From a virus: 64,000 nucleotides of DNA. Location of the stretch: positions 62,001-126,000 of IMG/VR virus record IMGVR_UViG_3300030419_007436; one strand, given 5' to 3'. A program made the translations under genes and the position numbers. The notes under the pieces are model-generated. The model saw only the letters and a program-made list of their open reading frames with translations, searched no databases and was not told where the DNA came from. Of the stretch, positions 1 through 64,000 are shown piece after piece (positions within the stretch are counted from its first letter, which is position 1; each line of letters opens with the position of its first letter).

Positions 1-988
1 GTACTGCAGCTATGCTACTTAATAGAGAATTTCCATCCTGTGGTGTGAAACAAAATCCTACTATTCTTGTACCGTCTTTTACGCTGTGAGTGCTGATAGA
101 TGGTATAGAAACAACAGTGTGATTAAATATTCTTCCATAATATCCATGATCACGACCAAAAGAAAATATCTTATTAGCTAAATTCTTATGAGTGAGTGCA
201 ACATACGGGTTCTCTTTAAATTTATTGACAACCTTTTGTACATTTTCGTTACCTCTTACAACTACACTAAACCTAACTGTATGCATATATTGAGAATTTA
301 CCTTCATTGCACTTGAATAAAGTGACAAATGTTTATAAAGTGTATTAAGCACTCTGGACGCGTCTGATGCATGGTGAGTGCCAAAAAGATTAACATTGTG
401 GGCGCCCACTTCTGGGGAAGCAACAAAGCTGCCATTTTGGCTTATATCGTTTGCCCTTCTTATACAAACAAAATCAGCATCGACAATTCTATCAAATTTT
501 GGAGACAAGCTTTTTAATACGCCACAAATATTATGTGTATTGCAGCTTACCACCTGAATGAAATTTGGTGTAGACCTAAGCAATGCATCATCATTAATGC
601 CATATGCATATGGAAGACCGAAATTCTTTTCGCTCCCTTGGGCTATATATATTTTATTTTTTCTCTTTCTATAATATTTTTCTTTATTCTCATTTCCCGC
701 GGGAGTACAATCAACAACAACATCACAAAGATCTAAAGCTGCCTCATAATTTAAAACTGGTTCATGTCCTAGGGATTGAAATTCTTCTACTTTGTCTGAA
801 TCTACAACTAAATTAGCACCACGATTAATCATGCTATTTACTTTAGCAACTTCATCGACAAGCGGCGTTCTTTTATGAAAATATACATTAATTCCTAATT
901 TTCTTTTAAAATCTGACAATAAGCCAATAAGAGGCTCTCCAATGGTGCCAGTGCCAACAACTAAAACGTTCTTTTTTGCTTTACTCAT
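1..988 (-). CDS. Archaeal-type (type II) glyceraldehyde-3-phosphate dehydrogenase, 3' end cut off by the window
   Basis: The frame is open from the ATG at 988 to the window edge (329 codons; archaeal GAPDH is about 335-345 residues, so only a short C-terminus is missing). It starts with a Rossmann loop, VVGTGTIGEP, and has the catalytic-cysteine segment VVSCNTHNICG. The following CIRRAND and VGAHNVNLFGTHHASDA segments and a YMHTVRF strand occupy the places they hold in archaeal GAPDH. Bacterial GapA would read SCTTN instead. The family oxidises glyceraldehyde 3-phosphate with NAD(P). The ATG overlaps the stop of the upstream gene (ATGA), so translation is probably coupled. An archaeal-type enzyme in a phage is odd; its role (redirecting host carbon or a non-glycolytic aldehyde dehydrogenase) is not visible from sequence. 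Confidence 0.8.
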   Translation of the reverse strand, partial: MSKAKKNVLVVGTGTIGEPLIGLLSDFKRKLGINVYFHKRTPLVDEVAKVNSMINRGANLVVDSDKVEEFQSLGHEPVLNYEAALDLCDVVVDCTPAGNENKEKYYRKRKNKIYIAQGSEKNFGLPYAYGINDDALLRSTPNFIQVVSCNTHNICGVLKSLSPKFDRIVDADFVCIRRANDISQNGSFVASPEVGAHNVNLFGTHHASDASRVLNTLYKHLSLYSSAMKVNSQYMHTVRFSVVVRGNENVQKVVNKFKENPYVALTHKNLANKIFSFGRDHGYYGRIFNHTVVSIPSISTHSVKDGTRIVGFCFTPQDGNSLLSSIAAV

Positions 989-1197
989 AATACATTAATA
1001 GCCTTTACATTATTTGGGGAAATAAATTTCATTTTTTTATTTTTATTCTTTTTATCTGCCAGTGTTAAATATTGATTAGTATTCCAAGACAAATATTCTA
1101 TATCTTCAATAAGAAAAAGCCTGTTATTATATTTAACAGTACTTCCAACAAAAACTTTATTCTTGTGCATATCTAGCGCGTATCTTCTTGTTGTCAT
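985..1197 (-). CDS. Small hypothetical protein (70 aa)
   Basis: I chose the internal ATG (MTTRRYALD), which follows GAAGGC, over a longer upstream reading. The protein has an SH3/KOW-like pattern (FVGSTVKYNNRLFLIEDI) and a Lys/Asn-rich stretch near the end. Its stop overlaps the start of the GAPDH gene, and its start lies inside the 3' end of the preceding cistron, so it belongs to a compact operon. Function unknown. Confidence 0.6.
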   Translation of the reverse strand: MTTRRYALDMHKNKVFVGSTVKYNNRLFLIEDIEYLSWNTNQYLTLADKKNKNKKMKFISPNNVKAINVL

Positions 1198-1423
1198 TTT
1201 TTTGCCTTCTTTTATTATTTTCACCTTTCGAAAAGGATTTTTTAGATTTTTTATTTTCTTTTTTAACAACAGGGGGATCCCATACCTTAACCCTATATTC
1301 TTTAGCGCCTCTTCTTATTTTTATTAATTCATGTTTTCCAACTAACGAATCTTTATAATCACTAGCTTCTTGGTATGTTTGGAAAGTAGCAGAAGTTTTC
1401 CAAGTTTTAGTTTCACTCTGCAT
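1157..1423 (-). CDS. Small hypothetical protein with basic C-terminus (88 aa)
   Basis: The ATG at 1423 (MQSETKTWK) is preceded by a strong GGGAGG ribosome binding site, which favours it over a longer start. Residues 1-50 have a short alpha/beta pattern (TYQEASDYKDSL, then IKIRRGAKEYRVKVW); the last 30 residues are Lys/Asn/Arg-rich and probably disordered or nucleic-acid binding. It overlaps both neighbours. No family recognised. Confidence 0.6.
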   Translation of the reverse strand: MQSETKTWKTSATFQTYQEASDYKDSLVGKHELIKIRRGAKEYRVKVWDPPVVKKENKKSKKSFSKGENNKRRQKNDNKKIRARYAQE

Positions 1424-1640
1424 TATTTGCCTCCCTTTCTTTAAAAAGGCCATTCAGGGTATTAATACAGGATTCTGATTTTTCTAATATTCCAACCCAC
1501 TTTTTTAACTCATCTAATATGTTTGTATGATCTCCAATTGCAGTAGAATTATTATATATTAATTCTATCATTGCAATTGCTTCTGCTTTTTTAGCCACAT
1601 AATGTCCAATAATTGCTGAATGTAAACTTTGTGTTTGCAT
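1413..1640 (-). CDS. Small helical hypothetical protein (75 aa)
   Basis: The ATG at 1640 follows AAAAGGATATAT. The protein is mostly helical (YVAKKAEAIAMIELIYNNS, then LDELKKWVGILEKSESCINTLNGLF), a style common among small phage proteins. It is the first cistron after the tmRNA gene and overlaps the next gene by 11 nt. Function unknown. Confidence 0.65.
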   Translation of the reverse strand: MQTQSLHSAIIGHYVAKKAEAIAMIELIYNNSTAIGDHTNILDELKKWVGILEKSESCINTLNGLFKEREANNAE

Positions 1641-1661
1641 ATATATCCTTTTTTAATTAAG

Positions 1662-2094
1662 TGGAGACGTCGGGAGTCGAACCCGAGTCCAAAAAATCTA
1701 AAATATAATATGATATACAAGAATTGGTACGTTCACCACCTAAGCACCAGCCACCCAACTCTATGTCGGGGAAATCCATTCACCACTCTTAAGGCGTTGG
1801 CTACCAAAATTATATAGTCCTTATATAATTCAATCGCCCAGCCGATTTTAAGACCTTTTTTATGGCCACAGCTAAGCTAGGTTATTCGAACCCTTAAAAA
1901 CTAATACATGATATCGTATGCATTGCCGATCTAACTTTTTTAATAAAGTGTTAGCCACTCCAGATTATGCAGCTAAGGCGTAATCAAATTCAACGTTATC
2001 GTTGGCATTTATAAAGTTTGAGTATTTTTGCTGTGATACCCACACAGTCTTGCATATTATACTTTTAATTCTCTGTCGAAACCATTTCGTCCCC
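1662..2094 (-). ncRNA. ssrA: Transfer-messenger RNA (tmRNA), one-piece form
   Basis: Read on the minus strand, the 5' GGGGACG pairs with the 3' CGTCTCC to form a tRNA-like acceptor stem. The 3' part contains the T-arm sequence GGACTCGGGTTCGACTCCCG. Internally, GCC AAC GAT AAC GTT GAA TTT ... GCC TTA GCT GCA TAA encodes the tag ANDNVEFDYALAA followed by a stop, which has the normal YALAA proteolysis end. The CCA end does not appear to be encoded. tmRNA rescues stalled ribosomes with SmpB; no smpB is visible here, so host SmpB would be used. It is expressed from its own promoter at 2114-2142 and needs 5' processing. The conclusion is firm; the exact ends are within a few bases. Confidence 0.95.
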
Positions 2095-2113
2095 ATTTCA
2101 AAGATCTGAAATA

Positions 2114-2142
2114 AATATATACAATATTAACTTATAAGTCAA
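2114..2142 (-). promoter_or_regulatory. Sigma70-like promoter for the tmRNA
   Basis: On the minus strand, TTGACT (2142-2137) is separated by 17 nt from TATATT (2119-2114). The predicted start is about a dozen nt before the mature tmRNA 5' end, which fits RNase P processing. The -35 box overlaps the stop codon region of the preceding gene. Confidence 0.7.
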
Positions 2143-2507
2143 GTGTTTTTAACTTCTTCTTCGAAAAAGCTTTCTGTATTATATTTTTTTATTAATTTTC
2201 TGAGATCTTGAGGGATGAGACCTAAAAATCTAGCTGCTTCCTTTTTTGATCTTGTCGTAGAAAGAGCCATTTTTAACATAGCATCTTGTACTATTTCTCT
2301 GGTAGAGTGCCATATTGGTATACCATAGCACTTTCCTCCAAATGGTTTTGTGGCTAATTCTAATTTGAGAGCAATTATATCTTCTAAAGATAAATTATTG
2401 AGCATCAATTCAAATTCTTCAGTGGATTTATTTTCTTTTCTTAATTTTTTAGAAATACTATAGTGAGCATTTTTACCTGAGAGTCTTTTCTTTTTTTTCC
2501 AAACCAT
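2139..2507 (-). CDS. Fis-type helix-turn-helix protein (122 aa)
   Basis: Residues about 85-115 (STTRSKKEAARFLGLIPQDL then RKLIKKY) resemble the Fis/NtrC C-terminal HTH that binds DNA. The N-terminus is very basic (MVWKKKKRLSGKN). The middle part is helical and not recognised. In the leader, 2518-2534 forms a GTATCA/TGATAC inverted repeat that might be its operator or a hairpin. It lies directly upstream of the tmRNA. A role as a phage transcription regulator is inferred. Confidence 0.7.
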   Translation of the reverse strand: MVWKKKKRLSGKNAHYSISKKLRKENKSTEEFELMLNNLSLEDIIALKLELATKPFGGKCYGIPIWHSTREIVQDAMLKMALSTTRSKKEAARFLGLIPQDLRKLIKKYNTESFFEEEVKNT

Positions 2508-2594
2508 CTTTACTTTTGTATCAAAACATGATACCCTATTTAAGTAATTAATATAACTTATTATAATTATTAATTTAATATATTATTTAAAATA

Positions 2595-2816
2595 TTAGTT
2601 ACTTATCTTTATATTATTAATTAATTCTAAGAGATCTTGAAGATAACTTTCAACAGTGCCTGGGTTGCTTTCCCATGTTTGCAGAAGATCTTTTACTTCC
2701 GCCATCACTCCTTCAGCTTCCCTCAAATTATGTCTAGAGAGATGTAGATCGTGTCGTTCGTCTTCTTCGAATGCTTCTTTAATTAATTGCTTAAGTTTTG
2801 ATTTTGTTAGTTTCAT
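2595..2816 (-). CDS. Type A-tagged small internal protein (73 aa)
   Basis: It begins with the type A tag MKLTKSKLKQLIKE, followed by an acidic helical body of about 58 residues. The tag ends in I-x-E, the cleavage pattern of T4-type prohead proteases, so removal at residue 14 during head maturation is inferred. The first 44 nt of its coding end are identical to the same region of the next upstream gene. Cargo function unknown. Confidence 0.7.
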   Translation of the reverse strand: MKLTKSKLKQLIKEAFEEDERHDLHLSRHNLREAEGVMAEVKDLLQTWESNPGTVESYLQDLLELINNIKISN

Positions 2817-2817
2817 A
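2774..2817 (-). repeat. 44-bp exact direct repeat, copy 1 (type A tag DNA)
   Basis: The segment that encodes the start of the 2595-2816 protein is repeated exactly at 3011-3054. It covers the start codon and tag codons, so identity is at DNA as well as protein level. Such repeats can seed recombination that moves tags between cargo genes. Confidence 0.9.
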
Positions 2818-2825
2818 GTAGACTC

Positions 2826-3053
2826 CTATTTGTGTACGTCCTCGAAAATCTTCGGTTTGGAATACCCAGCAGCCTGCCGCAAGGAAACAATTGCAATTTC
2901 CAGCTCTTTGAGAGCGCTGGCGCTATAGTTGCGCATAGCCTTAATCTCTTGATATGCTGCTACCGCATGTTGCAACGGATCATCGCGAAGCTGTTGCTGC
3001 TCTGTTATAACTTCTTTAATTAATTGCTTAAGTTTTGATTTTGTTAGTTTCAT
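2826..3053 (-). CDS. Type A-tagged small internal protein (75 aa)
   Basis: The N-terminus MKLTKSKLKQLIKE is identical to that of the downstream gene; the body is a different helical sequence (AAYQEIKAMRNYSASALKEL). The start overlaps the stop of the 947-aa protein gene. It is probably a packaged small protein released by prohead protease cleavage after the IKE triplet. Body function unknown. Confidence 0.7.
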   Translation of the reverse strand: MKLTKSKLKQLIKEVITEQQQLRDDPLQHAVAAYQEIKAMRNYSASALKELEIAIVSLRQAAGYSKPKIFEDVHK

Positions 3054-3054
3054 A
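3011..3054 (-). repeat. 44-bp exact direct repeat, copy 2 (type A tag DNA)
   Basis: This is the partner of the repeat at 2774-2817; the two are 237 bp apart. Recombination between them would delete the intervening cargo and leave one tagged gene. Confidence 0.9.
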
Positions 3055-5893
3055 TATTATATACCTCCTCTAAAGTTTCTTCTGTTGTTTCTTCAGTTTG
3101 AGGATAGTCCGGACTTTCTGGTTCTTCTCCAATTTGATCAGACATTTCTCCTTCGAATTTATCAAAATAAAGCTTAAGGTTTGTAAGTCCCCAGTCCTTA
3201 AATATATGCGCATCTTCAGGAGCAATTAATCTTTCATATGAGGAAACAATCTGCTGTTGTACATCATTCCATGCTTTTTCAGACTCTGAAGCCCCTTGTT
3301 GGACATAAGGGTCGTCTGAATCTAACTTTATAAACTCATTTTTTTCTTCTTCTTCATCTTCTTTTGCCTGCTCAATATCTTTAGATCTGGCAGGTAAAAA
3401 TTTCGACTCATCAGGTTCACTAGTGATATCATCTTGTTCGACTCCAACTTTAAAATCTAATTCTGCTAATTGCATTTGGGCGTCTCCGGGGGCCACTCTG
3501 TTTGCATCAATAGGAGCTAGAGCATTTTTGAAATTAACTAAAAAATGATATCTAAAAGATTTTCTTTCTTTCTCGCTCGATGACAAATTAGTATAAGCAT
3601 CTTCGATTTGCGTAATAATTCTTTTTAATAAATCATCTAAAACATTAATTCCAGTGTTTTTGTGTACAACTTTATCTGCCACTGCAGTTTTTCTATCAAC
3701 TTCCGGTATGACTTGGCGAATAACTTCTCCTAATTTACTTTCTTCAGAATGAATATTCTTTCTTTTTTCTTTTATAACTTTGATACCTTTTCTAATAAGT
3801 TTTCTTAGCCTTTCTTCTTCTGCATGCATTGAACTCACTCCTAATATTCTAAATAAATAGTCTTCTACTTCTCTAATTAACCCCTGTGGTTTGGCTTTAT
3901 CTCTCTTACCTGCACCCATCTCCGCAGCACCACCACCCATAGAAGAAGTTTCCTCCAACTCTTCATCGCAATCTTCTATATCTGGGTCACATTCCTCTCC
4001 ATCATCAAAACGATGTTTACCGGTATTATAATATCCTAGAGTGGCGCCCGCCTGACCATACATTCCTGTTAAACTCTCTTCTATCATCCGCAGAAAGATA
4101 CCCAGCGGAAGCTGGTTTTCCTCCAATTGTCTTAATTTATTTTTAATTAAATCATATATAAGCGGATCATAAAAACCCATTATTTGTTGAAATGATTCAG
4201 GATCTGAGCCTTTTAGTGCCGTCCTTAGTGTTGTACCAGACATTTCTCCGTGGCCCGGCACATCAATTGAAACATGCGGCGCAACTCCAATCTGCCATTC
4301 CCAGCCCTCATCTGTAGTGCCTTCTGTTTTTTGAAATCGAGGACTTTCTTTCATATCCTTTTCGCCAACTAAATAAACAACAGAATATTCTTCAGGATTA
4401 TAGTTCTGTAATATTTCTTTTGCGTTATATGGATTTTTTACTTTAATAATATTGTCTGATGAAATATCGTGAGATTGAATAATTTGTTTCTTTTCTTGAA
4501 AATTGAATGGAGATTTTGGAGTTCCTTCTTTTGTTGACATATCAACAGTATCTGATGTGGCAATAAAAACTTCATCATATTTTGGATCATTTAATATCTC
4601 TTTAAAAACTTCTGCATGATGTCTACCCATGGGCTGAAACCTTCCGGGATATACAGCAATAGTTTTCTTTTCAGTTACTTCACCAGATTCTTCAAAATCA
4701 TCTTCTATCTCAAACTCATAATCAATTGGCTCTTCAATAACTTCTGAGATTATTTCCTCTTCCTTATCAGCTTTAATCTTATCTTTTATTGCTCCCGAGG
4801 CGCCTTTTGTAATAAAATCTCCAGTCACTTTTACAGGTCTATCATCAATACCTCTAATAACAATACCTTCATGACCCTCTAAACCGCCTTTAGAGCTTGT
4901 TGAGGCGCGTTTAACGTCCATACCCAACTCATGGGTCGCGTGATTGAAAAGCGCGCCGTTAATGGCCGTTTTAACGTCTTCTGGAGTCTCTAACCATTCC
5001 ATAAGAGGTGTACCATTTAAAACGGCAAAATAAACCTCTTTACTTATTGCCCAAGCTGTTTTACCATCACGCTTTTGTACTTTTGCATCAAATGGGTTAA
5101 CTGCTTGAGATAACCAATCTTTTAATGGATAAGTTTCACTTTCTGTGCTTGTCATTTGTATAGAAAATGGAGTCGACAATGTTTCAGAAAAATCAACATC
5201 AGATTCTAATTGAGTTGAAACATCGCCAACCAAGCTAACTTCATGCTGTTCCGCGATAGGCTTCACTTTCTCAATAATAGATTCTAAAGCGCCCCGGTCA
5301 TAAGATATTTCTGTGCTGCCATGTTTTGTTGGTTTTCCGGTTTCTGGATCCACTGGTCTTTCTAATCCTGGTCGATCTATACCAATTCCTTTTCTAATTC
5401 TATGTGGTTGAGCCTTCTTTTCATAAAATTGATTGACGCCATGAAGGGCTAATATTTTTTCATCGTATTCAATTACGTTAGTTTTACCCTTTTTCATATA
5501 TTCTGTGTTAAAATATTTAGTGGGATCATCCCACATTCCAAGAGCTTTTAATTCTGGTTCAATTTGCGGCAGCGCTTCATTAAATATTTTTAGAAGCTCA
5601 TCAATTGCGGGAGGCATACCATGACCTTCGGGCCATTTTTTATAAGCATCGGCCGCCGTCATACCTCTAACAGATTCAGGTGCAGATGTGCCACGATCCA
5701 TCCTGAAGTCTTTTCCAGTTGGGGTAGATTCATCATCGACAAGTTTAAAGCTTACATTAATACCGTCAAACTTAACACTTCCGGGATTTGTAGAGAGATG
5801 TTCTGCAATTCTTTCGAAATAGTTTATTAAGTCTTGCCCTGTTTTGACATCTGGTATGTCAAATGGATGTTGCATATGTCCTGATGTGCCCAT
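3050..5893 (-). CDS. Ligase-like / NMN-adenylyltransferase-like fusion protein (947 aa)
   Basis: Three regions are visible. Residues about 35-380 look like a covalent nucleotidyltransferase (ATP-type RNA/DNA ligase fold): KFDG at 41-44 as motif I with the adenylated lysine, EGIVIR near 340 as motif IV, and a following VKVTG as motif V. Residues about 410-570 form a cytidylyltransferase-like fold: GRFQPMGRHHA near 416 (HxGH-type loop) and MSGTTLR near 553, as in NadM/NadR-type NMN adenylyltransferases. The last 350 residues are acidic and helical and are not recognised. An AGGAG site precedes the ATG. Whether the protein joins nucleic acids or only binds nucleotides is untested. Its position among tagged genes suggests a virion or late function. 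Confidence 0.65.
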   Translation of the reverse strand: MGTSGHMQHPFDIPDVKTGQDLINYFERIAEHLSTNPGSVKFDGINVSFKLVDDESTPTGKDFRMDRGTSAPESVRGMTAADAYKKWPEGHGMPPAIDELLKIFNEALPQIEPELKALGMWDDPTKYFNTEYMKKGKTNVIEYDEKILALHGVNQFYEKKAQPHRIRKGIGIDRPGLERPVDPETGKPTKHGSTEISYDRGALESIIEKVKPIAEQHEVSLVGDVSTQLESDVDFSETLSTPFSIQMTSTESETYPLKDWLSQAVNPFDAKVQKRDGKTAWAISKEVYFAVLNGTPLMEWLETPEDVKTAINGALFNHATHELGMDVKRASTSSKGGLEGHEGIVIRGIDDRPVKVTGDFITKGASGAIKDKIKADKEEEIISEVIEEPIDYEFEIEDDFEESGEVTEKKTIAVYPGRFQPMGRHHAEVFKEILNDPKYDEVFIATSDTVDMSTKEGTPKSPFNFQEKKQIIQSHDISSDNIIKVKNPYNAKEILQNYNPEEYSVVYLVGEKDMKESPRFQKTEGTTDEGWEWQIGVAPHVSIDVPGHGEMSGTTLRTALKGSDPESFQQIMGFYDPLIYDLIKNKLRQLEENQLPLGIFLRMIEESLTGMYGQAGATLGYYNTGKHRFDDGEECDPDIEDCDEELEETSSMGGGAAEMGAGKRDKAKPQGLIREVEDYLFRILGVSSMHAEEERLRKLIRKGIKVIKEKRKNIHSEESKLGEVIRQVIPEVDRKTAVADKVVHKNTGINVLDDLLKRIITQIEDAYTNLSSSEKERKSFRYHFLVNFKNALAPIDANRVAPGDAQMQLAELDFKVGVEQDDITSEPDESKFLPARSKDIEQAKEDEEEEKNEFIKLDSDDPYVQQGASESEKAWNDVQQQIVSSYERLIAPEDAHIFKDWGLTNLKLYFDKFEGEMSDQIGEEPESPDYPQTEETTEETLEEVYNI

Positions 5894-5902
5894 AAATTAC
5901 TC

Positions 5903-7309
5903 CTAAAGTGCGCCTCTGGTGCCTAAATTTTTTAAATCTTCTTTTTCCATAGCTCCGGTATCTCCACCCAGAGTGCCTCCTTCATCATCTGCGTGACTAG
6001 GCACTTCAGGCGCATCCTCCACTTGATCATCATCAAAATCAATATCTGCTATTTCTTCTTGTCTATCTTGTCTGTCTGCTCTTTTGATTCTATTTACATG
6101 TGCTCTGTGAGCAATAAATTCAGTCTCCCGGTCGACATATTCTTGTAATTGCTTTAATTTATTTATTAAACCCGGACAACAATCAGCACTAATTAATTCT
6201 TCTTGTTCTGGTCTCCAAACTTTTTCTAATTTACAACTCCCGGGAATAATTTTACCTTTTTTATCAAATTTACAAGTTTTTGGATCATAATAAAGCTTTT
6301 GTGACTCTCCTGGTATTGGCTTCCCTTCTTTATCTAATTCAACTCCCCAGTCTTTTGGCATATCTTCGGCACACATTGCCTTTATTTCTGCTATTTTTTG
6401 TTCTATGTTTCCTTGAATATTCATTAGTCTTTGATGATCTTCTTTGTTTCTAGTTAATTTACTAAAATCTTGTACGATCTTATTCCATATAGACATTGTT
6501 TCTTCTTTGTTCATTTTAAGATGGCCGCCGTATTTCTCATCTTCACCAAAAACTATTCCAACAGAACCACCAGGAACTATTCTTGCGATTATTTTTTCAA
6601 TATAGTGAAAACCGTCTAAATATTTTAAAGCCATATCATATGGTCTAATATTAGTGCCCGGTACCGTCCACGTACAATCCCAGCTTTCGAGTTGATCCAA
6701 AATTTGACCTTCAATAAATCCGTGAAACATTAGATATGCTACTACTTTTGCAGCTTTTGGATATTTCCAGGCCCATCCATATCTTGCTAACCACCTTAAT
6801 AACATATTAGGTCCTGCCCGCCACCACCACTTGGCTCCATGCGCTAGATAGGGCGCCCCCGCTCTTAGTGCGGCGCCTGTGGCGCCCACTCCCCCTCCAA
6901 GCCCCAAGAGCGCAATTGCAGCCGCGGCTTTACCGGTTTGTAGTGTATCTTCTGTTTCATCTTCATATCTATCTTTAGTGGTAAATCCACCTTTTGTATG
7001 AAAGCCCATTTGTTCGCCGGTACCAATATCTCCCCATGACCATTCTGTTTTTTCGAACGGCTGCTTGATATGTGCCGGTACTTTAGTTTTACCACCACCT
7101 CTTTGAAGAACGCCCCCACCAGCCGTACGACCAGATGGGTCTTGTGTCAAATCATATATTTTATCTGCGGCGCGCCTTCCCAAACGGCCGGGAAGATTCA
7201 TGGTCTGTTTTAGAGCATTTTTTATATCTTTCCAGTCTAACTCTTCTAATAATTCGGGATTTTCTAATAAAATTAGTTTTATCTCTTTTTTTAAATCTTT
7301 TTTATTCAT
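5903..7309 (-). CDS. Probable virion protein with glycine/alanine hydrophobic segment (468 aa)
   Basis: The N-terminus MNKKDLKKEIKLILLE has the length, charge and terminal L-x-E of a type A tag, though more diverged. Residues about 120-150 are a Gly/Ala-rich hydrophobic segment (AAIALLGLGGGVGATGAALR) that could insert in a membrane. The C-terminal third has several Cys (CKFDKKGK, GSCKLEK, ADCCPG) and an acidic tail. A GGGGAG site precedes the start. An injected membrane-active internal protein is a possibility; nothing specific was recognised. Confidence 0.55.
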   Translation of the reverse strand: MNKKDLKKEIKLILLENPELLEELDWKDIKNALKQTMNLPGRLGRRAADKIYDLTQDPSGRTAGGGVLQRGGGKTKVPAHIKQPFEKTEWSWGDIGTGEQMGFHTKGGFTTKDRYEDETEDTLQTGKAAAAIALLGLGGGVGATGAALRAGAPYLAHGAKWWWRAGPNMLLRWLARYGWAWKYPKAAKVVAYLMFHGFIEGQILDQLESWDCTWTVPGTNIRPYDMALKYLDGFHYIEKIIARIVPGGSVGIVFGEDEKYGGHLKMNKEETMSIWNKIVQDFSKLTRNKEDHQRLMNIQGNIEQKIAEIKAMCAEDMPKDWGVELDKEGKPIPGESQKLYYDPKTCKFDKKGKIIPGSCKLEKVWRPEQEELISADCCPGLINKLKQLQEYVDRETEFIAHRAHVNRIKRADRQDRQEEIADIDFDDDQVEDAPEVPSHADDEGGTLGGDTGAMEKEDLKNLGTRGAL

Positions 7310-7328
7310 CTATTAGCTCCCCTAGCGA

Positions 7329-8903
7329 TTAAATATCGTCGAACAAAGATTTGTTGACTTCAAAAATATCATCAAAATCTGGATCTGGTTCGTCTACACA
7401 CTTACCATTCTTACAAATCATTCCTGTGTAACAATCTCTATTCTTAGTACAGCCTGATGGAAGCTGTTGCTCTAAATCATAGCTGGGTTTTGGTACTGGT
7501 CTACCTTCCACATCAACAGGCTGCGTATACGGATCATCAGGAATTGGTGCAAAATCAAATAGCTTACCATCATAAAAGTTATTCAGTGCCGCGCACTCGT
7601 CTTCGTTAGGTTCTTTATCGGAATTTTCATAACATTGTTTCAAGGCCTCGGCCTTCGTCCACTCATTCCGATTTTTAAATCTTGTCATCAATTCTTTATA
7701 CATGGCCTCTCGACAACTGTCATTAGGCATCAATATCCTAGCTAACATTACCTCTTCTTTTGGAATCTCCGCTAGCTGTTTATCGCATGCTGCCTCTGGT
7801 GAATCTTCTAGCGACTCGCCTCTAGAAAGTTTACCTATGTCTTCAACACTTTTAGGAAGTAACCAGGCTGCACCAACAGCAGCTGCCGAACAAAGCATTG
7901 GAAGAGCATATCCTGTCGTTTTAACCCAAGTTATTGGGTTGAAGTCAATGTCGTGTATTCCAAATTTTTTCCCACGAAAGCGGCCACGCCATCTACACCA
8001 TCGCAAAAACTGTTTTGAAAATTTATGAAAGTGTTGAACATATACTTCAGCTAATTCAGGAGCTAGTTCTGTATATCTTCCACCTTTTGCTTCAAAATGT
8101 TCGATCATCTCTCTCACAACGTCGCGTCGCCTACCTTTGTTCATAGCCAAAGCAAACATATCAACGCCACCAGCCTCACTCTGCGCTTTTAAATATTGAG
8201 CCCATGCCAACCATGCCGCTTCGGTATTCCTGGCTTTTTTAAATATACCTGGCGCGAAGCTTTTAAGATTACTATTAAATAATTCTTTGGCTTCTTTATA
8301 GCGCTCTTTCGTTCGTTTAAGAGCCTTTGATGCACCTTTTCCTAATATTTTCATTGTGTCATCATATAGGCCTCTAGATTTTAACCACACTTCTGTTCTT
8401 GCACGTGTAAGATGTTTTCCTGTTTCATTATACCATTGTTCAAAGGCTTTGCGCCCCGCATCGGTATCTGGATATAGCCTTTCCCCACGCGAACCCTTCG
8501 CATTCTTTCTTATCAACTCGGACCACATCAAGCTCAAGACGTCTAAAATGTCGTCCTCTTGGGCTGCAATCATGTTGGCAGCCCTGGTTTTCATGTTGTC
8601 GTCAAAAGTCTTCCACGCGGGTTTCCCCGCATCATCCATTCTTTTTATCCATTTTTCCGCATTAACTATCCGTCGAGAACCCCTATCAAGCATATCTTGA
8701 AAGGAATCGATTGATATTTGAGTTAATCTTCTTGCTAATTCATCTACTATACCAGGCGCCTTCTTTTTTCCGGCCCAAAATGCTTTTCTAACTTCCTTAT
8801 CTCGCAGACCATCCGTTATTTCATCTTTAATTTCTCGTAATACAATATCTGGTATATCTAAAGTACCGTCAGTCGCTTGTTTTATTACACCCCTTTCCAT
8901 CAT
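7329..8903 (-). CDS. Large helical protein with one membrane segment and a Cys-rich C-terminus (at least 524 aa)
   Basis: The first usable ATG is at 8903, but the frame is open and coding-like up to about 9182, with no ATG, GTG or TTG and no ribosome binding site at 8903. The upstream extension (GVKDFRDILRASLGRSADEI) continues the same style, so the true product probably begins earlier, possibly by -1 frameshifting from the preceding gene at an A10 run. The body is Lys/Arg-rich and helical, has a hydrophobic segment (ALPMLCSAAAVGAAWLL), and ends with a small disulfide-type motif (CTKNRDCYTGMICKNGKC) of a kind frequent in myxobacterial surface proteins. Function unknown. Confidence 0.55.
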   Translation of the reverse strand: MMERGVIKQATDGTLDIPDIVLREIKDEITDGLRDKEVRKAFWAGKKKAPGIVDELARRLTQISIDSFQDMLDRGSRRIVNAEKWIKRMDDAGKPAWKTFDDNMKTRAANMIAAQEDDILDVLSLMWSELIRKNAKGSRGERLYPDTDAGRKAFEQWYNETGKHLTRARTEVWLKSRGLYDDTMKILGKGASKALKRTKERYKEAKELFNSNLKSFAPGIFKKARNTEAAWLAWAQYLKAQSEAGGVDMFALAMNKGRRRDVVREMIEHFEAKGGRYTELAPELAEVYVQHFHKFSKQFLRWCRWRGRFRGKKFGIHDIDFNPITWVKTTGYALPMLCSAAAVGAAWLLPKSVEDIGKLSRGESLEDSPEAACDKQLAEIPKEEVMLARILMPNDSCREAMYKELMTRFKNRNEWTKAEALKQCYENSDKEPNEDECAALNNFYDGKLFDFAPIPDDPYTQPVDVEGRPVPKPSYDLEQQLPSGCTKNRDCYTGMICKNGKCVDEPDPDFDDIFEVNKSLFDDI

Positions 8904-9154
8904 CTCATTTAAAGTTTCAGCAACGGGGTCAAGCAGCTTCTCTATTATTCCTCTTTCTATTTCATCTGCAGATCTGCCAAGCGACGCGCGCAGAATATCT
9001 CTAAAATCTTTTACACCTATATCAAAGAATTCTTTAAATTTTTCACGAATAGATTTTTCGACGGGATTAGCCTCTAATAAAAGACGAGACTTTTTATGAC
9101 CTTTTTTTTTGAGGTTTTTTCTTAGGCGGGGTTTGTAATTACTTTCTTTAAGTA

Positions 9155-9892
9155 TTACTTTAAAATTTGTTTTTTTTTTATTTCTGTCAAACGAGACTCA
9201 CGAGACTCTGCGCTTTGAGGGTCTTGGTGGATATTATCGACGTTAAGAGACTCTTTGTCGTCGTCGTCTTCTTCTTCTTCGTCATTTTCTCCAAGAGTTA
9301 GCTGACCAGTTTGATAATCCACCTCATCCATTGAGATGCCTTCATTAATTGGTGCCTTATATCCCCATTTTTCCATCAAAAGGTTATTGAGTTCTTTGTT
9401 TTTCCAATCATTAATTGACATGTTTTTTTCTCCTACTATATAGGCGTCCTTATAAATAGTTTCATATAACACTTTGTTCTCTGTTTTAATTCCGTCTTCC
9501 CAATCTCTAAGGCAAAGATTTCCCTCAAGGTATGCTTCCTCTTCCATTTTACGTAAAAATTCATCATTTTGTGCATACCCTGGCTCAGTAGAAAATTCTC
9601 TATCAAAGTCGCCGCGGCAATTCTGATTATGATGTACCAATTCGTGAGACAGGGATCTTAAAATGTCTTTGATGTGGCGCCCATCTACAAAGATAGATAC
9701 TTCCATATTCGAGGGATCATAATGTGCAGTTCTTCCAAGAGGATTTCTGGAGTTTTCTTCATCGGATAAAAAATTAATTGTTGGAGGTCTATTAAATCCT
9801 ATTCTTTTTTGTGCAAAAGGTAAAAATTTATTAACTAAACCCTCTAATTCTCCTAGATCGTGTGGTGTATTATTATTTATTTTACAGTGCAT
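9155..9892 (-). CDS. HExxH zinc metalloprotease-like protein (245 aa)
   Basis: Residues about 80-95 contain SHELVHHNQ, a zincin HExxH helix preceded by a strand (VSIFVDGRHIKDILRSL). The second half is acidic, with a run of Glu/Asp near residue 205, and ends in a Lys-rich A-run. An AACTATTTA motif lies 8 nt before the ATG. It could be a maturation protease or an injected peptidase; no substrate can be inferred. The 3' end overlaps the frame of the next gene at the A10 run. Confidence 0.7.
   Translation of the reverse strand: MHCKINNNTPHDLGELEGLVNKFLPFAQKRIGFNRPPTINFLSDEENSRNPLGRTAHYDPSNMEVSIFVDGRHIKDILRSLSHELVHHNQNCRGDFDREFSTEPGYAQNDEFLRKMEEEAYLEGNLCLRDWEDGIKTENKVLYETIYKDAYIVGEKNMSINDWKNKELNNLLMEKWGYKAPINEGISMDEVDYQTGQLTLGENDEEEEDDDDKESLNVDNIHQDPQSAESRESRLTEIKKKQILK
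9170..9179 (-). other. A10 run joining two overlapping frames: possible -1 frameshift site
   Basis: On the coding strand, GAA ATA AAA AAA AAA CAA occurs seven codons before the stop of the 9155-9892 gene. Slipping back one base enters the open frame that continues to 7329, giving a fused product of about 850 residues. I saw no convincing stimulatory hairpin downstream. A one-base homopolymer sequencing error would produce the same picture. Confidence 0.5.
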
Positions 9893-9899
9893 TATATAA

Positions 9900-11030
9900 C
9901 TAAATAGTTTTCTTTTTTCCTACAGTAACCTTAAAACTTTTAAAACTTTTGTTTAAAGACTGATAAAAATATTTAGACCAGCTTTCAAACAAAAGTGGAT
10001 CCTTTTTGTTCTCATACATTGTTGGAATATGATGCTGTCTTGAAACATCTTTGCCGGTTATATTTCCTATGTATTTTTTTCTAAAAGCTGCTGAAGGATT
10101 TTTCTCGACACCCTTTGTGCTTTTTGAATAATCATTTGGCACAACATGCTCAGAACCATCTGGCATTTTTACCTTAAGATCATCTTTTATATTAATTTTT
10201 TTAGCTACTAATTCAACCCAGGAATCCCACAATTTTCGGGAGATATCATCAGCGCCCGTTTCCTTTGCGATTTGTCTTAAAAATTCTACATATTTTTGTG
10301 CTAGTTCGACTCCACCAGAAGTAAGTTTTATTATATTACTATCAAACTCACCAGCTTGAATAACTTTTTTACCAGATGCCGTAACTGATGGAGTTTTAAA
10401 TCCTTTATCTCCCGGGGTTAATATATTAAATTCTTGCGAAATACCTTTATAAATATTTAAATTAATTGAATCAATACAGCCTAAACGACCAATAATTAGT
10501 TGGGTGGCAAAAGCAGCTTTAGGTAAACCAAATCCTGGTAGTGTTATTGTTTGTAGATAAATATTAAATAAGGCCTCTTCTTTTCTTAAACCATTAGAAT
10601 TATTATACTCATCAAATAGAGGGCTGAAGCTGGAATATATGCTTTCTCTATTTTTCCACAAAAAATCAATTGCATGTTTCCTTGGTCCCATAACCAATTG
10701 TCCAAAGCCAGAAAAATCATATCTTGGTTTGTCTTCACCAGGATTCAATAAGTTTCTATCAGTCATTAATCCATCATTTTCATGAACAAAATTTAGTAAT
10801 ATTGGAAACTTTGGTACCACATCATACCATCTCATTTGTTGTGTGCCGATTACAAACATCAATACATCAGCTAATTGATCTGGAGAGTATTGTGCGTATT
10901 CATTTATAAGGGGATTGTATTTGCAAAAGCCAGAATCAAACTCTTTTGATAAATCTAATACAGCATCCTCAGAAGCTTCTTCTTCAGCTTCTTTAATATA
11001 CTCTCGCCAATTTTCAAATAGTAATTTCAT
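9900..11030 (-). CDS. Type B-tagged internal protein (376 aa)
   Basis: The start at 11030 gives the tag MKLLFENWREYIKE followed by an acidic linker, and overlaps the preceding stop as TAATG; the longer in-frame start is less likely. The tag ends in I-K-E, a T4-type prohead protease site. The body (about 350 residues) is mixed alpha/beta (YAQYSPDQLADVLMFVIG; AFATQLIIGRLGCIDSINL) and resembles no enzyme I recognise. It is probably packaged in the capsid. Confidence 0.65.
   Translation of the reverse strand: MKLLFENWREYIKEAEEEASEDAVLDLSKEFDSGFCKYNPLINEYAQYSPDQLADVLMFVIGTQQMRWYDVVPKFPILLNFVHENDGLMTDRNLLNPGEDKPRYDFSGFGQLVMGPRKHAIDFLWKNRESIYSSFSPLFDEYNNSNGLRKEEALFNIYLQTITLPGFGLPKAAFATQLIIGRLGCIDSINLNIYKGISQEFNILTPGDKGFKTPSVTASGKKVIQAGEFDSNIIKLTSGGVELAQKYVEFLRQIAKETGADDISRKLWDSWVELVAKKINIKDDLKVKMPDGSEHVVPNDYSKSTKGVEKNPSAAFRKKYIGNITGKDVSRQHHIPTMYENKKDPLLFESWSKYFYQSLNKSFKSFKVTVGKKKTI
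9901..9909 (-). promoter_or_regulatory. AACTATTTA motif, possible late promoter
   Basis: This is one of seven similar intergenic copies on the coding strand in this window. Here it is followed by GTTATATAATG, so the start codon is only 8 nt downstream. A transcript starting about 7 nt after the element would be nearly leaderless. Confidence 0.4.
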
Positions 11031-12388
11031 TATTGTCCGTATCCTGTTGGTGGCTTGAACCACGTTGGTGTTCCTGAAGCGAAAGCGGCGCCACCATCAT
11101 CGCCATGTGAATCATTAGTTAATAATCCGTGATTACCATTTCCTGATAAGTCTTCAACACTAGTCCCAGAGCCTTCATTAAATCTCCAATATCCTACAAG
11201 GCCGCTTTCGCCTGTATGGTTATAACTAGTTGCACCATCATATACACTCGCAATCCAAGTAGCATTTTTTTCTTCATTATAAATAGCTACTTCATCAAGA
11301 CCACAAGCCCATCCGTTATTATAACTAGTAGATGTTCCTGAACCTCTTACTGCGCGCATACCAAAAGATAAACCCTTACTCATTTCTGTACCTGTCTGGC
11401 TCCAATTTATATTACCCTTATATGTTGGATCTGACACTCCAGTACCCCATATTTGTTGTCCATTCATATATATTTTACGCAACATATTGTTTATTCCCGC
11501 ATCAGTACCTGCATATGTTACTGCAAAATGATACCATTTACCAATTGTTAATATCCAATCATCACCATCCTGTGTTAAATGTGTAGATTTATCTATCCCT
11601 GCTGTATCAAGCATTAATTCCCAACTTCTTTCAGATTGATTTGCTCCTACACCAAAATATCCTTTGGTATTTCTACTAATACCAAATGTAAATCTTTCGT
11701 TATTGTGAGCTTTTCTTCCAATTGCAAACATATCAGAGCCTAGTTCATCTGGTCTAACCCAATAAGATATAGTAAATCCTTTTGATGCGAGACTAAAATC
11801 ATCAGGATTAAAATCAGTTGCTACCAAATCTCCCCTCCTGGTGGCGACATTTGTATCGCCAGTAAATGACAATGCATAATTAACTGCTGCTTGTGGGATT
11901 CTTTTCTTGCGCCCGCCGGTCCTCTTGCGCCGTTTTGCCATCAAGTTGTCGCGCTTAAATATTTCCATTGCTCGATTAAAATCTAAATCAGCTAGTCTTT
12001 GGTTAACGGGATTGGATAACCAATTAGCCCAATCAAGCTCTTGAAGAGGGGGTTCACGATTTTGAATTATAATCCTTATTTCTTCAAGCTTATTATTCTC
12101 TCGTTGGATCCGGTCATCTTTTATTTTAGCTAATAAAATGTCAATCTGTTTGTCCCATCTTTCTTCTTCTAGTTTTTCTTTTCTTTGAATATTTTCTTGA
12201 CGAAAGCGCTCATCTTCCTGTTGTTCTAAAAGGAGATCTACACGTGCTGCAATTTCTTCTTGCTCGCGAATCAGCGCTTCCATTTTAGCAATTCGCTCTG
12301 CTTCTTTTTTAGCTTCTAATTCGGCCTCACGCTGCCTTTTTTTTTCCAACTGTTTTTGTTTATATATAATATATTTCTTGTTTAACAT
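11030..12388 (-). CDS. Coiled-coil plus LamG/concanavalin-like domain protein (452 aa)
   Basis: Residues 1-130 are a charged coiled coil (EAELEAKKEAERIAKMEALI). Residues about 165-440 form a LamG-type jelly roll: FTISYWVRPDEL, WYHFAVTYAG, IYMNGQQIWG, GLDEVAIYNEE and GLVGYWRFNEGSGTSVEDLS are the usual strand motifs of Laminin_G_3. Such domains often sit on marine phage virions and bind glycans. An 18-codon type B tag minigene overlaps its start in another frame, so the protein may once have been, or may be by frameshift, tagged. Confidence 0.7.
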   Translation of the reverse strand: MLNKKYIIYKQKQLEKKRQREAELEAKKEAERIAKMEALIREQEEIAARVDLLLEQQEDERFRQENIQRKEKLEEERWDKQIDILLAKIKDDRIQRENNKLEEIRIIIQNREPPLQELDWANWLSNPVNQRLADLDFNRAMEIFKRDNLMAKRRKRTGGRKKRIPQAAVNYALSFTGDTNVATRRGDLVATDFNPDDFSLASKGFTISYWVRPDELGSDMFAIGRKAHNNERFTFGISRNTKGYFGVGANQSERSWELMLDTAGIDKSTHLTQDGDDWILTIGKWYHFAVTYAGTDAGINNMLRKIYMNGQQIWGTGVSDPTYKGNINWSQTGTEMSKGLSFGMRAVRGSGTSTSYNNGWACGLDEVAIYNEEKNATWIASVYDGATSYNHTGESGLVGYWRFNEGSGTSVEDLSGNGNHGLLTNDSHGDDGGAAFASGTPTWFKPPTGYGQ

Positions 12389-12438
12389 TTGTGTCCCTTA
12401 GTGAGAAATTTTCGCCAATTTTCAAACGTTTTTTTCAT
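12382..12438 (-). CDS. Orphan type B tag minigene (18 aa)
   Basis: ATG at 12438 encodes MKKTFENWRKFLTKGHKC and a stop. An AGGGGA site lies 9 nt upstream. It overlaps the end of the HAD gene and the start of the LamG gene (CACAAATGTTAA holds both its last codons and the LamG ATG). One extra A in CACAAA would fuse the tag in frame to the LamG protein. It is either a free tag peptide, a frameshift leader or a decayed tag. Confidence 0.6.
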   Translation of the reverse strand: MKKTFENWRKFLTKGHKC

Positions 12439-12952
12439 ACATTAATTCCCCTGATTCTTCTGCCTTTTGATTTCTTTCTTTTTCGTAAGCATTCCGCAAT
12501 TTTCCAAAAATACCGTAAGGATCGGAAGGGATTGCTTCGAGACCAGCTTCTTCGGCGTCTAAAATATCTTCTGGATCATCGTCATGGTGCATCGACGAGT
12601 TTAAATTTTTAAGAGTTTCAATTTTAGCGTTGCCATTGGTAAAATATACCCCATCTACATTTAATCCATGTTCATCGAGAAACTCTTGCACAGCGCGCTG
12701 CTCTTCATTTTCTAAGGATTGGGCCTCTCTGTCTTCATATCTGGAAGTCACAACATATACTACAACATCTGGTTCCCTAATAAATTCTTTAATTCTTTTC
12801 ATCATTGGCTCATAAGGGCCCGCGTGTTTCCATGTACCGGTTTCATCATTAAAATCTGATTTCGCCAAGGTATCATCAAAATCAAACGTAACAACTTTTT
12901 TTTCTTCTTGTTCGTTTAAATACTTTCGCCAATTTTCAAATAGGAGTTTCAT
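12422..12952 (-). CDS. Type B-tagged HAD-family phosphatase-like protein (176 aa)
   Basis: The tag MKLLFENWRKYLNE is followed at once by a HAD fold: VVTFDFDDTLAKSDF (motif I, DxDxT), VVYVVTSRY (motif II Thr/Ser), a conserved Lys in NAKIETLKNL, and HHDDDPED (motif IV acidic pair). It is like the 3'-phosphatase or 5'-nucleotidase branch of the superfamily; substrate unknown. A packaged HAD enzyme would act on host or phage nucleotides or nucleic acid ends just after injection (inference). Confidence 0.75.
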   Translation of the reverse strand: MKLLFENWRKYLNEQEEKKVVTFDFDDTLAKSDFNDETGTWKHAGPYEPMMKRIKEFIREPDVVVYVVTSRYEDREAQSLENEEQRAVQEFLDEHGLNVDGVYFTNGNAKIETLKNLNSSMHHDDDPEDILDAEEAGLEAIPSDPYGIFGKLRNAYEKERNQKAEESGELMYEKNV

Positions 12953-12955
12953 AAA

Positions 12956-14791
12956 TTAATCCTCTTTTAAAAAGCCGCGCCAATTTTCAAATAGACAATT
13001 TAAATTATTATTTTTTTCTATACCCTCGTTCTGCGCAACTTCAATTTCTTCCTCTCCTTTATCAAACATTGCTTTCGCATATGCTTCAAGATTTTCATCA
13101 GAAAGTTCGTCGACAGCACCAGAAAATGATTTTGTAAAGTCTTCGTCACTCAAATCAGACCCTTTAATGCCTTTTGTTGCTTTTGTTAATTCTTTTCCAG
13201 GTTCATATTTTTTATCTAAAGGAACAATATCAAATTGCTTTATGCCAAAGACATTGGCTAAAAATTTTCTTTTCGCGTCCGTGGTTCCCCTTTTACTTTT
13301 TATAAATCTTTGCAAATCTTCTTTTGTTACTTTACCATCCGGGCCCGTCAATTCATTAAACATTTCTCTGTAAGCTTTTTTCCGGGCTTTTGACGCATAG
13401 TGTACACCGCTCTTGCACCCTCTAAATTTTCTTGTTCTTTCAAAAACGGATGTATAGGGTATACCATATTCTTTGGCGCCTGCTTGTAGCGCTACGTCTG
13501 CATAACCACGGTTTTTACTATATTTCGTACATTTACCACCAAAGGGAATTCCATAAAATATAATTTCGGTACCACCGTCTTGAAGTTCTTTTAATCTTTT
13601 CATTAATTTTTTTACTTCTTTAATTTTTGATCCCGTTGGATATATCCATTGTTCCTCTGTATTCGTTGCCTGCACATTGTTTCCTCCGGCTGAGCCTATA
13701 AAAACAACCTTTGCACCATCAGCTTTTTTAAGAGAATTTCTTATCCTTCCCAATGTGTATCCAATTTTAGACACATTAATAATTCTATTATCTTCACCAT
13801 ACTTTTTTAATAAAGAAGCTCCATGTCTCTTCCAATGACCGTATGTATTCGAGTCTCCGGCAATATATATTCTTGGCCAACTTTTCTGCTGTTTTTCTAT
13901 CTCTGTTTCAGCATAATCATCCCCGACTGCTTTTCCTCGGTATCTGTTCTGTACATATTTTGGGCACCATGGAGCATTAGGCACCTTTCCAGAAAATGTT
14001 CCGTATTCATCACATATTCTATTTCTCCAGCCAGTACGATATCGTTTGCTATATGCTACGCTACTTTTACATTTTTTTATTTTCTCTGCATCCGTTTTAA
14101 TTTTTCGGTACTTCTTATGATTTCTGTATTTATCAATATTATTTTCACACCAATTTGGATCTTCATATTTTTTTGTAAAGGCCCAGTTACCAGCATTCAT
14201 CATAACTTTATTGGCTTGGCTAATTTTTCCTTTATTAATTAATCTAACGAGCCTATTTGCAGTAACACTTCCGGGCCCCGCATTGAACATTCTAGATACA
14301 ATAGCCATAAACTGACCTTTTGTTGGCGCCACCGTGAACTTTCTCACCAAACCATATATTACTGCCATGGCATCATACATCTTTAATTCAATGGCTTCTT
14401 CTTTGGTAATTTTTTGTCCGCCATCTTTCCAATATGGCGCCCACCATTCTCCCATTTTTCCACCGGCAAGGTGCGATTTAAGAACGTGCCCATATCCAAT
14501 TGTTGCTTGCCCTACATGCCGCCCATTTACATAAAAACGATACCAACCATCTTTTCCAGGTCTTCTGTTTCCTTTGCTTTGCCACTTTTTAGGAGAGTGT
14601 TCACTATATACCCCCCTATAAAGGCCTTCCCATCGTGTAATTAAATCCACATCCCTTACACTAATATTTTTAACTAAATTAGTAAGCGCCTCCCTAACTT
14701 CTTCAGAGGCATTTTTATTAAATTGCAAACCTTTTTCAACTCTGCTGAGATGTCTATTTTTATAATAATCTAAAATTTTATCAATTGACAT
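12956..14791 (-). CDS. GH24-type lysozyme fused to an SGNH hydrolase, with a C-terminal type B tag (611 aa)
   Basis: Residues about 45-200 look like T4-type lysozyme (GH24): catalytic Glu in RWEGLYRG and the ATIGYGHV turn, with a FNAGPGS helix. Residues about 305-470 have an SGNH hydrolase start (IYIAGDSNTYGHW) and GSAGGNN. The last 15 residues, NCLFENWRGFLKED, match the type B tag, but at the C-terminus, directly before the tagged HAD gene. The product may be a virion-associated wall-entry enzyme that cuts glycan and removes esters. Domain calls are fairly sure; the meaning of the C-terminal tag is open. Confidence 0.75.
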   Translation of the reverse strand: MSIDKILDYYKNRHLSRVEKGLQFNKNASEEVREALTNLVKNISVRDVDLITRWEGLYRGVYSEHSPKKWQSKGNRRPGKDGWYRFYVNGRHVGQATIGYGHVLKSHLAGGKMGEWWAPYWKDGGQKITKEEAIELKMYDAMAVIYGLVRKFTVAPTKGQFMAIVSRMFNAGPGSVTANRLVRLINKGKISQANKVMMNAGNWAFTKKYEDPNWCENNIDKYRNHKKYRKIKTDAEKIKKCKSSVAYSKRYRTGWRNRICDEYGTFSGKVPNAPWCPKYVQNRYRGKAVGDDYAETEIEKQQKSWPRIYIAGDSNTYGHWKRHGASLLKKYGEDNRIINVSKIGYTLGRIRNSLKKADGAKVVFIGSAGGNNVQATNTEEQWIYPTGSKIKEVKKLMKRLKELQDGGTEIIFYGIPFGGKCTKYSKNRGYADVALQAGAKEYGIPYTSVFERTRKFRGCKSGVHYASKARKKAYREMFNELTGPDGKVTKEDLQRFIKSKRGTTDAKRKFLANVFGIKQFDIVPLDKKYEPGKELTKATKGIKGSDLSDEDFTKSFSGAVDELSDENLEAYAKAMFDKGEEEIEVAQNEGIEKNNNLNCLFENWRGFLKED

Positions 14792-14996
14792 TGTTTAAAC
14801 CTTTTAATTTTTTATTCATTCTAATTAATTTCTTATCTAATAAATCGAGCCTTTTCTGTTGTATTCTATTTTCACTTTCAAGAGCCTCTATTTTCAAAGT
14901 AAGAGAATTAAGATCACTTATAGTTGTATAATAGAAACCCGATACAGTGAACAATAAAGTACCTATCATTATTGCTGTTTTTAAATCAAGCTTCAA
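14781..14996 (-). CDS. Membrane-anchored coiled-coil protein, i-spanin-like (71 aa)
   Basis: One N-terminal membrane segment (TAIMIGTLLFTVSGFYYTTI) is followed by a coiled coil (LTLKIEALESENRIQQKRL). It overlaps the start of the lysozyme gene and lies just downstream of a small lipoprotein gene. That arrangement would suit an inner-membrane spanin (Rz-like) with an outer-membrane partner, but this is only by architecture. Confidence 0.5.
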   Translation of the reverse strand: MKLDLKTAIMIGTLLFTVSGFYYTTISDLNSLTLKIEALESENRIQQKRLDLLDKKLIRMNKKLKGLNNVN

Positions 14997-14997
14997 C

Positions 14998-15453
14998 TTA
15001 TTGTCCTCTTTTCCACTTTAAAAAATTAATTAATCTCTGACAAGTATCGATCTTATCTTTTATTTTTTTTTCTAAACCAAACTGTGTGACTATTTGATAG
15101 TCTTGAAAATTATCTAATTTTGCCCTTTCTAATCTTATCTCAGCTTCAGATAATCTAGTGAGAGCTTGCATAAACTCTAAGCTAGCCGACAAATATAATT
15201 TTTTTTCAATTAATTTTTTTCCTTCTTTGATAAAATTATCAGAATCATGATAAAGGGCGACAGCACACTCTGCTTCTGATTTATCTTTGCAATCTAATTG
15301 TGGATTACAATCATCTTGAAAAATTATTTTTACAGGACCATCTTCATATTGTGAAGTAACAAGTACTTTGGCGTTCGGATCTTTGACATATTGTGGCCCA
15401 CAGCTTACAATTAAAAACAATAAAACAGAAATATATAAAAAAATGTTTCTCAT
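14998..15453 (-). CDS. Lipoprotein (151 aa), possible o-spanin partner
   Basis: A signal peptide ends in a lipobox (LFLIVSCGPQ), so the mature protein should be lipid-anchored at Cys 18. The rest is charged and helical with two further Cys near DDCNPQLDCKD. It sits 1 nt before the coiled-coil membrane gene. A host-like surface lipoprotein is the alternative to a lysis role. Confidence 0.6.
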   Translation of the reverse strand: MRNIFLYISVLLFLIVSCGPQYVKDPNAKVLVTSQYEDGPVKIIFQDDCNPQLDCKDKSEAECAVALYHDSDNFIKEGKKLIEKKLYLSASLEFMQALTRLSEAEIRLERAKLDNFQDYQIVTQFGLEKKIKDKIDTCQRLINFLKWKRGQ

Positions 15454-15457
15454 ACTA

Positions 15458-15784
15458 TTAATTAGTTATAAAAACGTGATATGCAATATTACAATGTAAT
15501 ATAAAAACATATGAATACAACATTATAATGGGAATTATTAATATTTGTGTTAATACCCTTTTTCTAACTGACCACAAATATAATATAGCAAAATTAACAA
15601 AAAATAATTTTATATACACGAATAACGTGGGGCTTAAATCTAACCAGTGTTGCATAAGAGGATTTCTCTCGTAGGCAAATCCCTCTGTTATCCAATAAAG
15701 TGTTGCACCGGTGTCTACAATGTTTAATAAAAATAAAATTATGAGTAAAATTTTTAAAATTTTCTCACTTATTATTTGTTTCAT
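15458..15784 (-). CDS. DUF5658-like multi-span membrane protein (108 aa)
   Basis: Three to four membrane segments; the first carries the family-like pattern NIVDTGATLYWITEGFAYE with NPLMQHW just after. DUF5658 proteins have no known function. It overlaps the upstream lipoprotein gene by 4 nt. It is part of a run of envelope-directed genes (14.8-18.3 kb). Confidence 0.6.
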   Translation of the reverse strand: MKQIISEKILKILLIILFLLNIVDTGATLYWITEGFAYERNPLMQHWLDLSPTLFVYIKLFFVNFAILYLWSVRKRVLTQILIIPIIMLYSYVFILHCNIAYHVFITN

Positions 15785-16191
15785 GGTTTTGGCGCTTTTG
15801 TATAAGTTATAGTATAATAGAACGTTAACCAGCCTTCAGAAACTTCCTCTTTTATTTTAGCATTAGAGTATAATCCTTTTGGATCTACGCGTTTTAGATA
15901 TTCAATATAATGTAGAGTTAATAACTCCATAGAAGGTCTACGAATTTTTTCTATTTCTGTATTTTCGTCTGTTGCAACGACTAAGAGCATTTTAACATCT
16001 AAACAGTTGTCAAATCTAACAACTACTGCGGGTCGACCTAAAACACCAACATTCCAACTTTCAGCCGGTTTACAATTATTCTTTACGTTTTGAATTGTTA
16101 TATTAGCATATGGATCTAAGTGTTCATTTTGAGTGGTGGCACAAGAAACCATAAAAGTCGCCACCATAAAAAGCATCATTAATTTTTTCAT
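15781..16191 (-). CDS. Lipoprotein (136 aa)
   Basis: A signal peptide ends in a lipobox (FMVSCATTQN). The mature part of about 118 residues has an alternating strand pattern (PAVVVRFDNCLDVKMLLVVA; WLTFYYTITYTKAP). It lies between the VWA lipoprotein and the DUF5658-like gene. Function unknown; possibly surface exclusion. Confidence 0.6.
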   Translation of the reverse strand: MKKLMMLFMVATFMVSCATTQNEHLDPYANITIQNVKNNCKPAESWNVGVLGRPAVVVRFDNCLDVKMLLVVATDENTEIEKIRRPSMELLTLHYIEYLKRVDPKGLYSNAKIKEEVSEGWLTFYYTITYTKAPKP

Positions 16192-16203
16192 TTTTTACCT
16201 CTT

Positions 16204-18330
16204 TTAGTTTGTTTTTTTAATTTTATTACCACAAGCAGTTTCGTCTAAAATTTCTAGAAGACTATTATACATCTCAATCGCCTTCATTGTTAAGGGATAA
16301 ACCTTACCGCCCATACCAGCAGCTGCTAATGCTTCATAATTATCTGCCGAACCAAAATCTAATAAAAGCTCGTGTGTAAAGGCGTAGAAAGATAATTCAT
16401 CAGCTGCATTAATCATATTGACTAGCGTAGCCTCAGTGATCTCAGGTATAAGATATGATTGTCCAGCTTCATCAGAAAAAACGATTACCACGTGTTTTGC
16501 GTCCTCTCGCCAACTAATATCCCATTTTTCTTTAGGTGGGTTTGATTCTGATACCCATGTTCCCATCCACTGCAAATCTGCAAGGGGATATGGAAGGCCG
16601 TTGGCGCCAATTAAATTATGAATTGCAAGATAAATGGCGTCATAGTTTTGCTCACTACCACCGTTTAATGAAAAGCCGGAGTTTTGGAATATTTGCATAA
16701 ATGTATCAAAATCAACTAAGTCGGTCTGAAGCACTACATTTTCTTTCCACGCGACTGGATCATAAGAGGCAGTAAATACAAGGCCCCACTTAACTACGTC
16801 CGAATCACTATAGTGAGTCGCAAATTTATTAAGAGCAGTCATGACAGCGTTAATTTCCTCTACCATCGACCCTGAAAGATCCACAATAAATAATATATCT
16901 GTTGGTTCAAGTTGTTTATCTTCATCGATCATACCATCACAATTAGTATCAGTGCCGTTGCATAAATCTTCTAGCTCTGGTGTTATTTCACCCAAGCATA
17001 GTTTTTTAACAAACTGATTGTTGTCGTCGTAATTGCCCCACGTTCCCGCTATGCAAGTCATTTCGCCGGGAACACAGATACCAACATGCATTGTTTGTGG
17101 AGGTCCGCTATAACAGCCTGCAAAGAGATTTTCATCAATTAATTGGTTACAGTTATCATCATGGTTATTACACTCTTCTGGTTTTATCTCACCTAGGTAT
17201 TTATCACATGTTGCTCCCGGGGATAAAGTTTGTGGAAGCCAATGACAAGCGGCTAAACATTCACTTAATTGTAGTTCAGCACATGTTGGGTCTGTAGGGT
17301 CTGCACACTCACATGTTTTATAACCTGCGCCGCAAACTAATGGACTTTCTTGACATTTAAATAAAGTACCAATATCTTGTTTTGTACAAAGGCAATCTAA
17401 GCCTTCATCAGCTTTTCCATCACAATCATCATCTAAACCATTGCAGATTTCTTCTTTAGGTTGCTTTGCCGTACAAATCCATTGACCACCAACACAATAT
17501 TGTAGATTTTCTTCACAGTCTGTAGAACATTTGTCTATTAAATCTTCATCAATTAGGCCGTTACAATCATTATCAATCCCATCGCATATTTCATCATCGA
17601 CGGGCCCGCACTTGCCGCATGCGTTTAGCTGTCCTTCATCAGTTTCACCATCGCAGTCATTATCAATGCCGTCACAAACTTCTTCAGGTTCTTTTCCACA
17701 ACCACCACATGCATTTGCAACACCATTATCAATTACACCATCACAATCGTTATCTATAAAGTCACAAACTTCCTCTGGGACGTCTCCACACTGCCCACAA
17801 GCGTTAATAACGCCTTCATCGATCTCTCCATCACAATCGTTGTCTATAAGGTCACAGACCTCCTCTGAGCAGTCTGATTTGCAGTTTGTATATTGTATCT
17901 GTCCTTTATTACAGAGCTTATCTTTTGTCCCGGGATATCCTTCTTCTGTTGTGCATGGAATATTAGCCTCTAGAACTGGCTGTGATGGATTACACTCTAA
18001 ATGTGCTTCACATTCACCTTCAAAAACTATAGTTGGGGGGCTATTACAATTGTTGATGCAGATCTGCTTTTGCCAAACAACGTCTAAGTTGCCGCAAAAG
18101 TACCACGCGCACTCAACACAGGGATCTGTATATATTGAATATGTATCTTGTTCTATATCTTCTTCTATATCTTCTTCTACGTCTGGCTCACTAACATCTT
18201 CAATTTCTGGATATGTATATACGTGTTCATTGTTTCCATTTCCGCCCTGTTGATTATTGCTGCATGAAACTATAAAGAGTAAAGCAAATATAATAACAAG
18301 GCATATATAAATTAGTCTTTTGAAGGACAC
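16204..18330 (-). CDS. Large lipoprotein with seven MopE-type Asp/Cys repeats and a VWA domain (708 aa)
   Basis: The signal peptide ends in a lipobox (LLFIVSCSNN). An acidic linker follows, then seven copies of the CDGIDNDCDGEIDEG-type motif (MopE-like putative metal-binding repeat). Residues about 480-690 form a von Willebrand factor A domain with the MIDAS start ILFIVDLSGSM and VVIVFSDEAGQS. This repeat-plus-VWA layout is typical of Myxococcota-type surface proteins. A perfect TATAAT lies about 15 nt upstream of the start. It was probably acquired from a host; display on the infected cell surface is inferred. Confidence 0.8.
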   Translation of the reverse strand: MSFKRLIYICLVIIFALLFIVSCSNNQQGGNGNNEHVYTYPEIEDVSEPDVEEDIEEDIEQDTYSIYTDPCVECAWYFCGNLDVVWQKQICINNCNSPPTIVFEGECEAHLECNPSQPVLEANIPCTTEEGYPGTKDKLCNKGQIQYTNCKSDCSEEVCDLIDNDCDGEIDEGVINACGQCGDVPEEVCDFIDNDCDGVIDNGVANACGGCGKEPEEVCDGIDNDCDGETDEGQLNACGKCGPVDDEICDGIDNDCNGLIDEDLIDKCSTDCEENLQYCVGGQWICTAKQPKEEICNGLDDDCDGKADEGLDCLCTKQDIGTLFKCQESPLVCGAGYKTCECADPTDPTCAELQLSECLAACHWLPQTLSPGATCDKYLGEIKPEECNNHDDNCNQLIDENLFAGCYSGPPQTMHVGICVPGEMTCIAGTWGNYDDNNQFVKKLCLGEITPELEDLCNGTDTNCDGMIDEDKQLEPTDILFIVDLSGSMVEEINAVMTALNKFATHYSDSDVVKWGLVFTASYDPVAWKENVVLQTDLVDFDTFMQIFQNSGFSLNGGSEQNYDAIYLAIHNLIGANGLPYPLADLQWMGTWVSESNPPKEKWDISWREDAKHVVIVFSDEAGQSYLIPEITEATLVNMINAADELSFYAFTHELLLDFGSADNYEALAAAGMGGKVYPLTMKAIEMYNSLLEILDETACGNKIKKTN

Positions 18331-18389
18331 ATCCTATACCTCACATTATAACTATGTTTAGGATACAATAAAAAACGTTTGTTTTAAAA

Positions 18390-18740
18390 TTATTTCTGAG
18401 ATATATCAACTGGAGGAGAAGAAAATTGTACACCCAATATCCTATCTCCTGATTCATCTTTCAATGTCGACAGTTGTTTTTTAAGAAATATGCCGTAATT
18501 TACCATTCCAGTTTCATTGACAATACATTTTATTTCTAGTACTGCTGCTTTTTGCGAGTTTGATATATTTCTTTGCTGTTCTTTGGTTTTTACGATTGTA
18601 ACACCAGGGATTGCACGAATTTTCTCAAAGATATCTGCATAAAGGTTTGCGTCCTTTTCTAAACGAACTAATACGTTAAATTCCCATCTATTTTTAATTT
18701 CTTTTAGATAGTTACGAAAATTTTCAAGAATTAGTTTCAT
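18390..18740 (-). CDS. Type B-tagged small alpha/beta protein (116 aa)
   Basis: The tag MKLILENFRNYLKE is followed by a beta-alpha-beta protein of about 100 residues (FNVLVRLEKDANLYADIFEK; GVTIVKTKEQ; AVLEIKCIV), which looks like a ferredoxin/ACT-type fold. Cleavage after L-K-E would release it. Function unknown. Confidence 0.65.
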   Translation of the reverse strand: MKLILENFRNYLKEIKNRWEFNVLVRLEKDANLYADIFEKIRAIPGVTIVKTKEQQRNISNSQKAAVLEIKCIVNETGMVNYGIFLKKQLSTLKDESGDRILGVQFSSPPVDISQK

Positions 18741-18748
18741 TGTTTTTG

Positions 18749-19735
18749 TTAATCTTGCCCAATTGGCGGGTACCCTCTGGGGAGCCCAAGTTTTCTTCTT
18801 GTACTCTTGCCCGCATTGGTGATAATCCAGTTTTTATGATATCTTATTACCCCGTCACCCACCAATTTCTTAAACTTTTCTAATTTATCCTCACCGAGTG
18901 ACCGAACCAAGTCGACTGAGGGATCCGGATCTTGCGCAATTGTCTGCATATATACTATGTCTGGGTCTCTCGTTTTTTTGGCCAATTTATTAACTTTGTC
19001 TAAATGTACCTGAGTATAATGCGCGCCAGAGCGCCACTCTGTCCTTCTCTTTGGCTTAACTTGCTTAACTTTTACTTTTATTTTTCGTTTTTTCCACTTT
19101 CTATATTTTGAATAATGATCTTTTAAACTCGGATATAAAATTTCACATGCTCTATCAGTTTTTTCACTGGGCGCGCCCCCATCGCCTTTTCGTGGTTTAT
19201 AATGTTCACTATCTGGGCATCTTCTAGCATTTCTTCTTTTGAAAAAGTCTTCTTTTTTACCATCCCACTCCCATTTTCGTTTTTTATTAAGCCATCTTGT
19301 CGACATTCCTAAGAAACGCTTCGGCATTGGCGATCCAAGGGCCCAAATTTCTTCAGTTACATCTCCTGGCTTGACATCGCCCATGAGATTCCACCCTCTA
19401 TCTTTATATGAAACGCATTCTCGCTCCCAGAATCCTTCAGGAGTTTGTTTTGTTTGACCTTGTTTACACGTACCTTCTTTAAAATCAAAATGTAATACGC
19501 CTGGCGATGTCCACGGATGACAGTCTGTGTCTTCTTCTGGGTTATATGTACCCGGCAAAGGTTGATATCCATCTCTACATTTAAAAGGTTCTTCTTCTGT
19601 GGTTGTCTCATCACTCCCGGCCGCTTGATGTGCGATTTGTAGTGCTCTCGGGAACCCGAAGGCGCCCCATTCTTCTAAAGTACCTCTTAATTCTTCTCTA
19701 ATTATCTCTTTTATTCTTTTTTTAGTGACATGCAT
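18749..19735 (-). CDS. Type A-tagged basic internal protein (328 aa)
   Basis: A diverged type A tag, MHVTKKRIKEIIREEL, ends in I-R-E. The body has a Cys-containing N-terminal part (FKCRDGYQPLPGTYNPEEDT) and a strongly basic centre (RKWKKRKIKVKVKQVKPKRR) that could bind DNA. The C-terminus reads like a winged-helix (SVDLVRSLGEDKLEKFKKL then GVIRYHKNWIITNAGK). An injected DNA-binding protein is inferred. About 180 nt of AT-rich, hairpin-prone noncoding DNA lie upstream. Confidence 0.6.
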   Translation of the reverse strand: MHVTKKRIKEIIREELRGTLEEWGAFGFPRALQIAHQAAGSDETTTEEEPFKCRDGYQPLPGTYNPEEDTDCHPWTSPGVLHFDFKEGTCKQGQTKQTPEGFWERECVSYKDRGWNLMGDVKPGDVTEEIWALGSPMPKRFLGMSTRWLNKKRKWEWDGKKEDFFKRRNARRCPDSEHYKPRKGDGGAPSEKTDRACEILYPSLKDHYSKYRKWKKRKIKVKVKQVKPKRRTEWRSGAHYTQVHLDKVNKLAKKTRDPDIVYMQTIAQDPDPSVDLVRSLGEDKLEKFKKLVGDGVIRYHKNWIITNAGKSTRRKLGLPRGYPPIGQD

Positions 19736-19912
19736 GCTCGCACTCCTTGAAAATGGTGATATATCTTAAATAATTAGTCAAAAAATACTCTTATTACTAT
19801 TAATATTCCATTTTTTTGTACACCAATATAGCCTAAAAAGGCATAAAAAACAGTAAAATATTACCATTTTAAGGGTATTTGGGGGTTATTTTAGGGGTAA
19901 AATAGCTTGTTT

Positions 19913-20095
19913 TTAGATGTCTAGGACGATAATTTCGCTATTTTCTTCGGTTTTTTGCTCATTTTCTGGTAAAATTGTCATTTCTGGGGCTGGAATTTGT
20001 AAAAAAGGCCTCTCGTCAAGCGTTTTTTGCTTGTTTTTCTCCATTTTTATCAAAAAATCAATCATTTCCGGTGAAAAATCGGTTAAAAATGGCAT
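19913..20095 (-). CDS. Small hypothetical protein (60 aa)
   Basis: The ATG at 20095 is preceded by a strong AGGAGG. The sequence (MPFLTDFSPEMIDFLIKMEK, then an acidic Pro/Glu-rich tail) has no recognised motif. It is expressed with an AACTATTTA motif 21 nt before the start. Function unknown. Confidence 0.6.
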   Translation of the reverse strand: MPFLTDFSPEMIDFLIKMEKNKQKTLDERPFLQIPAPEMTILPENEQKTEENSEIIVLDI

Positions 20096-20116
20096 TTTTA
20101 GGCCTCCTATCTATAA

Positions 20117-20125
20117 TAAATAGTT
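20117..20125 (-). promoter_or_regulatory. AACTATTTA motif, possible late promoter
   Basis: The motif lies 21 nt upstream of the start codon at 20095, before an AGGAGG site. It reads AACTATTTATTATAG in full, one of the best copies in the window. Confidence 0.45.
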
Positions 20126-20140
20126 TTAAAAGGCCCTAAA

Positions 20141-21859
20141 TTACTCCTCGGCAGCCCCCGGTGGTGCGCTTTTTATGTATTTTGAGCTACTTTTTGCAAC
20201 CGGAAACATGCCTGTGTCGGTTTTGTTCGGCCCTTGAGACCTTAATCTATTAATAAAACTACTATAAGTGCTTCTCGCGTGTGCAACAGAGGGCTCATTT
20301 GACATTGTTGGGTCTTTTTCTTCGTCCAATTCGTCTAAATCTTCCCAATCGAACGCATCAGGGTCGAAATATTCGAATTTTTCCTCCTTTTCGGGGTCAA
20401 ATTCGTCTTTTTCTTCACTTTTTCCTTGTTTTTGAGTAATTTTGTCCGAAAATTGGTCCAAAATGTTCTTTTTCGACTTAGAAAACACAAAAAAGAAGGG
20501 ATTTTCGTCATTTTCGTGTTCTGCACCCACTTTTTTCTCTTTTTCAACCCCATATTCGTTATTTTGCATGAATTTTGCCCAAACGCGCTCTGCGTCGGGA
20601 CTAGTTTCATAAGAATCGGGCGCTAAACCTTCTTCAGCTAGCTCTAGAGCCATCAAATACATGATTGTGCCCACTTTTTCGCTGTTTAGGGGCGAAGATG
20701 ACCACGCAACCTCCCAATGGGGCACATTTGTGCGTTTTTCAAGCGAAATATAGGCATTTGTACCCTCTTTTTTGCTTTCTACGGGCTCTTTTGTCACTGG
20801 ATCAAGTAAATTGATGGTGATTTCGCTTGGAGAGGTCGTAATGTCATATAAAAAGTCATTTGGGCCCTTAATTTCAGCATTTTCGAGAAATAGGCGCCAA
20901 TTTTTAGTTATATTTTCTTTCATTATCGGTGTTTCGGTATCTTCCGGCGCAGGATGCCATGTTTTTGCTATGTCATCGTCAAAAATAGCTGATATTCCTC
21001 TTCCCGCGTCTCTAGGGTTTTCTCCTGCGACTGTTCCTGCATCAGTTCCCAACCCAAAGCCCGGATCAAGTATAACAAACTGTTTTTTTCCATTTCTCAT
21101 GGCATATCCAACATTATATGGTCTAATATCCCATGATGGAAGATTAAATTGTGCTAAAAGGTCGCGAATATTTAATATAAGAGGATCATTAACTAGCTCT
21201 TCACCGTCGCCATAAGTTATTGTATGTTCTGCTCGCTTATCTATTTGTTTTGCAGCAACTTCAGGTATTGTTTTAGTGTTTATTAGTTTTTGAAACCAGT
21301 ACTGGAAATCTTCAGTTGGCTCATCTTTCCAAACAGGGAAAAATTCTTGCATTTCTTCCCAAGATGTTATATCTTTGACTTTTTCAGAAACAATCCAGAA
21401 GTAATCTTTGGCACTGTCATAGACTTTTGGTACTAAGTCAGAAGATGTTTGATAAAATGCTTGAGCTTCGTCCCGATTCATCTCCATACTTCTTCTAGAC
21501 TCTCTACCTTGATTAACCGCGGGCCCTACAACCTTTAAAACAAGCTCTGGGTTTTCTGGAACGTTAAAAGTGGCCCTAAAAGATCCTGCGCCAAGCTTGG
21601 TGTATCCCTCCTTCTCCATACAATCATAAAAATCAGGAGGAAAAACATCAATTGATTCATTTCTAAGATCTTTTATACATTGTATACTATCAGGATTCTT
21701 TCCAAAATATGTTTCACGTGACTTTTCCGGCGTATCATCATATTCATATGGTGCACTATATTCATCAGGTTGTGTCACACCAGGCTTTTGTACTTTTGTT
21801 GTTGCAAAAGGGTCAACATTTTCATTTAAAAACTGGCGCCAGCTTTTAAAAAAGCTCAT
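20141..21859 (-). CDS. Type B-tagged protein-kinase-like fold with a second internal tag and cargo domain (572 aa)
   Basis: The ATG at 21859 (MSFFKSWRQFLNE) overlaps the upstream stop as TAATG and gives a type B tag. Residues about 85-290 look like a kinase fold: LGAGSFRATFNV (Gly-rich loop), LVLKVVG (Lys), WDIRPYNVGY (catalytic loop, with D and N) and VILDPGFG (DFG-like). Near residue 320, ENITKNWRLFLENAE repeats the tag pattern and is followed by a second domain of about 120 residues with an acetyltransferase-like helix-strand order, then an acidic tail. The layout suggests a polyprotein cut by the prohead protease. Kinase activity is inferred from motifs only. Confidence 0.65.
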   Translation of the reverse strand: MSFFKSWRQFLNENVDPFATTKVQKPGVTQPDEYSAPYEYDDTPEKSRETYFGKNPDSIQCIKDLRNESIDVFPPDFYDCMEKEGYTKLGAGSFRATFNVPENPELVLKVVGPAVNQGRESRRSMEMNRDEAQAFYQTSSDLVPKVYDSAKDYFWIVSEKVKDITSWEEMQEFFPVWKDEPTEDFQYWFQKLINTKTIPEVAAKQIDKRAEHTITYGDGEELVNDPLILNIRDLLAQFNLPSWDIRPYNVGYAMRNGKKQFVILDPGFGLGTDAGTVAGENPRDAGRGISAIFDDDIAKTWHPAPEDTETPIMKENITKNWRLFLENAEIKGPNDFLYDITTSPSEITINLLDPVTKEPVESKKEGTNAYISLEKRTNVPHWEVAWSSSPLNSEKVGTIMYLMALELAEEGLAPDSYETSPDAERVWAKFMQNNEYGVEKEKKVGAEHENDENPFFFVFSKSKKNILDQFSDKITQKQGKSEEKDEFDPEKEEKFEYFDPDAFDWEDLDELDEEKDPTMSNEPSVAHARSTYSSFINRLRSQGPNKTDTGMFPVAKSSSKYIKSAPPGAAEE

Positions 21860-22104
21860 TAGTCCCCAAACCCTATTTTTTCCCAATATTCATCATCAAA
21901 AAGTCCATCTTCGATGTCCCGACCAAATTCGAAGTCTTGACCTAAGAACGCTTCCCATGATTTTTCTAATTCTTTTTGAATTAGCATTGTTTTTACTTCA
22001 TTATAGTGTGAGTCACCTACTTTTTCTTTCATTTCTTCTAAATTTCGACGAGCTTCACTAATCGTGAGTTTTTCTTTTTCATACTCTACACAAATTAAAC
22101 ACAT
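21859..22104 (-). CDS. Small acidic hypothetical protein (81 aa)
   Basis: The sequence begins MCLICVEYEKEKLTISEARR, a form seen in small phage proteins, and has a helical acidic remainder. Its stop overlaps the start of the kinase-like gene (TAATG), so they are probably co-translated. Function unknown. Confidence 0.65.
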   Translation of the reverse strand: MCLICVEYEKEKLTISEARRNLEEMKEKVGDSHYNEVKTMLIQKELEKSWEAFLGQDFEFGRDIEDGLFDDEYWEKIGFGD

Positions 22105-22117
22105 ATTTTTTTTACCT

Positions 22118-22201
22118 CTATAAGTTTTTCTTACTGCTTTTAATAAAGTGTTTTGACTTCTTTTTTACTTTGTTAAAACCATTGTTTTTTCCGTTCTTCA
22201 T
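22118..22201 (-). CDS. Tiny basic peptide (27 aa)
   Basis: An ATG with an AGGAG site 6 nt upstream opens a 27-codon frame rich in Lys, Asn and Ser (MKNGKNNGFNKVKKKSKHF). It lies between two clear genes in the same direction. The good ribosome binding site is the main support. Confidence 0.4.
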   Translation of the reverse strand: MKNGKNNGFNKVKKKSKHFIKSSKKNL

Positions 22202-22209
22202 ATTAACTC

Positions 22210-22281
22210 CTATTTCCAGAATTGCCACCACTTCTTTTTCGGCCCGGAACCTAAAGATTTAAAGGTTAATTTTGCAAACAT
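22210..22281 (-). CDS. Tiny basic, Trp-rich peptide (23 aa)
   Basis: The frame encodes MFAKLTFKSLGSGPKKKWWQ plus three residues, and its stop codon overlaps the ribosome binding site of the next tiny gene. The ribosome binding site is weak. A Lys/Trp cluster suggests membrane or nucleic acid contact; existence is uncertain. Confidence 0.3.
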   Translation of the reverse strand: MFAKLTFKSLGSGPKKKWWQFWK

Positions 22282-22415
22282 TTTTTTCAATCTTTTAGTT
22301 CCCACATTTCTAGTTCCTTGCAGTCTCCTGCTTTTTATTCGTTTTCTTCGTCTTCTTCGTCTTCTTCAAAGAGATGAGACTCATCTCTGCGCCCTTTATA
22401 TATAGGGCTCTCTGG

Positions 22416-22484
22416 TCATTCGCGAAGAGCGCTAATTTCTTCTAAAATTAACTCTTTTAAATAATCTTTTGTAAGTTTTTTCAT
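22416..22484 (-). CDS. Orphan type A tag minigene (22 aa)
   Basis: GGAG lies 7 nt before an ATG that encodes MKKLTKDYLKELILEE and six more residues before a stop. This is a complete type A tag with no cargo. It is followed by two inverted repeats (GCCC...GGGC, and AGAGATGAG...CTCATCTCT) in noncoding DNA. It could be a free capsid peptide or the remains of a tagged gene. Confidence 0.55.
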   Translation of the reverse strand: MKKLTKDYLKELILEEISALRE

Positions 22485-22495
22485 TTTTAGCTCCA

Positions 22496-23284
22496 TTAAA
22501 TGTTGATTTTTACAATCTCACTTCCTATTCCATTAACTGACATCATTTTATCATATGACATAATTTTTAAACTAGATAGTTTATGTAAATAGTCGTTACG
22601 GCGCAGAACTTTATAAACTAAATTCTCAACAGAATATTCTCCGCCCTTTTCTAAACCACCTTGTCTAAATTTCCTTAATTTTTCTCGAAGCTTGTTGGCT
22701 TCGTCGTGTGCAAATTTATATTTTTTTTCTGCAAAATCATCGTATATATCATCAATGTGATTCATAAACTTTGCAGCTTTTTTCTTTACGTTGGCTTCAT
22801 CAATTTGTGGATTATATCTAGAAGGTGTTTTATTCCACCTATCATATTTTATTGAATAAACACCTGTAGAATGGTGTTGCTCTCTAGAATCCTGTACATA
22901 TAATTCTACATCATGGCCTTTAATTCTAATATTGTGGGTTTTGTTCCACATTGAAGAAACACTTCTAAAAAGATCTGTTACCAGCTTTTCATTTTCATCA
23001 ACTTGAGAATAATCTACCAGTATATGCAAATCCACGTCTGAATATCGAGACCAATTATAGTTTGCTAAAGAACCTGTTAGGGTAACATCTTTTACGAGAG
23101 ACCATTCTAGGCCTAAATTTTGAAAGAAGTTTTTTGCAATTTTATAAAGATGTTTAGAAATATATTCTTTTAATTTATTTTTTTCCCATATAACGGGATC
23201 TAAATTATCCTTAATTGTAAAACCAGACATTTTAACATCTTCAGGGTCTATAATCTCTTCTAAATATTCTTTAAAAGCTTTCAT
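22496..23284 (-). CDS. Pol beta-type nucleotidyltransferase with a T4-like capsid tag (262 aa)
   Basis: The N-terminus MKAFKEYLEE resembles the capsid-targeting sequences of T4 internal proteins. Residues about 65-95 carry the nucleotidyltransferase signature (TLTGSLANYNWSRYSDVDLH: GS then DxD). A helical C-terminal domain follows. Such enzymes transfer NMPs to proteins or nucleic acids; the target is unknown. It is probably packaged. Confidence 0.75.
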   Translation of the reverse strand: MKAFKEYLEEIIDPEDVKMSGFTIKDNLDPVIWEKNKLKEYISKHLYKIAKNFFQNLGLEWSLVKDVTLTGSLANYNWSRYSDVDLHILVDYSQVDENEKLVTDLFRSVSSMWNKTHNIRIKGHDVELYVQDSREQHHSTGVYSIKYDRWNKTPSRYNPQIDEANVKKKAAKFMNHIDDIYDDFAEKKYKFAHDEANKLREKLRKFRQGGLEKGGEYSVENLVYKVLRRNDYLHKLSSLKIMSYDKMMSVNGIGSEIVKINI

Positions 23285-23288
23285 TTAA

Positions 23289-23744
23289 TTAGTTCCAATC
23301 TTCTTGGTCGTCGTCCCAAAGGCCCGCACTCTCTTCTGGTGTCATCGGAGTCGACGGACCTTCTCTGCGCGCCAAGGCCTCTTCTTTGTCATAACGTCGT
23401 CTAAGGCTCTCTTCGTAATCATCTTCTGGTTTTGAGAGTGCAGGGTCATGACCAAGCATTGAACTAGCTTGTTCAGCTATTGGCAAAAGAGCATCCATCA
23501 GCAATTCTTCAAATTCTAAAGCAAGATCATTTTCGTGCATTTGCCCAGGCCCATCGCCAATTTTACCTTCGGCTTCAAACTCGCTAAGTAATACATCTTG
23601 TAGGGCGCTAACAAGCTTATCATTTATTTGATACACAGGACCAGCAGCCCATTTCGATTCAGGGTGTACATCGTCTGGCCAATCAGCAGCCTCTCTAAGT
23701 TCTTCTTTAATTATTTGTTTAAGCCTTTCGATTTTAATACGCAT
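23289..23744 (-). CDS. Type A-tagged acidic internal protein (151 aa)
   Basis: The tag MRIKIERLKQIIKEEL ends in I-K-E. The body is acidic and helical (FEELLMDALLPIAEQASSML) with a disordered Asp/Glu-rich tail. It overlaps the upstream gene by 11 nt. Function unknown; processing in the head is inferred. Confidence 0.65.
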   Translation of the reverse strand: MRIKIERLKQIIKEELREAADWPDDVHPESKWAAGPVYQINDKLVSALQDVLLSEFEAEGKIGDGPGQMHENDLALEFEELLMDALLPIAEQASSMLGHDPALSKPEDDYEESLRRRYDKEEALARREGPSTPMTPEESAGLWDDDQEDWN

Positions 23745-23979
23745 TTTCTGCCTCCTTCATATATTGTTCTTGTACATAAACATTTTTTCCTAATTTAACA
23801 TATTTGTTATTTCGTCTTCTTTTTCTTTTTTTGAGGATTTGACAGAGGTGTTCATTTTTCATTTTTAAAGATATAATTTTATCTGTTAGACGTTTGTTTG
23901 ACCAAAGTAAAGATCCTGTCCATAACATTAACACCCCATAAAAGAAAGCTGCTTCAAGTATGTTTAATTCAAAAGTCAT
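23734..23979 (-). CDS. Small membrane protein with basic cytoplasmic segment (81 aa)
   Basis: One membrane segment at residues about 8-27 (EAAFFYGVLMLWTGSLLW) is followed by a basic helix (ILKKRKRRRNNK). The shape would fit a holin-like or membrane anchor protein. No family recognised. Confidence 0.6.
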   Translation of the reverse strand: MTFELNILEAAFFYGVLMLWTGSLLWSNKRLTDKIISLKMKNEHLCQILKKRKRRRNNKYVKLGKNVYVQEQYMKEAENAY

Positions 23980-24014
23980 TATAAATCTCTTCCTTTATTA
24001 TAATTAGAACTTTA

Positions 24015-24635
24015 TTATCCCAGTTCCTTAATTATTTTTTCAACATCCCCATCATCATACACAATATATACATCTTCATCCAATCCAAGTACTTTTTCTT
24101 GCATGTCGCTGGCTTCTTGTCTGGCCCTAGAAAGTCTTTCTTCATATTCTTCTTGAGATTTATACTCTCCTTTATTTAGGCGCTTTAAATGTCGTCTTTC
24201 TAGCTCCTCTGTAGATGGAGGCGCCGAAAAAACAAGTATTAATTCTTTTCCGTATTTTGCTGCAACATTCCTTAAGTCATTCTCATCCTTACTTCCATCA
24301 ATACTTGTTTCGTCTGTAACTAATATTGCTTTTTGAGCATTTAAAAAATCTTCTAATTTTGTTCCATAATAATTACCACCGTATTGATTAGTATTAATTA
24401 ATTGTCCACTTTTGTCTTTTTCTAACCAGTCCTCTTCTGTTGTAAAATCATATTCAACATCTTCTTCGCCCCTCGGCGGGCGAGTAACTAATGAAACTAA
24501 TTCCTTCCATCCGTGTTTTTTAAATATATTTTTTTGTCTAGACTTTCCAGATCCAGATGGTCCAAATATGGCAACAACCTTACCAGATTTAGATTCTTTC
24601 AGATATTGGCGCCAGTTTTCAAATAAGAGTTTCAA
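24015..24635 (-). CDS. Type B-tagged guanylate-kinase-like protein (206 aa)
   Basis: The start is TTG at 24635, set by an AGGAG site and by the tag MKLLFENWRQYLKE; it overlaps the upstream stop (TTGA). The body has a P-loop (VVAIFGPSGSGKS) and the GMP-binding segment (LVTRPPRGEEDVEYDF) of guanylate kinases, and a helical lid. GMP kinases phosphorylate GMP to GDP; a packaged copy would act early in infection. The fold assignment is firm, the exact substrate is not. Confidence 0.8.
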   Translation of the reverse strand: MKLLFENWRQYLKESKSGKVVAIFGPSGSGKSRQKNIFKKHGWKELVSLVTRPPRGEEDVEYDFTTEEDWLEKDKSGQLINTNQYGGNYYGTKLEDFLNAQKAILVTDETSIDGSKDENDLRNVAAKYGKELILVFSAPPSTEELERRHLKRLNKGEYKSQEEYEERLSRARQEASDMQEKVLGLDEDVYIVYDDGDVEKIIKELG

Positions 24636-24844
24636 TCTTTTTTAAATCTCCTAAATGTGTAAGTATTCCATTGATCTAGTTGATTAGTCGTGTTAGATAA
24701 ATTCCATCGTTCTGGTATATTACAAACTGGTATTAGTGCATGCAAAAGAAATACAAGGCCTCTAAAAATTAAAGTTAATCCAATTTTACCAGCAAATAGT
24801 AGATGACTTAAGTAAGTCTCGTTATTTTCTTTTAGATGCATCAT
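24632..24844 (-). CDS. DUF6356-like membrane protein (70 aa)
   Basis: The pattern ENNETYLSHLLFAGKIGLTL then GLVFLLHALIPVCN matches the small DUF6356-type proteins (E-x-Y-x-x-H, then HxxxP in a membrane helix). Function unknown. It overlaps the stop of the upstream tagged gene (TAATG) and the TTG start of the kinase gene. Confidence 0.65.
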   Translation of the reverse strand: MMHLKENNETYLSHLLFAGKIGLTLIFRGLVFLLHALIPVCNIPERWNLSNTTNQLDQWNTYTFRRFKKD

Positions 24845-25749
24845 TATAACAATTCCTTTGTAATAGAAAGTGATTCTTCACTACTCGCAATTTCATCTGA
24901 AGTTAATTGTACATCCACACCAAGCTGTTTGAGTTTTTCATATTTTTCAGAGTTTTGCCAGTGAGCTTTAATTTCTTCCATGGTTTCAGAATCGTATTCA
25001 TCAACTAGTTGAACCAAGACAACGCCATTATTATCGATATTCATATTTTTTATTGGCATCTCAACGTAGTCTTCAATCATATTAATAATTTCCGGATCTA
25101 ACTCCGGAGTATCTACTTCTACTTTAACTAACTCCTTTCTTTCAGGGTCTAATCTATATCCTGTAATCTCAGGATCAACCTCTCCAACTTGATCAAAATC
25201 AAATCCTGGCAATATTGCTATTTTCTGAGGGGGAAAATACCCTCTATCTAAAAAGAAAGCAGCTTGGCCCACAACCTCTGTAAACAAGGCGCCTGCAGCT
25301 GAAGGAGGAACAGTCTTCATGTGAGCATTATAAGAGGCAATTTCTCCTTCAAAAGTAAAATCGGTATCTCTCTGACAGTGTGTCATATAATCGTGTACTG
25401 CTCGTAGCTTTAAATTTAGTTCTGGGCTAAATATTTGATGTTCTGTGCCACCTTTCCATATCTTTAGTATACCATTATTAAGGGCATCAGCACACATTTC
25501 TTTTGGCCCCTCATATGGATCTTCATCAACAAACTGTATATCCACTCTAGAAGATATTCTTTTGAACATTTTATCTACAAATGGCTCTATTGCTTCGAAT
25601 GCGCCAACAGCCTCTTGATCAAATATGGGAGCTTCATCATAAGCTTTCGCTACTAATTCTCTATATTTATCCCATCCATCAGGTCCAGGCTTGAGCATTA
25701 ACTTTTCTGTTAGTAGGAATTTTCGCCAATTTTCAAATAATAGTTTCAT
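24844..25749 (-). CDS. Type B-tagged protein of an uncharacterised phage family (301 aa)
   Basis: The tag MKLLFENWRKFLLTE ends in L-T-E. The body has conserved-looking segments RAVHDYMTHCQRDTDFTFEG and ALFTEVVGQAAFF, a pair I associate with an uncharacterised family found in many phages. No catalytic assignment is possible. Start and stop both overlap neighbours, so it is part of a tightly coupled run of tagged genes. Confidence 0.7.
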   Translation of the reverse strand: MKLLFENWRKFLLTEKLMLKPGPDGWDKYRELVAKAYDEAPIFDQEAVGAFEAIEPFVDKMFKRISSRVDIQFVDEDPYEGPKEMCADALNNGILKIWKGGTEHQIFSPELNLKLRAVHDYMTHCQRDTDFTFEGEIASYNAHMKTVPPSAAGALFTEVVGQAAFFLDRGYFPPQKIAILPGFDFDQVGEVDPEITGYRLDPERKELVKVEVDTPELDPEIINMIEDYVEMPIKNMNIDNNGVVLVQLVDEYDSETMEEIKAHWQNSEKYEKLKQLGVDVQLTSDEIASSEESLSITKELL

Positions 25750-26777
25750 TATTGAGCCCTTCTGACAAATATTTTTTCAGCTGCAATATTACCAATCGCT
25801 AACACCTCTTCCTCATCTCTAAAAGTTTTTAAAACATTGACTTTGTTTTTATCTAGCGTTTTGGCAACATCAATAAATTTATCTCCAGAGGTTTGAAAAA
25901 TAATTTCAAATCTATCGCCATGCGTTGCCGTTGTTTGATCAGCAAACCTTTCAGCTTGTTTCCAACTCTTTGTAAATGATTTTCCCCCTTCTTGTGCGGC
26001 TATCGTGATTCCTGATCCTGGAAGTTTAATTTCAACCCATTTACCCGGCTGGCTCCAGACTTCTTGAAATTGTTTTCTGAAAAAATAATCTGCAGAATTA
26101 GCAGGATTTGGTCCTTTGCCCGCGCGGTACGCAATATAATCAAGCGGTTTACGATTTTTAATTCCGGGAATATTTAATTGGTCTACTAGCTGCATGAAAT
26201 TATTTGCTCTAGCTCCTCGAAAAGCTTTTCCAGAATATCCGACTGCCTTTCCCTCTTTTGCCATTTTTAAAAGTCTATTCATATCTCCCCTTTTAAGAAC
26301 ACCAAAGCCTTGAGTAGTTTCCATATATATTTTGAGTTTTTCTATGGACACTTTACCCGCGTCGTCAATTTTGTTGGCCATTTTTGCGCCATCTGAGACT
26401 CCATCAAACATCTTTTTACCTTTATCGGTAACTGTTTTTGTGGTTCTCATTAATTTGGCAGCCTTTGCTGGCGCAGCGGCTTTTCCAAGTACAGGAATAA
26501 TTGCAAGAAGTGCTAAAAGCCATTCTCCTCCAGCCTTCATTGTTCTCTGATCGTTTAAATTTTTCGTTGCTGCAGCAAATTCTGGCCACGATAAAATACC
26601 TGTCGGTTCTACAATAGAAACAATTTGTCTTATTGTATCTGCCTGTTCAACGGTCATTTTACTAGAAAGGCTTACTAAGGCATCAAGAGTACGCTCTTCA
26701 GAAGGTCCGCCCATTCCTGTTATTTCGTTTAAAGATTCTTTTCTAAAATTTCGCCAATTTTCAAATAGTAGTTTCAT
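25749..26777 (-). CDS. Type B-tagged ADP-ribosyltransferase-like protein (342 aa)
   Basis: The tag MKLLFENWRNFRKESLNE ends in L-N-E. After a helical region and an Ala-rich segment (LLALLAIIPVLGKAAAPAKA), residues about 180-335 carry the R-S-E pattern of arginine-type ADP-ribosyltransferases: GKAFRGARANN (Arg), KSFTKSWKQAERFAD (Ser-type strand) and RDEEEVLAIG (ExE). T4 Alt, a packaged and injected ADP-ribosyltransferase that modifies host RNA polymerase, is the natural parallel. Activity and target are inferred. Confidence 0.7.
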   Translation of the reverse strand: MKLLFENWRNFRKESLNEITGMGGPSEERTLDALVSLSSKMTVEQADTIRQIVSIVEPTGILSWPEFAAATKNLNDQRTMKAGGEWLLALLAIIPVLGKAAAPAKAAKLMRTTKTVTDKGKKMFDGVSDGAKMANKIDDAGKVSIEKLKIYMETTQGFGVLKRGDMNRLLKMAKEGKAVGYSGKAFRGARANNFMQLVDQLNIPGIKNRKPLDYIAYRAGKGPNPANSADYFFRKQFQEVWSQPGKWVEIKLPGSGITIAAQEGGKSFTKSWKQAERFADQTTATHGDRFEIIFQTSGDKFIDVAKTLDKNKVNVLKTFRDEEEVLAIGNIAAEKIFVRRAQ

Positions 26778-26786
26778 TATTATTAA

Positions 26787-26987
26787 TTAGTTGTGAGTGC
26801 GTGAAACCAACTCTAATGTGAAGTCTAGACACCAAAATTCTTCACCATCTAGCCAAAGCACTTTTACATCTGCTATTTTTTCTGGTGGTTCGAATTCTGG
26901 GGCATTTTTTATTTCTGTAACGAGGCCAAGTTTTCTGGTGCAATCAAATTGTACTAAATCTCCAATCTGAAATTTATCAGAGGGCAT
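26787..26987 (-). CDS. GDLV-family SH3/KOW-like small protein (66 aa)
   Basis: FQIGDLVQFDCTRKLGLVTE is the family signature: a G-D-L-V strand, a short loop, then a G-[LIV]-[IV] strand, and a second half with WLDGEEFWCLDFTLELV. This member stands alone between tagged genes. Function unknown. Confidence 0.7.
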   Translation of the reverse strand: MPSDKFQIGDLVQFDCTRKLGLVTEIKNAPEFEPPEKIADVKVLWLDGEEFWCLDFTLELVSRTHN

Positions 26988-26988
26988 A

Positions 26989-27420
26989 TTAAAACCACTC
27001 TACATCTTTAAAAATATCTTTTAGTTGGTTAAAGAAATCAGAAATAACTTTTTTGTCTTCTTCTGATATTGCTCCGTTATCTGCAATTATTACTTTATCG
27101 TTTCCATTGCCGTCAACATATTTTACAATGCCTACTGGTTTTAAATTTTGAGATTTAGAGTCTGAACTGGGAGATATTACAAAGTCCCAGCCCATATTAT
27201 CGGCTGGATTAATTGCATCCGTCCACTCACCATAATCAAATGGCAGTTCTAGTTGTGTACCACCTTTAAAGGCCTTCGTAGAGCCTTTAGGACTATCTAT
27301 ATTACGATTTTGATTTGCTTCTGGATTTTGATTTAGATATCCAATTAGATTTTCATATGAATCTAGAGATTTTTCTTCTTCGGTGAGATATTGACGCCAA
27401 CTTTCAAATAATGTCTTCAC
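26989..27420 (-). CDS. Type B-tagged small protein (143 aa)
   Basis: A GTG start gives the tag MKTLFESWRQYLTE. The remaining 129 residues are acidic (YENLIGYLNQNPEANQN; FVISPSSDSKSQNLKPVGIV) and not recognised. It would be released by cleavage after L-T-E. Confidence 0.65.
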   Translation of the reverse strand: MKTLFESWRQYLTEEEKSLDSYENLIGYLNQNPEANQNRNIDSPKGSTKAFKGGTQLELPFDYGEWTDAINPADNMGWDFVISPSSDSKSQNLKPVGIVKYVDGNGNDKVIIADNGAISEEDKKVISDFFNQLKDIFKDVEWF

Positions 27421-27435
27421 ATTATAAGTAGTAGC

Positions 27436-27648
27436 TTATTGTGCTTCTGGCGGCTCTAAGATATGGCCGCATTCTTTGCATTGAAAACATTGTACAGGAA
27501 ACTTAAGTTCTTGACCTGTTGGCGAAATTAGAGCAGAAAGTTTTTTTACCATTATTACTGGTGTAAAATATAAACTTTCGCACTTTTCACATCCAACGTC
27601 TTCTGCTTGTTTTAAATCAACGTTAATTTGATGTTGTCCTTGTTGCAT
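27436..27648 (-). CDS. Zinc-ribbon protein (70 aa)
   Basis: Two CxxC knuckles (GCEKCESLYF and CFQCKECGHI) frame a short beta domain. Small proteins of this kind are widespread in phages; they may bind nucleic acid or a polymerase. No further assignment. Confidence 0.65.
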   Translation of the reverse strand: MQQGQHQINVDLKQAEDVGCEKCESLYFTPVIMVKKLSALISPTGQELKFPVQCFQCKECGHILEPPEAQ

Positions 27649-27709
27649 ATTTATTCCCTTTTATTTTATCATTAAAAACATTTTTACTGTTTCTATTATT
27701 TTATCTATT

Positions 27710-27922
27710 TTAGACTGTTGGGGTTGTTCCGCCTGGACGAAAAAGTTTTTCATGCACAACCTTAAATCTAGAATTAACATCTTCTATTAATTGTGTATAA
27801 TTTTGTTTAAGTACTACAACTTCTTCAGCTAACGCATTGTTTGCTGCAGCAAGTCTTCCAACAGTTTTACGTACATCTTCAATCGATTCTTGAACTTTAG
27901 CGTTTGAATTTTTATCTACCAT
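27710..27922 (-). CDS. Small coiled-coil protein (70 aa)
   Basis: The sequence is a heptad-type helix (VRKTVGRLAAANNALAEEVV). An AGGAGG site precedes the start. No function recognised. Confidence 0.65.
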   Translation of the reverse strand: MVDKNSNAKVQESIEDVRKTVGRLAAANNALAEEVVVLKQNYTQLIEDVNSRFKVVHEKLFRPGGTTPTV

Positions 27923-27995
27923 GGTACACCTCCTTATGTGTCATCTAGGCCTTCTAACAATACTAGCATGTTTTAAAACAATATTTAATATTTTT

Positions 27996-28187
27996 TTAAT
28001 AGGAATCGGATTCTATTAAGTCTAATAATTCTTTCTCTAAGGTATCAATTTTATTCTCTAATTCTCGGGCCTCTTCAACTCTTTCATAGTGGCCATATGA
28101 AATTAATGTTCTAACTTCTTTCAAGCTTTCTGAGGCTCTTTTGATCCTTTTCTTGAGACTTTCTTCTTTGAAACTTATAACGTTCAT
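27996..28187 (-). CDS. Small helical protein, possibly leaderless (63 aa)
   Basis: I chose the ATG at 28187 (MNVISFKEESLKKRIKR). It is preceded by TATAATTATAGC, so a perfect -10 box puts the transcription start on the A of the ATG; no ribosome binding site is present. The protein is a charged helical hairpin. A TTG further upstream is the alternative start. Confidence 0.5.
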   Translation of the reverse strand: MNVISFKEESLKKRIKRASESLKEVRTLISYGHYERVEEARELENKIDTLEKELLDLIESDSY

Positions 28188-28269
28188 GCTATAATTATAA
28201 TAAGTATATAACTGTTTTTTAAGTTGGCACACCCTTTGCAATAAAAATAGTTATATAAGGAGTAATATT

Positions 28270-28752
28270 ATGGAAATATGTTTAATATTTATGTTATCTA
28301 ACGGTTTTGCACTAGGTACCGCTGAATGTCAACAACAACTATTTGTTGGAGATGGGTTGGTTACGCCACACGAAGTGGTATATAATTCACACCCTGAAGA
28401 ATGTTGGGATGGGTACTTATTTTATATACCGTATAATAGAGTACACGTAGCTCACCACACGCGCTACGTAAAATATCATGTTGTCCGCAAAAGACATGTC
28501 AATAGAATCAGATATCACGGTAAAGTACATCATCACAAACGCTATAAACGCTATAAGCGTTATAAAAGGCCACGGGTAAAATACCGTCGACATAAACGAC
28601 TAATAAGAATGAAACCCAGGTATGCACCTCGAAAAAGGGTTTATAATAGAACCGTAATTAATAGACATTATTATGGGAATAATTCTTCGAAAAATAAGAA
28701 TCACAGGAGAGGAAAGGGAAAGGTTAAAAAGGGCAAGAATAAGAAGTTTTAA
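28270..28752 (+). CDS. Secreted, very basic His/Arg/Tyr-rich protein (160 aa)
   Basis: This is one of only two plus-strand genes. AAGGAG lies 7 nt upstream of the ATG. A hydrophobic N-terminus (MEICLIFMLSNGFALGTAE) looks like a signal peptide. After a Cys-containing region, the C-terminal 80 residues are extremely basic with KRYKRYKRYKR repeats. It may bind DNA or polyanions outside the cytoplasm. No family recognised; it and the other plus-strand gene look like inserted units. Confidence 0.6.
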   Translation: MEICLIFMLSNGFALGTAECQQQLFVGDGLVTPHEVVYNSHPEECWDGYLFYIPYNRVHVAHHTRYVKYHVVRKRHVNRIRYHGKVHHHKRYKRYKRYKRPRVKYRRHKRLIRMKPRYAPRKRVYNRTVINRHYYGNNSSKNKNHRRGKGKVKKGKNKKF

Positions 28753-28761
28753 CTAACGCCC

Positions 28762-29016
28762 CTATTCAGGGCATTTTACTTGCGACCCAAGTGTACTTGG
28801 ATCAACGGGAGCCTTCAGTCTCACAGGGCTGCATGATCCTTGACCACAATACACCTTTAAGCGTGGATTAATAAGTTTAAACACCCCTTTTTCGTCTTGA
28901 TAGCATGGATATTCTCCTTCTTTCAGGAGTGTTTCTAACAGTTCTTGCTGTTCCAATATATGATCAGTTAAAGATTCTTTGATTAGTTGTTTAAGATTGG
29001 ATTTGGTTAGTTTCAT
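28762..29016 (-). CDS. Type A-tagged Cys-containing protein, paralog of 32258-32518 (84 aa)
   Basis: The ATG at 29016 gives MKLTKSNLKQLIKE; a longer frame start is less likely. The body (PCYQDEKGVFKLINPRLK then VYCGQGSCSPVRLK) matches the protein at 32258-32518. The four Cys may form two disulfides. The shared body and tag show duplication inside the cargo region. Confidence 0.7.
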   Translation of the reverse strand: MKLTKSNLKQLIKESLTDHILEQQELLETLLKEGEYPCYQDEKGVFKLINPRLKVYCGQGSCSPVRLKAPVDPSTLGSQVKCPE

Positions 29017-29021
29017 GTTGT

Positions 29022-29336
29022 TTATCCTTCCCACACACTTTCACATGCACTAGGATCTCCTGAGAATTTCTGTAGTCCCAGCGTACGGACCGTATCTTCT
29101 TTGCCCCATTTTTCTAGATAGGCCCGGGCCTGTCTAGCATTATCTTCCGGAGTGTTTCTTCCACCAGCTGCAGCATAAAATTTACGTGCATTGGCAATTG
29201 ACCACCCTAGTTTACACAGCGGCACCTTCTGCGCATTAACATAAGCTAGCACGTTATCAGGATAGGGCTCTTCCATAAGAACGCTTCTTAGTTCTTCTTG
29301 GATAATTTGTCTAAGTTTTGATTTGGTTAATTTCAT
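29022..29336 (-). CDS. Type A-tagged small protein (104 aa)
   Basis: The N-terminus MKLTKSKLRQIIQEELRSVL is shared almost exactly with the next upstream gene (both continue RSVLMEE). The body is small and helical (LGWSIANARKFYAAAGGRN) with two Cys. Function unknown. Confidence 0.7.
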   Translation of the reverse strand: MKLTKSKLRQIIQEELRSVLMEEPYPDNVLAYVNAQKVPLCKLGWSIANARKFYAAAGGRNTPEDNARQARAYLEKWGKEDTVRTLGLQKFSGDPSACESVWEG

Positions 29337-29360
29337 TTTTAGTTTTTTCCTTGTTGTTGG

Positions 29361-29636
29361 CTATAATAGAGGCCGTAAACCTATAGCTGATAGCTGCTCC
29401 TCATCCATCCCCGGGCGCATGGCACAACTGCGCACATCGCTAGCGGTTTTGGTGGCGTCTTGGCCAACACATTGAGAATTCCACAATCGCGAACATTTAC
29501 TCATACTATAAGCAGGTTCGCCCTGGGCCAATTCTTTACTTACCCTTACACACCAAGCGCTAGCTTCTTCTTCCATAAGAACGCTTCTTAGTTCTTCTTT
29601 AATAATTTGTTTAAGTCTGGATTTTGTTAATTTCAT
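29361..29636 (-). CDS. Type A-tagged Cys-rich small protein (91 aa)
   Basis: The tag MKLTKSRLKQIIKEELRSVL is followed by a short body with four Cys (AWCVRVSKELA; MSKCSRLWNSQCVG; VRSCAM). AAGGAG precedes the ATG. It is the tagged gene nearest to a divergent plus-strand gene; an AACTATTTA-like motif lies 22 nt upstream. Confidence 0.7.
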   Translation of the reverse strand: MKLTKSRLKQIIKEELRSVLMEEEASAWCVRVSKELAQGEPAYSMSKCSRLWNSQCVGQDATKTASDVRSCAMRPGMDEEQLSAIGLRPLL

Positions 29637-29658
29637 AGAGGAATCTCCTTACTAATAT

Positions 29659-29667
29659 TAAATAGTA
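29659..29667 (-). promoter_or_regulatory. TACTATTTA motif, possible late promoter
   Basis: The motif reads ATACTATTTAATATTAG on the coding strand and lies 22 nt upstream of the type A-tagged gene that starts at 29636. It is one of seven similar sites. Confidence 0.4.
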
Positions 29668-29695
29668 TAAAAATACACTAAATGCATATATTTCC

Positions 29696-29724
29696 TTGAC
29701 ATTATTCCGAGAGTCTGTTAATCT
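29696..29724 (+). promoter_or_regulatory. Candidate sigma70 promoter for the plus-strand thioredoxin-like gene
   Basis: TTGACA at 29696-29701, a 17-nt spacer and an extended -10 TGT-TAATCT at 29719-29724. The -10 is weak (3 of 6). It would give a 5' leader of about 25 nt ending in an AAGGAG site. Confidence 0.45.
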
Positions 29725-29753
29725 GTATATAAGAATAAAGGAGTTCATTCACT

Positions 29754-30185
29754 ATGAATACAAATACAATCAAAAAGTGTCTCTTGGTTTTTCTCGCATT
29801 GGGGTTGATTTCTTGCGCGAAGAAAGAAGAGACAAAAAAATACCCAGAAGTTAAATGGGTAAAATTTGAAAATTATGTTAATAATAGTTATAAACAGCCA
29901 GTTTTTGTTAATGTAACTGCCGACTGGTGTGCAAACTGTCAATACATCGAAAAGACTGTGTTAGAAACTGCAGAATTTAAAAAATATGTTGAAGAGAAGA
30001 ACGTGTTAGCAGTAGAAGCAGATGTAACGCAAGAAGAAAATTTTAATAAAGTAGAAAATTGGTTTAATGAAGTTACCAAAGAGAACTTTACTGGTGCTCA
30101 AACATATGTTGTTTTTGATAGAGGGAAGACAACAGTATTACAATCACAAAATGATGTGTTGGCTTTTTTGTGGATGTCTAAATAA
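29754..30185 (+). CDS. Thioredoxin-like lipoprotein (143 aa)
   Basis: A signal peptide ends in a lipobox (LGLISCAKKE). The mature part has the thioredoxin active site VTADWCANCQYIEKTVL as in the DsbD C-terminal domain. It should face the periplasm and act as a thiol-disulfide exchanger. It is a lone plus-strand gene with its own promoter, so it looks like a moron gene acquired from a bacterium. The fold is clear; partners are unknown. Confidence 0.8.
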   Translation: MNTNTIKKCLLVFLALGLISCAKKEETKKYPEVKWVKFENYVNNSYKQPVFVNVTADWCANCQYIEKTVLETAEFKKYVEEKNVLAVEADVTQEENFNKVENWFNEVTKENFTGAQTYVVFDRGKTTVLQSQNDVLAFLWMSK

Positions 30186-30187
30186 TT

Positions 30188-31201
30188 TTATTGGGGATCA
30201 TATTTTTTAACAAATTCTTCCCATGCTTTATATTTGTCAGAGCCCCCGTATTTCTGCGGCCCTAATCTTTCTATACGCCTTCTGAGTATTTTGGCCCGCT
30301 TCTTACGTCTTTCCGGTGGCAATGACGCCAAACGCTTGTACTCTCTTTGAGAAGCGATATTGCCTCCAAGATTAGGTACCTTGATTCCCCCAATTGGGTT
30401 CCCTGAATCAGGCGCCTGGCTTTTCTTTGGATTTTGCCCTGGAATACGTTTTTTCTTAAGGTTTTTTATAGCCTGCAACGCTTTTGATGCAGTTTGTTTA
30501 TCTGCTTCACCACTAGCGTTTTTTGATTGTGTGCGCAACGATGCAAGAATTTCTTGTCTCTTTTTAGGATCTCTTTCTGCATAATATCGATCAACCAGTC
30601 TTTGAATTTCCTTCGGGTTGACAGTTGCAGGTCCTTTTACTGTCGGCTTTGTTTTTGGATCAGCTTTTTTGGGCCCCGTTGGCGTACTGGATTTTGCTGG
30701 TGCCGCAGGCTTTTTAGCTGCGACTCCCTTCGGCGGAGGACCACCTCTATATTTACACCTAAACCATGTACGGTACGTTGCTCTTTCTGGGTGCTTTGCT
30801 GGCAGCTTTTTCCAGCCTCTGCGCAACGGAGGCCTAGGCCCACACTTACCAGACGTACGTCGACGACTTTTGCTTTTCTTGCTTTTTCTTTTAGTGCTAG
30901 TTGGTTTACCTTTCGTTTGCAGTTTTTTTAATGCAGCCATCCTTTCTTTATCGGTTTTGGTTTCTTTTTGTTTACCTCTATGATCTGCCCATGCTTTTCT
31001 AGAAGGTACCTGTCTTGGGGCTGTACCATCGGCAGGCGTGATCACGCAAAACCACTGCCCTGCTCTGGCGCCTTTCAGTGCTTTGGTACCGGGTGGGCAT
31101 GCATTTGCTGCTGTTACCTTTGATGCTTTTTCTTGTTCAAACAATATATTAGAGATTTCTTCTTGTATGATTTGTTTTAAGTAGAATTTGGTTAGTTGCA
31201 C
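30188..31201 (-). CDS. Type A-tagged histone-like basic protein (337 aa)
   Basis: A GTG start gives MQLTKFYLKQIIQEE, ending in I-Q-E. The body is rich in Lys, Arg, Pro and Ala with long disordered stretches (KRKSKKSKSRRRTSGK; PKKADPKTKPTVKGP), plus a Cys pair (NACPPG ... WFCV). It is likely to bind DNA in the capsid and to be injected, like other phage internal basic proteins. An AACTATTTA-like motif lies 20 nt upstream. Confidence 0.65.
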   Translation of the reverse strand: MQLTKFYLKQIIQEEISNILFEQEKASKVTAANACPPGTKALKGARAGQWFCVITPADGTAPRQVPSRKAWADHRGKQKETKTDKERMAALKKLQTKGKPTSTKRKSKKSKSRRRTSGKCGPRPPLRRGWKKLPAKHPERATYRTWFRCKYRGGPPPKGVAAKKPAAPAKSSTPTGPKKADPKTKPTVKGPATVNPKEIQRLVDRYYAERDPKKRQEILASLRTQSKNASGEADKQTASKALQAIKNLKKKRIPGQNPKKSQAPDSGNPIGGIKVPNLGGNIASQREYKRLASLPPERRKKRAKILRRRIERLGPQKYGGSDKYKAWEEFVKKYDPQ

Positions 31202-31221
31202 AGGACGGCCTCCAATATATA

Positions 31222-31230
31222 TAAATAGTA
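31222..31230 (-). promoter_or_regulatory. TACTATTTA motif, possible late promoter
   Basis: The motif reads GTACTATTTATATATATT on the coding strand and is 20 nt upstream of the GTG start at 31201, just before a GGAGG site. Confidence 0.4.
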
Positions 31231-31255
31231 CCTCGGCCCTTAAATCGAAAATTTT

Positions 31256-31462
31256 TTATTCCACTGTAATGCAGAATACGTCCACCCCTCGGCCTAAACA
31301 CCAGAACCGGCTCCCATTTGCCCATTGTACGTACAAATCGCGCTCATGTTCTTGGTCTCTTTCATTGTACCAATACCTAGTTTCCAACACAATACCACTG
31401 AGGGGCGCATCCCCATCGAGGATAACCAGATCGCCAATAATAGCAGTGGTACCGTTACGCAT
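31256..31462 (-). CDS. GDLV-family SH3/KOW-like small protein (68 aa)
   Basis: The sequence IIGDLVILDGDAPLSGIVLE has the family GDLV strand and the GIV strand; the second half has LYVQWANGSRFWCLG. Like the copy at 26787-26987 it is a single gene between tagged genes. Function unknown. Confidence 0.6.
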   Translation of the reverse strand: MRNGTTAIIGDLVILDGDAPLSGIVLETRYWYNERDQEHERDLYVQWANGSRFWCLGRGVDVFCITVE

Positions 31463-31557
31463 ATAGTAACTATTAACGCGAGATTCGAAAATATTTTTTT
31501 CTTAAGAGTTTAGAATAATTATTGTCAGCATCCAATTGAAGGGCAGATCTGCATGTA

Positions 31558-32076
31558 TTAATGCATGCGTTGGAATTGTTCTAATAACACATCTTTAATA
31601 ATGCGGCGTAGATTTTCTTCGAATGTACCGCTAAAGGTGGCACCGACGCCCTTACCTTTAACTATATCTCCGGCGGTACCCACGCCTGCCGCGCCTAATT
31701 TAACATTTCCTAACTTACTATGCATACCGGTAATCTTTGCTTTTGCAATATCTCCACCGGAGCGCTTCTTAGCTACTTTTGGCGTACGCATAATGATATT
31801 TTTGTTTTTTTCGTACCATTCTTTGTATTTAAAAAAATTGTCGCGCTGCTTTTTATGATTGCCCATCATAGACTCCGCCTTACAAAGGTGAGCTACGCCC
31901 GCTGCTTTGGCATATTTACAAAAATGTTTTACACTTTGGGTAGCTGCAAAACCATCACTAGCGGTTGCTAGGGCAATTGATTTAAATTCTTTATTTTCTG
32001 TATCTGCAGCTGGCGCCACAGCTTCATGTATTTCTTCTTGTATGAGTTGTTTGAGTGTTGATTTAGTAAGCTTCAT
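31558..32076 (-). CDS. Type A-tagged protein with a tag-like C-terminus (172 aa)
   Basis: The tag MKLTKSTLKQLIQEEI starts the protein. The body is basic and helical with two Cys. The last 20 residues (ENLRRIIKDVLLEQ) repeat the pattern of the type A tag, so the cargo may be cut at both ends. Function unknown. Confidence 0.65.
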   Translation of the reverse strand: MKLTKSTLKQLIQEEIHEAVAPAADTENKEFKSIALATASDGFAATQSVKHFCKYAKAAGVAHLCKAESMMGNHKKQRDNFFKYKEWYEKNKNIIMRTPKVAKKRSGGDIAKAKITGMHSKLGNVKLGAAGVGTAGDIVKGKGVGATFSGTFEENLRRIIKDVLLEQFQRMH

Positions 32077-32092
32077 AATTATAGCTACCCTT

Positions 32093-32167
32093 CTATTTGC
32101 AGCAGCCGCACTGGCAACAGCAATGCATTGGGTTAAGCCAATTTACTAAGCGATGTAATGTTTTCAT
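32093..32167 (-). CDS. Tiny Cys-rich peptide (24 aa)
   Basis: An ATG at 32167, with GGAG about 10 nt upstream, encodes a peptide ending in NPMHCCCQCGCCK. Six Cys in ten residues suggest metal binding or a membrane-attached peptide. It lies between two type A-tagged genes in the same direction. Confidence 0.45.
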   Translation of the reverse strand: MKTLHRLVNWLNPMHCCCQCGCCK

Positions 32168-32194
32168 GATAGTGTTCTCCTCTGTGTATAATAA

Positions 32195-32227
32195 CTAGTT
32201 CGATGCGCTAGATTTGGTTAGTTTCAT
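32195..32227 (-). pseudogene. Truncated type A tag remnant (10 codons)
   Basis: ATGAAACTAACCAAATCT encodes MKLTKS, then SASN and a stop. The DNA match to intact tag genes stops after six codons. It looks like the front of a tagged gene left by deletion or recombination. Confidence 0.55.
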
Positions 32228-32257
32228 TAGCTAATATACCCTTTTATTTAAGACACT

Positions 32258-32518
32258 TTATCTACTACACCCATCGCCAACCCACTCCCATTGATTTTTT
32301 AAAGAATCGCTGGGCTCACCCTTCAGTCTCACAACTCTGCATGGTTTTTGTTCACAATATACCTTTGAATATTGGTTATCCATATTAATAAGTTCAAATA
32401 CCCCTTCTTCGTCTCTATAACATGGATTTACAGCACCTTCCAGGAGTTGCTGTTCCAGCATTATATTTTGTAATTCTTCTTGTATGATTTGTTTAAGTTT
32501 GGATTTGGTTAGTTTCAT
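32258..32518 (-). CDS. Type A-tagged Cys-containing protein, paralog of 28762-29016 (86 aa)
   Basis: The ATG at 32518 follows a GAGGGT site and gives MKLTKSKLKQIIQEEL. The body (PCYRDEEGVFELINMDNQ; VYCEQKPCRVVRLKG) matches that of the gene at 28762-29016. An AACTACTTATTA sequence, one mismatch from the late-type motif, lies upstream. It is the last tagged gene before the early-type region. Confidence 0.7.
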   Translation of the reverse strand: MKLTKSKLKQIIQEELQNIMLEQQLLEGAVNPCYRDEEGVFELINMDNQYSKVYCEQKPCRVVRLKGEPSDSLKNQWEWVGDGCSR

Positions 32519-32645
32519 GGTAAACCCTCGCATAATAAGTAGTTTACAAAAAACTTAAAATCTCAAAAATTGGGCTGCGATTTATACACGTACTTAGTCG
32601 CGCTATAAGTGCCCGTAATCACTACTAGAACATACATTCCGGTAT

Positions 32646-32664
32646 AGGAGGGGGGAGGGGGGGT
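32646..32664 (+). repeat. G-rich tract, possible G-quadruplex
   Basis: Two G runs of six and eight or more, split by an A, follow a GGAGG on the plus strand, next to the palindrome GGGGTACCCC. In this AT-rich DNA the run is unusual. On the coding strand it lies just after the tiny membrane gene, where it could act as a transcription block. Confidence 0.4.
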
Positions 32665-32671
32665 ACCCCTT

Positions 32672-32755
32672 TTAAAGGTTTTGCAAAGCTACAACAAAGC
32701 AGATAATTATTGTTACTATTGCTAGGGGAAACACATCTCTTGCTAACTCTTTCAT
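32672..32755 (-). CDS. Tiny membrane peptide, possibly leaderless (27 aa)
   Basis: ATG at 32755 lies 7 nt after a TAATAT -10 box, so the mRNA should start at or next to the start codon. The product (MKELARDVFPLAIVTIIICF and seven more) is one membrane helix. No ribosome binding site is seen. Confidence 0.5.
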   Translation of the reverse strand: MKELARDVFPLAIVTIIICFVVALQNL

Positions 32756-32762
32756 TATATAT

Positions 32763-32791
32763 ATATTAGCATAGCCTACTGGATATGTCAA
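32763..32791 (-). promoter_or_regulatory. Sigma70-like promoter
   Basis: TTGACA (32791-32786), 17-nt spacer, TAATAT (32768-32763) on the minus strand. It drives the tiny membrane peptide gene at 32672-32755 with almost no leader. Confidence 0.75.
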
Positions 32792-32799
32792 GTACTATT

Positions 32800-32937
32800 T
32801 TATTTTTTAATACTCTCGCGAATACTTTTGGAAGTGACTGTAACCACTGGGGAAACTGTATCCATCCCTACAATGGTGGACTCTGTGGTTGTGGCTAGTT
32901 TCTTTATTAGCTTTTTTATTTCTTTAATCTCGCGCAT
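32800..32937 (-). CDS. Small helical protein (45 aa)
   Basis: ATG at 32937 follows GTGGAGATAGAAAC. The product begins MREIKEIKKLIKKLATTTES. The gene ends just before the promoter at 32763-32791. Small basic helix; function unknown. Confidence 0.5.
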   Translation of the reverse strand: MREIKEIKKLIKKLATTTESTIVGMDTVSPVVTVTSKSIRESIKK

Positions 32938-32987
32938 GTTTCTATCTCCACTAAGCGTAAGTTAAACTAAGTCATTGATATTGTTGG

Positions 32988-33179
32988 TTAATTAATTTGG
33001 GGTGTATATACGTTGTGAGGGTTCATGATTGCATCAATTGAGATGAGAGATATAGCAGTAACAATACTGTCCCAGTCTGGCTTACCATCTTCTGTGCATG
33101 TATAGCCGCATTCAAACGGCAAGACTAACAGCAACTCTTCATGCGTTAAATTTTCTTTACTTAATCGTGTACTAAACAT
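32988..33179 (-). CDS. Small hypothetical protein (63 aa)
   Basis: GAGG precedes the ATG and a sigma70-type promoter lies directly upstream. The sequence is acidic with two Cys (FECGYTCTEDGKPDWDSIVT). Function unknown. Confidence 0.6.
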   Translation of the reverse strand: MFSTRLSKENLTHEELLLVLPFECGYTCTEDGKPDWDSIVTAISLISIDAIMNPHNVYTPQIN

Positions 33180-33196
33180 CTCTCGCCTCTATAGTA

Positions 33197-33224
33197 ACTA
33201 TACCATACCTTAAGGTAAAGTCAA
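33197..33224 (-). promoter_or_regulatory. Sigma70-like promoter
   Basis: TTGACT (33224-33219), 16-nt spacer, TATAGT (33202-33197). It drives 32988-33179. The stretch from here to 33402 holds no gene I can support; it contains a TGTGTAA/TTACACA inverted repeat at about 33252. Confidence 0.6.
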
Positions 33225-33402
33225 GTACTTTTTTATTTTTATTACCCTCGCATGTGTAATTGTTACACAGCATATTTGTAGATATTATTCACTTGACAAC
33301 GCTATATATATGTGCTTTATACTACTAGCATTTATCGCTGCTTCTCTTACCACTTCACTGTCGTACCTCTTTTCATCCTTTTATTTCCTGTGGCTCCCTA
33401 CC

Positions 33403-33573
33403 TTATAAGATATTTACTACACCACCTTTATTTGTAACAATACGTACTTGACCGCTGTTGCTCTGACGTTTGGCGTAGTTCTTCGCGTGGATGTATGCTG
33501 TGTTCTCACAACCAAATGGGCCACTCACGACGTACCAATTATTAAAGTTTAGTCTCTGTACAAAATACTTCAT
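33403..33573 (-). CDS. Small hypothetical protein (56 aa)
   Basis: AGGGGAG precedes the ATG at 33573, which overlaps the stop of the upstream gene (ATGA). The protein (MKYFVQRLNFNNWYVVSGPF ...) has a short beta-rich start and a KNYAKRQSN helix. No family recognised. Confidence 0.55.
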   Translation of the reverse strand: MKYFVQRLNFNNWYVVSGPFGCENTAYIHAKNYAKRQSNSGQVRIVTNKGGVVNIL

Positions 33574-33746
33574 TTACTCCCCTTAGTAGTATTTTTATTA
33601 TTATTGCTCTCGCTGTTATTTTGTAGGCTAACACTACCGCTAACACCAGCAGCGCATTTACGATGACCAGTGCTCCACCAATTCTTTTTTGTATGTGCAC
33701 AAAGAGCATCCATCGCTGCATGCCATTCTAAATTTACGCTAGACAT
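33570..33746 (-). CDS. Small hypothetical protein (58 aa)
   Basis: GGAGGAC precedes the ATG at 33746 and the standard early-type promoter lies at 33775-33803. The product is MSSVNLEWHAAMDALCAHTK followed by a Trp pair and an Asn/Ser-rich tail. Function unknown. Confidence 0.55.
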   Translation of the reverse strand: MSSVNLEWHAAMDALCAHTKKNWWSTGHRKCAAGVSGSVSLQNNSESNNNKNTTKGSK

Positions 33747-33774
33747 TGCTGTCCTCCAATCTTTCTATATTAAT

Positions 33775-33803
33775 ATTATCTCACAAGCTGTCGTGTTTGT
33801 CAA
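33775..33803 (-). promoter_or_regulatory. Early-type promoter (TTGACA-N17-GATAAT)
   Basis: TTGACA (33803-33798), 17-nt spacer ending in TGA, GATAAT (33780-33775). It drives 33570-33746 and the overlapping 33403-33573. Matches the family consensus CTTGACA-N15-TGAGATAAT. Confidence 0.85.
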
Positions 33804-34021
33804 GAAGAAAATGCAACCTTTTTATCTGTGCGGTAGTAAGCAATCATTTTGTCACTGTTCCAGCCTGTCCGACCGTAGACTTGACCTTCAAAACTCACGG
33901 CATGTGGCTTTTGTGTGAAGTCATAGTAATCACAACAATCTATCATGACAACTTTAACGCCGTTTGGTAGGGTTTCTGCTTGCTTAACGCTGATTGCATT
34001 TTGAAGGGATTGTGCTTGCAT
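33800..34021 (-). CDS. Small hypothetical phage protein (73 aa)
   Basis: AAAGGAG precedes the ATG and a promoter lies at 34048-34076. The sequence (VKVVMIDCCDYYDFTQKPHA; YGRTGWNSDKMIAYYRTD) has a beta-rich pattern. Similar small proteins occur in phages; function unknown. Confidence 0.65.
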   Translation of the reverse strand: MQAQSLQNAISVKQAETLPNGVKVVMIDCCDYYDFTQKPHAVSFEGQVYGRTGWNSDKMIAYYRTDKKVAFSS

Positions 34022-34047
34022 CTTTTCTCCTTTGACTTTCTATACAT

Positions 34048-34076
34048 ATTATCTCATAGAAAGTGCTTATTGTCAA
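34048..34076 (-). promoter_or_regulatory. Early-type promoter (TTGACA-N17-GATAAT)
   Basis: TTGACA (34076-34071), 17-nt spacer ending TGA, GATAAT (34053-34048). It drives 33800-34021 with a leader of about 20 nt. Confidence 0.85.
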
Positions 34077-34127
34077 GCATTAATTGAGTAAAAAGAGAAA
34101 AATTATTTCGATTCGCGTTTTCCGCTT

Positions 34128-34289
34128 TTAGGAGGCCGCGCCGATGACCTGCAAGTCGTCCACGTGCTCTGAGAAAATAACATTGTCTGCCCACAACACT
34201 TTGACCCACTTCTTGCCTTTCTTTTCTTTTATTATCCCTGAGAGACTCTTTTCGTCTTCACAGTATTTTACTAAATCGCCAATGTTCAT
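34128..34289 (-). CDS. GDLV-family SH3/KOW-like small protein (53 aa)
   Basis: MNIGDLVKYCEDEKSLSGII is the family start; VKVLWADNVIFSEHVDDLQV is the second half. It is the last gene of the 34.1-36.6 kb cluster. Function unknown. Confidence 0.65.
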   Translation of the reverse strand: MNIGDLVKYCEDEKSLSGIIKEKKGKKWVKVLWADNVIFSEHVDDLQVIGAAS

Positions 34290-34322
34290 GCAGGCGATTA
34301 TACATTATATCAAATTGTTTTT

Positions 34323-34520
34323 TTAGCCCTTCGAGACTGTTTTGACGTAATCCCGGTGCATCCATTGGCTTCCTCTTCCCATCCACATCACTTGAATGGT
34401 GTACAACCTTTTATCTTGCGTAGACACATCAACAACAATTCCTGTTCTCTGCTTGAATTTCTGGCACCATTGAATTCTCTTTCCTTTGCTGGATAGCTCG
34501 ACTAAATCTCCTACTTTCAT
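34323..34520 (-). CDS. GDLV-family SH3/KOW-like small protein (65 aa)
   Basis: The start MKVGDLVELSSKGKRIQWCQ at 34520 overlaps the stop of the previous family member by 4 nt (ATGA). The GIVVDVS strand and IQVMWMGRGSQWMHRDYV follow. Longer upstream starts are unlikely because the GDLV signature begins here. Confidence 0.7.
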   Translation of the reverse strand: MKVGDLVELSSKGKRIQWCQKFKQRTGIVVDVSTQDKRLYTIQVMWMGRGSQWMHRDYVKTVSKG

Positions 34521-34723
34521 TTTATTACCTTCAACCAGCGCATCAACGAGCCATCGCACAACGATGAGACAGACTCACCAACAAACTGAACCGCAAAGTT
34601 ATTGATTATTTTTCCATCCTCGCGTTTCAGAGGCTTTGGACCTAGATATATCGCAATCCTGTTGTTGATGTCTCGCGTGTGACCATTAACGTAATCGAAT
34701 TTTACTAAATCGCCTATTTTCAT
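34517..34723 (-). CDS. GDLV-family SH3/KOW-like small protein (68 aa)
   Basis: The start MKIGDLVKFDYVNGHTRDIN at 34723 overlaps the upstream stop by 4 nt. The body IAIYLGPKPLKRED is longer than in other members. Function unknown. Confidence 0.7.
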   Translation of the reverse strand: MKIGDLVKFDYVNGHTRDINNRIAIYLGPKPLKREDGKIINNFAVQFVGESVSSLCDGSLMRWLKVIK

Positions 34724-35022
34724 TCTTCTGCCTTTATATACGGAATTCCAGCAGGTAGCTCGCCAGAGACAATACCGCCGTGTTTGGCGCAGATTAGCGA
34801 AACTCTCGATGCTGGTACATAACCATACACCGTATTGAGAGGCGCATTTTCGTTTTCTGCCCAAGGCATCAATATTGGCTCATATTGGTTTGGATAGCCT
34901 ACCTCTACTTCTTCGTATCGGTCTGCGTCGTCAACTCGCGGTTGGCAGTATGCGGTGGCATTTGCCTGCACACTCATTATGAACCCATCTTTGCAGACAA
35001 TCTTTTCGTTATGTTTTTTCAT
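34720..35022 (-). CDS. Conserved small phage protein (100 aa)
   Basis: The pattern VCKDGFIMSVQANATAYCQP, then YEEVEVGYPNQYEPILMPWA, NTVYGYVPASRV and KHGGI is one I associate with a small protein common in many phages. Function unknown. Both ends overlap GDLV-family genes by 4 nt. Confidence 0.7.
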   Translation of the reverse strand: MKKHNEKIVCKDGFIMSVQANATAYCQPRVDDADRYEEVEVGYPNQYEPILMPWAENENAPLNTVYGYVPASRVSLICAKHGGIVSGELPAGIPYIKAEE

Positions 35023-35183
35023 ACTGTACTGATCACCCTTACATCTTCATGACTAAGATATGTTGCGTAGTCGGGCGCGTCAGTCCATCGCACTTGCACA
35101 CAGCCATCAGTAGCCCAAACAACTAAGCCACAAGATTTGCGCCATGTAGGGCCGGTCAAAACGACTAAATCACCTACTTGCAT
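35019..35183 (-). CDS. GDLV-family SH3/KOW-like small protein (54 aa)
   Basis: MQVGDLVVLTGPTWRKSCGL is followed by VQVRWTDAPDYATYLSHEDV. Its start lies in the last 14 nt of the upstream member (ATGCAAGTAGGTGA holds the start and the upstream stop). Function unknown. Confidence 0.75.
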   Translation of the reverse strand: MQVGDLVVLTGPTWRKSCGLVVWATDGCVQVRWTDAPDYATYLSHEDVRVISTV

Positions 35184-35367
35184 TAATTACCTCCAGCCAC
35201 GCATGACGAAACCAATATTCTTCACATGATCCCGCTGTACGTACCCAATATTGAATTGTGATACCTCGCGAATCTTCCCGCTCTTGCAGCCTAGTGATCA
35301 CTCCAATGCTACCAATTGGTGTTCGCAATTCTTTTCTTATAACTTTTACTAAATCACCGACTTGCAT
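35170..35367 (-). CDS. GDLV-family SH3/KOW-like small protein (65 aa)
   Basis: MQVGDLVKVIRKELRTPIGS, then GVITRLQ and YWFRHAWLEVINASR. The C-terminal NASR is read from the start of the next gene in another frame. Both junctions with neighbours are exactly 14 nt. Confidence 0.8.
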   Translation of the reverse strand: MQVGDLVKVIRKELRTPIGSIGVITRLQEREDSRGITIQYWVRTAGSCEEYWFRHAWLEVINASR

Positions 35368-35518
35368 TGATTACCTCTACTTTTGTTCGCCATGAGGCGG
35401 CAACAACACCGCTGCGATTGTCTCTGACTATTGGGTCATTATCTTCATCAAACCCAACGACAATACCTGTGCCCACTTTTTTGTGGTAAGAATATTTTAC
35501 TAAATCGCCTACTTTCAC
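35354..35518 (-). CDS. GDLV-family SH3/KOW-like small protein, GTG start (54 aa)
   Basis: The GTG at 35518 begins VKVGDLVKYSYHKKVGTGIV; no ATG fits the family start. It ends SWRTKVEVINASR with the 14-nt overlap to the next gene. It lies 3 nt after the stop of the 35522-35725 gene. Confidence 0.7.
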   Translation of the reverse strand: MKVGDLVKYSYHKKVGTGIVVGFDEDNDPIVRDNRSGVVAASWRTKVEVINASR

Positions 35519-35521
35519 TGA

Positions 35522-35725
35522 TTACCTCACGACTAGTTTGAGCCACTCATAGCCCTCATATCCTCGCCACCAAGTGTTTTTGTCGCGTCCCATAAGTTGG
35601 AATACACCGCCGCCACCACGTCTGTCGTGGTCATTGCGTAGTACACGATATATGCCGTCATCATAGGCCAGAAATTGTCCTGCTCGAATGTCCTCGCCGT
35701 GCTTTTTGATGATTTTAACTTTCAA
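35522..35725 (-). CDS. Small basic hypothetical protein (67 aa)
   Basis: The first gene after the promoter at 35759-35787. It begins MKVKIIKKHGEDIRAGQFLA and has a Gly-rich centre (DRRGGGGVFQLMGRDKNTWW). A compact beta fold is likely; it is not a GDLV member. Confidence 0.6.
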   Translation of the reverse strand: MKVKIIKKHGEDIRAGQFLAYDDGIYRVLRNDHDRRGGGGVFQLMGRDKNTWWRGYEGYEWLKLVVR

Positions 35726-35758
35726 GACTAGTTCCCTTTTTCGACTGTTTCTATATAC

Positions 35759-35787
35759 ATTATCTCACACAGAAGGCGTCTTGTCAA
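35759..35787 (-). promoter_or_regulatory. Early-type promoter (TTGACA-N17-GATAAT)
   Basis: TTGACA (35787-35782), 17-nt spacer ending TGA, GATAAT (35764-35759). It overlaps the 3' end of the upstream GDLV gene and drives the cluster from 35725 down to about 34128. Confidence 0.85.
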
Positions 35788-35995
35788 GTGTTTTTTTCAC
35801 TTTTACGTGTTTTAACTCTCTTCTGTTGATATAATACGGGCGGGAATTTGGGAAAAACCAGTGTACCTTCAAGAGAGCAATGTGAGTGCCATGGCGACAG
35901 TCGATGACCAAACCTTTTTTACCTTCGAGGCCCTTAAAATGACCACCATGCTTCAAGCCATAAGCTGAAAGCTCAACTAAATCACCTACTTGCAC
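35765..35995 (-). CDS. GDLV-family SH3/KOW-like small protein, GTG start (76 aa)
   Basis: GTG at 35995 begins VQVGDLVELSAYGLKHGGHF in DNA terms; GLVIDCRHGTH and LLKVHWFFPN follow. It is the last of its cluster and has a longer, basic C-terminus instead of ASR. Its 3' end holds the next promoter. Confidence 0.7.
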   Translation of the reverse strand: MQVGDLVELSAYGLKHGGHFKGLEGKKGLVIDCRHGTHIALLKVHWFFPNSRPYYINRRELKHVKVKKTLDKTPSV

Positions 35996-36158
35996 TGACT
36001 ACCTCCAACGCTGTCTTGTATACAAAGAAGGGGTGTTCCTTTCCGTTGACATACACGACGAAAGTCGCGGGACGCCTTTCTTCAGTAATTACGCCCGTCT
36101 TGCCTGCGTACTGTGGATAATCTTCTTTATCGAAGAGCACCAAATCACCGACTTGCAT
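35982..36158 (-). CDS. GDLV-family SH3/KOW-like small protein (58 aa)
   Basis: ATG at 36158 gives MQVGDLVLFDKEDYPQYAGK, then GVITEER and FVVYVNGKEHPFFVYKTALE. It ends VVSASR with a 14-nt overlap to the next start. Confidence 0.75.
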   Translation of the reverse strand: MQVGDLVLFDKEDYPQYAGKTGVITEERRPATFVVYVNGKEHPFFVYKTALEVVSASR

Positions 36159-36330
36159 TGATGACCTCCAATTGGTGTTCGCGAAAGTCCACATATGTAT
36201 TTCGGGGCCAATCGCCACCCATAAGCACCTTGTAAAGCACCGTCCATCGCCTAGAATAATCTGCGTGTGTGATGATGCCCGTAGGCTTTCCATCGACAAT
36301 TAATACTTTTACCAAATCACCTACTTGCAC
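36145..36330 (-). CDS. GDLV-family SH3/KOW-like small protein, GTG start (61 aa)
   Basis: The product VQVGDLVKVLIVDGKPTGII ... LEVINASR is nearly the same as the protein at 38217-38402, showing recent duplication. GTG at 36330 is inside the 14-nt overlap with the upstream gene. Confidence 0.8.
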   Translation of the reverse strand: MQVGDLVKVLIVDGKPTGIITHADYSRRWTVLYKVLMGGDWPRNTYVDFREHQLEVINASR

Positions 36331-36550
36331 GTGCTTTTACCACCTTGAAAGTCCTCCGAAGATTATGAATATTTGACCGTGAGTAACCGTAATCGCTGTA
36401 GTCAGGCGGTGTGCCGTTGCTCCATCTGACGAAAACTTTAGCGTGATTATATTCGTTGTATGTCAACTTATAAACAACACCAGTATATTTTTTGTTGTCT
36501 GAGTTTTGAACCAACAAGTCGCCTACCTCTGCCCATCGAGACTTATCCAT
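36317..36550 (-). CDS. GDLV-type small protein, first of its array (77 aa)
   Basis: MDKSRWAEVGDLLVQNSDNK begins the protein at the ATG 36550; the GVVYKLTYNEYN strand and AKVFVRWSNGTP follow. The end, VVKARASR, is forced by the 14-nt overlap with the next GTG start. Confidence 0.7.
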   Translation of the reverse strand: MDKSRWAEVGDLLVQNSDNKKYTGVVYKLTYNEYNHAKVFVRWSNGTPPDYSDYGYSRSNIHNLRRTFKVVKARASR

Positions 36551-36707
36551 TGGTACACAAACCCTCTTCAATCAAGGTACTAGCAACACGACCATAATGC
36601 CCTTGAAGGCTCCATGCCAATCCACTGTTAATCAACTCCTGAAAGAATTGGATTGTCTCGGCCTCATCCATTTGGCCAGTCTCGTAACGAATAATCTTGT
36701 CAACCAT
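36543..36707 (-). CDS. Conserved small phage protein (54 aa)
   Basis: I chose MVDKIIRYETGQMDEAETIQ, preceded by GGAG; an upstream ATG sits right against the -10 box and cannot be transcribed. The motif FFQELINSGLAWSLQGHYGR is typical of a small family found in many phages. Function unknown. Confidence 0.7.
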   Translation of the reverse strand: MVDKIIRYETGQMDEAETIQFFQELINSGLAWSLQGHYGRVASTLIEEGLCTNG

Positions 36708-36738
36708 GCTGTTCTCCGAATCGTTTGTTGGTGTCATT

Positions 36739-36767
36739 ATTATACCACGTGGGATTCAACCTGTCAA
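36739..36767 (-). promoter_or_regulatory. Sigma70-like promoter with consensus -10
   Basis: TTGACA (36767-36762), 17-nt spacer, TATAAT (36744-36739). It lies at the end of the upstream nuclease-like gene and drives 36543-36707 and the GDLV array behind it. Confidence 0.85.
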
Positions 36768-37241
36768 GCCTTTTGTGATAAAAACTGACCATGTTGGGTA
36801 AGTGTTCGCCGCGCCAGAAGAAAAGAATTCATCCAGCTTACATTCACGCAAAGCACCATTCTTCAAATTGAGAAAGATAAACCTAAACTTATCTTTCAGC
36901 ACTTCTGCGTTGTGCTTCTCTGCGCCTGTCAAGGTGAATCCCAGTCCAGACCAATTCTCCTCGACAGGCGACTTCCTTTCCCTACCGGCAGTTTTCAGTT
37001 CAAAAAGTGTAATGTTTTCGACTGCTTCTGCCAATTGGTCTGGATTATCAATTGTCTTTGCGTCAGATTCTTTAATCAAGTCAAAGCCTTTCGCTCGTAT
37101 TTCTTTTCCTACTTGTGCGTAGGCTTCGACAAGATTCTTTCTTTGTTGTGGTGTTGGGCGAACAAAGCCGTGTGTACGCATTGTTGTCCATGAGTCAGCC
37201 TCGTTTTGTTTTCCCGTGTTGTAGCTTTTGGCGTTGTTCAT
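36756..37241 (-). CDS. Hypothetical protein, possible PD-(D/E)xK-like fold (161 aa)
   Basis: The ATG at 37241 (MNNAKSYNTGKQNEADSWTT) overlaps the upstream stop (TAATG). A central ENITLFELKTAGRERKSPVE segment has the E-x-K strand of restriction-like nucleases, followed by GFTLTGAEKHN. That is weak evidence; the gene is otherwise unrecognised. Confidence 0.55.
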   Translation of the reverse strand: MNNAKSYNTGKQNEADSWTTMRTHGFVRPTPQQRKNLVEAYAQVGKEIRAKGFDLIKESDAKTIDNPDQLAEAVENITLFELKTAGRERKSPVEENWSGLGFTLTGAEKHNAEVLKDKFRFIFLNLKNGALRECKLDEFFSSGAANTYPTWSVFITKGLTG

Positions 37242-37732
37242 TATACTGCACTCGCTAGAATCTTGTCCGAATGCCATTTGATTGTGCCGGGGCGACAAGT
37301 GATTGTCTGAATCTTGTTGTTGACAAACACAGTCAACTCGTTTCGGCCAACTGCTGTCACAATGGCATGCTTCTTGTTGACAGTGATTAGACTACCAACA
37401 GGCGGCAAACCATCTTCTGTGATTAAGCCGGGGTCTTGAATCCTGAGAAACGGACGCTTCTGATTCGGAGCATAAAGTACACCATTCTTCTCATCCAGCA
37501 CAAGTTTTGTGTCCTTCGGCTTTCCATTCAAAGAAGAATATTGTTTACCCTCAACAGTCCATTGCTTACCTTTCTTGGTGGCCTTTTCGACTTTGAAAAC
37601 GATTGTGCGATACTTTGGATAAGTGCGATAGGTTTGAAGTTCGCCGTTTGCATCCATAGCTGCCTCTTCACGAGCCTTGCTCCGACCCATTCCAAAACAC
37701 CACTTCTTCATTAGAATATCATTTGCTTGCAT
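37241..37732 (-). CDS. Beta-rich hypothetical protein (163 aa)
   Basis: The N-terminal part (ANDILMKKWCFGMGRSKARE) is charged; the C-terminal 70 residues (LPPVGSLITVNKKHAIVTAV, then ELTVFVNNKIQTITCRPGTI) look like an SH3/KOW barrel. It is the second gene of a three-gene unit from the 37950 promoter. Function unknown. Confidence 0.6.
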   Translation of the reverse strand: MQANDILMKKWCFGMGRSKAREEAAMDANGELQTYRTYPKYRTIVFKVEKATKKGKQWTVEGKQYSSLNGKPKDTKLVLDEKNGVLYAPNQKRPFLRIQDPGLITEDGLPPVGSLITVNKKHAIVTAVGRNELTVFVNNKIQTITCRPGTIKWHSDKILASAV

Positions 37733-37741
37733 GGTACTCTC

Positions 37742-37918
37742 CTATGACGTGGGCTTAAGGCATGCTTCAACGAAACGCTGCTTGTTGAAACGAGGATTGG
37801 TTTCAGATAGTTTCTGTGCGAAGCTAACCGCAAGTTCTTGAATAACGCAGCGGTTCATCGGAGATGTGCTGCTGGCTTTGAGTACGTCTGCAATAAGTTG
37901 AAAATCTTTACGAGTCAT
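37742..37918 (-). CDS. Conserved small phage protein (58 aa)
   Basis: MTRKDFQLIADVLKASS ... NPRFNKQRFVEACLKP is a pattern shared by small proteins in many phages and plasmids. It is the first gene after the 37950-37978 promoter. Function unknown. Confidence 0.7.
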   Translation of the reverse strand: MTRKDFQLIADVLKASSTSPMNRCVIQELAVSFAQKLSETNPRFNKQRFVEACLKPTS

Positions 37919-37949
37919 TTTGAATCCTTTTTTAATTTGTTATGTATGT

Positions 37950-37978
37950 ATTATCTCATGAATTGCGGTGTTTGTCAA
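37950..37978 (-). promoter_or_regulatory. Early-type promoter (TTGACA-N17-GATAAT)
   Basis: TTGACA (37978-37973), 17-nt spacer ending TGA, GATAAT (37955-37950). It drives 37742-37918 and the two following genes. Confidence 0.85.
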
Positions 37979-37986
37979 GAAGTTTT

Positions 37987-38079
37987 TTACTTTTTTTTAT
38001 CTTTCAACAGTTCTGCTATCACAAAAAGGGCAGTCCAAACAAACAAAACTAACACTGTGATTTTATTGAGTCTGTCCAC
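37987..38079 (-). CDS. Tiny membrane protein, GTG start (30 aa)
   Basis: GGAGG lies 6 nt before a GTG at 38079. The product is VDRLNKITVLVLFVWTALFV plus IAELLKDKKK: one membrane helix with a basic tail. It overlaps the end of the upstream GDLV gene. Confidence 0.55.
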   Translation of the reverse strand: MDRLNKITVLVLFVWTALFVIAELLKDKKK

Positions 38080-38230
38080 CAATAACCTCCAAATACTCCG
38101 CACTGAGCCATATTGGTTCAGCATCACCAACCAGTAAGACTTGGGCATTGAAGTGGCCACCTCGCGTGACCAAGCCATACCTGCAAGTATCATGTCTGGT
38201 GGTATATTTTACCAAATCACCGGGCTGCAC
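38063..38230 (-). CDS. GDLV-family SH3/KOW-like small protein, GTG start (55 aa)
   Basis: GTG at 38230 gives VQPGDLVKYTTRHDTCRYGL, then AQVLLVGDAEPIWLSAEYLE. It is the last of a three-gene array (38063-38556). The junction GTGCAGCCCGGTGA is the most diverged of the overlaps but still 14 nt. Confidence 0.7.
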   Translation of the reverse strand: MQPGDLVKYTTRHDTCRYGLVTRGGHFNAQVLLVGDAEPIWLSAEYLEVIGGQTQ

Positions 38231-38402
38231 TGATTAGCTCCAATTGGTGCTCTCGAAAGAAGACCTCTGCATCCCAGCCATAACCTCTGCCCATAAGAAC
38301 TTCGTAAATCACAGTCCATCGTCGAGAATGGTCTACTTTTGTGATGATGCCTGTAGGCTTTCCATCAACAATTAATACTTTTACTAAATCACCGACTTGC
38401 AC
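38217..38402 (-). CDS. GDLV-family SH3/KOW-like small protein, GTG start (61 aa)
   Basis: The product begins VQVGDLVKVLIVDGKPTGII and matches the 36145-36330 protein over most of its length. It ends LELISAAR inside the next start. The GTG is set by the family signature and the 14-nt overlap. Confidence 0.8.
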   Translation of the reverse strand: MQVGDLVKVLIVDGKPTGIITKVDHSRRWTVIYEVLMGRGYGWDAEVFFREHQLELISAAR

Positions 38403-38556
38403 TTATCACCTTCAAATGTTTCTTTGCAAACAGTTCAACTTTGTTAGTGCCCAGCCATATCACTTCTGCGCTAATAGGAGTATACCAGCCAACAATAATT
38501 GCTGTCGGGCGTTGACCTTCTCCATATGTCCTCTCGACCAGATCACCGACTTGCAT
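38389..38556 (-). CDS. GDLV-family SH3/KOW-like small protein (55 aa)
   Basis: ATG at 38556 gives MQVGDLVERTYGEGQRPTAI, then AEVIWLGTNKVELFAKKHLK. It ends VISASR in the overlap with the next GTG. First member of its array, 1 nt after the 38558-38941 gene. Confidence 0.75.
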   Translation of the reverse strand: MQVGDLVERTYGEGQRPTAIIVGWYTPISAEVIWLGTNKVELFAKKHLKVISASR

Positions 38557-38557
38557 C

Positions 38558-38941
38558 TTAATAACAAAGGCTCCTTTCCATGTGAATGTCGCCGTAGTGC
38601 AATTCTCCCCTGCTGTCGCAGTCGTCATACTCTTCACCTAGGCGGACAAAGCGCACATGATTGCCCTGCCACTCATTTTCTGGAAGTTCAAACCCTTCAA
38701 TCCCATCACCTTCAGCCTCTTGAATAAATTCATTGATAGCTTGAATCTCTGGATAGCTATCGTACCATTTTATACCTCCCCAAGTAACGAGCAACGTACC
38801 TTCATTGTTATAGTTCTGGTCAAGATGGTCATGATGTTTGAAAATTAATGAGCGTGTCTCTGGCTCTTTCGCCAAGACAGCAAGAAAATGTGGCATGATT
38901 TGTTTACTGATTGCTAACACTACTTCTGAACGATAACCCAT
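38558..38941 (-). CDS. Conserved 'MGYRSEV' phage protein (127 aa)
   Basis: MGYRSEVVLAISKQIMPHFL at the start and LLVTWGGIKWYDSYPEIQAI, then VRFVRLGEEYDD are features of a small family in phages and bacteria with unknown function. GGAGAAAATAA precedes the ATG. The 5' leader from the 39088 promoter is long, about 140 nt. Confidence 0.7.
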   Translation of the reverse strand: MGYRSEVVLAISKQIMPHFLAVLAKEPETRSLIFKHHDHLDQNYNNEGTLLVTWGGIKWYDSYPEIQAINEFIQEAEGDGIEGFELPENEWQGNHVRFVRLGEEYDDCDSRGELHYGDIHMERSLCY

Positions 38942-39087
38942 TTATTTTCTCCGTTGTTTGTGGGCTAATAAGATTGTTTTCTACACGTGCTGGGGGCGAG
39001 GTCAGCTTCTAGTCCTTCAACTGTGCGTTGTTGGCACGCCCTATGTTCACAATTTCATCTTCATGCTCCTCGACTGTTTCTATAGGT

Positions 39088-39116
39088 ATTATCTCAAATA
39101 TTGGGAGGTTTGTCAA
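39088..39116 (-). promoter_or_regulatory. Early-type promoter (TTGACA-N17-GATAAT)
   Basis: TTGACA (39116-39111), 17-nt spacer ending TGA, GATAAT (39093-39088). It drives 38558-38941 and the GDLV array behind it. A very short ATG frame with a GAGG site lies in the leader near 39065. Confidence 0.85.
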
Positions 39117-39117
39117 G

Positions 39118-39279
39118 CTATTTCTTTGCTTTTTTTGCTTTTTTTGCTTTTTTTCGCCGTGGTTTTCCCCATGCGCTGATGGCTACATAATCTGGGCCAC
39201 GCTCATCTTTGGGAAGCAGCGTAACGCCATTTTCCTTAATAAAATCATTGATTTGTAGCAATTCTTCTTCTCTCGTCAT
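39118..39279 (-). CDS. Small protein with basic repeat tail (53 aa)
   Basis: ATG at 39279 follows GGAGAAAATA. The body (MTREEELLQINDFIKENGVT ... GPDYVAISAWG) is followed by RRKKAKKAKKAKK, a DNA- or RNA-binding tail made of a three-codon repeat. Starts in the stop of the upstream gene (TAATG). Confidence 0.6.
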   Translation of the reverse strand: MTREEELLQINDFIKENGVTLLPKDERGPDYVAISAWGKPRRKKAKKAKKAKK

Positions 39280-39365
39280 TATTTTCTCCTTTTTATCGAC
39301 GATTCCTCGTTCCACACAAACAACACCAATCCCACGACTGGTATCAGTAGACCGAATAATTCCAT
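39279..39365 (-). CDS. Tiny membrane protein (28 aa)
   Basis: ATG at 39365 overlaps the stop of the upstream gene (TAATG) and its own stop overlaps the next start. The product is one membrane helix (MELFGLLIPVVGLVLFVW) with a charged tail. The perfect start/stop coupling supports it. Confidence 0.5.
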   Translation of the reverse strand: MELFGLLIPVVGLVLFVWNEESSIKRRK

Positions 39366-39622
39366 TAATCTTTTTTCTCGCACGCCATGCAGTGGCAACC
39401 GGGATTGGGACAGTTTTCTTTCATGCTGTCGCGCAACTCTGCTGACCACTCGAATGAATCTTTGAAGTCGTCCCATGTTTCGTCAAAGATGTCCGGTGCA
39501 TGCCGATAATCATCGACAAACTGGGTGATGACGTATTCTTCCAAGTCCTCGCGACTCCAACCGCTAAGAATTTTAGATGCTAGTTCATATCTATTATTAT
39601 CATTGTTGTCAGGATATGCCAT
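39365..39622 (-). CDS. Conserved acidic small phage protein (85 aa)
   Basis: The sequence ILSGWSREDLEEYVITQFVD, then FDETWDDFKDSFEW, ending in a Cys cluster (CPNPGCHCMAC) that could bind zinc. It follows the VWA gene with a TAATG overlap, in the MoxR-VWA transcription unit. Function unknown. Confidence 0.6.
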   Translation of the reverse strand: MAYPDNNDNNRYELASKILSGWSREDLEEYVITQFVDDYRHAPDIFDETWDDFKDSFEWSAELRDSMKENCPNPGCHCMACEKKD

Positions 39623-40836
39623 TAGTCTGTCCCCTCAATAGCCAAGACTCGTTCATTAGTTTTGAACCACGGGTGCCGTGCATAATATGCTGTAGTCATC
39701 CACATCCGTTGACACTTAGATGCTTTTGGCTTTGGTGCCATCATGTCAGTCAAGACAATATGCCCATCGAACCCATGCTTGTTCACATATGCAGTAGGAG
39801 CATCAAAGCAAGTTCCACCAGAGAGCACTCGCTCCCATTTTTTGTTCTCGCCTTTCTTCCAGTCGTAGACCTTATCTTCAAACACCTCTGTGTCGAACGG
39901 TACCACGGTAAACGAGGCCAGTTTAGCAAGTTTATTCAACTCGCCAAAGAACGCTGCAAGCATGCTATCGCTCACCGAACCTGATTGGTCAATGCTGATA
40001 GCAATGCGAGCCTGACGTGTTACTTTTTTGCCAGAGTGAATGTAGGCGTAGCGTTTGTTCAGTCGTTTGACCGTGCTGCGCTTAGATGCGCGCCGTGAGG
40101 TTTTGACGAAGTAGCGCAGAACCTTTTTCCAATCTACTTTGGTGGACAGCTTTTCAATAATTTCACGCTTCACCGATGCACTGACGCTGCCCCATCCACT
40201 TCCTTGTTGCGCTTCTTTCGCTGCCTCTTTGATATGCTCTTTGACGCGCTCTTTCGCAATCTCGCTGGTCGTGGTGTCTGTCTCACCCCACTCCTGATGG
40301 CTGTCTAAGCCATTGTCTTCTGGCAGCTTATTGTCATCACCCTCTTCGCCGCCGCCTTGACTCTCGCCGCCTTTGTCTTTTTGTTTTTCTTCTTCTCGCT
40401 TTTGTTTAATAAGCCTCAAATATGCTTCGGCAGACAGGCCCGACTCAAACTCAGCGAACGGACCTTTACCGGGAACACATGCGCTTTCAGGCAACCCACT
40501 GATGTGACTGTTGATTGAAAGGTCTGCCGCAATGTTCCAATCACGAGTCATGGCACCGTCAGGAAGACGGCTTGTCACGTGCTCGAAAATCAAGTGATAA
40601 AACTCGTGGATAAGAACAGCCTTGCGCTCTGCGTCAGTGAGTCCCTCAAAGAAATTGGGGTTATAGAACAACTCGTAGCGAGCCGTATCAGGATTAACAC
40701 GCACACCAGCAGTGGGTACGGCAGTGCTTACGCATTTTGTAATACGACGCGAAAGGGATGCAAAGAACGGCTCATCCATGAGTAGGCGAGCCGTGTGCAT
40801 GTTCAAATCAAAACTTTTGTTTTTCGTGTTTTCCAT
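39622..40836 (-). CDS. DUF2201-type metallopeptidase-like/VWA protein, partner of MoxR ATPase (404 aa)
   Basis: Residues about 75-90 carry LIHEFYHLIFEHV (HExxH-type zinc helix). A charged linker (KDKGGESQGGGEEGDDNK) follows. Residues about 275-400 are a VWA-like domain with the MIDAS-type IAISIDQSGSVSD. The product is the usual companion of a MoxR AAA+ ATPase. The ATG lies 6 nt after the -10 box of its promoter with no room for a ribosome binding site, so the mRNA should be leaderless. Confidence 0.75.
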   Translation of the reverse strand: MENTKNKSFDLNMHTARLLMDEPFFASLSRRITKCVSTAVPTAGVRVNPDTARYELFYNPNFFEGLTDAERKAVLIHEFYHLIFEHVTSRLPDGAMTRDWNIAADLSINSHISGLPESACVPGKGPFAEFESGLSAEAYLRLIKQKREEEKQKDKGGESQGGGEEGDDNKLPEDNGLDSHQEWGETDTTTSEIAKERVKEHIKEAAKEAQQGSGWGSVSASVKREIIEKLSTKVDWKKVLRYFVKTSRRASKRSTVKRLNKRYAYIHSGKKVTRQARIAISIDQSGSVSDSMLAAFFGELNKLAKLASFTVVPFDTEVFEDKVYDWKKGENKKWERVLSGGTCFDAPTAYVNKHGFDGHIVLTDMMAPKPKASKCQRMWMTTAYYARHPWFKTNERVLAIEGTD

Positions 40837-40842
40837 GCTATA

Positions 40843-40871
40843 ATTATCTCACACGTGAACGAATTTGTCAA
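40843..40871 (-). promoter_or_regulatory. Early-type promoter (TTGACA-N17-GATAAT)
   Basis: TTGACA (40871-40866), 17-nt spacer ending TGA, GATAAT (40848-40843), then TATAGC and ATG. The predicted transcription start is the A of the start codon at 40836. Confidence 0.9.
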
Positions 40872-40872
40872 G

Positions 40873-40910
40873 AAAAAAGTGAAGCTCCACCCATTTTTTT
40901 TGGGTGGAGC
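40873..40910 (-). terminator. Rho-independent terminator after the MoxR gene
   Basis: On the minus strand GCTCCACCCA-A7-TGGGTGGAGC forms a 10-bp hairpin followed by TTCACTTTTTT. It lies between the MoxR stop (40919) and the promoter of the VWA gene, so the two genes are separate transcripts. Confidence 0.9.
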
Positions 40911-40918
40911 GTGTTTTA

Positions 40919-42001
40919 TTAGTCTGTCTGGTTGCCAGTCAGAATTTCAACGATGTAAGAAGAAACCTTTGTGCCGTTGTTGGCAGTGGCACTATGAAGC
41001 CCAGTGGTGTTCTCCAGTACATCGCCTTTGCCCACCAAGGTCCACAGCTTCATGAACGCCTCGGACGGAAGGGTCACTGAATAGTTCGCCAAGTTTTGAA
41101 CTTGTTCCTTTGGAAGTACCGTGGCAAATGTGTCCTTTGCTTCCATCTTCTCGATGAGAGCACAGTGCTCATTCAAGTCAAAGTTGGTGGTAGCGTCCAC
41201 ATTACCTTCAACCAATACCTCTTCGACCGTCACGACTCGCTCATAATTCTTTACGAAGTCGTTGAAAGCCACCGCAGCCTCAAAACCAACAAAGGCTGTA
41301 GAAAGGTTGAAAAGAAGAGGCGAAGCCTCTTCCACTGCTTCTGCCTGCACCAAACAATCATTCAGGCGTTTCCATGAGCGACGAGAGGGATAAACCTTGT
41401 TTGGCTCGAAATCATCTTTGTGGTCAAGATGGTTGCGGTTCTGATTAACAAAATCCCAGACAATGCCATGCACGTTAGTTTTTGCCCAATCAAGCCAGTC
41501 TTCAACAGAAGGCTCAACATCGAAAACCGTGTAACGGTCAAGCTCCGCTGGGTCCATTTCATTGACCTGATATTGGTCCCCATGCTCTCCACCGTTCACA
41601 GCAGCAATAACAATAGTTTCCTCGTGCAGAACCCAGCCAGCAATTTTTCGGCTGTCGGTCAACTCAAAGATGCCCTGCCGTACCTCAGTTGTCGCACGGT
41701 CAACTTCATCCAAGAAGAGGACCACAGGCTCAGTACAAGCCTGAATTAGCCAAGAGAAAGGCCGGAAAACAGAAGCCTGTTCGCCATTGACTTCAACCAA
41801 CTCAGGCGAAGGCATACCTAACAAATCACCCTCGGTCATCTGAGATGCACGACGCTCCACGACAGGCAGACCCATGCTCTCGGCTACTTGATAAACAACC
41901 TCGGACTTGCCGACGCCGTGGCGACCACGGAGTAGGATGGGTTTGCGAACTGCGATGACGTGGGGTGCACAGGAAAGAAATGTTTTGAAGTCGATTGCCA
42001 T
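40919..42001 (-). CDS. MoxR-type AAA+ ATPase (360 aa)
   Basis: Walker A is LLRGRHGVGKS (about residues 22-32), Walker B VVLFLDEVDRA; the GMPSPE insert and IVIAAVNGG (sensor 1) fit MoxR. MoxR ATPases work with VWA proteins to remodel or activate protein complexes. The VWA partner lies just downstream. It has its own promoter (42040-42068) and strong terminator. Target unknown. Confidence 0.85.
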   Translation of the reverse strand: MAIDFKTFLSCAPHVIAVRKPILLRGRHGVGKSEVVYQVAESMGLPVVERRASQMTEGDLLGMPSPELVEVNGEQASVFRPFSWLIQACTEPVVLFLDEVDRATTEVRQGIFELTDSRKIAGWVLHEETIVIAAVNGGEHGDQYQVNEMDPAELDRYTVFDVEPSVEDWLDWAKTNVHGIVWDFVNQNRNHLDHKDDFEPNKVYPSRRSWKRLNDCLVQAEAVEEASPLLFNLSTAFVGFEAAVAFNDFVKNYERVVTVEEVLVEGNVDATTNFDLNEHCALIEKMEAKDTFATVLPKEQVQNLANYSVTLPSEAFMKLWTLVGKGDVLENTTGLHSATANNGTKVSSYIVEILTGNQTD

Positions 42002-42039
42002 GTTTTAAGCTCCTTTGTTTTCCGACCTTTCTGTATATA

Positions 42040-42068
42040 ATTATCTCACAAGGAAAGGAAATTGTCAA
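42040..42068 (-). promoter_or_regulatory. Early-type promoter (TTGACA-N17-GATAAT)
   Basis: TTGACA (42068-42063), 17-nt spacer ending TGA, GATAAT (42045-42040). It drives the MoxR gene with a leader that contains an AAAGGAGC site. Confidence 0.9.
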
Positions 42069-42094
42069 GTGTTTTTTTGTTTTTTTTTGTTTTT

Positions 42095-42730
42095 TTAGTC
42101 CAAATAATAGCGAGAAACATACCAGTGACCATTAGCCCTCTGAAGGTCATCAATTTCACTTAGGGTGCCTTTGTCACTGCTATCGAACCAGCCCTCTGGA
42201 ATTCCAAAATCAACCGCACTAGAAGAAACTGGCCCAACCACTGAGAGAATATCGTTTGCAGAGGTACAGTATCCACCGTCACCTGTTTTCATCATTCGAT
42301 AAAGAATAAAGTCGCGGTGGCCTCGATTTGGGAACTGTTCCAACAGAAACCCGTTGTCTACTCGAATCTTTTGCCACTGGATCCGTTCCACCATCGCTGT
42401 CGAATCGCCGTGATTCCAATGGGTTACAGTAAAAAGTGCGCCCGGTGCAAGGCCCTGTTCTTGAAGATAATTATAGACTTGTGCACGCATGCGTATATTC
42501 TTTATCATTAGCCCTTCGCGGTCTTGTTTCAAAGCTGGGCATGTCCTGCGAGTGTGGCCGGTTTCCTCACAATAACCACATTTTCGACCTCGACTCTTGC
42601 GCTGTTGGTCACGGCGTGCTTCATAGCTGTCAGGGTTTCTCTGAATGTACTCCTTTCTGTCGGGGCATCCGTTTTTGTTGTGTCCCGTCTTGTAACACCA
42701 ACTGCAAGTAACTGTATTGTTCCAACTCAA
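42095..42730 (-). CDS. Protein with two CCHC zinc knuckles (211 aa)
   Basis: Two retroviral-type knuckles are present: CSWCYKTGHNKNGC and CGYCEETGHTRRTC (Cx2Cx4Hx4C), with a basic linker between. The C-terminal 130 residues form a beta-rich domain (GALFTVTHWNHGDSTAMVER). Zinc knuckles bind single-stranded RNA or DNA; a role in phage RNA handling is inferred. Confidence 0.75.
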   Translation of the reverse strand: MSWNNTVTCSWCYKTGHNKNGCPDRKEYIQRNPDSYEARRDQQRKSRGRKCGYCEETGHTRRTCPALKQDREGLMIKNIRMRAQVYNYLQEQGLAPGALFTVTHWNHGDSTAMVERIQWQKIRVDNGFLLEQFPNRGHRDFILYRMMKTGDGGYCTSANDILSVVGPVSSSAVDFGIPEGWFDSSDKGTLSEIDDLQRANGHWYVSRYYLD

Positions 42731-42760
42731 TGTTTTCTCCTTTTCATTAAGTCCATGTGT

Positions 42761-42789
42761 ATTATCTCAAATATTTAGTGATTTGTCAA
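42761..42789 (-). promoter_or_regulatory. Early-type promoter (TTGACA-N17-GATAAT)
   Basis: TTGACA (42789-42784), 17-nt spacer ending TGA, GATAAT (42766-42761). It drives the zinc-knuckle gene. Confidence 0.9.
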
Positions 42790-42795
42790 GAAGTT

Positions 42796-43092
42796 TTATG
42801 CGCCAATGTGCGAAGTGTCAGCGGTCCAGTCCACTTTTTTGACTGGCTCGCTCTCATGCAACTGTGTGGGTTCAATGCTGAAAAACTCTGTTTCACCACT
42901 GATTTCGGTCCATGCTTGCCAAAGTTCAACATCGGTCAAATCGTTGCAACTATTATCACGCCAATCTTCTAAAGTTTCGCGCATGACACTAATGCACCAC
43001 TTTTTTGCACCTTCTCTTGTGGTATGCGCTGTGGTGTCCAGACCATGCTTGTGATCGTGCATTGCAAGAAAAATTGTTTTTGATTGTGGCAT
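42796..43092 (-). CDS. Small hypothetical phage protein (98 aa)
   Basis: I chose MPQSKTIFLAMHDHKHGLDT at 43092; it directly follows the small upstream gene. The protein has a beta start (TIFLAMHDHKHG) and a helical middle (GAKKWCISVMRETLEDW). Function unknown. Confidence 0.65.
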   Translation of the reverse strand: MPQSKTIFLAMHDHKHGLDTTAHTTREGAKKWCISVMRETLEDWRDNSCNDLTDVELWQAWTEISGETEFFSIEPTQLHESEPVKKVDWTADTSHIGA

Positions 43093-43093
43093 A

Positions 43094-43219
43094 TTATTTA
43101 CACTCCAACACGTCGTATTTACCAGTGAAAATGTTTTTGTCAATGACGGCATCGAGATTGTGTTTTTCGATATAATTCACGGCGTCTGTTACGAAAAGAA
43201 ATGATGCTAGTGTTTTCAT
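43094..43219 (-). CDS. Tiny hypothetical protein (41 aa)
   Basis: AAAGGAG precedes the ATG at 43219 and an early-type promoter lies upstream. The product starts MKTLASFLFVTDAVNYIEKH. Function unknown. Confidence 0.6.
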   Translation of the reverse strand: MKTLASFLFVTDAVNYIEKHNLDAVIDKNIFTGKYDVLECK

Positions 43220-43249
43220 TTTGGCTCCTTTGCCATCGTTTCTATAAGT

Positions 43250-43278
43250 ATTATCTCAAATTTTAAGGGAATTGTCAA
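43250..43278 (-). promoter_or_regulatory. Early-type promoter (TTGACA-N17-GATAAT)
   Basis: TTGACA (43278-43273), 17-nt spacer ending TGA, GATAAT (43255-43250). It drives 43094-43219 and 42796-43092. Confidence 0.9.
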
Positions 43279-43298
43279 GAAGTTTTTTCACTTTTTTG

Positions 43299-43958
43299 CT
43301 AAAAAGGCACGTCGCTGTAAGTCTTTGTTTTCCGTTTCTTTTTAGAATTGGGCTTACATTTTTTGATTTGACGTTCTTCAAAGACAAGAGGCATCGCGTC
43401 CCCATATGGCAAAACCTTATACTGCTTGCCGCCTTTCGCAGCCGAAACCACCTCGCTCAGTATTTCAAGCACCAAACAGGGTGTACCATCCAGCCGACGA
43501 TTGGCGTATTCTAGCGCAGGTCCGCGGAGTACAACAGTCGAACCAACGGCGTAGAGAGGAGTCGCATGGAAAGTCTCCAGCACCTTTACGGCGTACTTGT
43601 TTTCACACATTTTTTTGTACGCTTGGCGAGTAGGAACAAATTCAGGATTTTCCAGCACTTTCATGGCCAAGCCAGTGAAATAGCCAGCATTTTTGTAATA
43701 GTGCGCGACAACGAGTGCCGACTCTCTGTATTGAGATTTGTAAAGTTGTGTCCAAGATTTAGCATCTTCAATAGCCTCTGGTGTGCATTTCACTTCGGAC
43801 TTAGAAAAAATGTCAAGCTGCTTTTGAGACAAAGAGCCGCGGCGCGAAACCTGTTCTTGGATAGACTCCAAAAAACCTTTTTCCCAGTCGCTCAAAAGCG
43901 AACACTCAGCGTCTGTGTCTATGACATTTTGAATGCGAGCTAAAAGTTGTTCTTTCAA
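43299..43958 (-). CDS. Conserved phage protein with C-terminal SH3-like segment (219 aa)
   Basis: LSDWEKGFLESIQEQVSRRG then LSQKQLDIF near the start is a pattern I associate with phage proteins of unknown function. The C-terminal half has LYAVGSTVVLRGPALEYANR (SH3/KOW-like) and a basic tail (KKRKTKTYS). It has its own promoter. Confidence 0.65.
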   Translation of the reverse strand: MKEQLLARIQNVIDTDAECSLLSDWEKGFLESIQEQVSRRGSLSQKQLDIFSKSEVKCTPEAIEDAKSWTQLYKSQYRESALVVAHYYKNAGYFTGLAMKVLENPEFVPTRQAYKKMCENKYAVKVLETFHATPLYAVGSTVVLRGPALEYANRRLDGTPCLVLEILSEVVSAAKGGKQYKVLPYGDAMPLVFEERQIKKCKPNSKKKRKTKTYSDVPF

Positions 43959-43987
43959 TGTGACGTTTCTCCATCGTGTTATAAGTA

Positions 43988-44016
43988 ATTATCCCACACA
44001 GTAAAGAAAAAGTCAA
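43988..44016 (-). promoter_or_regulatory. Early-type promoter (TTGACT-N17-GATAAT)
   Basis: TTGACT (44016-44011), 17-nt spacer, GATAAT (43993-43988), with TGG in place of the usual TGA before the -10 box. It drives 43299-43958. Confidence 0.8.
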
Positions 44017-44042
44017 GAGAAAAATGAAAAAAAATGAAAAAA

Positions 44043-44231
44043 TTATGCCGGGGAGATAACCTCAATAAATTCTCTACCCATTGGTGCTCTGTATCCTGTC
44101 AGTGGGCCGTTCAAGGATACCAGTGTCACGCAGTTTGGAAGCTCCGTTCCGCAGCTATGGGCGGTGAGCATCGCTATGATATAGACCCCTTTCCTTACGG
44201 GAAGTACCGTCACCAAATCACCGACTTGCAC
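44043..44231 (-). CDS. GDLV-family SH3/KOW-like small protein, GTG start (62 aa)
   Basis: GTG at 44231 gives VQVGDLVTVLPVRKGVYIIA, then CVTLVSLNGPLTGYRAPMGR. It ends EVISPA, without ASR, because no family member follows. Third of the 44.0-44.6 kb array. Confidence 0.75.
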   Translation of the reverse strand: MQVGDLVTVLPVRKGVYIIAMLTAHSCGTELPNCVTLVSLNGPLTGYRAPMGREFIEVISPA

Positions 44232-44397
44232 TGATTACCTCCAAGTTGTCGCGATGATACCAGTACGGCGCTTTATCGCGCTCAAGGGGAAATACGACTC
44301 CTATGAACGCACCCACATCAATTACAATTCCCATACCCTTCTTTTTCCACTGTGGGCCAAGATTCGCTCCATACCTCACTAAATCACCGACTTGCAC
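44218..44397 (-). CDS. GDLV-family SH3/KOW-like small protein, GTG start (59 aa)
   Basis: GTG at 44397 gives VQVGDLVRYGANLGPQWKKK, then GIVIDVG and YWYHRDNLEVISASR. Both ends are 14-nt overlaps with family neighbours. Confidence 0.75.
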   Translation of the reverse strand: MQVGDLVRYGANLGPQWKKKGMGIVIDVGAFIGVVFPLERDKAPYWYHRDNLEVISASR

Positions 44398-44557
44398 TGA
44401 TTAGCTCCAAATTGCGCCGCTGAAACCACATGCTGTAGTCGGCACCGTTAAGCAGTGCGCGGATAGGGCCAATCGGGCGATTGTCCACTTCAGTTACAAT
44501 TCCGTAATAAGCGCCACCATTTCCCCCAACATATTTAACTAAATCACCGACTTCCAT
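44384..44557 (-). CDS. GDLV-family SH3/KOW-like small protein (57 aa)
   Basis: ATG at 44557, with a GAGG site, gives MEVGDLVKYVGGNGGAYYGI, then GPIRALLNGADYSMWFQRRN. It ends LELISASR in the next start. First gene of this array, downstream of the candidate ncRNA. Confidence 0.75.
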   Translation of the reverse strand: MEVGDLVKYVGGNGGAYYGIVTEVDNRPIGPIRALLNGADYSMWFQRRNLELISASR

Positions 44558-44619
44558 TGATTGCCTCAAAAATAAAAATATTCTCACGTGTGTGTCTACA
44601 AAAATAAAAATAAATAAAA

Positions 44620-44735
44620 TATAGGCTGCGTGCGCTGTCTTCACCGTCGCTCGCTAGACTCCTTTCCACTGGCTCTTGGCCTATCCTTCAGGAGAGTCAT
44701 TGAAGGTCTGTGTTATCATGTAAACACAGCCTATA
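44620..44735 (-). ncRNA. Candidate structured small RNA (about 116 nt)
   Basis: No protein gene fits here. On the minus strand the ends TATAGGCTG and CAGCCTATA pair perfectly (9 bp) and enclose a hairpin CTGTGTT/AACACAG and a hairpin CCTTCA/TGAAGG. The ATGACTCTCC loop of the second can pair with GAGTC about 30 nt further on, a possible pseudoknot. A U-rich stretch follows. A promoter-like sequence lies upstream at 44800-44828. No known RNA class recognised; it may be a free RNA or a leader element of the GDLV array. Confidence 0.5.
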
Positions 44736-44799
44736 AAAAAAAATATTACTTACGTCGTCACATCATCTTAGCACCTCCAAAAAAATACTCACTGTTGTT

Positions 44800-44828
44800 A
44801 TTAGAACAAAAAAAAATAATCTTGTCAA
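44800..44828 (-). promoter_or_regulatory. Sigma70-like promoter upstream of the candidate RNA
   Basis: TTGACA (44828-44823), 17-nt spacer, TCTAAT (44805-44800). The start would be about 58 nt before the RNA's closing stem. The leader contains GGAGGTGCTAAG-ATG-ATG-TGA, a two-codon frame with a good ribosome binding site. Confidence 0.55.
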
Positions 44829-44861
44829 CAAAAAAAAATAAAAATACTTCAAATAAAAATA

Positions 44862-45068
44862 TTAAACTCTTGAAACTAATTTTAATTCGGACGCGGGAGT
44901 CCAATCGACGCCATAGTGACCATCTTGGCTGCTGAACCAGCATACCTTCACTTGACCTAGTTTCCTATTATCATCCTTTTCTATTATAACCCCCAACCAC
45001 AAGGGCATTTGTGCCGAAGTATTTTTTGAATAGGTGGGCACCCATGAAACAATATCTCCTAACTCCAT
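44862..45068 (-). CDS. GDLV-family (GDIV) SH3/KOW-like small protein (68 aa)
   Basis: MELGDIVSWVPTYSKNTSAQ, then LGVIIEKDDNRKLGQVKVCW and WTPASELKLVSRV follow the family plan. It is a single gene upstream of the candidate RNA. Function unknown. Confidence 0.65.
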   Translation of the reverse strand: MELGDIVSWVPTYSKNTSAQMPLWLGVIIEKDDNRKLGQVKVCWFSSQDGHYGVDWTPASELKLVSRV

Positions 45069-45087
45069 GAAATAAATATATATTTAA

Positions 45088-45684
45088 TCAAAAAATATCT
45101 TCATATGAAACAACGTTGACCAAATCAGCCATGTTGCTTGTATATTTTCCAACCAAGTCGGTGCGATTTCTTTCCTGAGCCTCTGCAATGTCCCATTTCA
45201 GTTGTTTGAAGGCCAGTTCGGCATTAATTAGATATTCAAATGTAGTTGTAATTGTGTTGATTATTGCCGTAGTTATGGAGCGTGATTGTGAAGAAAAATA
45301 TATTCTCTTTTTCTGTCGATTGATAAGGGCTACTTTTATTTCAACCGGTGCATCAGTGGGTCTTACCTTAAAGCTGCTAAACTTCACCTCCATTGAAAAG
45401 TCTTCAAACTGAAGGTGTCTTAAAGAAAAAAAATCTTTACAAAAAACAGATAACATAGAATTAAAAAGAGCATCTACCATTCCAACTCCAGACCCCTCAA
45501 TCTGTAAGTTGCCCCAATTATTAGAGAAAGCTAACATACACACCACAGTTGTTGTGTCTTTCTCTGCGCTCTCTGAAAGAGTAAAATCTTCAACTGACAA
45601 TTTTATATATTTTTCACCCAGAGTCTCACAAACAATCTTGTGGCACTTCTTTTGAAAAAGTTCTTGAGGAAATGAATTTATCAT
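45088..45684 (-). CDS. Protein resembling the LeuA C-terminal (regulatory) domain (198 aa)
   Basis: The central segment VCMLAFSNNWGNLQIEGSGV, then GMVDALFNSMLSVF and DAPVEIKVALIN follows the pattern of the alpha-isopropylmalate synthase dimer domain (G-x-G-x-x-D-A core, then a second repeat ending in a helix TTAIINTITTTFEYLINAEL). The catalytic TIM barrel is absent. In the family the domain binds leucine or other effectors. Why a phage has it alone is unclear. Its start lies inside the end of the PAP2 gene (59 nt overlap). Confidence 0.6.
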   Translation of the reverse strand: MINSFPQELFQKKCHKIVCETLGEKYIKLSVEDFTLSESAEKDTTTVVCMLAFSNNWGNLQIEGSGVGMVDALFNSMLSVFCKDFFSLRHLQFEDFSMEVKFSSFKVRPTDAPVEIKVALINRQKKRIYFSSQSRSITTAIINTITTTFEYLINAELAFKQLKWDIAEAQERNRTDLVGKYTSNMADLVNVVSYEDIF

Positions 45685-46315
45685 CTGTATTAATTAGTTT
45701 ATTGGGACGCCCTACCACATATAATTTATAAACTAAGTAATAAATTAATGCTGCTAACATCATACCAGAAAACACATCTACTATAAAGTGTTGTTTCAGA
45801 GTAAGGGTAGAAATAGACACCAGAGTGGCCCAAACTATGTAGGCATACTTCATTAAAGGATTTTTTCGTATATACTCTGAAAGTGATACAAAAAATACTA
45901 GCAGCCAAGCAAATGTCACGTGCCCAGACGGGAAGGTGTTGTGGGGTCCGTCAATAGCATGTGTAAGGTTTACGAGCCACCCTGATGTCGTAGAGGTATC
46001 TGCAATTGCTTCACGAGGATAAAAAGATGGGAATAGTACATAAAATAAGCACATTATCGCCCCTGAAGATATTATTGCAAATATCAGCCCCAAAAATACA
46101 TTCCTTTTTTTAAACAAAAGGGTGCCTGTAAAAAAGATGACTGGAATTATGGTGTGATATATCCAAATGAATTGGGGAATAAAAGGAATTTGAGTATCCA
46201 CACTTGTCAACAAATCGTACTGACTTGCCCCGATTAATGATTGAATCAAAAAATATAATGCCATATAAGGAAAAAACGCGAAAAAAAGATACCGAGCTTT
46301 AACCTTTGTTGACAT
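45626..46315 (-). CDS. PAP2-family membrane phosphatase (229 aa)
   Basis: Six membrane segments are likely. The active site is HNTFPSGHVTFA (PSGH) and LKQHFIVDV (H-x3-D), with the KxxxxxxRP element unclear, as in the PAP2_3 type that includes inositolphosphotransferases. It would act on lipid phosphates in the membrane. GGAGG precedes the start. Confidence 0.75.
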   Translation of the reverse strand: MSTKVKARYLFFAFFPYMALYFLIQSLIGASQYDLLTSVDTQIPFIPQFIWIYHTIIPVIFFTGTLLFKKRNVFLGLIFAIISSGAIMCLFYVLFPSFYPREAIADTSTTSGWLVNLTHAIDGPHNTFPSGHVTFAWLLVFFVSLSEYIRKNPLMKYAYIVWATLVSISTLTLKQHFIVDVFSGMMLAALIYYLVYKLYVVGRPNKLINTDDKFISSRTFSKEVPQDCL

Positions 46316-46447
46316 TCAGGCAGTCCTCCACATGCACTTATCCATTTAAAGAAAGTAAAAACAAAATTTAGGGGAAAGCGTGAAAAAAAATTCGCGCCTC
46401 TATAAATACATATAATTACAAAACAAAAAAAGAAAAAAATGTGTGAA

Positions 46448-46693
46448 TTATTTGAAAACTTTTTCTCTTGCAGTTTTAAAAAGCTGGGGTAAAAAGGACT
46501 TTTTTAGTTGAAGGAGCCTTTCAAACTTGGCTTTCTCGCGGGCACTGGTGTAGAGCGCAGTTGGTTTGCGAATTTCACCATCTATCACCTGATCGTTAAA
46601 ATCATAGAACTTTGATTTGACGTTTTTTTTAGGGGGCGCTGCGCTCGCCGTCAGCGAAAAAATAAAAATAGTTAGAGCTAAAAATAATTTCAT
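46448..46693 (-). CDS. Small secreted protein (81 aa)
   Basis: A clear signal peptide (MKLFLALTIFIFSLTASA) is followed by SKFYDFNDQVIDGEIRKP and a helix KAKFERLLQLKKSFLPQLF. The pattern recalls short proteins linked to surface motility operons in myxobacteria, from memory and not verified. About 120 nt of AT-rich noncoding DNA lie downstream (46316-46447 region is upstream of nothing else). An AACTATTTA motif lies 16 nt upstream. Confidence 0.55.
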   Translation of the reverse strand: MKLFLALTIFIFSLTASAAPPKKNVKSKFYDFNDQVIDGEIRKPTALYTSAREKAKFERLLQLKKSFLPQLFKTAREKVFK

Positions 46694-47163
46694 TTGGTTC
46701 TCCTAGTATTAAATAGTTTGTCCGGCCACTCAACGGTCACTCCATAGTTTGCGTCCTGATTTTTTCCAGTGTGATGTTCGTAGTGCCAAGGAATATTTTT
46801 TTTAGCCCAAGCAACATCCAAGTGGGCGCGCCTATGATAATAAAAATATCTACCCGTATAAAACAATAAACCAATGAAGAAATATGGAGCAACAAAAAAG
46901 AACGGTACATGAGCAGCCACAAGGAGTGTCAAAAATAATATCTCTTTTTTTACGCTGGGAGGGGGAGGAAATTTCCTATAATCTTCATCAAAATTATCAT
47001 TTTTTCTGCATGTCTTGTGGTGAGAGTGCCAGTGGAAAGAAAAAATACTTTTTTTATTCTTTCCGAGGCCGTGCAAAATATATTTGTGTAAGAACCATTC
47101 CAAAAGGCCACTATAAATATATGCAACCATAAATGAAATAAAAATAAAGGAAAATTCAGGCAC
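46690..47163 (-). CDS. Fatty acid hydroxylase/sterol desaturase-type membrane enzyme (157 aa)
   Basis: The di-iron histidine motifs of the superfamily are all present: FLHKYILHG, FHWHSHH, YYHRRAHLD and WHYEHHTG, between membrane segments. These enzymes hydroxylate or desaturate lipids. The start is GTG at 47163, 4 nt after an AACTATTTA motif. It is an auxiliary lipid gene of host type. Confidence 0.8.
   Translation of the reverse strand: MPEFSFIFISFMVAYIYSGLLEWFLHKYILHGLGKNKKSIFSFHWHSHHKTCRKNDNFDEDYRKFPPPPSVKKEILFLTLLVAAHVPFFFVAPYFFIGLLFYTGRYFYYHRRAHLDVAWAKKNIPWHYEHHTGKNQDANYGVTVEWPDKLFNTRRTK
46710..46718 (-). promoter_or_regulatory. AACTATTTA motif, possible late promoter
   Basis: AACTATTTAATACTAGGAG on the coding strand, 16 nt before the ATG at 46693. 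It lies within the end of the upstream hydroxylase gene. Confidence 0.4.
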
Positions 47164-47167
47164 GCAA

Positions 47168-47176
47168 TAAATAGTT
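47168..47176 (-). promoter_or_regulatory. AACTATTTA motif, possible late promoter
   Basis: AACTATTTATTGC precedes the GTG start of the hydroxylase gene by 4 nt. If it is a promoter, the mRNA would start inside or at the coding region; it may instead mark a different start site. Confidence 0.3.
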
Positions 47177-47186
47177 TTTTAAAAAA

Positions 47187-47504
47187 TTAATGCAATGATA
47201 ACGAACAGTTTTCTTTCAATAGGTCTTCCTTCATCACTACCAAACTTTGAAACAAAACCGTGAAAGAGAGGGCTTCTTTCTCTGGAATTATGTAGGATTT
47301 AGTTTTTTTATCAAAAAGCCTCTCATCCATCATATCATTCAGAACATTTTCAAAGTGGCGGAGGCCAGCAAAGTACTCACACAAGATTGCTTTAGCCAAA
47401 CTATTAATGTCTTTGAGATCCCCCTCAAAAAGCAATTGGGAAACAATCTTTCTGTCTCGCTCTATTTTAAAAATGTATCTTAGACAAGCATCTTCATCTA
47501 ACAC
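47187..47504 (-). CDS. Hypothetical helical protein (105 aa, start uncertain)
   Basis: No ATG precedes the conserved-looking part; I chose GTG at 47504 (VLDEDACLRYIFKIERDRKI). The frame is open further upstream into the previous gene. The protein is helical and acidic. Function unknown. Confidence 0.45.
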   Translation of the reverse strand: MLDEDACLRYIFKIERDRKIVSQLLFEGDLKDINSLAKAILCEYFAGLRHFENVLNDMMDERLFDKKTKSYIIPEKEALSFTVLFQSLVVMKEDLLKENCSLSLH

Positions 47505-47509
47505 ATAAA

Positions 47510-47950
47510 TTATTTTCTTCTTCTTCTCTTGCAAGAATAATATACCTCTTTCTTGCCCTCTCTCCAAAATTTAGGGCTTTTTCTATCTTCTGTTACAAGC
47601 AACGCTTGAATTTGTTTCTGGCCATCTTTTTCTCTTATTTTAAAACTATAGGGCTTCGGTCTAAAAGACCCGTAAAGGGGCTTTCTGCGGCGCTTCTTGC
47701 CATATCTGCTCTTGGGCCTAGAATTAAGGAATCTGATGCAAGCAGCTACTATTTCTGCAAGTTCTAGGCCCTCCTTCTCCCACGCCTCGTAATCTACATC
47801 AAGATTTACGACCACAACCCAACAATCACGACCATATCCTTTGATGGGATAGTAACACGTCATGTATTGACCATACCTGTATTCAGATTCGTCAGTTGGG
47901 AACAGCGTCGATCTTTTCATTGGTATCAGTTTGCACGGAATTGTTTTCAT
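47510..47950 (-). CDS. Basic hypothetical protein (146 aa)
   Basis: The start MKTIPCKLIPMKRS follows AGGTGATTTAG; it lies 59 nt inside the glutaredoxin gene. The core (GRDCWVVVVNLDVDYEAWEK) is alpha/beta; the rest is rich in Arg/Lys (KKRRRKPLYGSFRPKPYSF). A nucleic-acid-binding role is possible. Confidence 0.55.
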   Translation of the reverse strand: MKTIPCKLIPMKRSTLFPTDESEYRYGQYMTCYYPIKGYGRDCWVVVVNLDVDYEAWEKEGLELAEIVAACIRFLNSRPKSRYGKKRRRKPLYGSFRPKPYSFKIREKDGQKQIQALLVTEDRKSPKFWREGKKEVYYSCKRRRRK

Positions 47951-48212
47951 CTAAATCACCTAAATGTTTTTCCAGATCGGTGTATCCACCAATCAAAGTA
48001 AAGCTCCCACGGGAAGTAATTTCAAACACAATGGGAACAGTGTCCCAACTGTGCTTTTCTTTCACTCTACCTAACTCTTCAAGATTTCCATCCATTACAA
48101 AGATATGATAAGGTAAAGATTTTTCAATTAATATTTCTTCAGCCTTTTTGCACCACGGACAAGACGATTTTATCCAAAGCACATAGTGTTGTTCAGCCGA
48201 GGAGAAGTTCAT
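47892..48212 (-). CDS. Glutaredoxin-like protein (106 aa)
   Basis: The active site is IKSSCPWCKKAEEIL (CPWC), with TVPIVFEI (cis-Pro) and a GGYTDLE glutathione-site end. Glutaredoxins reduce disulfides, for example in ribonucleotide reductase; no reductase is visible in this window. Confidence 0.8.
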   Translation of the reverse strand: MNFSSAEQHYVLWIKSSCPWCKKAEEILIEKSLPYHIFVMDGNLEELGRVKEKHSWDTVPIVFEITSRGSFTLIGGYTDLEKHLGDLDENNSVQTDTNEKIDAVPN

Positions 48213-48471
48213 TTTTATTCCCCCTTATTTTTTCTTGAATCGAAGAGGGGTCGCCCACCACAATGAGTTCTGCGCCAGCTTGCCCCTTGTCAAGTACGAC
48301 GCGAGTAAACCGATGAGAATCATCGAGACCAACGGGCATTGTCCCTTCGTTAAGTTTTCTCTTAACACTATCATCTTCACGTAGCGAAACCACGTGTTTA
48401 GGATTTACGAATACTTCCCTTAGTGTGTAGTTTTGAGTTGAACTTCTAAATACTTCTACTAGTCTAACCAT
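48193..48471 (-). CDS. Conserved small phage protein (92 aa)
   Basis: The pattern FVNPKHVVSLREDDSVK, then MPVGLDDSHRFTRVVLDKGQ and ELIVVGDP is one I recall from marine T4-like phages. Function unknown. It overlaps both neighbours by 13-20 nt. Confidence 0.65.
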   Translation of the reverse strand: MVRLVEVFRSSTQNYTLREVFVNPKHVVSLREDDSVKRKLNEGTMPVGLDDSHRFTRVVLDKGQAGAELIVVGDPSSIQEKIRGNKNELLLG

Positions 48472-48725
48472 TTTTCCTCCTGATAAGGCAATACATCATG
48501 CCGATTAATGTAAAACTTTTCGCCTCGATATAGAACCGGAAGCCACTCTTCCCGATCATTTTCACAGTTTTCCAACAGCAACAGATTTTTTGGCGTAGTT
48601 AAATTTATGAAGCGCACGGGAGATGGACCAACATATGTTTGATTGGGGTTGACTTCCTGTACGCTTTCATCAAAATCCATCAAAGTTACGTGTGCTGGAA
48701 CATAAACCAAATCACCCGCCTTCAT
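48459..48725 (-). CDS. GDLV-family small protein, long form (88 aa)
   Basis: MKAGDLVYVPAHVTLMDFDE begins like the family, but the body is longer (VRFINLTTPKNLLLLENCEN, then EWLPVLYRGEKFYINRHDVL). The 14-nt overlap with the gene upstream (48712) is of a different sequence. A distant member. Confidence 0.6.
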   Translation of the reverse strand: MKAGDLVYVPAHVTLMDFDESVQEVNPNQTYVGPSPVRFINLTTPKNLLLLENCENDREEWLPVLYRGEKFYINRHDVLPYQEEKWLD

Positions 48726-49095
48726 TTGTTTGTCCTTCCTGATGCATTTTTATAAATTCTTCCCAGGCACGTTGAGCGGCCTCATCAGACCCAAGATCGC
48801 CCTGTGGTGGTTGATGCTCTGTCAAAATTCCCTGTTGAGCCTGAAGTCGGGCTTGTTGATAACCATTTAAAATATTTTGGCAATCGTACAGAGAAAAGGC
48901 CGCGGCAGACAGATTTTTTCTACATTCTTCAATTGCCTCGGATGCCTTTTTTTCATCTTCTTTTTGTAAGAGTTTTTGTACATCAGGAAATTTTTTATTA
49001 AGATTCTCAATATTTTCCTCTGTTTTTAATAAAAGTTCTTCAATCAACCCCCTCACTTCTGATAGGTCGACTGAATAAGTTACATTAACGCGCAT
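48712..49095 (-). CDS. Helical phage protein (127 aa)
   Basis: Coiled-coil-like (LLLKTEENIENLNKKFPDVQ; FSLYDCQNILNGYQQARLQA) with an acidic C-terminus. It is the first gene of a unit from the consensus promoter at 49119-49146. Function unknown. Confidence 0.65.
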   Translation of the reverse strand: MRVNVTYSVDLSEVRGLIEELLLKTEENIENLNKKFPDVQKLLQKEDEKKASEAIEECRKNLSAAAFSLYDCQNILNGYQQARLQAQQGILTEHQPPQGDLGSDEAAQRAWEEFIKMHQEGQTNEGG

Positions 49096-49118
49096 GAACG
49101 CCTCCTTCTATAAACTTA

Positions 49119-49146
49119 ATTATAACATGTTTAAACTATTTGTCAA
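49119..49146 (-). promoter_or_regulatory. Sigma70-like promoter with consensus boxes
   Basis: TTGACA (49146-49141), 16-nt spacer, TATAAT (49124-49119). Drives the small-gene operon from 49095 downward. Confidence 0.85.
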
Positions 49147-49151
49147 GAAAA

Positions 49152-49418
49152 TTAAAGTAGAATTTTATAAACGGTGGCGCAGGTGAGAGTGACTACGCTT
49201 GTTATTATAATCCAAATAAGGCGAGAGGAGGTTTCCTTCCAAGACTCTAGCTCACGAAGTCGAGCGTATAATCCCTGATCCGGGTTATATACGGCTTCCT
49301 TGATTTTTACAATATCGTCAGCCATTTCGTCCTGTTTATCTTTGACGGTATCTAATTTTTGCATTAGTTGATCAAACTTTCCGTTCATTTCTGCAAAAGC
49401 TACAGCATCGTCGCTCAT
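49152..49418 (-). CDS. Coiled coil with C-terminal membrane anchor, XhlA-like (88 aa)
   Basis: A helix (MNGKFDQLMQKLDTVKDKQD) is followed by a C-terminal membrane segment (LIWIIITSVVTLTCATVYKI). The plan is that of haemolysin XhlA/holin-associated proteins. A lysis role is likely but not proven. Confidence 0.6.
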   Translation of the reverse strand: MSDDAVAFAEMNGKFDQLMQKLDTVKDKQDEMADDIVKIKEAVYNPDQGLYARLRELESWKETSSRLIWIIITSVVTLTCATVYKILL

Positions 49419-49442
49419 GAAAGTTTCCCCCTGTTAACATAA

Positions 49443-51017
49443 CTAGTTAGCACATTCGATAATGGCATGATTAGTTGTGATTAAAGTGGACGCAACAGAC
49501 GTTGCATTTTGTAGCGCACATCTTGTAACTTTTACTGGGTCAATAATCCCACTTTCCACCAAATTTACCAGCTTCCCGGTATTAAAATCAATTCCCTTGT
49601 TTTCTTTTGACTTTTCCACCAAAGATAATAAAATATCAGGAGAATAGCCAGCGTTCTTTGCCATCTGTCTGAAAGGTTCTTTTACTGCCTCGCAAACTAT
49701 CTGAACTCCCAGCTTTTGATCGTCATTATCTGTCGCGACTTTTAAATTTTTAGTAGCGCGTATAAGAGCCACACCTCCTCCTGAAACAACGCCCTCAAGC
49801 TGCGCGGCAGTTACCGCTTCGAGAGCATCTTCAATGCGGTGTTTTTTTTCTATCATTTCTACCTCGCTGGAGGCTCCCACTCGGATTATTGCAATACCGC
49901 TAGCAAGTCGAGTTATTCTTTCTTGTGCTTTCTCACATTCTTGCAAACTTTCCGTTTCTTTTATCTGAGCTTTTAGCAAATCAATTCTTTTTTCCACCTC
50001 ATCGATGTCCCCGTTTCCACCTACTACAGTTGTAAGATTTTTAGAACTTTCAATTGATTTGGCGCGGCCAAAATGATTGAGTTTTATATCTTTTAATCTC
50101 AAATTGTTTTGTCTTGTAATGAAAGTCGCACCGACAGAAAGCGCCAAATCATTAAGAATGCTTCGCCTTTCCTCTCCATATCTAGGCGCCTTAATCCCGG
50201 CGACGCGAAGAGTACCACGCATTGCATTCATAATTAACGCAGCAAGAGCCTGGCCTTCTATATTTTCAGCCACGATAATAAAAGGGCGACTCTCGCGCGC
50301 CGCTATTTCTAGCGCAGGCATCATGTCCTCTACATTGTCAATGCTCTCGTCTGTGACCATAATGAGGGGATCCTCGTAGCGCACGACACCTCTCTTTTCG
50401 TCAGTTACAAAGGCGCTAGCTAAATATCCAGAATCAAAGCGAAATCCCTCCACCAAGTCTAGACTAGTTTCAATTGATCGTGCCTCTTCGATTGTGATCG
50501 CTCCATCCTTGCCTGCAAGATCCACAGCTTTAGCAATTAAATTACCGATAAGGCTGTCATTGTTAGCTGATATTTTTGCAATGTGGGCTATTTCCTCCTG
50601 AGACATTATGGGTTGTGCCAAAGACTTTAAATTCTCTACAATCTGCTTCAAAGCCTTATCCATCCCTCTTTTTAGTTCTACTGGGGGCGCCCCGGCCATC
50701 AAATATTTTTGAGCCTGTGTTAAAATTGCGCGTGTTAAAACGGTAGATGTAGTGGTGCCGTCACCGGCCTCACTGTTAGTCCTTGATGCAGCCTGCTTGA
50801 TAATTTCTGCACCTACATTTTCAAAAGGATCCTTTAGTTCCACAAATTTAGCTACCGTTACTCCGTCTTTTGTAATTATTGGATTTTGCCCAGGTTGGTG
50901 TAGGATAACATTTCTTCCGCGCGGTCCAAGTGTAGAAGCCACGTTATCAGCCAGCGTAGCTGCTCCATTTAGAATTTTTTGTTGAAGATTTGTTCCCGAT
51001 TCATACTGTCGCGACAT
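49443..51017 (-). CDS. GroEL-type chaperonin (524 aa)
   Basis: Typical motifs: VASTLGPRGRNVI, TKDGVTVAKFVEL, GDGTTTSTVLTRAI (ATP site) and AQLEGVVSGGGVALI. The length is near the usual 540; the C-terminal GGM tail is missing. No groES gene is visible here. Phage-coded chaperonins fold virion proteins in some giant phages. It has its own promoter at 51042-51070. Confidence 0.95.
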   Translation of the reverse strand: MSRQYESGTNLQQKILNGAATLADNVASTLGPRGRNVILHQPGQNPIITKDGVTVAKFVELKDPFENVGAEIIKQAASRTNSEAGDGTTTSTVLTRAILTQAQKYLMAGAPPVELKRGMDKALKQIVENLKSLAQPIMSQEEIAHIAKISANNDSLIGNLIAKAVDLAGKDGAITIEEARSIETSLDLVEGFRFDSGYLASAFVTDEKRGVVRYEDPLIMVTDESIDNVEDMMPALEIAARESRPFIIVAENIEGQALAALIMNAMRGTLRVAGIKAPRYGEERRSILNDLALSVGATFITRQNNLRLKDIKLNHFGRAKSIESSKNLTTVVGGNGDIDEVEKRIDLLKAQIKETESLQECEKAQERITRLASGIAIIRVGASSEVEMIEKKHRIEDALEAVTAAQLEGVVSGGGVALIRATKNLKVATDNDDQKLGVQIVCEAVKEPFRQMAKNAGYSPDILLSLVEKSKENKGIDFNTGKLVNLVESGIIDPVKVTRCALQNATSVASTLITTNHAIIECAN

Positions 51018-51041
51018 AAGCCCTCCATGACTTGTCTTTAA

Positions 51042-51070
51042 AATATATTATATTATACAATGATTGTCAA
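51042..51070 (-). promoter_or_regulatory. Sigma70-like promoter for groEL
   Basis: TTGACA (51070-51065), 17-nt spacer, TATATT (51047-51042). The -35 box overlaps the stop region of the upstream gene. Confidence 0.75.
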
Positions 51071-51071
51071 G

Positions 51072-52685
51072 TTATTTTTCAGATTTTATTTCTTCAGTTT
51101 TTGTTTCTATCTTTTGTGCAGCATTAATAGCTGTGTCTGCTTGTTCGTCAACAGCCAAACCTCCCGCAAAATAAGCCTGAATATTGGTGGTAAGTACCTT
51201 CACGTTATTAAAAATATCAAACACCTTCTCATTGATTGCTGCTGTGACTCGGTTAAGAACGTCTTGTACATTTGCAGCACCTACATGAATTGTGCCGATA
51301 TACACGCTTTCTTGGCCTTCCGGTAATGCGCTTTCTGAATAGCTTCCAACTTGCTTGACGTTTGTTTTATTTAATTTGAAGTCGTCCTTGAATAAGTACC
51401 CTCTACTATTTTTTAAGGCTCTTTTAAGAGTTTCAGTATCAGCAACTTGATAGAACTTAAGAGATTCCTCTGCACTCGCAAAATCCAGCTGGCCCAACGC
51501 TTCTTTTCTTCGGCTGCCAGCTTGAGAGCGATAGGCCCTGATTTGATTATTGATTGTGTTGAGTCCATCAATAATTTTTGGTACCATTTCCATAGAATAT
51601 ATACCTTCTCCGCCCTCTTCAGATACCGCGAGGTCAACTACAATATTTTTAAGAGGTCGTTGTACGAAAGCTGATCGTCCTGGTACCTTTTTACCCTTGA
51701 CCGATGTGAAAATTGCCTCATTGTTGGCCCAATCAAGTGCTTGTAGTAACATCTCTGCCTTTTGTTCGTCTCCGATCAAATTCTTTACATTGTCAGAAAA
51801 TAAAGATTCTAATTCTTCTGTAGAGACTCCCGCTGCCACCGCAGGCAGGTTTTCATTGTAATCCATCGACGGATTCTTAATAAATTCAACGGGTAATTCA
51901 ATCAAGCGTAAATTCTGTGTAACTTTTGAGAGAAAAAGAATATTAACAACGTTGCTTAAATTAAAATTAAACCTGTAAAAATCTAAGTGGCCTCTTTTCT
52001 CCAGTCCATCACCAGATAATGTTTTAGTCACTACTACATACTGCATCCCACGAGAGGCATCACTAGTCAAGTCGTTAATTAGATCTGTATAGCTTCCTCC
52101 CACCTCCACGCTAGTTTCAGAATACAGTTTAAGACTGATGGGGGTACCATCAGCAGTTCTCAGGTCTGCAATTGTGCCTTCACCTGTTGGTACCTGCTGT
52201 CCTCCCAAGAGGACTGCCAAAAATGATTCAAAAGAAAATCCCGCAGAGGAAGCATTAAAATTTGTAATGATTGTAGTGAGAGTTTTATAAAAAACCAAAT
52301 AGGACATGACTCGTGAAATTGTTGCACCGGCATCTCCGTCAATCATTTGTGCGAAAGATTCATCATCCCCCTCGTAAAATTCATTAAGAGACTTTAGCTT
52401 TCCCGGAAGGTCGGAGCCTTGAATATTGTTCAAGAAGTTTTGTAGTTGGGATCGCTGCTCCGATGGAATTTCGTGACCCTCTTCCGTGGTGCTCAGTTGT
52501 GACCATCCAATTTCAGAAACAGGCACATCTGGAATTGAGGCCCAGGATAGAGTTTGAGGACCGGCGTCTTCATTGAGAAGACTCAACAAATTCATTTGTT
52601 CTTCGATTTTTTCTAAGAGAGCGCCAAATTCCAAGACGTGCTCTGGTGCGTGATAAGAATCAACCAGCTTGTTTATATCAACCAT
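51072..52685 (-). CDS. Large conserved phage protein (537 aa)
   Basis: Residues about 150-200 carry GFSFESFLAVLLGGQQVPTG, then IADLRTADGTPISLKLYSE. The E ... D ... SLK order resembles a restriction-nuclease-like core, and proteins with this segment are known to me from T4-like marine phages. The rest is mixed alpha/beta with an acidic end. A virion or DNA-processing role is possible. It sits between GroEL and ClpP. Confidence 0.55.
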   Translation of the reverse strand: MVDINKLVDSYHAPEHVLEFGALLEKIEEQMNLLSLLNEDAGPQTLSWASIPDVPVSEIGWSQLSTTEEGHEIPSEQRSQLQNFLNNIQGSDLPGKLKSLNEFYEGDDESFAQMIDGDAGATISRVMSYLVFYKTLTTIITNFNASSAGFSFESFLAVLLGGQQVPTGEGTIADLRTADGTPISLKLYSETSVEVGGSYTDLINDLTSDASRGMQYVVVTKTLSGDGLEKRGHLDFYRFNFNLSNVVNILFLSKVTQNLRLIELPVEFIKNPSMDYNENLPAVAAGVSTEELESLFSDNVKNLIGDEQKAEMLLQALDWANNEAIFTSVKGKKVPGRSAFVQRPLKNIVVDLAVSEEGGEGIYSMEMVPKIIDGLNTINNQIRAYRSQAGSRRKEALGQLDFASAEESLKFYQVADTETLKRALKNSRGYLFKDDFKLNKTNVKQVGSYSESALPEGQESVYIGTIHVGAANVQDVLNRVTAAINEKVFDIFNNVKVLTTNIQAYFAGGLAVDEQADTAINAAQKIETKTEEIKSEK

Positions 52686-52723
52686 ACCTATAATTAGTTC
52701 TCCTAGGGCACATATACTATTAT

Positions 52724-53371
52724 TTAAACAATTATATCTGCGATACCATATTCCACCGCTTCTTTGGCGGTAAAATAAAAGTTAACTCTTTTGTCTAGCA
52801 TCTTTTTTAATTGCCTTCTCGTTAGCTTGGTTTCTTTTATTAGTGTAGTACAGAGTTGCTCTTGGATCCAGCGCATTTCATTCATTTCATTTTCTAGATT
52901 GTGCAGCGCTCCCCACTGCTCCCCAACGGTACTATGAATCATGACACGACAGGATTTGCCAATCTTTCGTTTTCCCTTGGTGCCAGAAGCGAGCAACAAA
53001 ACTCCTGCTGACATCACCTTCCCCAATCCATAGGTACAAATATCATAGTTTTCTCGCATTTCTCTGATCACATCATATAAAGTAAACATGCCATAGGCGC
53101 AACCGCCCCACGTAGAAATATAAAAGTCCACTGGTTTATAAATTGTTTCTGCTACCGGCGAATCTGGGTTTGTAGGGTCTTCCAAAACTTCCTCTATCCC
53201 GGTTTTCTGAAGTTCTAATAAGGTGCATGCAATCTCTTCCACTTTATCCTCAGATAAGCTCCCAAACAGTTTGACTGAGCGTAACTTTGGCTGCTCTGAA
53301 GAGGTGTTGAGAAGAATTATTGGTGTCGTTTCTTCTTTTTTTTCTTCTTTTTCTTCTTCGCTGAACTTCAA
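52724..53371 (-). CDS. ClpP-type serine protease (215 aa)
   Basis: The catalytic triad is visible: Ser in GKVMSAGVLLLASG, His in RVMIHSTVG, and Asp in LDKRVNFYF. YISTWGGCAYGMFTLYDVI is the usual oxyanion segment. An acidic N-terminal extension (EEEKEEKKEE) is unusual. It may pair with host Clp ATPases or act as a head protease; T4-type phages usually have an unrelated prohead protease, not seen here. Confidence 0.9.
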   Translation of the reverse strand: MKFSEEEKEEKKEETTPIILLNTSSEQPKLRSVKLFGSLSEDKVEEIACTLLELQKTGIEEVLEDPTNPDSPVAETIYKPVDFYISTWGGCAYGMFTLYDVIREMRENYDICTYGLGKVMSAGVLLLASGTKGKRKIGKSCRVMIHSTVGEQWGALHNLENEMNEMRWIQEQLCTTLIKETKLTRRQLKKMLDKRVNFYFTAKEAVEYGIADIIV

Positions 53372-53688
53372 AATCCGTTTCCTTGCCTTTCATCAGGAGT
53401 TGCACCAAGATCTGGGCTGCTAACATTTTTACTATGTAATAGAACCTGAATTATGTCGCCGCTCCACTTCAAGTCCAGCTTGTCTTGAATAAATAATCTA
53501 ACCATATTCATACTTTTTTCTACCTCCTCTGGAGTTATCTTCTTTTCAAGAGCGTACCTTCTAATAGAATTAACAACAGTGTTCGCCAAGAACGCCTTAT
53601 CGGCAATATATAAATTTTCTTCCTGTTTGACAGTACCCTCTTTTACAAACCATTCCAATACCTTATTCTTTGTCTTTGTTGTTTTCAT
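53368..53688 (-). CDS. Small hypothetical protein (106 aa)
   Basis: A helical protein (AFLANTVVNSIRRYALEKKI; VEKSMNMVRLFIQDKLDLKW) that overlaps ClpP by 4 nt. Function unknown. Confidence 0.6.
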   Translation of the reverse strand: MKTTKTKNKVLEWFVKEGTVKQEENLYIADKAFLANTVVNSIRRYALEKKITPEEVEKSMNMVRLFIQDKLDLKWSGDIIQVLLHSKNVSSPDLGATPDERQGNGF

Positions 53689-54052
53689 TGAGACGCCTCC
53701 TGTAATATTCGCTCAGTATATCCATACCTTCTTTCCAACTATCAAAAGACAGTTTAATATAATTAGGTACAGTAGAATGAATATTTCTAATACAAGAGCC
53801 TTTAAAGTTTTCAAAGAATTGAACGTCGTCCAGTTTGCTTTTCTTTATTTGCTCGGGGTCAATATTAGACTCCAACATCGTTTTATATTTTAGTGATTTT
53901 ATGAAAGATATATCCTCGGCTGCTGTGGCCAGCAGCCTCAATACATCATACTGAAGTGTCTGAAATACTATTGTTACTTGGGATATCCCAAATAACTTAG
54001 ATAGGAGACGATAGCTTAAAGCTCCAAAAAGAAACCATAAGAATTCATACAT
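53663..54052 (-). CDS. Small membrane-anchored phage protein (129 aa)
   Basis: An N-terminal hydrophobic segment (MYEFLWFLFGALSYRLLSKL) is followed by a charged helical domain. I recall similar proteins near head genes of marine T4-like phages. Function unknown. Confidence 0.6.
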   Translation of the reverse strand: MYEFLWFLFGALSYRLLSKLFGISQVTIVFQTLQYDVLRLLATAAEDISFIKSLKYKTMLESNIDPEQIKKSKLDDVQFFENFKGSCIRNIHSTVPNYIKLSFDSWKEGMDILSEYYRRRLNENNKDKE

Positions 54053-54069
54053 TTAAACCTCTTTGGTTG

Positions 54070-55110
54070 TTATTTGCGGTTTCTTCCAAGGCGGCGGCTG
54101 ATTTTCTCGGCCAACACATTGGCCATATCATCTGCACGCTTTTCCTTAAGAATACGATTGCGCACTCGGGTGAAAACTGTTTCCAAAAGGGCATCTTCAT
54201 CAAGATATTCTACCCCTTCAAGTTCAAGGTTCTCGTTGGTGGGCTTTTTCTTTCCCGCGCACTCAGCATCACGGACAACGCGCGTACTGTTGCCGTCTGG
54301 TACCACACAATTCCATTTGTCGCCGGTTTGCTCCCAGTGGGCTTTGCCGCCATGAACTTTGTCTTTGTAGCCACCGGTTTCGCTGAGCTTTTTCTTTCCC
54401 GCGCACTCAGCATCACGGACAACGCGCGTACTGTTGCCGTCTGGTACCACACAATTCCATTTGTCGCCGGTTTGCTCCCAGTAGGCTTTGCCGCCATGAA
54501 CTTTGTCTTTGTAGCCACCGGTTTCGCTGAGTTCCTCACCATGGCCGCCTGTCTCCATCAGCCGCTGCATTAGGCGATTATAAATACTTTCGGCCAACTC
54601 TTCTTCAGGCTCATCCTCGGGCCCAAGTTCGCCTTCAAGGTCGCCACCAGCTTCAAGGTCTTCTCCCTCTTCTTCGGGTTCCATTTCTCCAACCTCAATC
54701 TCTTCCGGCTCTGGCATTTCCTCAACTTGCATATCAACACCATGCTCTTCTGCAACATCTTTGATGGCGTCTAGCACATCTCTAGCAAACTCCTCAACGG
54801 AGCCCTCAAGTCCCTCTTCCTCGGGTGCATCCACTTCCATTTCTGCGCCCATAGGCTCTTCCATGGGGGCTTCTGCGCCTAATTCTGCTCCCTCTTCGGC
54901 TGCTGCTTCTAGGTCCTCTTCTTCTTGTTCTTTTAACGCTGGCGGGACTGCGCCCTCATGATTTCCTGGGTTAAGATTCTTCTTACCCCATTTGCCCGGG
55001 CCGTGGCCATCGCCCTCGGCTAAAAAATCACCAGTCAAGACATCTGTACCGGCCAATTTCATAAAACGGCGAATGGTGCCTTCCTTTAACAAGTTCTTGT
55101 TATTGCTCAT
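54070..55110 (-). CDS. Acidic prohead-core/scaffold-like protein with internal tandem repeat (346 aa)
   Basis: ATG at 55110 follows GGAG and begins MSNNKNLLKEGTIRRFMKLA, a form known to me from internal proteins of marine T4-like phages. The centre is extremely Glu-rich (residues 60-190), as in T4 prohead core proteins. A 48-residue segment (KDKVHGGKAYWEQTGDKWNC...) then occurs twice in tandem. The end is basic. A scaffold or core protein for the tagged cargo is inferred. Confidence 0.6.
   Translation of the reverse strand: MSNNKNLLKEGTIRRFMKLAGTDVLTGDFLAEGDGHGPGKWGKKNLNPGNHEGAVPPALKEQEEEDLEAAAEEGAELGAEAPMEEPMGAEMEVDAPEEEGLEGSVEEFARDVLDAIKDVAEEHGVDMQVEEMPEPEEIEVGEMEPEEEGEDLEAGGDLEGELGPEDEPEEELAESIYNRLMQRLMETGGHGEELSETGGYKDKVHGGKAYWEQTGDKWNCVVPDGNSTRVVRDAECAGKKKLSETGGYKDKVHGGKAHWEQTGDKWNCVVPDGNSTRVVRDAECAGKKKPTNENLELEGVEYLDEDALLETVFTRVRNRILKEKRADDMANVLAEKISRRLGRNRK
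54244..54531 (-). repeat. 144-bp tandem duplication (two copies)
   Basis: Copies at 54244-54387 and 54388-54531 are almost identical (one difference seen, CAGTGGG/CAGTAGG). Each encodes 48 residues with two Cys, so the reading frame is kept. Near identity implies a very recent duplication or gene conversion. Confidence 0.95.
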
Positions 55111-55164
55111 CGAATTTCTCCTTCCCTTATGATTATCTGCCAGCACTTCTGGCGCTTACGTAAA

Positions 55165-55173
55165 TAAATAGTT
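55165..55173 (-). promoter_or_regulatory. AACTATTTA motif, possible late promoter
   Basis: AACTATTTATTTACG lies 54 nt upstream of the prohead-core-like gene, overlapping the stop of the sigma-like gene. Confidence 0.45.
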
Positions 55174-55411
55174 ACAAACCTTTTAAATGTCTGTTTTTTT
55201 GCAATTTTTGTAAGGCTTTATCTTGAATTTGTTTTACTCGAACAATACTCAAGTCCAATCGCTTGGCCACTTCTTCCAATGTAAGCGTCTTGTGTTTTAT
55301 TATTGATAAAAAGCTGCAATTTAAATCTTCTTTATATTCGATCCAACCGCGACACTCTTTTTCAGCGCATGTTTTACTCTCTAATACGCATTTCTGTAAA
55401 CATTTTTTCAT
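55172..55411 (-). CDS. Small sigma-region-4-like regulator with Cys cluster (79 aa)
   Basis: The second half (LTLEEVAKRLDLSIVRVKQI, then QDKALQKLQ) is the sigma70 region 4 helix-turn-helix that reads -35 elements. The first half has five Cys (CLQKCVLESKTCAEKECRGW) that may bind zinc. It lacks region 2, so it is not a full sigma factor. It may be a phage transcription regulator comparable in role to T4 gp55/AsiA-type factors; this is inference. Confidence 0.65.
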   Translation of the reverse strand: MKKCLQKCVLESKTCAEKECRGWIEYKEDLNCSFLSIIKHKTLTLEEVAKRLDLSIVRVKQIQDKALQKLQKNRHLKGL

Positions 55412-55734
55412 AAATTTGGGTGCTCCTTTTCTAAAATGTCAAATATGTTTTCAATATCCTCAACATCCAAACCAAACTTTCTGACTGTTTCCTTCTGTTT
55501 TTTTACCATTTTTTTATTTTCATTTATTTTTGTTTTAGATGTTTGTTTTTTTTCTTTTATTTCTTCAATAAAATTTATTATGTTTTCATTCTTTTCAATA
55601 TAGCCTTGCACCACCTTATTAAAAAATTCCTTAATTTTAATATTATCGTAGTGAAGTCGTATTTTCAAATCAGCATGTAATTTTGTGCTACCTTCAAAGC
55701 AAATTTGCTTTTTGTCTATTCCATATTCAGACAT
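55408..55734 (-). CDS. Small helical, possibly RHH-type protein (108 aa)
   Basis: HADLKIRLHYDNIKIKEFFN then KVVQGYIEKN has the strand-helix-helix order of ribbon-helix-helix repressors; a Lys-rich coiled coil follows. It overlaps the sigma-like gene by 4 nt, so both may be regulators. Assignment is tentative. Confidence 0.5.
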   Translation of the reverse strand: MSEYGIDKKQICFEGSTKLHADLKIRLHYDNIKIKEFFNKVVQGYIEKNENIINFIEEIKEKKQTSKTKINENKKMVKKQKETVRKFGLDVEDIENIFDILEKEHPNL

Positions 55735-55737
55735 CCC

Positions 55738-56778
55738 TTACCTCTTTAATATATGAGTATGGCTTTCTCCAAGCCCAGCACTTGTCTGGCGAACAAATGT
55801 GGCACGAGACTGAAGTTCTGAAATATTTCTACATCCAGAGTATGATAGACCACTCGCAATGCCATTTTTTAAATCTTGAAGAATGTTTTTCACATCCCCT
55901 TTGTACGGAATGGTGGTTGATATTCCTTCATCAGAAGAGTGTTCTCCTCTCCAATCAAACTGTGCTTCTTTGCTTGCCATCCCCCGATAAACTTTATTTT
56001 TAATACCTCTTGCAGTTTGAATTAATTCGCCGGGCGATTGATCTGTACCGGCTAGAACAGAGCCAAGCATTACAAAATCGGCTCCGGCGGCAATTGCCTT
56101 AACCATGTCTCCACTATTGCGCAAGCCACCGTCTGCGATGATCTTAGCCGCCCTGTCGGTTTTGGCACATTGAAATATTGTTTCAAGACCAGGGACGCCA
56201 TGGCCCGTTTGTATTCGAGTGGAACAAATTGAACCTCCACCAATATTACATCTTATGCTATCTGCACCCCAATCAGCCAAATCATTGAAAGCCTCTAAGG
56301 TTGCGACATTTCCTGCCATCACGTGCAACTTCTCATGAAATTCAGATTTTATTTTTTTAATTGCGTTTTTTACTAGGGCGTGGTGTCCGTGCGCAACATC
56401 CACGCAAACAATGTTTGCCCCATTTTCGTATGCGAGGGCGGCACGCGTGATGAACTTGCCCGTAACTCCAATTGCGACAGCTATGTTCGGATCTCTCATT
56501 CCTTCTCTCAAATAAGAATCATGAAGTTCCCTTACCATAGTGGACATCTCATCAATAGTGTTGTACCGGTGAATAACACCTAGTGCGCCACACTGAGCCA
56601 TCGAATAAGCCATTTCACTCTCCGTTACGGTGTCCATGGGAGCAGATATAATCGGCAAACTCAATTTTATATTTTGATCTAAGTTACTGGTAAGATCGAC
56701 CTCCTTTCTGCTAATAATGTCTGAATATTTCGGAACTAATAAAACATCATCGTATGTTAATGCTTCTTTAAATTTCAT
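55738..56778 (-). CDS. IMP dehydrogenase/GMP reductase-type enzyme without CBS domains (346 aa)
   Basis: The TIM barrel is complete: N-terminal [11 protein letters not shown], active-site loop [20 protein letters not shown] with catalytic Cys, phosphate-binding [10 protein letters not shown] and the GMASKEAQ flap. The end (VPYKGDV-like, [16 protein letters not shown]) fits IMPDH more than GuaC, but the CBS module is absent, as in GMP reductase size. It controls guanine nucleotide supply and could act with the packaged GMP-kinase-like protein (inference). Confidence 0.85.
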
Positions 56779-56790
56779 TTTAACCTCTTT

Positions 56791-57654
56791 TTATTTTTTA
56801 TCACACACTTTTAATTTTTCAAACGCATCGGGGCCGCCAACCAACCAATTTCGGTCACATTTCCGAATGCCTGTTTGATCGAGACCTTTGATGATTCCCT
56901 TGCTTGTCCACTGCCACGCCGACCATTCGCTCCAGCCGCAAAGGTCGTCAGGTTCATAGCGGCCACCTTGATCAAAGGGTTTTGTATAATCAGCCACCCA
57001 TAAAGGATAATCTGTCAACCCCTCGACATTTCTACGGAGATAGCCTCTTACAAACCACTTTGCCGTGTATATTACAGCTTTTAAACCCGTCTCATTTTCT
57101 AATTCTTTTAACCATTCTAATGCCCACTGACGGTTATGCTCTGGGTCCTTCTTTTTACCTGCTTCTAGATCCAAAACTGGAAGCATATCCCCTTCCTTAA
57201 TACCATCCGGGATACCTTTCAGAAAATTTTCAACTTCCAATTTAGGATCCTTGCTATCAGCACCTATATGGGGAGAAGGAAAGTGATAGGCGCCAATTGG
57301 AATCCCCTCGGCACGACAGCCTTCAAAATTATGCATTCTGGAAGAATCATGCCAGTCGCGACCTTGAGAAACTTTTGCCCACACAAACTCTACGTTTTTC
57401 CGATCAATATTTCCCCACGGAACATTGCCATTCCACCCACTAACGTCGATTCCAGCGTATATGTCGATCCCTAATTGTTTTCTGGTGGCAGGGCCCACCA
57501 CTCCATCAATATTGAGAGAATTCCAACGTTGATACTCTTGTACCGCTTTCTCTGTTTTTGGTCCAAAATCGCCATCGACCGCTAAATTGCCCAGTGTGCG
57601 CTGGATTCTTTTAACTTCTTGGCCTTTGGTGCCTTTCTTATAAAGTAAACTCAT
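56791..57654 (-). CDS. GH25 endolysin with N-terminal peptidoglycan-binding domain (287 aa)
   Basis: Residues 1-62 are a PG_binding_1 domain (LLYKKGTKGQEVKRIQRTLG; GDFGPKTEKAVQEYQ). Residues about 68-285 are a GH25 lysozyme: YAGIDVSGWNGNVPW, PIGAYHFPSP, MLPVLDLEAGKK and WQWTSKG. It cleaves the glycan strand. It shares a lysis-type cluster with the M15 peptidase and an esterase-like protein. Confidence 0.9.
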   Translation of the reverse strand: MSLLYKKGTKGQEVKRIQRTLGNLAVDGDFGPKTEKAVQEYQRWNSLNIDGVVGPATRKQLGIDIYAGIDVSGWNGNVPWGNIDRKNVEFVWAKVSQGRDWHDSSRMHNFEGCRAEGIPIGAYHFPSPHIGADSKDPKLEVENFLKGIPDGIKEGDMLPVLDLEAGKKKDPEHNRQWALEWLKELENETGLKAVIYTAKWFVRGYLRRNVEGLTDYPLWVADYTKPFDQGGRYEPDDLCGWSEWSAWQWTSKGIIKGLDQTGIRKCDRNWLVGGPDAFEKLKVCDKK

Positions 57655-57941
57655 TTATCATTTCTCCTTTTTTGTACTCTATCTTTGAGTTCTTCAACGA
57701 GCTTTGTAGCCCTCTCCCAACAAGGGGGGCAGTACAAATTAACTTTGTCTTCTTTTTCTCGCACCACAACCCTCCAACTAAATACTTGTTCTCTATTTTT
57801 TTTATCAAAGGGAGCCTCACACGTCATGCATTCGTCCGGAAGGTTGCCCATCAATTTAACTTTTTTGGCCATTTCTTTTTCAGCCAACTTCTTTTTTCTA
57901 ACAAGATTTTTTCTTTTTCCTTTTCGCGCCCAGGAACCCAT
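57651..57941 (-). CDS. Small basic protein with paired CxxC motifs (96 aa)
   Basis: A very basic N-terminus (GKRKNLVRKKKLAEKEMAKK) precedes a zinc-ribbon-like part (DECMTCEAPFDKK; NLYCPPCW). I recall close relatives in marine T4-like phages. Function unknown. Confidence 0.7.
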   Translation of the reverse strand: MGSWARKGKRKNLVRKKKLAEKEMAKKVKLMGNLPDECMTCEAPFDKKNREQVFSWRVVVREKEDKVNLYCPPCWERATKLVEELKDRVQKRRNDK

Positions 57942-58358
57942 CTATTCGCCCCCTCTATAATCTTTGACGCCTTTGCCCTTCCATCTAGTATTACGACCTC
58001 TTACATCATAATGAACGAAACTGCGGTAAAGGCCCACGCCGCCCTTCTTTATTTTGCCTTCTTTGATCAGGGTGACAATGATTTTTCTTAATTCAACAGG
58101 CTTCATGCCCCTGACAACAATATCTGCGGCCTTTGCTTTCATGTGTTGAGACTTTCTCGCGCCACCAATCCTACGATTATATTTTGGGGTTCTATATCCC
58201 GAAATAATGTGCATTGGTTTTTTTATATAGTCCCGAATAATTTGTAGATTTTCAACCAATTCTTTCAAATTATCCATATATTCATCTGGTACTTCTGTGC
58301 CGTCTCGGCATTTAAATTCAGACTTTTTAAAATTTTTACTTAGTTGATTACAACTCAT
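57942..58358 (-). CDS. M15-type peptidase, D-Ala-D-Ala carboxypeptidase-like (138 aa)
   Basis: The ATG at 58358 follows AAGGAG. HIISGYRTPKYNRRIGG, SQHMKAKAADI (H-x6-D) and FVHYDVRG carry the zinc-binding and catalytic residues of Peptidase_M15_3. It cuts peptide cross-links of peptidoglycan. It starts in the last 11 nt of the esterase-like gene. Confidence 0.85.
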   Translation of the reverse strand: MSCNQLSKNFKKSEFKCRDGTEVPDEYMDNLKELVENLQIIRDYIKKPMHIISGYRTPKYNRRIGGARKSQHMKAKAADIVVRGMKPVELRKIIVTLIKEGKIKKGGVGLYRSFVHYDVRGRNTRWKGKGVKDYRGGE

Positions 58359-59310
58359 TTTTATCTCCTTCTCCGCAACCGGATGTTTCAAAGTCATAAA
58401 CCCACCCGAAGGAGCGGTCTCCAATCTCACTGTGCGTTACGTGTCTATTAAAAACTACATGCCTTACGTTAGTTGGTGTTTTTTTAAATCTTTTCAAAAA
58501 TCTTCTCATGTTGTTGTATGGTCTGTCCCATTTCCTCGTTAAAATAAGAAACTCTGTTCCCCATACGCGTGGATTAAAATACTTCCAAGTAATATCAAGC
58601 CATCGTCCATATGATGCGTCTGAAAAAATAACCTTTACTGATAAAGCTTTTGCGCTGTTGTGGAGCCAGTTTAAACCTCCAGATCTTGAAATAGACATGA
58701 GAGTGCTCCCGCCAGCGCTGTGACCTAACAATGTTATATCACCCAAAATATGTGGCGGCGAAACGGGGCACTGTTCTTTGTTGCATTTGGGGTGAAAGTG
58801 TTCACGCAGTATATCCCTAACTCCCCCCACGAACGTTCCGAAAGCTCCTTTCTTAGTAAAGACTCGGCCTTGCCGCGTTCTTGGCGTAGATGTGTTTTTA
58901 GACCACGGCATTTCCGGTATCACAATTACATAATTTTTTGTTGGATCGATTAGTGTGGTATGTTCCAACACTCTCGTTCCAAAGTCCCTCTTTTTAAAGC
59001 CACCTAGGCCATGAAAGTAAAATATAATATCTATCGGCTGTTTAAAATTTGTACAAGTGGGGATAAAAACGATAGTGTCGCGTGCGTTGTTTTTATGCCT
59101 CCTGTCTATGTAGCCGTTGCCCTTCAGGGGACCAATATATGTTGTGCCTTTTATACTGTTGTCGTCTTTTGTTAGGTGTTCATAAACCTCAGTCCATGTC
59201 TTCACTGTGGGTTTATAAGCCCTAGATGCATGAACTGGGGTAAATGCATGTGAAAATCCAACAGGCATAATGATAGCGATCAAGACCACCAGTGTTCTTT
59301 TAAAACTCAT
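58348..59310 (-). CDS. Secreted alpha/beta-hydrolase-like protein (320 aa)
   Basis: A signal peptide (TLVVLIAIIMPVGFSHA) is followed by an alpha/beta-hydrolase plan: oxyanion segment DIIFYFHGLGGF and nucleophile elbow LLGHSAGGS; the acid and His are probably in ILTRKWDRPY and RHVTHSEIG. It lies with the endolysins, so hydrolysis of envelope esters or lipids at lysis is likely, but the substrate is not known. Confidence 0.7.
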   Translation of the reverse strand: MSFKRTLVVLIAIIMPVGFSHAFTPVHASRAYKPTVKTWTEVYEHLTKDDNSIKGTTYIGPLKGNGYIDRRHKNNARDTIVFIPTCTNFKQPIDIIFYFHGLGGFKKRDFGTRVLEHTTLIDPTKNYVIVIPEMPWSKNTSTPRTRQGRVFTKKGAFGTFVGGVRDILREHFHPKCNKEQCPVSPPHILGDITLLGHSAGGSTLMSISRSGGLNWLHNSAKALSVKVIFSDASYGRWLDITWKYFNPRVWGTEFLILTRKWDRPYNNMRRFLKRFKKTPTNVRHVVFNRHVTHSEIGDRSFGWVYDFETSGCGEGDKNEL

Positions 59311-59315
59311 TACTT

Positions 59316-59405
59316 TTATTCCTTTTCAATAGGCTGCCCCAAGCTTATTGCAACCAATATGGCAACACCAAACATTACTAAGTCCACCTTATCATAATAA
59401 CTCAT
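59316..59405 (-). CDS. Tiny membrane protein (29 aa)
   Basis: ATG at 59405 follows AGGAGAAAGATA and overlaps the dUTPase stop (TAATG). The product is one membrane helix (VDLVMFGVAILVAISLG). It lies just upstream of the esterase-like gene and could be holin-like. Confidence 0.5.
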   Translation of the reverse strand: MSYYDKVDLVMFGVAILVAISLGQPIEKE

Positions 59406-59875
59406 TATCTTTCTCCTGTCGACCCAAAGCCTCCAAGACCTCGGTCTGAGTAAAGATTCATAAAATTATCAGTCTCTAGTTCTTCCACGCCGCAATGTAT
59501 TACTGGTATTAAAACCGCTTGAGCAATCTTATCTCCTGGCTGTAAGTACTGAGTTTTTAATCCAATGTTATGAAGATTCACATAAACTTCTCCATCATAG
59601 CCAGGGTCTACAACACAAGAACCCACAACCAACTGCCTCTTATATGCGATGCCAGACTTGTTTTTAATTTCCAACATATGACCATAAGGCACTTCTACTT
59701 TTAGTCCAGTAGGGATCAGTACGCTTTCTCGTGCGCCGATGGCTAACCCCTCTTCCTTCAACACACGAGCGCGTTCTCCGTTAGGGCAGTAAAATAAGTC
59801 CATCCCTGCATCCGTTTTGTGAGCACGATGCGGAGGGCGTGCATCAGGTCTAATTTTATATACTTTTAAGTTCAT
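59405..59875 (-). CDS. dut: dUTPase (156 aa)
   Basis: All five motifs of trimeric dUTPases are present: DAGMDL, IKNKSGIA, GSCVVDPGYDGEVYV, PGDKIAQAV and DRGLGGFGSTG. It hydrolyses dUTP to dUMP, which keeps uracil out of DNA and feeds dTMP synthesis. It lies directly downstream of the replicase gene. Confidence 0.95.
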   Translation of the reverse strand: MNLKVYKIRPDARPPHRAHKTDAGMDLFYCPNGERARVLKEEGLAIGARESVLIPTGLKVEVPYGHMLEIKNKSGIAYKRQLVVGSCVVDPGYDGEVYVNLHNIGLKTQYLQPGDKIAQAVLIPVIHCGVEELETDNFMNLYSDRGLGGFGSTGER

Positions 59876-59884
59876 GTTTCTCCT

Positions 59885-62800
59885 TTATGCTAACATTCTG
59901 AAATTGTATTTTATAGAGCGGGTACTAAAACCCCACTGATCATCATATTCTAGTTTGCTCATGTATGGGTGATTTATATATATTTCATCTCGCTCGGGGT
60001 TAACTCCCCAACACTTAATGGCGGTCACTGTTGATGTGTTATCAATCACTTTAACAATCCAATAGGTTTTACCATTTTTTGTCTTTTTTGGGATGATCTC
60101 TCTTGGTATAAACCATGCTACCCCCAGATCATTGTCCCATTCTCCAATGGGGGGCACTTTATAATAATCAAGTCGATTCATAACAGAATCATCTAGTACT
60201 AAATCCATGGGAAATATGCCAGTAAGAGACACAAGATTATTAATTTTTTCTTCATCGTTGAAATCTCCCTCCGGCTTAAATAAATCAATATTTTCCTCAA
60301 ACTTTTTCAAATTCTTCGGCCTCTCAACAACCGCGGCTGACCAGAAGTGCTTAAGTCCTGTGAATCTATCATCCACCAAACTACTCAGCGCCCCAGATCG
60401 CACCAAGACATCCAGCGCCTTCTTGTTTAGTTTACTATAAAGAATGTTATCATTAAAGAGAAATTCTTCAGCACTTTTGAAAGGTCTGTTGTTAATAATT
60501 TGCTCGATTGCTTTTTCTCCTAATCCTTTCAAGGAGGTTAGGGGCTGTATAAGTGTTTTGTTGTCAGCGTCAATATCCCACACCACACCAGAATTATTAA
60601 CATCCACTGGCTTAATTTTAAATTTAAACTTTTTTGCGAGATTTATTGCTCTCTCTTTCCTAGTTTCTGGCTCTTTGTCTAAAAACGCCGCCATCCATTC
60701 AGCAGGATAATAATTAAAAAGCCATGCGCATTGATAAGAAATTATAGAATATGAAACAGCGTGAGATTTGTTGAAACCGTAGCCAGAGAAATATTCAAAC
60801 TTTTTCCACATTTTTTCTGCCCAGTTCTTGGACAACCCCTTTTCAACACACCCAGCAACAAACTTAAGCTTTATTTGATTTTTTTGTTTAGCTGCCGAGC
60901 CGGTGCCTTTTTTTGTAAGAAGCTTACGAAGCTTATTGCCTTCATCCAAACTCAAATCTTTGCCGAGCTTGTGGGCCAACAGTGCAATTTGTTCTTGAAA
61001 AATTAAAAAACCATAGGTTTCTTCTGTAAGACTCTTGACATAATCATGTTCGTAAAGAATATCTTCTGGGTTTTTTTTGGCCCTCACATAGAGTTTATCC
61101 ACATCCGCGCCGAGGGGCCCCGGGCGATAAATCGAGGTGATGGCAGCAAGATCAATTATGTTTCTAGGAAGCGCCTTTCTACAAAATTTTTGGGCGCCAT
61201 TCTCTGTAAATTGGAATATTCCGGCCCACTTGCCTTTATGAAAAATGTTTTCGTAAACTTTCTGATCATTTAAGTCTATTTTTTCCGGATGTAAATGTTT
61301 GTCATAATAGTTTTTAATATCCCTGAAGGTGGGTGACTTCACACCATGATATCTCTTAAGAATGTGACCAACTGCCCCTTCGATCATCTTCAGCGTCGAA
61401 AGGCCAAGAATATCAAATTTAATAAAGCCCATGGGTTCTAAGTGTCTGACATTTTGACCCTCTGACCACGGAGTTTGAGTAACTCCACCACTATTGATTA
61501 GTGGCATGTACTTATTTAAATCTTCTCCGATAACAACGCCACCGGCATGCCGAGAAACAGAGCGCATCTGCCCATATAGTACATTAATATGGCTTGCCAC
61601 GTGCGGGTGCTTGTTTAGAAAATTCTTAAGAGACTCCGAAAACTCCATAACTTCTTCAAAAGTTGGTGTATAAACTCCTGACTTAATGCCGTGCTTTTTC
61701 TTTGCTAGAGGTGTTGCCTCTTTGAGCATCCGAGAAGTAACAGCATTAACTTCCGTGAATGGTATTTCATAAAACTTAGATATATCTTTTACAAGAGAAC
61801 GAAGCTGCAAAGTGTTAAAATTTGAGATAGGTACAACCTTATCGCCTCCCCACTCATCAATCAACATCTCTTTAAGAATCATGGGATCAGATACATCATA
61901 ATCAATATCTGGGTAATCTTTTGCATCCGAACGCATAAAGCGAGAGAACAAAAGGTTATATTTGATGGGGTCAATCTGAGTTATCCCAAGCACATAGGCA
62001 ACTAATGATCCGGCTGCAGAGCCGCGGCCCGGGCCTGTAAGCTGTACTGAGTTTGCCTTGTCGACTACCGCATTCATTGTGAGAAAATACTTACTAAATC
62101 CCCTCTCATCAATAATTTGTAACTCTTCCTTAAGTCTATCAGTATATTCTTCTGCTGTGTGCAAACTCAACGCCCTCAATCCTTCAAAGCAAAGCTGTGA
62201 CAGCGCTTGTGAGGCCGTAAATCCGGCCGGTACAACAAAATCAGGGAGTCGCACCGTGTTATCCGGTAAAAACGATTCTATGCGCTCATGGGCAATTCTA
62301 TGAGTTTCTGTTATAGATTTCATTACTAAATCATCATCATATTTAGCGCCGCATTCTTTTGAATATGTTTTATAAGACTCCCACATCTGATCGCCGTTTT
62401 TCGGATAGAGTTCATATCCAATATCTTCAACTCCAATCGGAAGCTCAGACGAAAGCCATGAAGGTGTTGAACCTTTACCAAGCCACCCAAGGCGTTTATA
62501 AAGTTCTCTATCTTTCCATGCATTTTGCGAAGGATAGTGACTGTCCGCAGTAGAAATCAAACCAAACCCATACTTTTTAGATACTTGAATAATATATTTG
62601 TTTAACTCGTGTTGTTCGGGAATGTTATTCCACTGAAGCTCTCCATACCATCGATCACCGAATATGTCCATCATTTTCGTAGTGGTCTTGCTCATAGCAT
62701 CTCGAATTTGTGAGGGGCCCTTATCTTTATTTTCCCAATAGTCTCCAGCGTAGACGCCTCCGAGGCATGCGCTGGCAGCAATAACACCTTCGTTGTATTT

Positions 62801-63307
62801 ACGGAGGAGTTTGTAGTCTACCCTTGGAAAACGATAGAAGCTTTCTTTTGAAAAAGATTTAGAAACCATCTTAAAAATATTGTTTAGCCCCGTTTGATTT
62901 TGGGCCAAAAGAATTAGATGGCGTCGGCGGTTCAATATGTTTTTAACAGCAGTCTTCGACGAACCTTCATCCTCAATCGTCGTAGCTGACCTAGAATCGT
63001 CCAGCGTGCGTTTAGCCTTTTTGTCTTCTTTTGCTTTTTCGTATTCTTGTTTCCACTCTGAAAGGCTCGGAAGAAAGTAGGCCTCCACTCCAAATATGGG
63101 CTTAAAATTCTTGCCTTCTTCTTGCATTTTTTTGGCGTGTAGCACCTGATATGCCATACCATTCATATTACCATGGTCGGTTAAAGCAAGCGCATCGCAT
63201 CCATTATTATAGGCGAAATCCATGTGTTCCTGTGGGTATCCCAATCCATCAAAAGGGCTTCCAACTCCACTGTGTGCATGTAAACCAACGAAAGGTATTT
63301 TACTCAT
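59885..63307 (-). CDS. dnaE: DnaE-type DNA polymerase III alpha subunit (1140 aa)
   Basis: The ATG at 63307 follows GGAGAAGATA. An N-terminal PHP domain (FVGLHAHSGVGSPFDG, ALTDHGNMNG) is followed by the palm with GPGRGSAAGSLVAY and the catalytic DYPDIDYDVSD near residue 466. The fingers (IYRPGPLGADVD, FLIFQEQ, YGFNKSHAVSY) and an HhH region (SLKGLGEKAIEQI) follow. It is close to full bacterial length. A phage with T4-like traits but a C-family replicase is unusual. Confidence 0.95.
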   Translation of the reverse strand: MSKIPFVGLHAHSGVGSPFDGLGYPQEHMDFAYNNGCDALALTDHGNMNGMAYQVLHAKKMQEEGKNFKPIFGVEAYFLPSLSEWKQEYEKAKEDKKAKRTLDDSRSATTIEDEGSSKTAVKNILNRRRHLILLAQNQTGLNNIFKMVSKSFSKESFYRFPRVDYKLLRKYNEGVIAASACLGGVYAGDYWENKDKGPSQIRDAMSKTTTKMMDIFGDRWYGELQWNNIPEQHELNKYIIQVSKKYGFGLISTADSHYPSQNAWKDRELYKRLGWLGKGSTPSWLSSELPIGVEDIGYELYPKNGDQMWESYKTYSKECGAKYDDDLVMKSITETHRIAHERIESFLPDNTVRLPDFVVPAGFTASQALSQLCFEGLRALSLHTAEEYTDRLKEELQIIDERGFSKYFLTMNAVVDKANSVQLTGPGRGSAAGSLVAYVLGITQIDPIKYNLLFSRFMRSDAKDYPDIDYDVSDPMILKEMLIDEWGGDKVVPISNFNTLQLRSLVKDISKFYEIPFTEVNAVTSRMLKEATPLAKKKHGIKSGVYTPTFEEVMEFSESLKNFLNKHPHVASHINVLYGQMRSVSRHAGGVVIGEDLNKYMPLINSGGVTQTPWSEGQNVRHLEPMGFIKFDILGLSTLKMIEGAVGHILKRYHGVKSPTFRDIKNYYDKHLHPEKIDLNDQKVYENIFHKGKWAGIFQFTENGAQKFCRKALPRNIIDLAAITSIYRPGPLGADVDKLYVRAKKNPEDILYEHDYVKSLTEETYGFLIFQEQIALLAHKLGKDLSLDEGNKLRKLLTKKGTGSAAKQKNQIKLKFVAGCVEKGLSKNWAEKMWKKFEYFSGYGFNKSHAVSYSIISYQCAWLFNYYPAEWMAAFLDKEPETRKERAINLAKKFKFKIKPVDVNNSGVVWDIDADNKTLIQPLTSLKGLGEKAIEQIINNRPFKSAEEFLFNDNILYSKLNKKALDVLVRSGALSSLVDDRFTGLKHFWSAAVVERPKNLKKFEENIDLFKPEGDFNDEEKINNLVSLTGIFPMDLVLDDSVMNRLDYYKVPPIGEWDNDLGVAWFIPREIIPKKTKNGKTYWIVKVIDNTSTVTAIKCWGVNPERDEIYINHPYMSKLEYDDQWGFSTRSIKYNFRMLA

Positions 63308-63980
63308 TATCTTCTCCAATCATATTCCACTCATGATATCCTAACATACTCTTAGGGGGCTTGTCAAGTTTTTTGCCACTCCCTAAATATTTTTTTAAAT
63401 TGTCCCAATTGTCTATTTTGTAATACCAAGGTACCTCAACCTTTGTATCTTTTATTTTAACATTTTTAAATATCTTGTCAAGTTTAAAATGGCGGCCCGA
63501 CCATCTTTCTTCAATAGGAATTCTTTTTTTTGCGTCATAATCATTAAATTGGCCTGTTCCTTGTTCCCTTATTACACGACGGGCTTCCTTGAAATCTTCT
63601 GAGTCGAATGTAAAAGCCAAATACTCATCATTTCTCACGTCTTTTCCATCGTACGAAAGATAAAATCCTTTTTTATTTGAAATTTTACTCCTATGCGGGA
63701 TGATAACTTCGGGGTCATACACACCATATGGAAAACATGCATAATATTTATCAGGTATCACCCATTTACTTATTGTGCGACTCAACCAGTAAGCTGTTAA
63801 AGCACCATATAATACACTCCAACCAAGAGAATCTCTTTTGTCTCTATCTTTTTGGTGTATGGGCACATAGTATATGGGTATTACTCTTTCATGTTCCTTT
63901 GGAAATGTTTTTCTTGTGAGGTTGTGTCGAAGAGGATCCTGAACATAATCCCCCAGGCGGTACCTTATGAGGGGTTGCAT
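63300..63980 (-). CDS. Conserved phage protein (226 aa)
   Basis: The start MQPLIRYRLGDYVQDPLRHN and IPIYYVPIHQKDRDKRDSLG recall proteins of marine T4-like phages. It overlaps the DnaE start by 8 nt, so the two are probably co-translated. Function unknown. Confidence 0.65.
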   Translation of the reverse strand: MQPLIRYRLGDYVQDPLRHNLTRKTFPKEHERVIPIYYVPIHQKDRDKRDSLGWSVLYGALTAYWLSRTISKWVIPDKYYACFPYGVYDPEVIIPHRSKISNKKGFYLSYDGKDVRNDEYLAFTFDSEDFKEARRVIREQGTGQFNDYDAKKRIPIEERWSGRHFKLDKIFKNVKIKDTKVEVPWYYKIDNWDNLKKYLGSGKKLDKPPKSMLGYHEWNMIGEDNE

Positions 63981-64000
63981 ATCGTCATGACAAACAATCC

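What the first reader, a model, noticed from the sequence alone, without database searches (positions are those of the whole stretch)
25749..26777. Tagged ADP-ribosyltransferase-like protein parallels T4 Alt
The R-S-E pattern (GKAFRGARANN, KSFTKSWKQAERFAD, RDEEEVLAIG) lies behind a type B tag. In T4, Alt is the classic packaged ADP-ribosyltransferase. This gives independent functional support for reading the tags as capsid addresses.
Basis: partly seen in the sequence, partly recalled or inferred. Interest (0 to 1): 0.7.

Follow-up and report, generated by a model that had tools for sequence, protein, structure and literature searches.

The report
Head-tagged phage protein, probable ADP-ribosyltransferase
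A marine virus of bacteria carries a gene whose protein starts with a short address tag, probably for loading into the virus particle, and ends in what is probably an ADP-ribosyltransferase, echoing phage T4's injected enzyme Alt, although neither packaging nor enzyme activity has been shown.

Summary
Tested against blocks made from other ARTs, the ordered triad ranks 5th of 3,520 ORFs (7 of 20,000 shuffles score as high). A distant homologue keeps R, the S motif and the last E, but not the first E of ExE. No HMM library recognises an ART and both AlphaFold models failed (pLDDT 38 and 42), so the ART call is probable, not shown.

The tag case is stronger, and does not depend on the ART. MKLLFENWRKYLNE heads over 100 unrelated families in viral contigs; its DNA pattern had no match in the bacterial and archaeal genome collection. 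A T4-type protease site, [LI]xE, sits at 12-14 in 68%. Every tag record above 128 kb (20 of 20) encodes an S77 prohead protease, whose own N-terminus (LLREYYE) resembles the tag. Among T4 proteins with annotated starts, M.L[IL].E.[FWY] fits only Alt (MELITELF) and its duplicate alt.-1.

Other tagged proteins look like ARTs too. Best reading: a head-packaged, injected effector that works like Alt but is not an Alt homologue. Its RNA polymerase target is unsupported.

The parts
25749..26777 (-). Gene of the 342-aa tagged protein P0001
   Evidence: ORF and translation; its stop overlaps the start of the next tagged gene by one base
26736..26777 (-). N-terminal type B tag, MKLLFENWRNFRKE (residues 1-14)
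   Evidence: One of 293 distinct tagged proteins in the first set, 438 after a second scan
26760..26768 (-). LFE (residues 4-6), possible T4 gp21-type cleavage site
   Evidence: [LI]xE at 4-6 in 411 of 416 tags, but the search pattern partly imposes this
26724..26732 (-). LNE (residues 16-18), candidate prohead-protease site of this copy
   Evidence: Sequence; the usual site at 12-14 reads RKE here
26430..26654 (-). Shared module with a hydrophobic stretch (residues 42-116, EPTGILSW...WLLALLAIIPVLGKAAAPAKAAKL)
   Evidence: 43% identity in L005 ORF1; also in L005 ORF2, L006 and a 1,075-aa protein of another phage, L017
25752..26336 (-). Probable R-S-E ADP-ribosyltransferase domain (residues 148-342)
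   Evidence: Ordered motif triad; motif residues kept in a diverged homologue; fold not confirmed
26199..26228 (-). R motif KAFRGARANN, R187
   Evidence: Aligned with NKAVYRGMRVDAN of L005 ORF1
25938..25982 (-). S motif KSFTKSWKQAERFAD
   Evidence: Same spacing as SFTSDFSTARQFA of a ModA homologue
25791..25820 (-). ExE motif RDEEEVLAIG (E322, E324)
   Evidence: Compare DEQEVMIPAG of T4 ModA
24844..25749 (-). Next tagged gene, MKLLFENWRKFLLTE, unknown function (phrog_3170)
24015..24635 (-). Tagged guanylate-kinase-like gene (TTG start)
   Evidence: PF00625 5e-14
26989..27420 (-). Tagged gene, MKTLFESWRQYLTE (GTG start), unknown function
12422..12952 (-). Tagged gene, MKLLFENWRKYLNE, weak phosphatase/polynucleotide-kinase resemblance
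   Evidence: phrog_415 6e-9, PF06189 3e-4 below cut-off
9900..11030 (-). Tagged gene, MKLLFENWREYIKE, unknown function
18390..18740 (-). Tagged gene, MKLILENFRNYLKE, unknown function

Best explanation
The gene makes a cargo protein of the phage head. Its N-terminal 14-18 residues act like T4's capsid-targeting propeptides: they bind the prohead core during assembly and are then cut by the phage's gp21-type (S77) protease. The protein stays in the capsid with the DNA and enters the host at infection. There its C-terminal half, probably an R-S-E ADP-ribosyltransferase with an ExE motif typical of arginine-specific enzymes, modifies a host macromolecule from NAD. Shown by sequence: the tag, its distribution, the protease gene, the motif triad. 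Inferred: packaging, cleavage, injection, enzyme activity. Unknown: the target.
For: Head link: S77 protease (6e-25) and gp23 (5e-62) in the same record; S77 in all 20 tag records above 128 kb; 21 such proteases, this record's included, begin with an LL[RT]E[YF][YF]-like sequence; T4 gp21 has LLIETW; the tag pattern fits T4 Alt. T4 CTS function from PMC9026906. ART; other tagged ART-like proteins P0002 and P0003, the latter touching PF03496 below its cut-off.
Against: No confident fold; Foldseek on that weak model shows no ART in the 50 best matches. No Pfam, PHROG, NCBIfam or PADLOC ART hit; the best Pfam hit is DUF6612 below cut-off. A ModA/ModB/Alt profile does not find P0001 and hhalign is insignificant. 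The homologue lacks the first E of ExE. This copy lacks the usual 12-14 cleavage site. The Alt and gp21 likenesses are short and the patterns were chosen after seeing them. No base rate was measured for S77 in large untagged contigs.
Confidence: 0.6

Rival explanations
1. Tagged head cargo, but the C-terminal half is not an ART: the motif triad is a coincidence and the domain is another fold, for example something like DUF6612.
For: DUF6612 is the best Pfam hit, E about 0.001, over residues 242-312; no fold support; other unrelated ORFs reach similar block scores.
Against: Three motifs in order with fitting spacing, 7 of 20,000 shuffles as high; motif residues kept at 27% identity; the DUF6612 hit is below its curated cut-off.
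Confidence: 0.22
2. The tag is an address for something other than the capsid core, for example the tail, a membrane or a phage-made compartment, or a handle for a phage chaperone or host factor.
For: Packaging has not been measured; tagged proteins include ordinary-looking enzymes (kinases, DnaJ, CCA-adding enzyme); amphipathic N-terminal helices can serve many addresses.
Against: Protease-site position, S77 co-occurrence and likeness to Alt and to S77 N-termini.
Confidence: 0.12
3. A tagged ART that has lost activity and serves only as an internal structural or DNA-condensing protein.
For: The homologue has a degenerate ExE (F-x-E); fast divergence.
Against: P0001 itself keeps R, the S motif and both glutamates.
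Confidence: 0.06

Closest known systems
T4 Alt (packaged ADP-ribosyltransferase)
   Same: N-terminus of the same pattern (MELITELF against MKLLFENW); R, S and ExE-type motifs; a T4-type head with an S77 protease in the same genome
   Different: 342 against 682 aa; no detectable sequence homology; different middle part; packaging, cleavage and target not shown
T4 internal proteins IPI-IPIII with capsid-targeting sequence
   Same: Short N-terminal MK..xE leader ending in [LI]xE in front of unrelated bodies
   Different: Here the leader is somewhat longer, highly conserved and used on over 100 families
T4 ModA/ModB and relatives
   Same: Very similar S motif spacing (SFTxxxxxAxxFA) and ExE block
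   Different: ModA/ModB carry no tag; P0001 has about 50 more residues between the R and S motifs; a ModA/ModB/Alt profile does not find it
ARTs of phage polyvalent proteins (PF18760) and other head-packaged phage ARTs (PMC5512222, PMC9503650)
   Same: Phage ART-like domain thought to enter the host with the DNA
   Different: Addressed by a short, probably cleavable tag on a small protein, not as part of a large multidomain virion protein

Membership tests
R-S-E ADP-ribosyltransferase superfamily | Conserved R, S-T-S type and Q/ExE motifs in order | tested here: met
   R187, S267-W272, E322/E324
R-S-E ADP-ribosyltransferase superfamily | ART fold | tested here: inconclusive
   AlphaFold pLDDT 38.1 and 41.9; Foldseek no match at E<=0.001
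R-S-E ADP-ribosyltransferase superfamily | Significant match to a curated ART family model | tested here: not met
   None for P0001. This is not strictly defining: P0003, with clearer motifs, also stays below the PF03496 cut-off, so the models' sensitivity is low
R-S-E ADP-ribosyltransferase superfamily | NAD-dependent transfer of ADP-ribose | not testable with these tools
   Needs an assay
T4 Alt family | Sequence homology to Alt | tested here: not met
   Not found by a ModA/ModB/Alt profile; no tblastn match in phage records
T4 Alt family | Alt-like N-terminal propeptide | tested here: met
   Pattern M.L[IL].E.[FWY] shared; short and chosen after the fact
T4 Alt family | Packaged in the virion and injected | not testable with these tools
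   Needs virion proteomics
T4-type capsid-targeting sequence cargo | Common N-terminal leader on otherwise unrelated proteins | tested here: met
   107 body families
T4-type capsid-targeting sequence cargo | gp21-type [LI]xE cleavage site ending the leader | tested here: inconclusive
   Met for the tag family (283 of 416); in P0001 the usual site reads RKE, with LFE and LNE as alternatives
T4-type capsid-targeting sequence cargo | S77 prohead protease and T4-like capsid in the genome | tested here: met
T4-type capsid-targeting sequence cargo | Leader sufficient for encapsidation | not testable with these tools
   Needs a fusion experiment

The most novel reading that the evidence does not exclude
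A large group of marine T4-like phages uses one 14-residue, protease-removable address as a general loading system for the capsid, placing arrays of up to about nine tagged genes of unrelated function (ARTs, kinases, nucleases, acetyltransferases and others) behind it, so that each virion delivers a mixed load of effectors at infection.
Probability: 0.6. Interest if true: 0.8.

Novelty: new variant of a known kind. Interest (0 to 1): 0.6.

Why it matters
Head-targeting leaders are known in detail only from T4 and a few model phages. A conserved, searchable tag would let one list, from sequence alone, what uncultured phages probably carry into the cell, and would turn many anonymous small genes into candidate effectors. 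The ART is a good test cargo, because its predicted activity can be assayed and its active-site residues can be mutated.

Tried and rejected
AlphaFold of the full protein with one homologue and of the C-terminal domain with hand-trimmed relatives: both too poor; the Foldseek search on the latter is not used as evidence. More homologues: viral scans with the whole protein, the C-terminal part, the module and the homologue, 90 whole viral records, the genome collection (with poorly chosen patterns) and phage records gave one relative that also has the ART half. A ModA/ModB/Alt profile and hhalign did not connect. T4 late-promoter-like TATAAATA is not enriched in the window. A DNA-level repeat as the cause of the tag: rejected because codons vary. 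The tag peptide was not found in 50,697 phage records by tblastn, but a 20-residue query is a weak test. The tag string is not in the open-access papers searched.

Full report
What was checked. The window is bases 62001-126000 of a 190,629-base virus record. The gene at 25749-26777 is a 342-residue ORF on the minus strand, in a run of tagged genes whose neighbour starts on its last base.

Is the C-terminal half an ADP-ribosyltransferase? Sequence libraries do not say so. The best Pfam hit, DUF6612, is below its cut-off. The motif evidence is positive but moderate. Score blocks for the R, S and E motifs built from ModA/ModB/Alt relatives and two other tagged proteins put this protein 5th of 3,520 ORFs, with 7 of 20,000 shuffles as high; the first two ranks are training members. 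A stricter pattern matches it and P0002 only, but was written with knowledge of both. The S motif, SFTKSWKQAERFA, has the exact spacing of SFTSDFSTARQFA in a ModA homologue. The one relative found that has the ART half too, L005 ORF1, shares 27% identity and keeps R187, G188, S267, T269, S271, W272 and E324, though not E322. Its own N-terminus is cut off by the contig end, but it is followed by three tagged genes. AlphaFold failed twice. I put the ART reading at about 0.75.

The middle part. Residues 42-116 form a module with a hydrophobic stretch (WLLALLAIIPVLGKA) that also occurs in two tagged proteins without ART motifs (L005 ORF2, L006) and in a 1,075-residue protein of another phage that also looks like a virion protein. 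A shared front with different C-termini recalls modular toxins; its role is unknown.

The tag. The complete tagged proteins of the first set fall into 107 families by their bodies. The consensus is MKLLFENWRKYLNE. Positions 12-14 were not part of the search pattern, yet read [LI]xE in 68% of tags against about 1.3% expected, and conservation stops there. [LI]xE is the cleavage logic of T4 gp21 (PMC9026906 discusses the cleavage logo and the capsid-targeting sequences; the exact consensus is from general knowledge). The record has an S77 protease and a gp23-like capsid protein. Of 34 tag-bearing records tested, 24 have S77, including all 20 above 128 kb; the 35th record tested, that of L017, was not fetched by the tag. 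Twenty of those proteases and that of this record begin with an LLREYYEL-like sequence followed by a LLTE-type site. In T4, gp21 carries LLIETW near its start, and among proteins with annotated starts only Alt and its partial duplicate alt.-1 fit the tag pattern M.L[IL].E.[FWY]; a third hit is an internal start in b-gt. These likenesses are short and were found by looking, so they are support rather than proof.

Cargo. Pfam matches among representative tagged proteins include protein kinases, HNH and exonuclease domains, acetyltransferases, a CCA-adding enzyme, DnaJ, guanylate kinase and one ART-PolyVal domain. P0002 (L106) and P0003 (L162) have clear R-S-E motifs behind the tag, and several tagged proteins begin with YHG-type motifs. 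ARTs therefore seem to recur as cargo, which fits a published survey that head-packaged ARTs are frequent in contractile-tailed phages (PMC9503650).

Conclusion. The protein most likely works like T4 Alt: addressed to the head, processed, injected, and modifying the host. It is not a member of the Alt family by sequence. Packaging, processing, activity and target all remain to be tested.

Noticed in passing
window 29022-29336, 29361-29636, 31558-32076, 32258-32533 and G000 164764-165207: A second leader type (MKLTKSKLRQIIKEEL...) heads several genes; the gene just after the S77 protease starts in a similar way (MKKTELKRMLKPLVKQCLKEALLED), and in L290 a gene with this leader lies just before the protease.
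   Followed up: partly
L106:111-1130 and L162:8458-9396: Two other tagged proteins with textbook R-S-E motifs; the second touches PF03496 below cut-off.
   Followed up: partly
L007:3075-3440, L055:4506-4871, L090:7205-7546, L091:4104-4463, L138:751-1950: Tagged proteins starting with YHG-type motifs, possibly small ART-PolyVal-like enzymes of other kinds.
   Followed up: no
window 24844-25749: Tagged neighbour matching phrog_3170 (4e-22), a phage family of unknown function.
   Followed up: no
window 1661-2094: A tmRNA gene predicted on the phage genome, with the tag peptide VAIKKVLKSAGRLNYIRTI.
   Followed up: no
window 59885-63319 and 49443-51017: DnaE-type DNA polymerase III alpha and a GroEL homologue in a phage with T4-like head genes.
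   Followed up: no
L007:8486-10405, L006:2172-4454, window 16204-18330: Large proteins with repeated MopE-type putative metal-binding motifs (Pfam-confirmed in the window only) near tagged genes in three phages.
   Followed up: no
L017:3590-6817: The hydrophobic PTGI...PALGK module occurs in a 1,075-aa protein of a phage record that was not fetched by the tag and has no S77 hit.
   Followed up: partly
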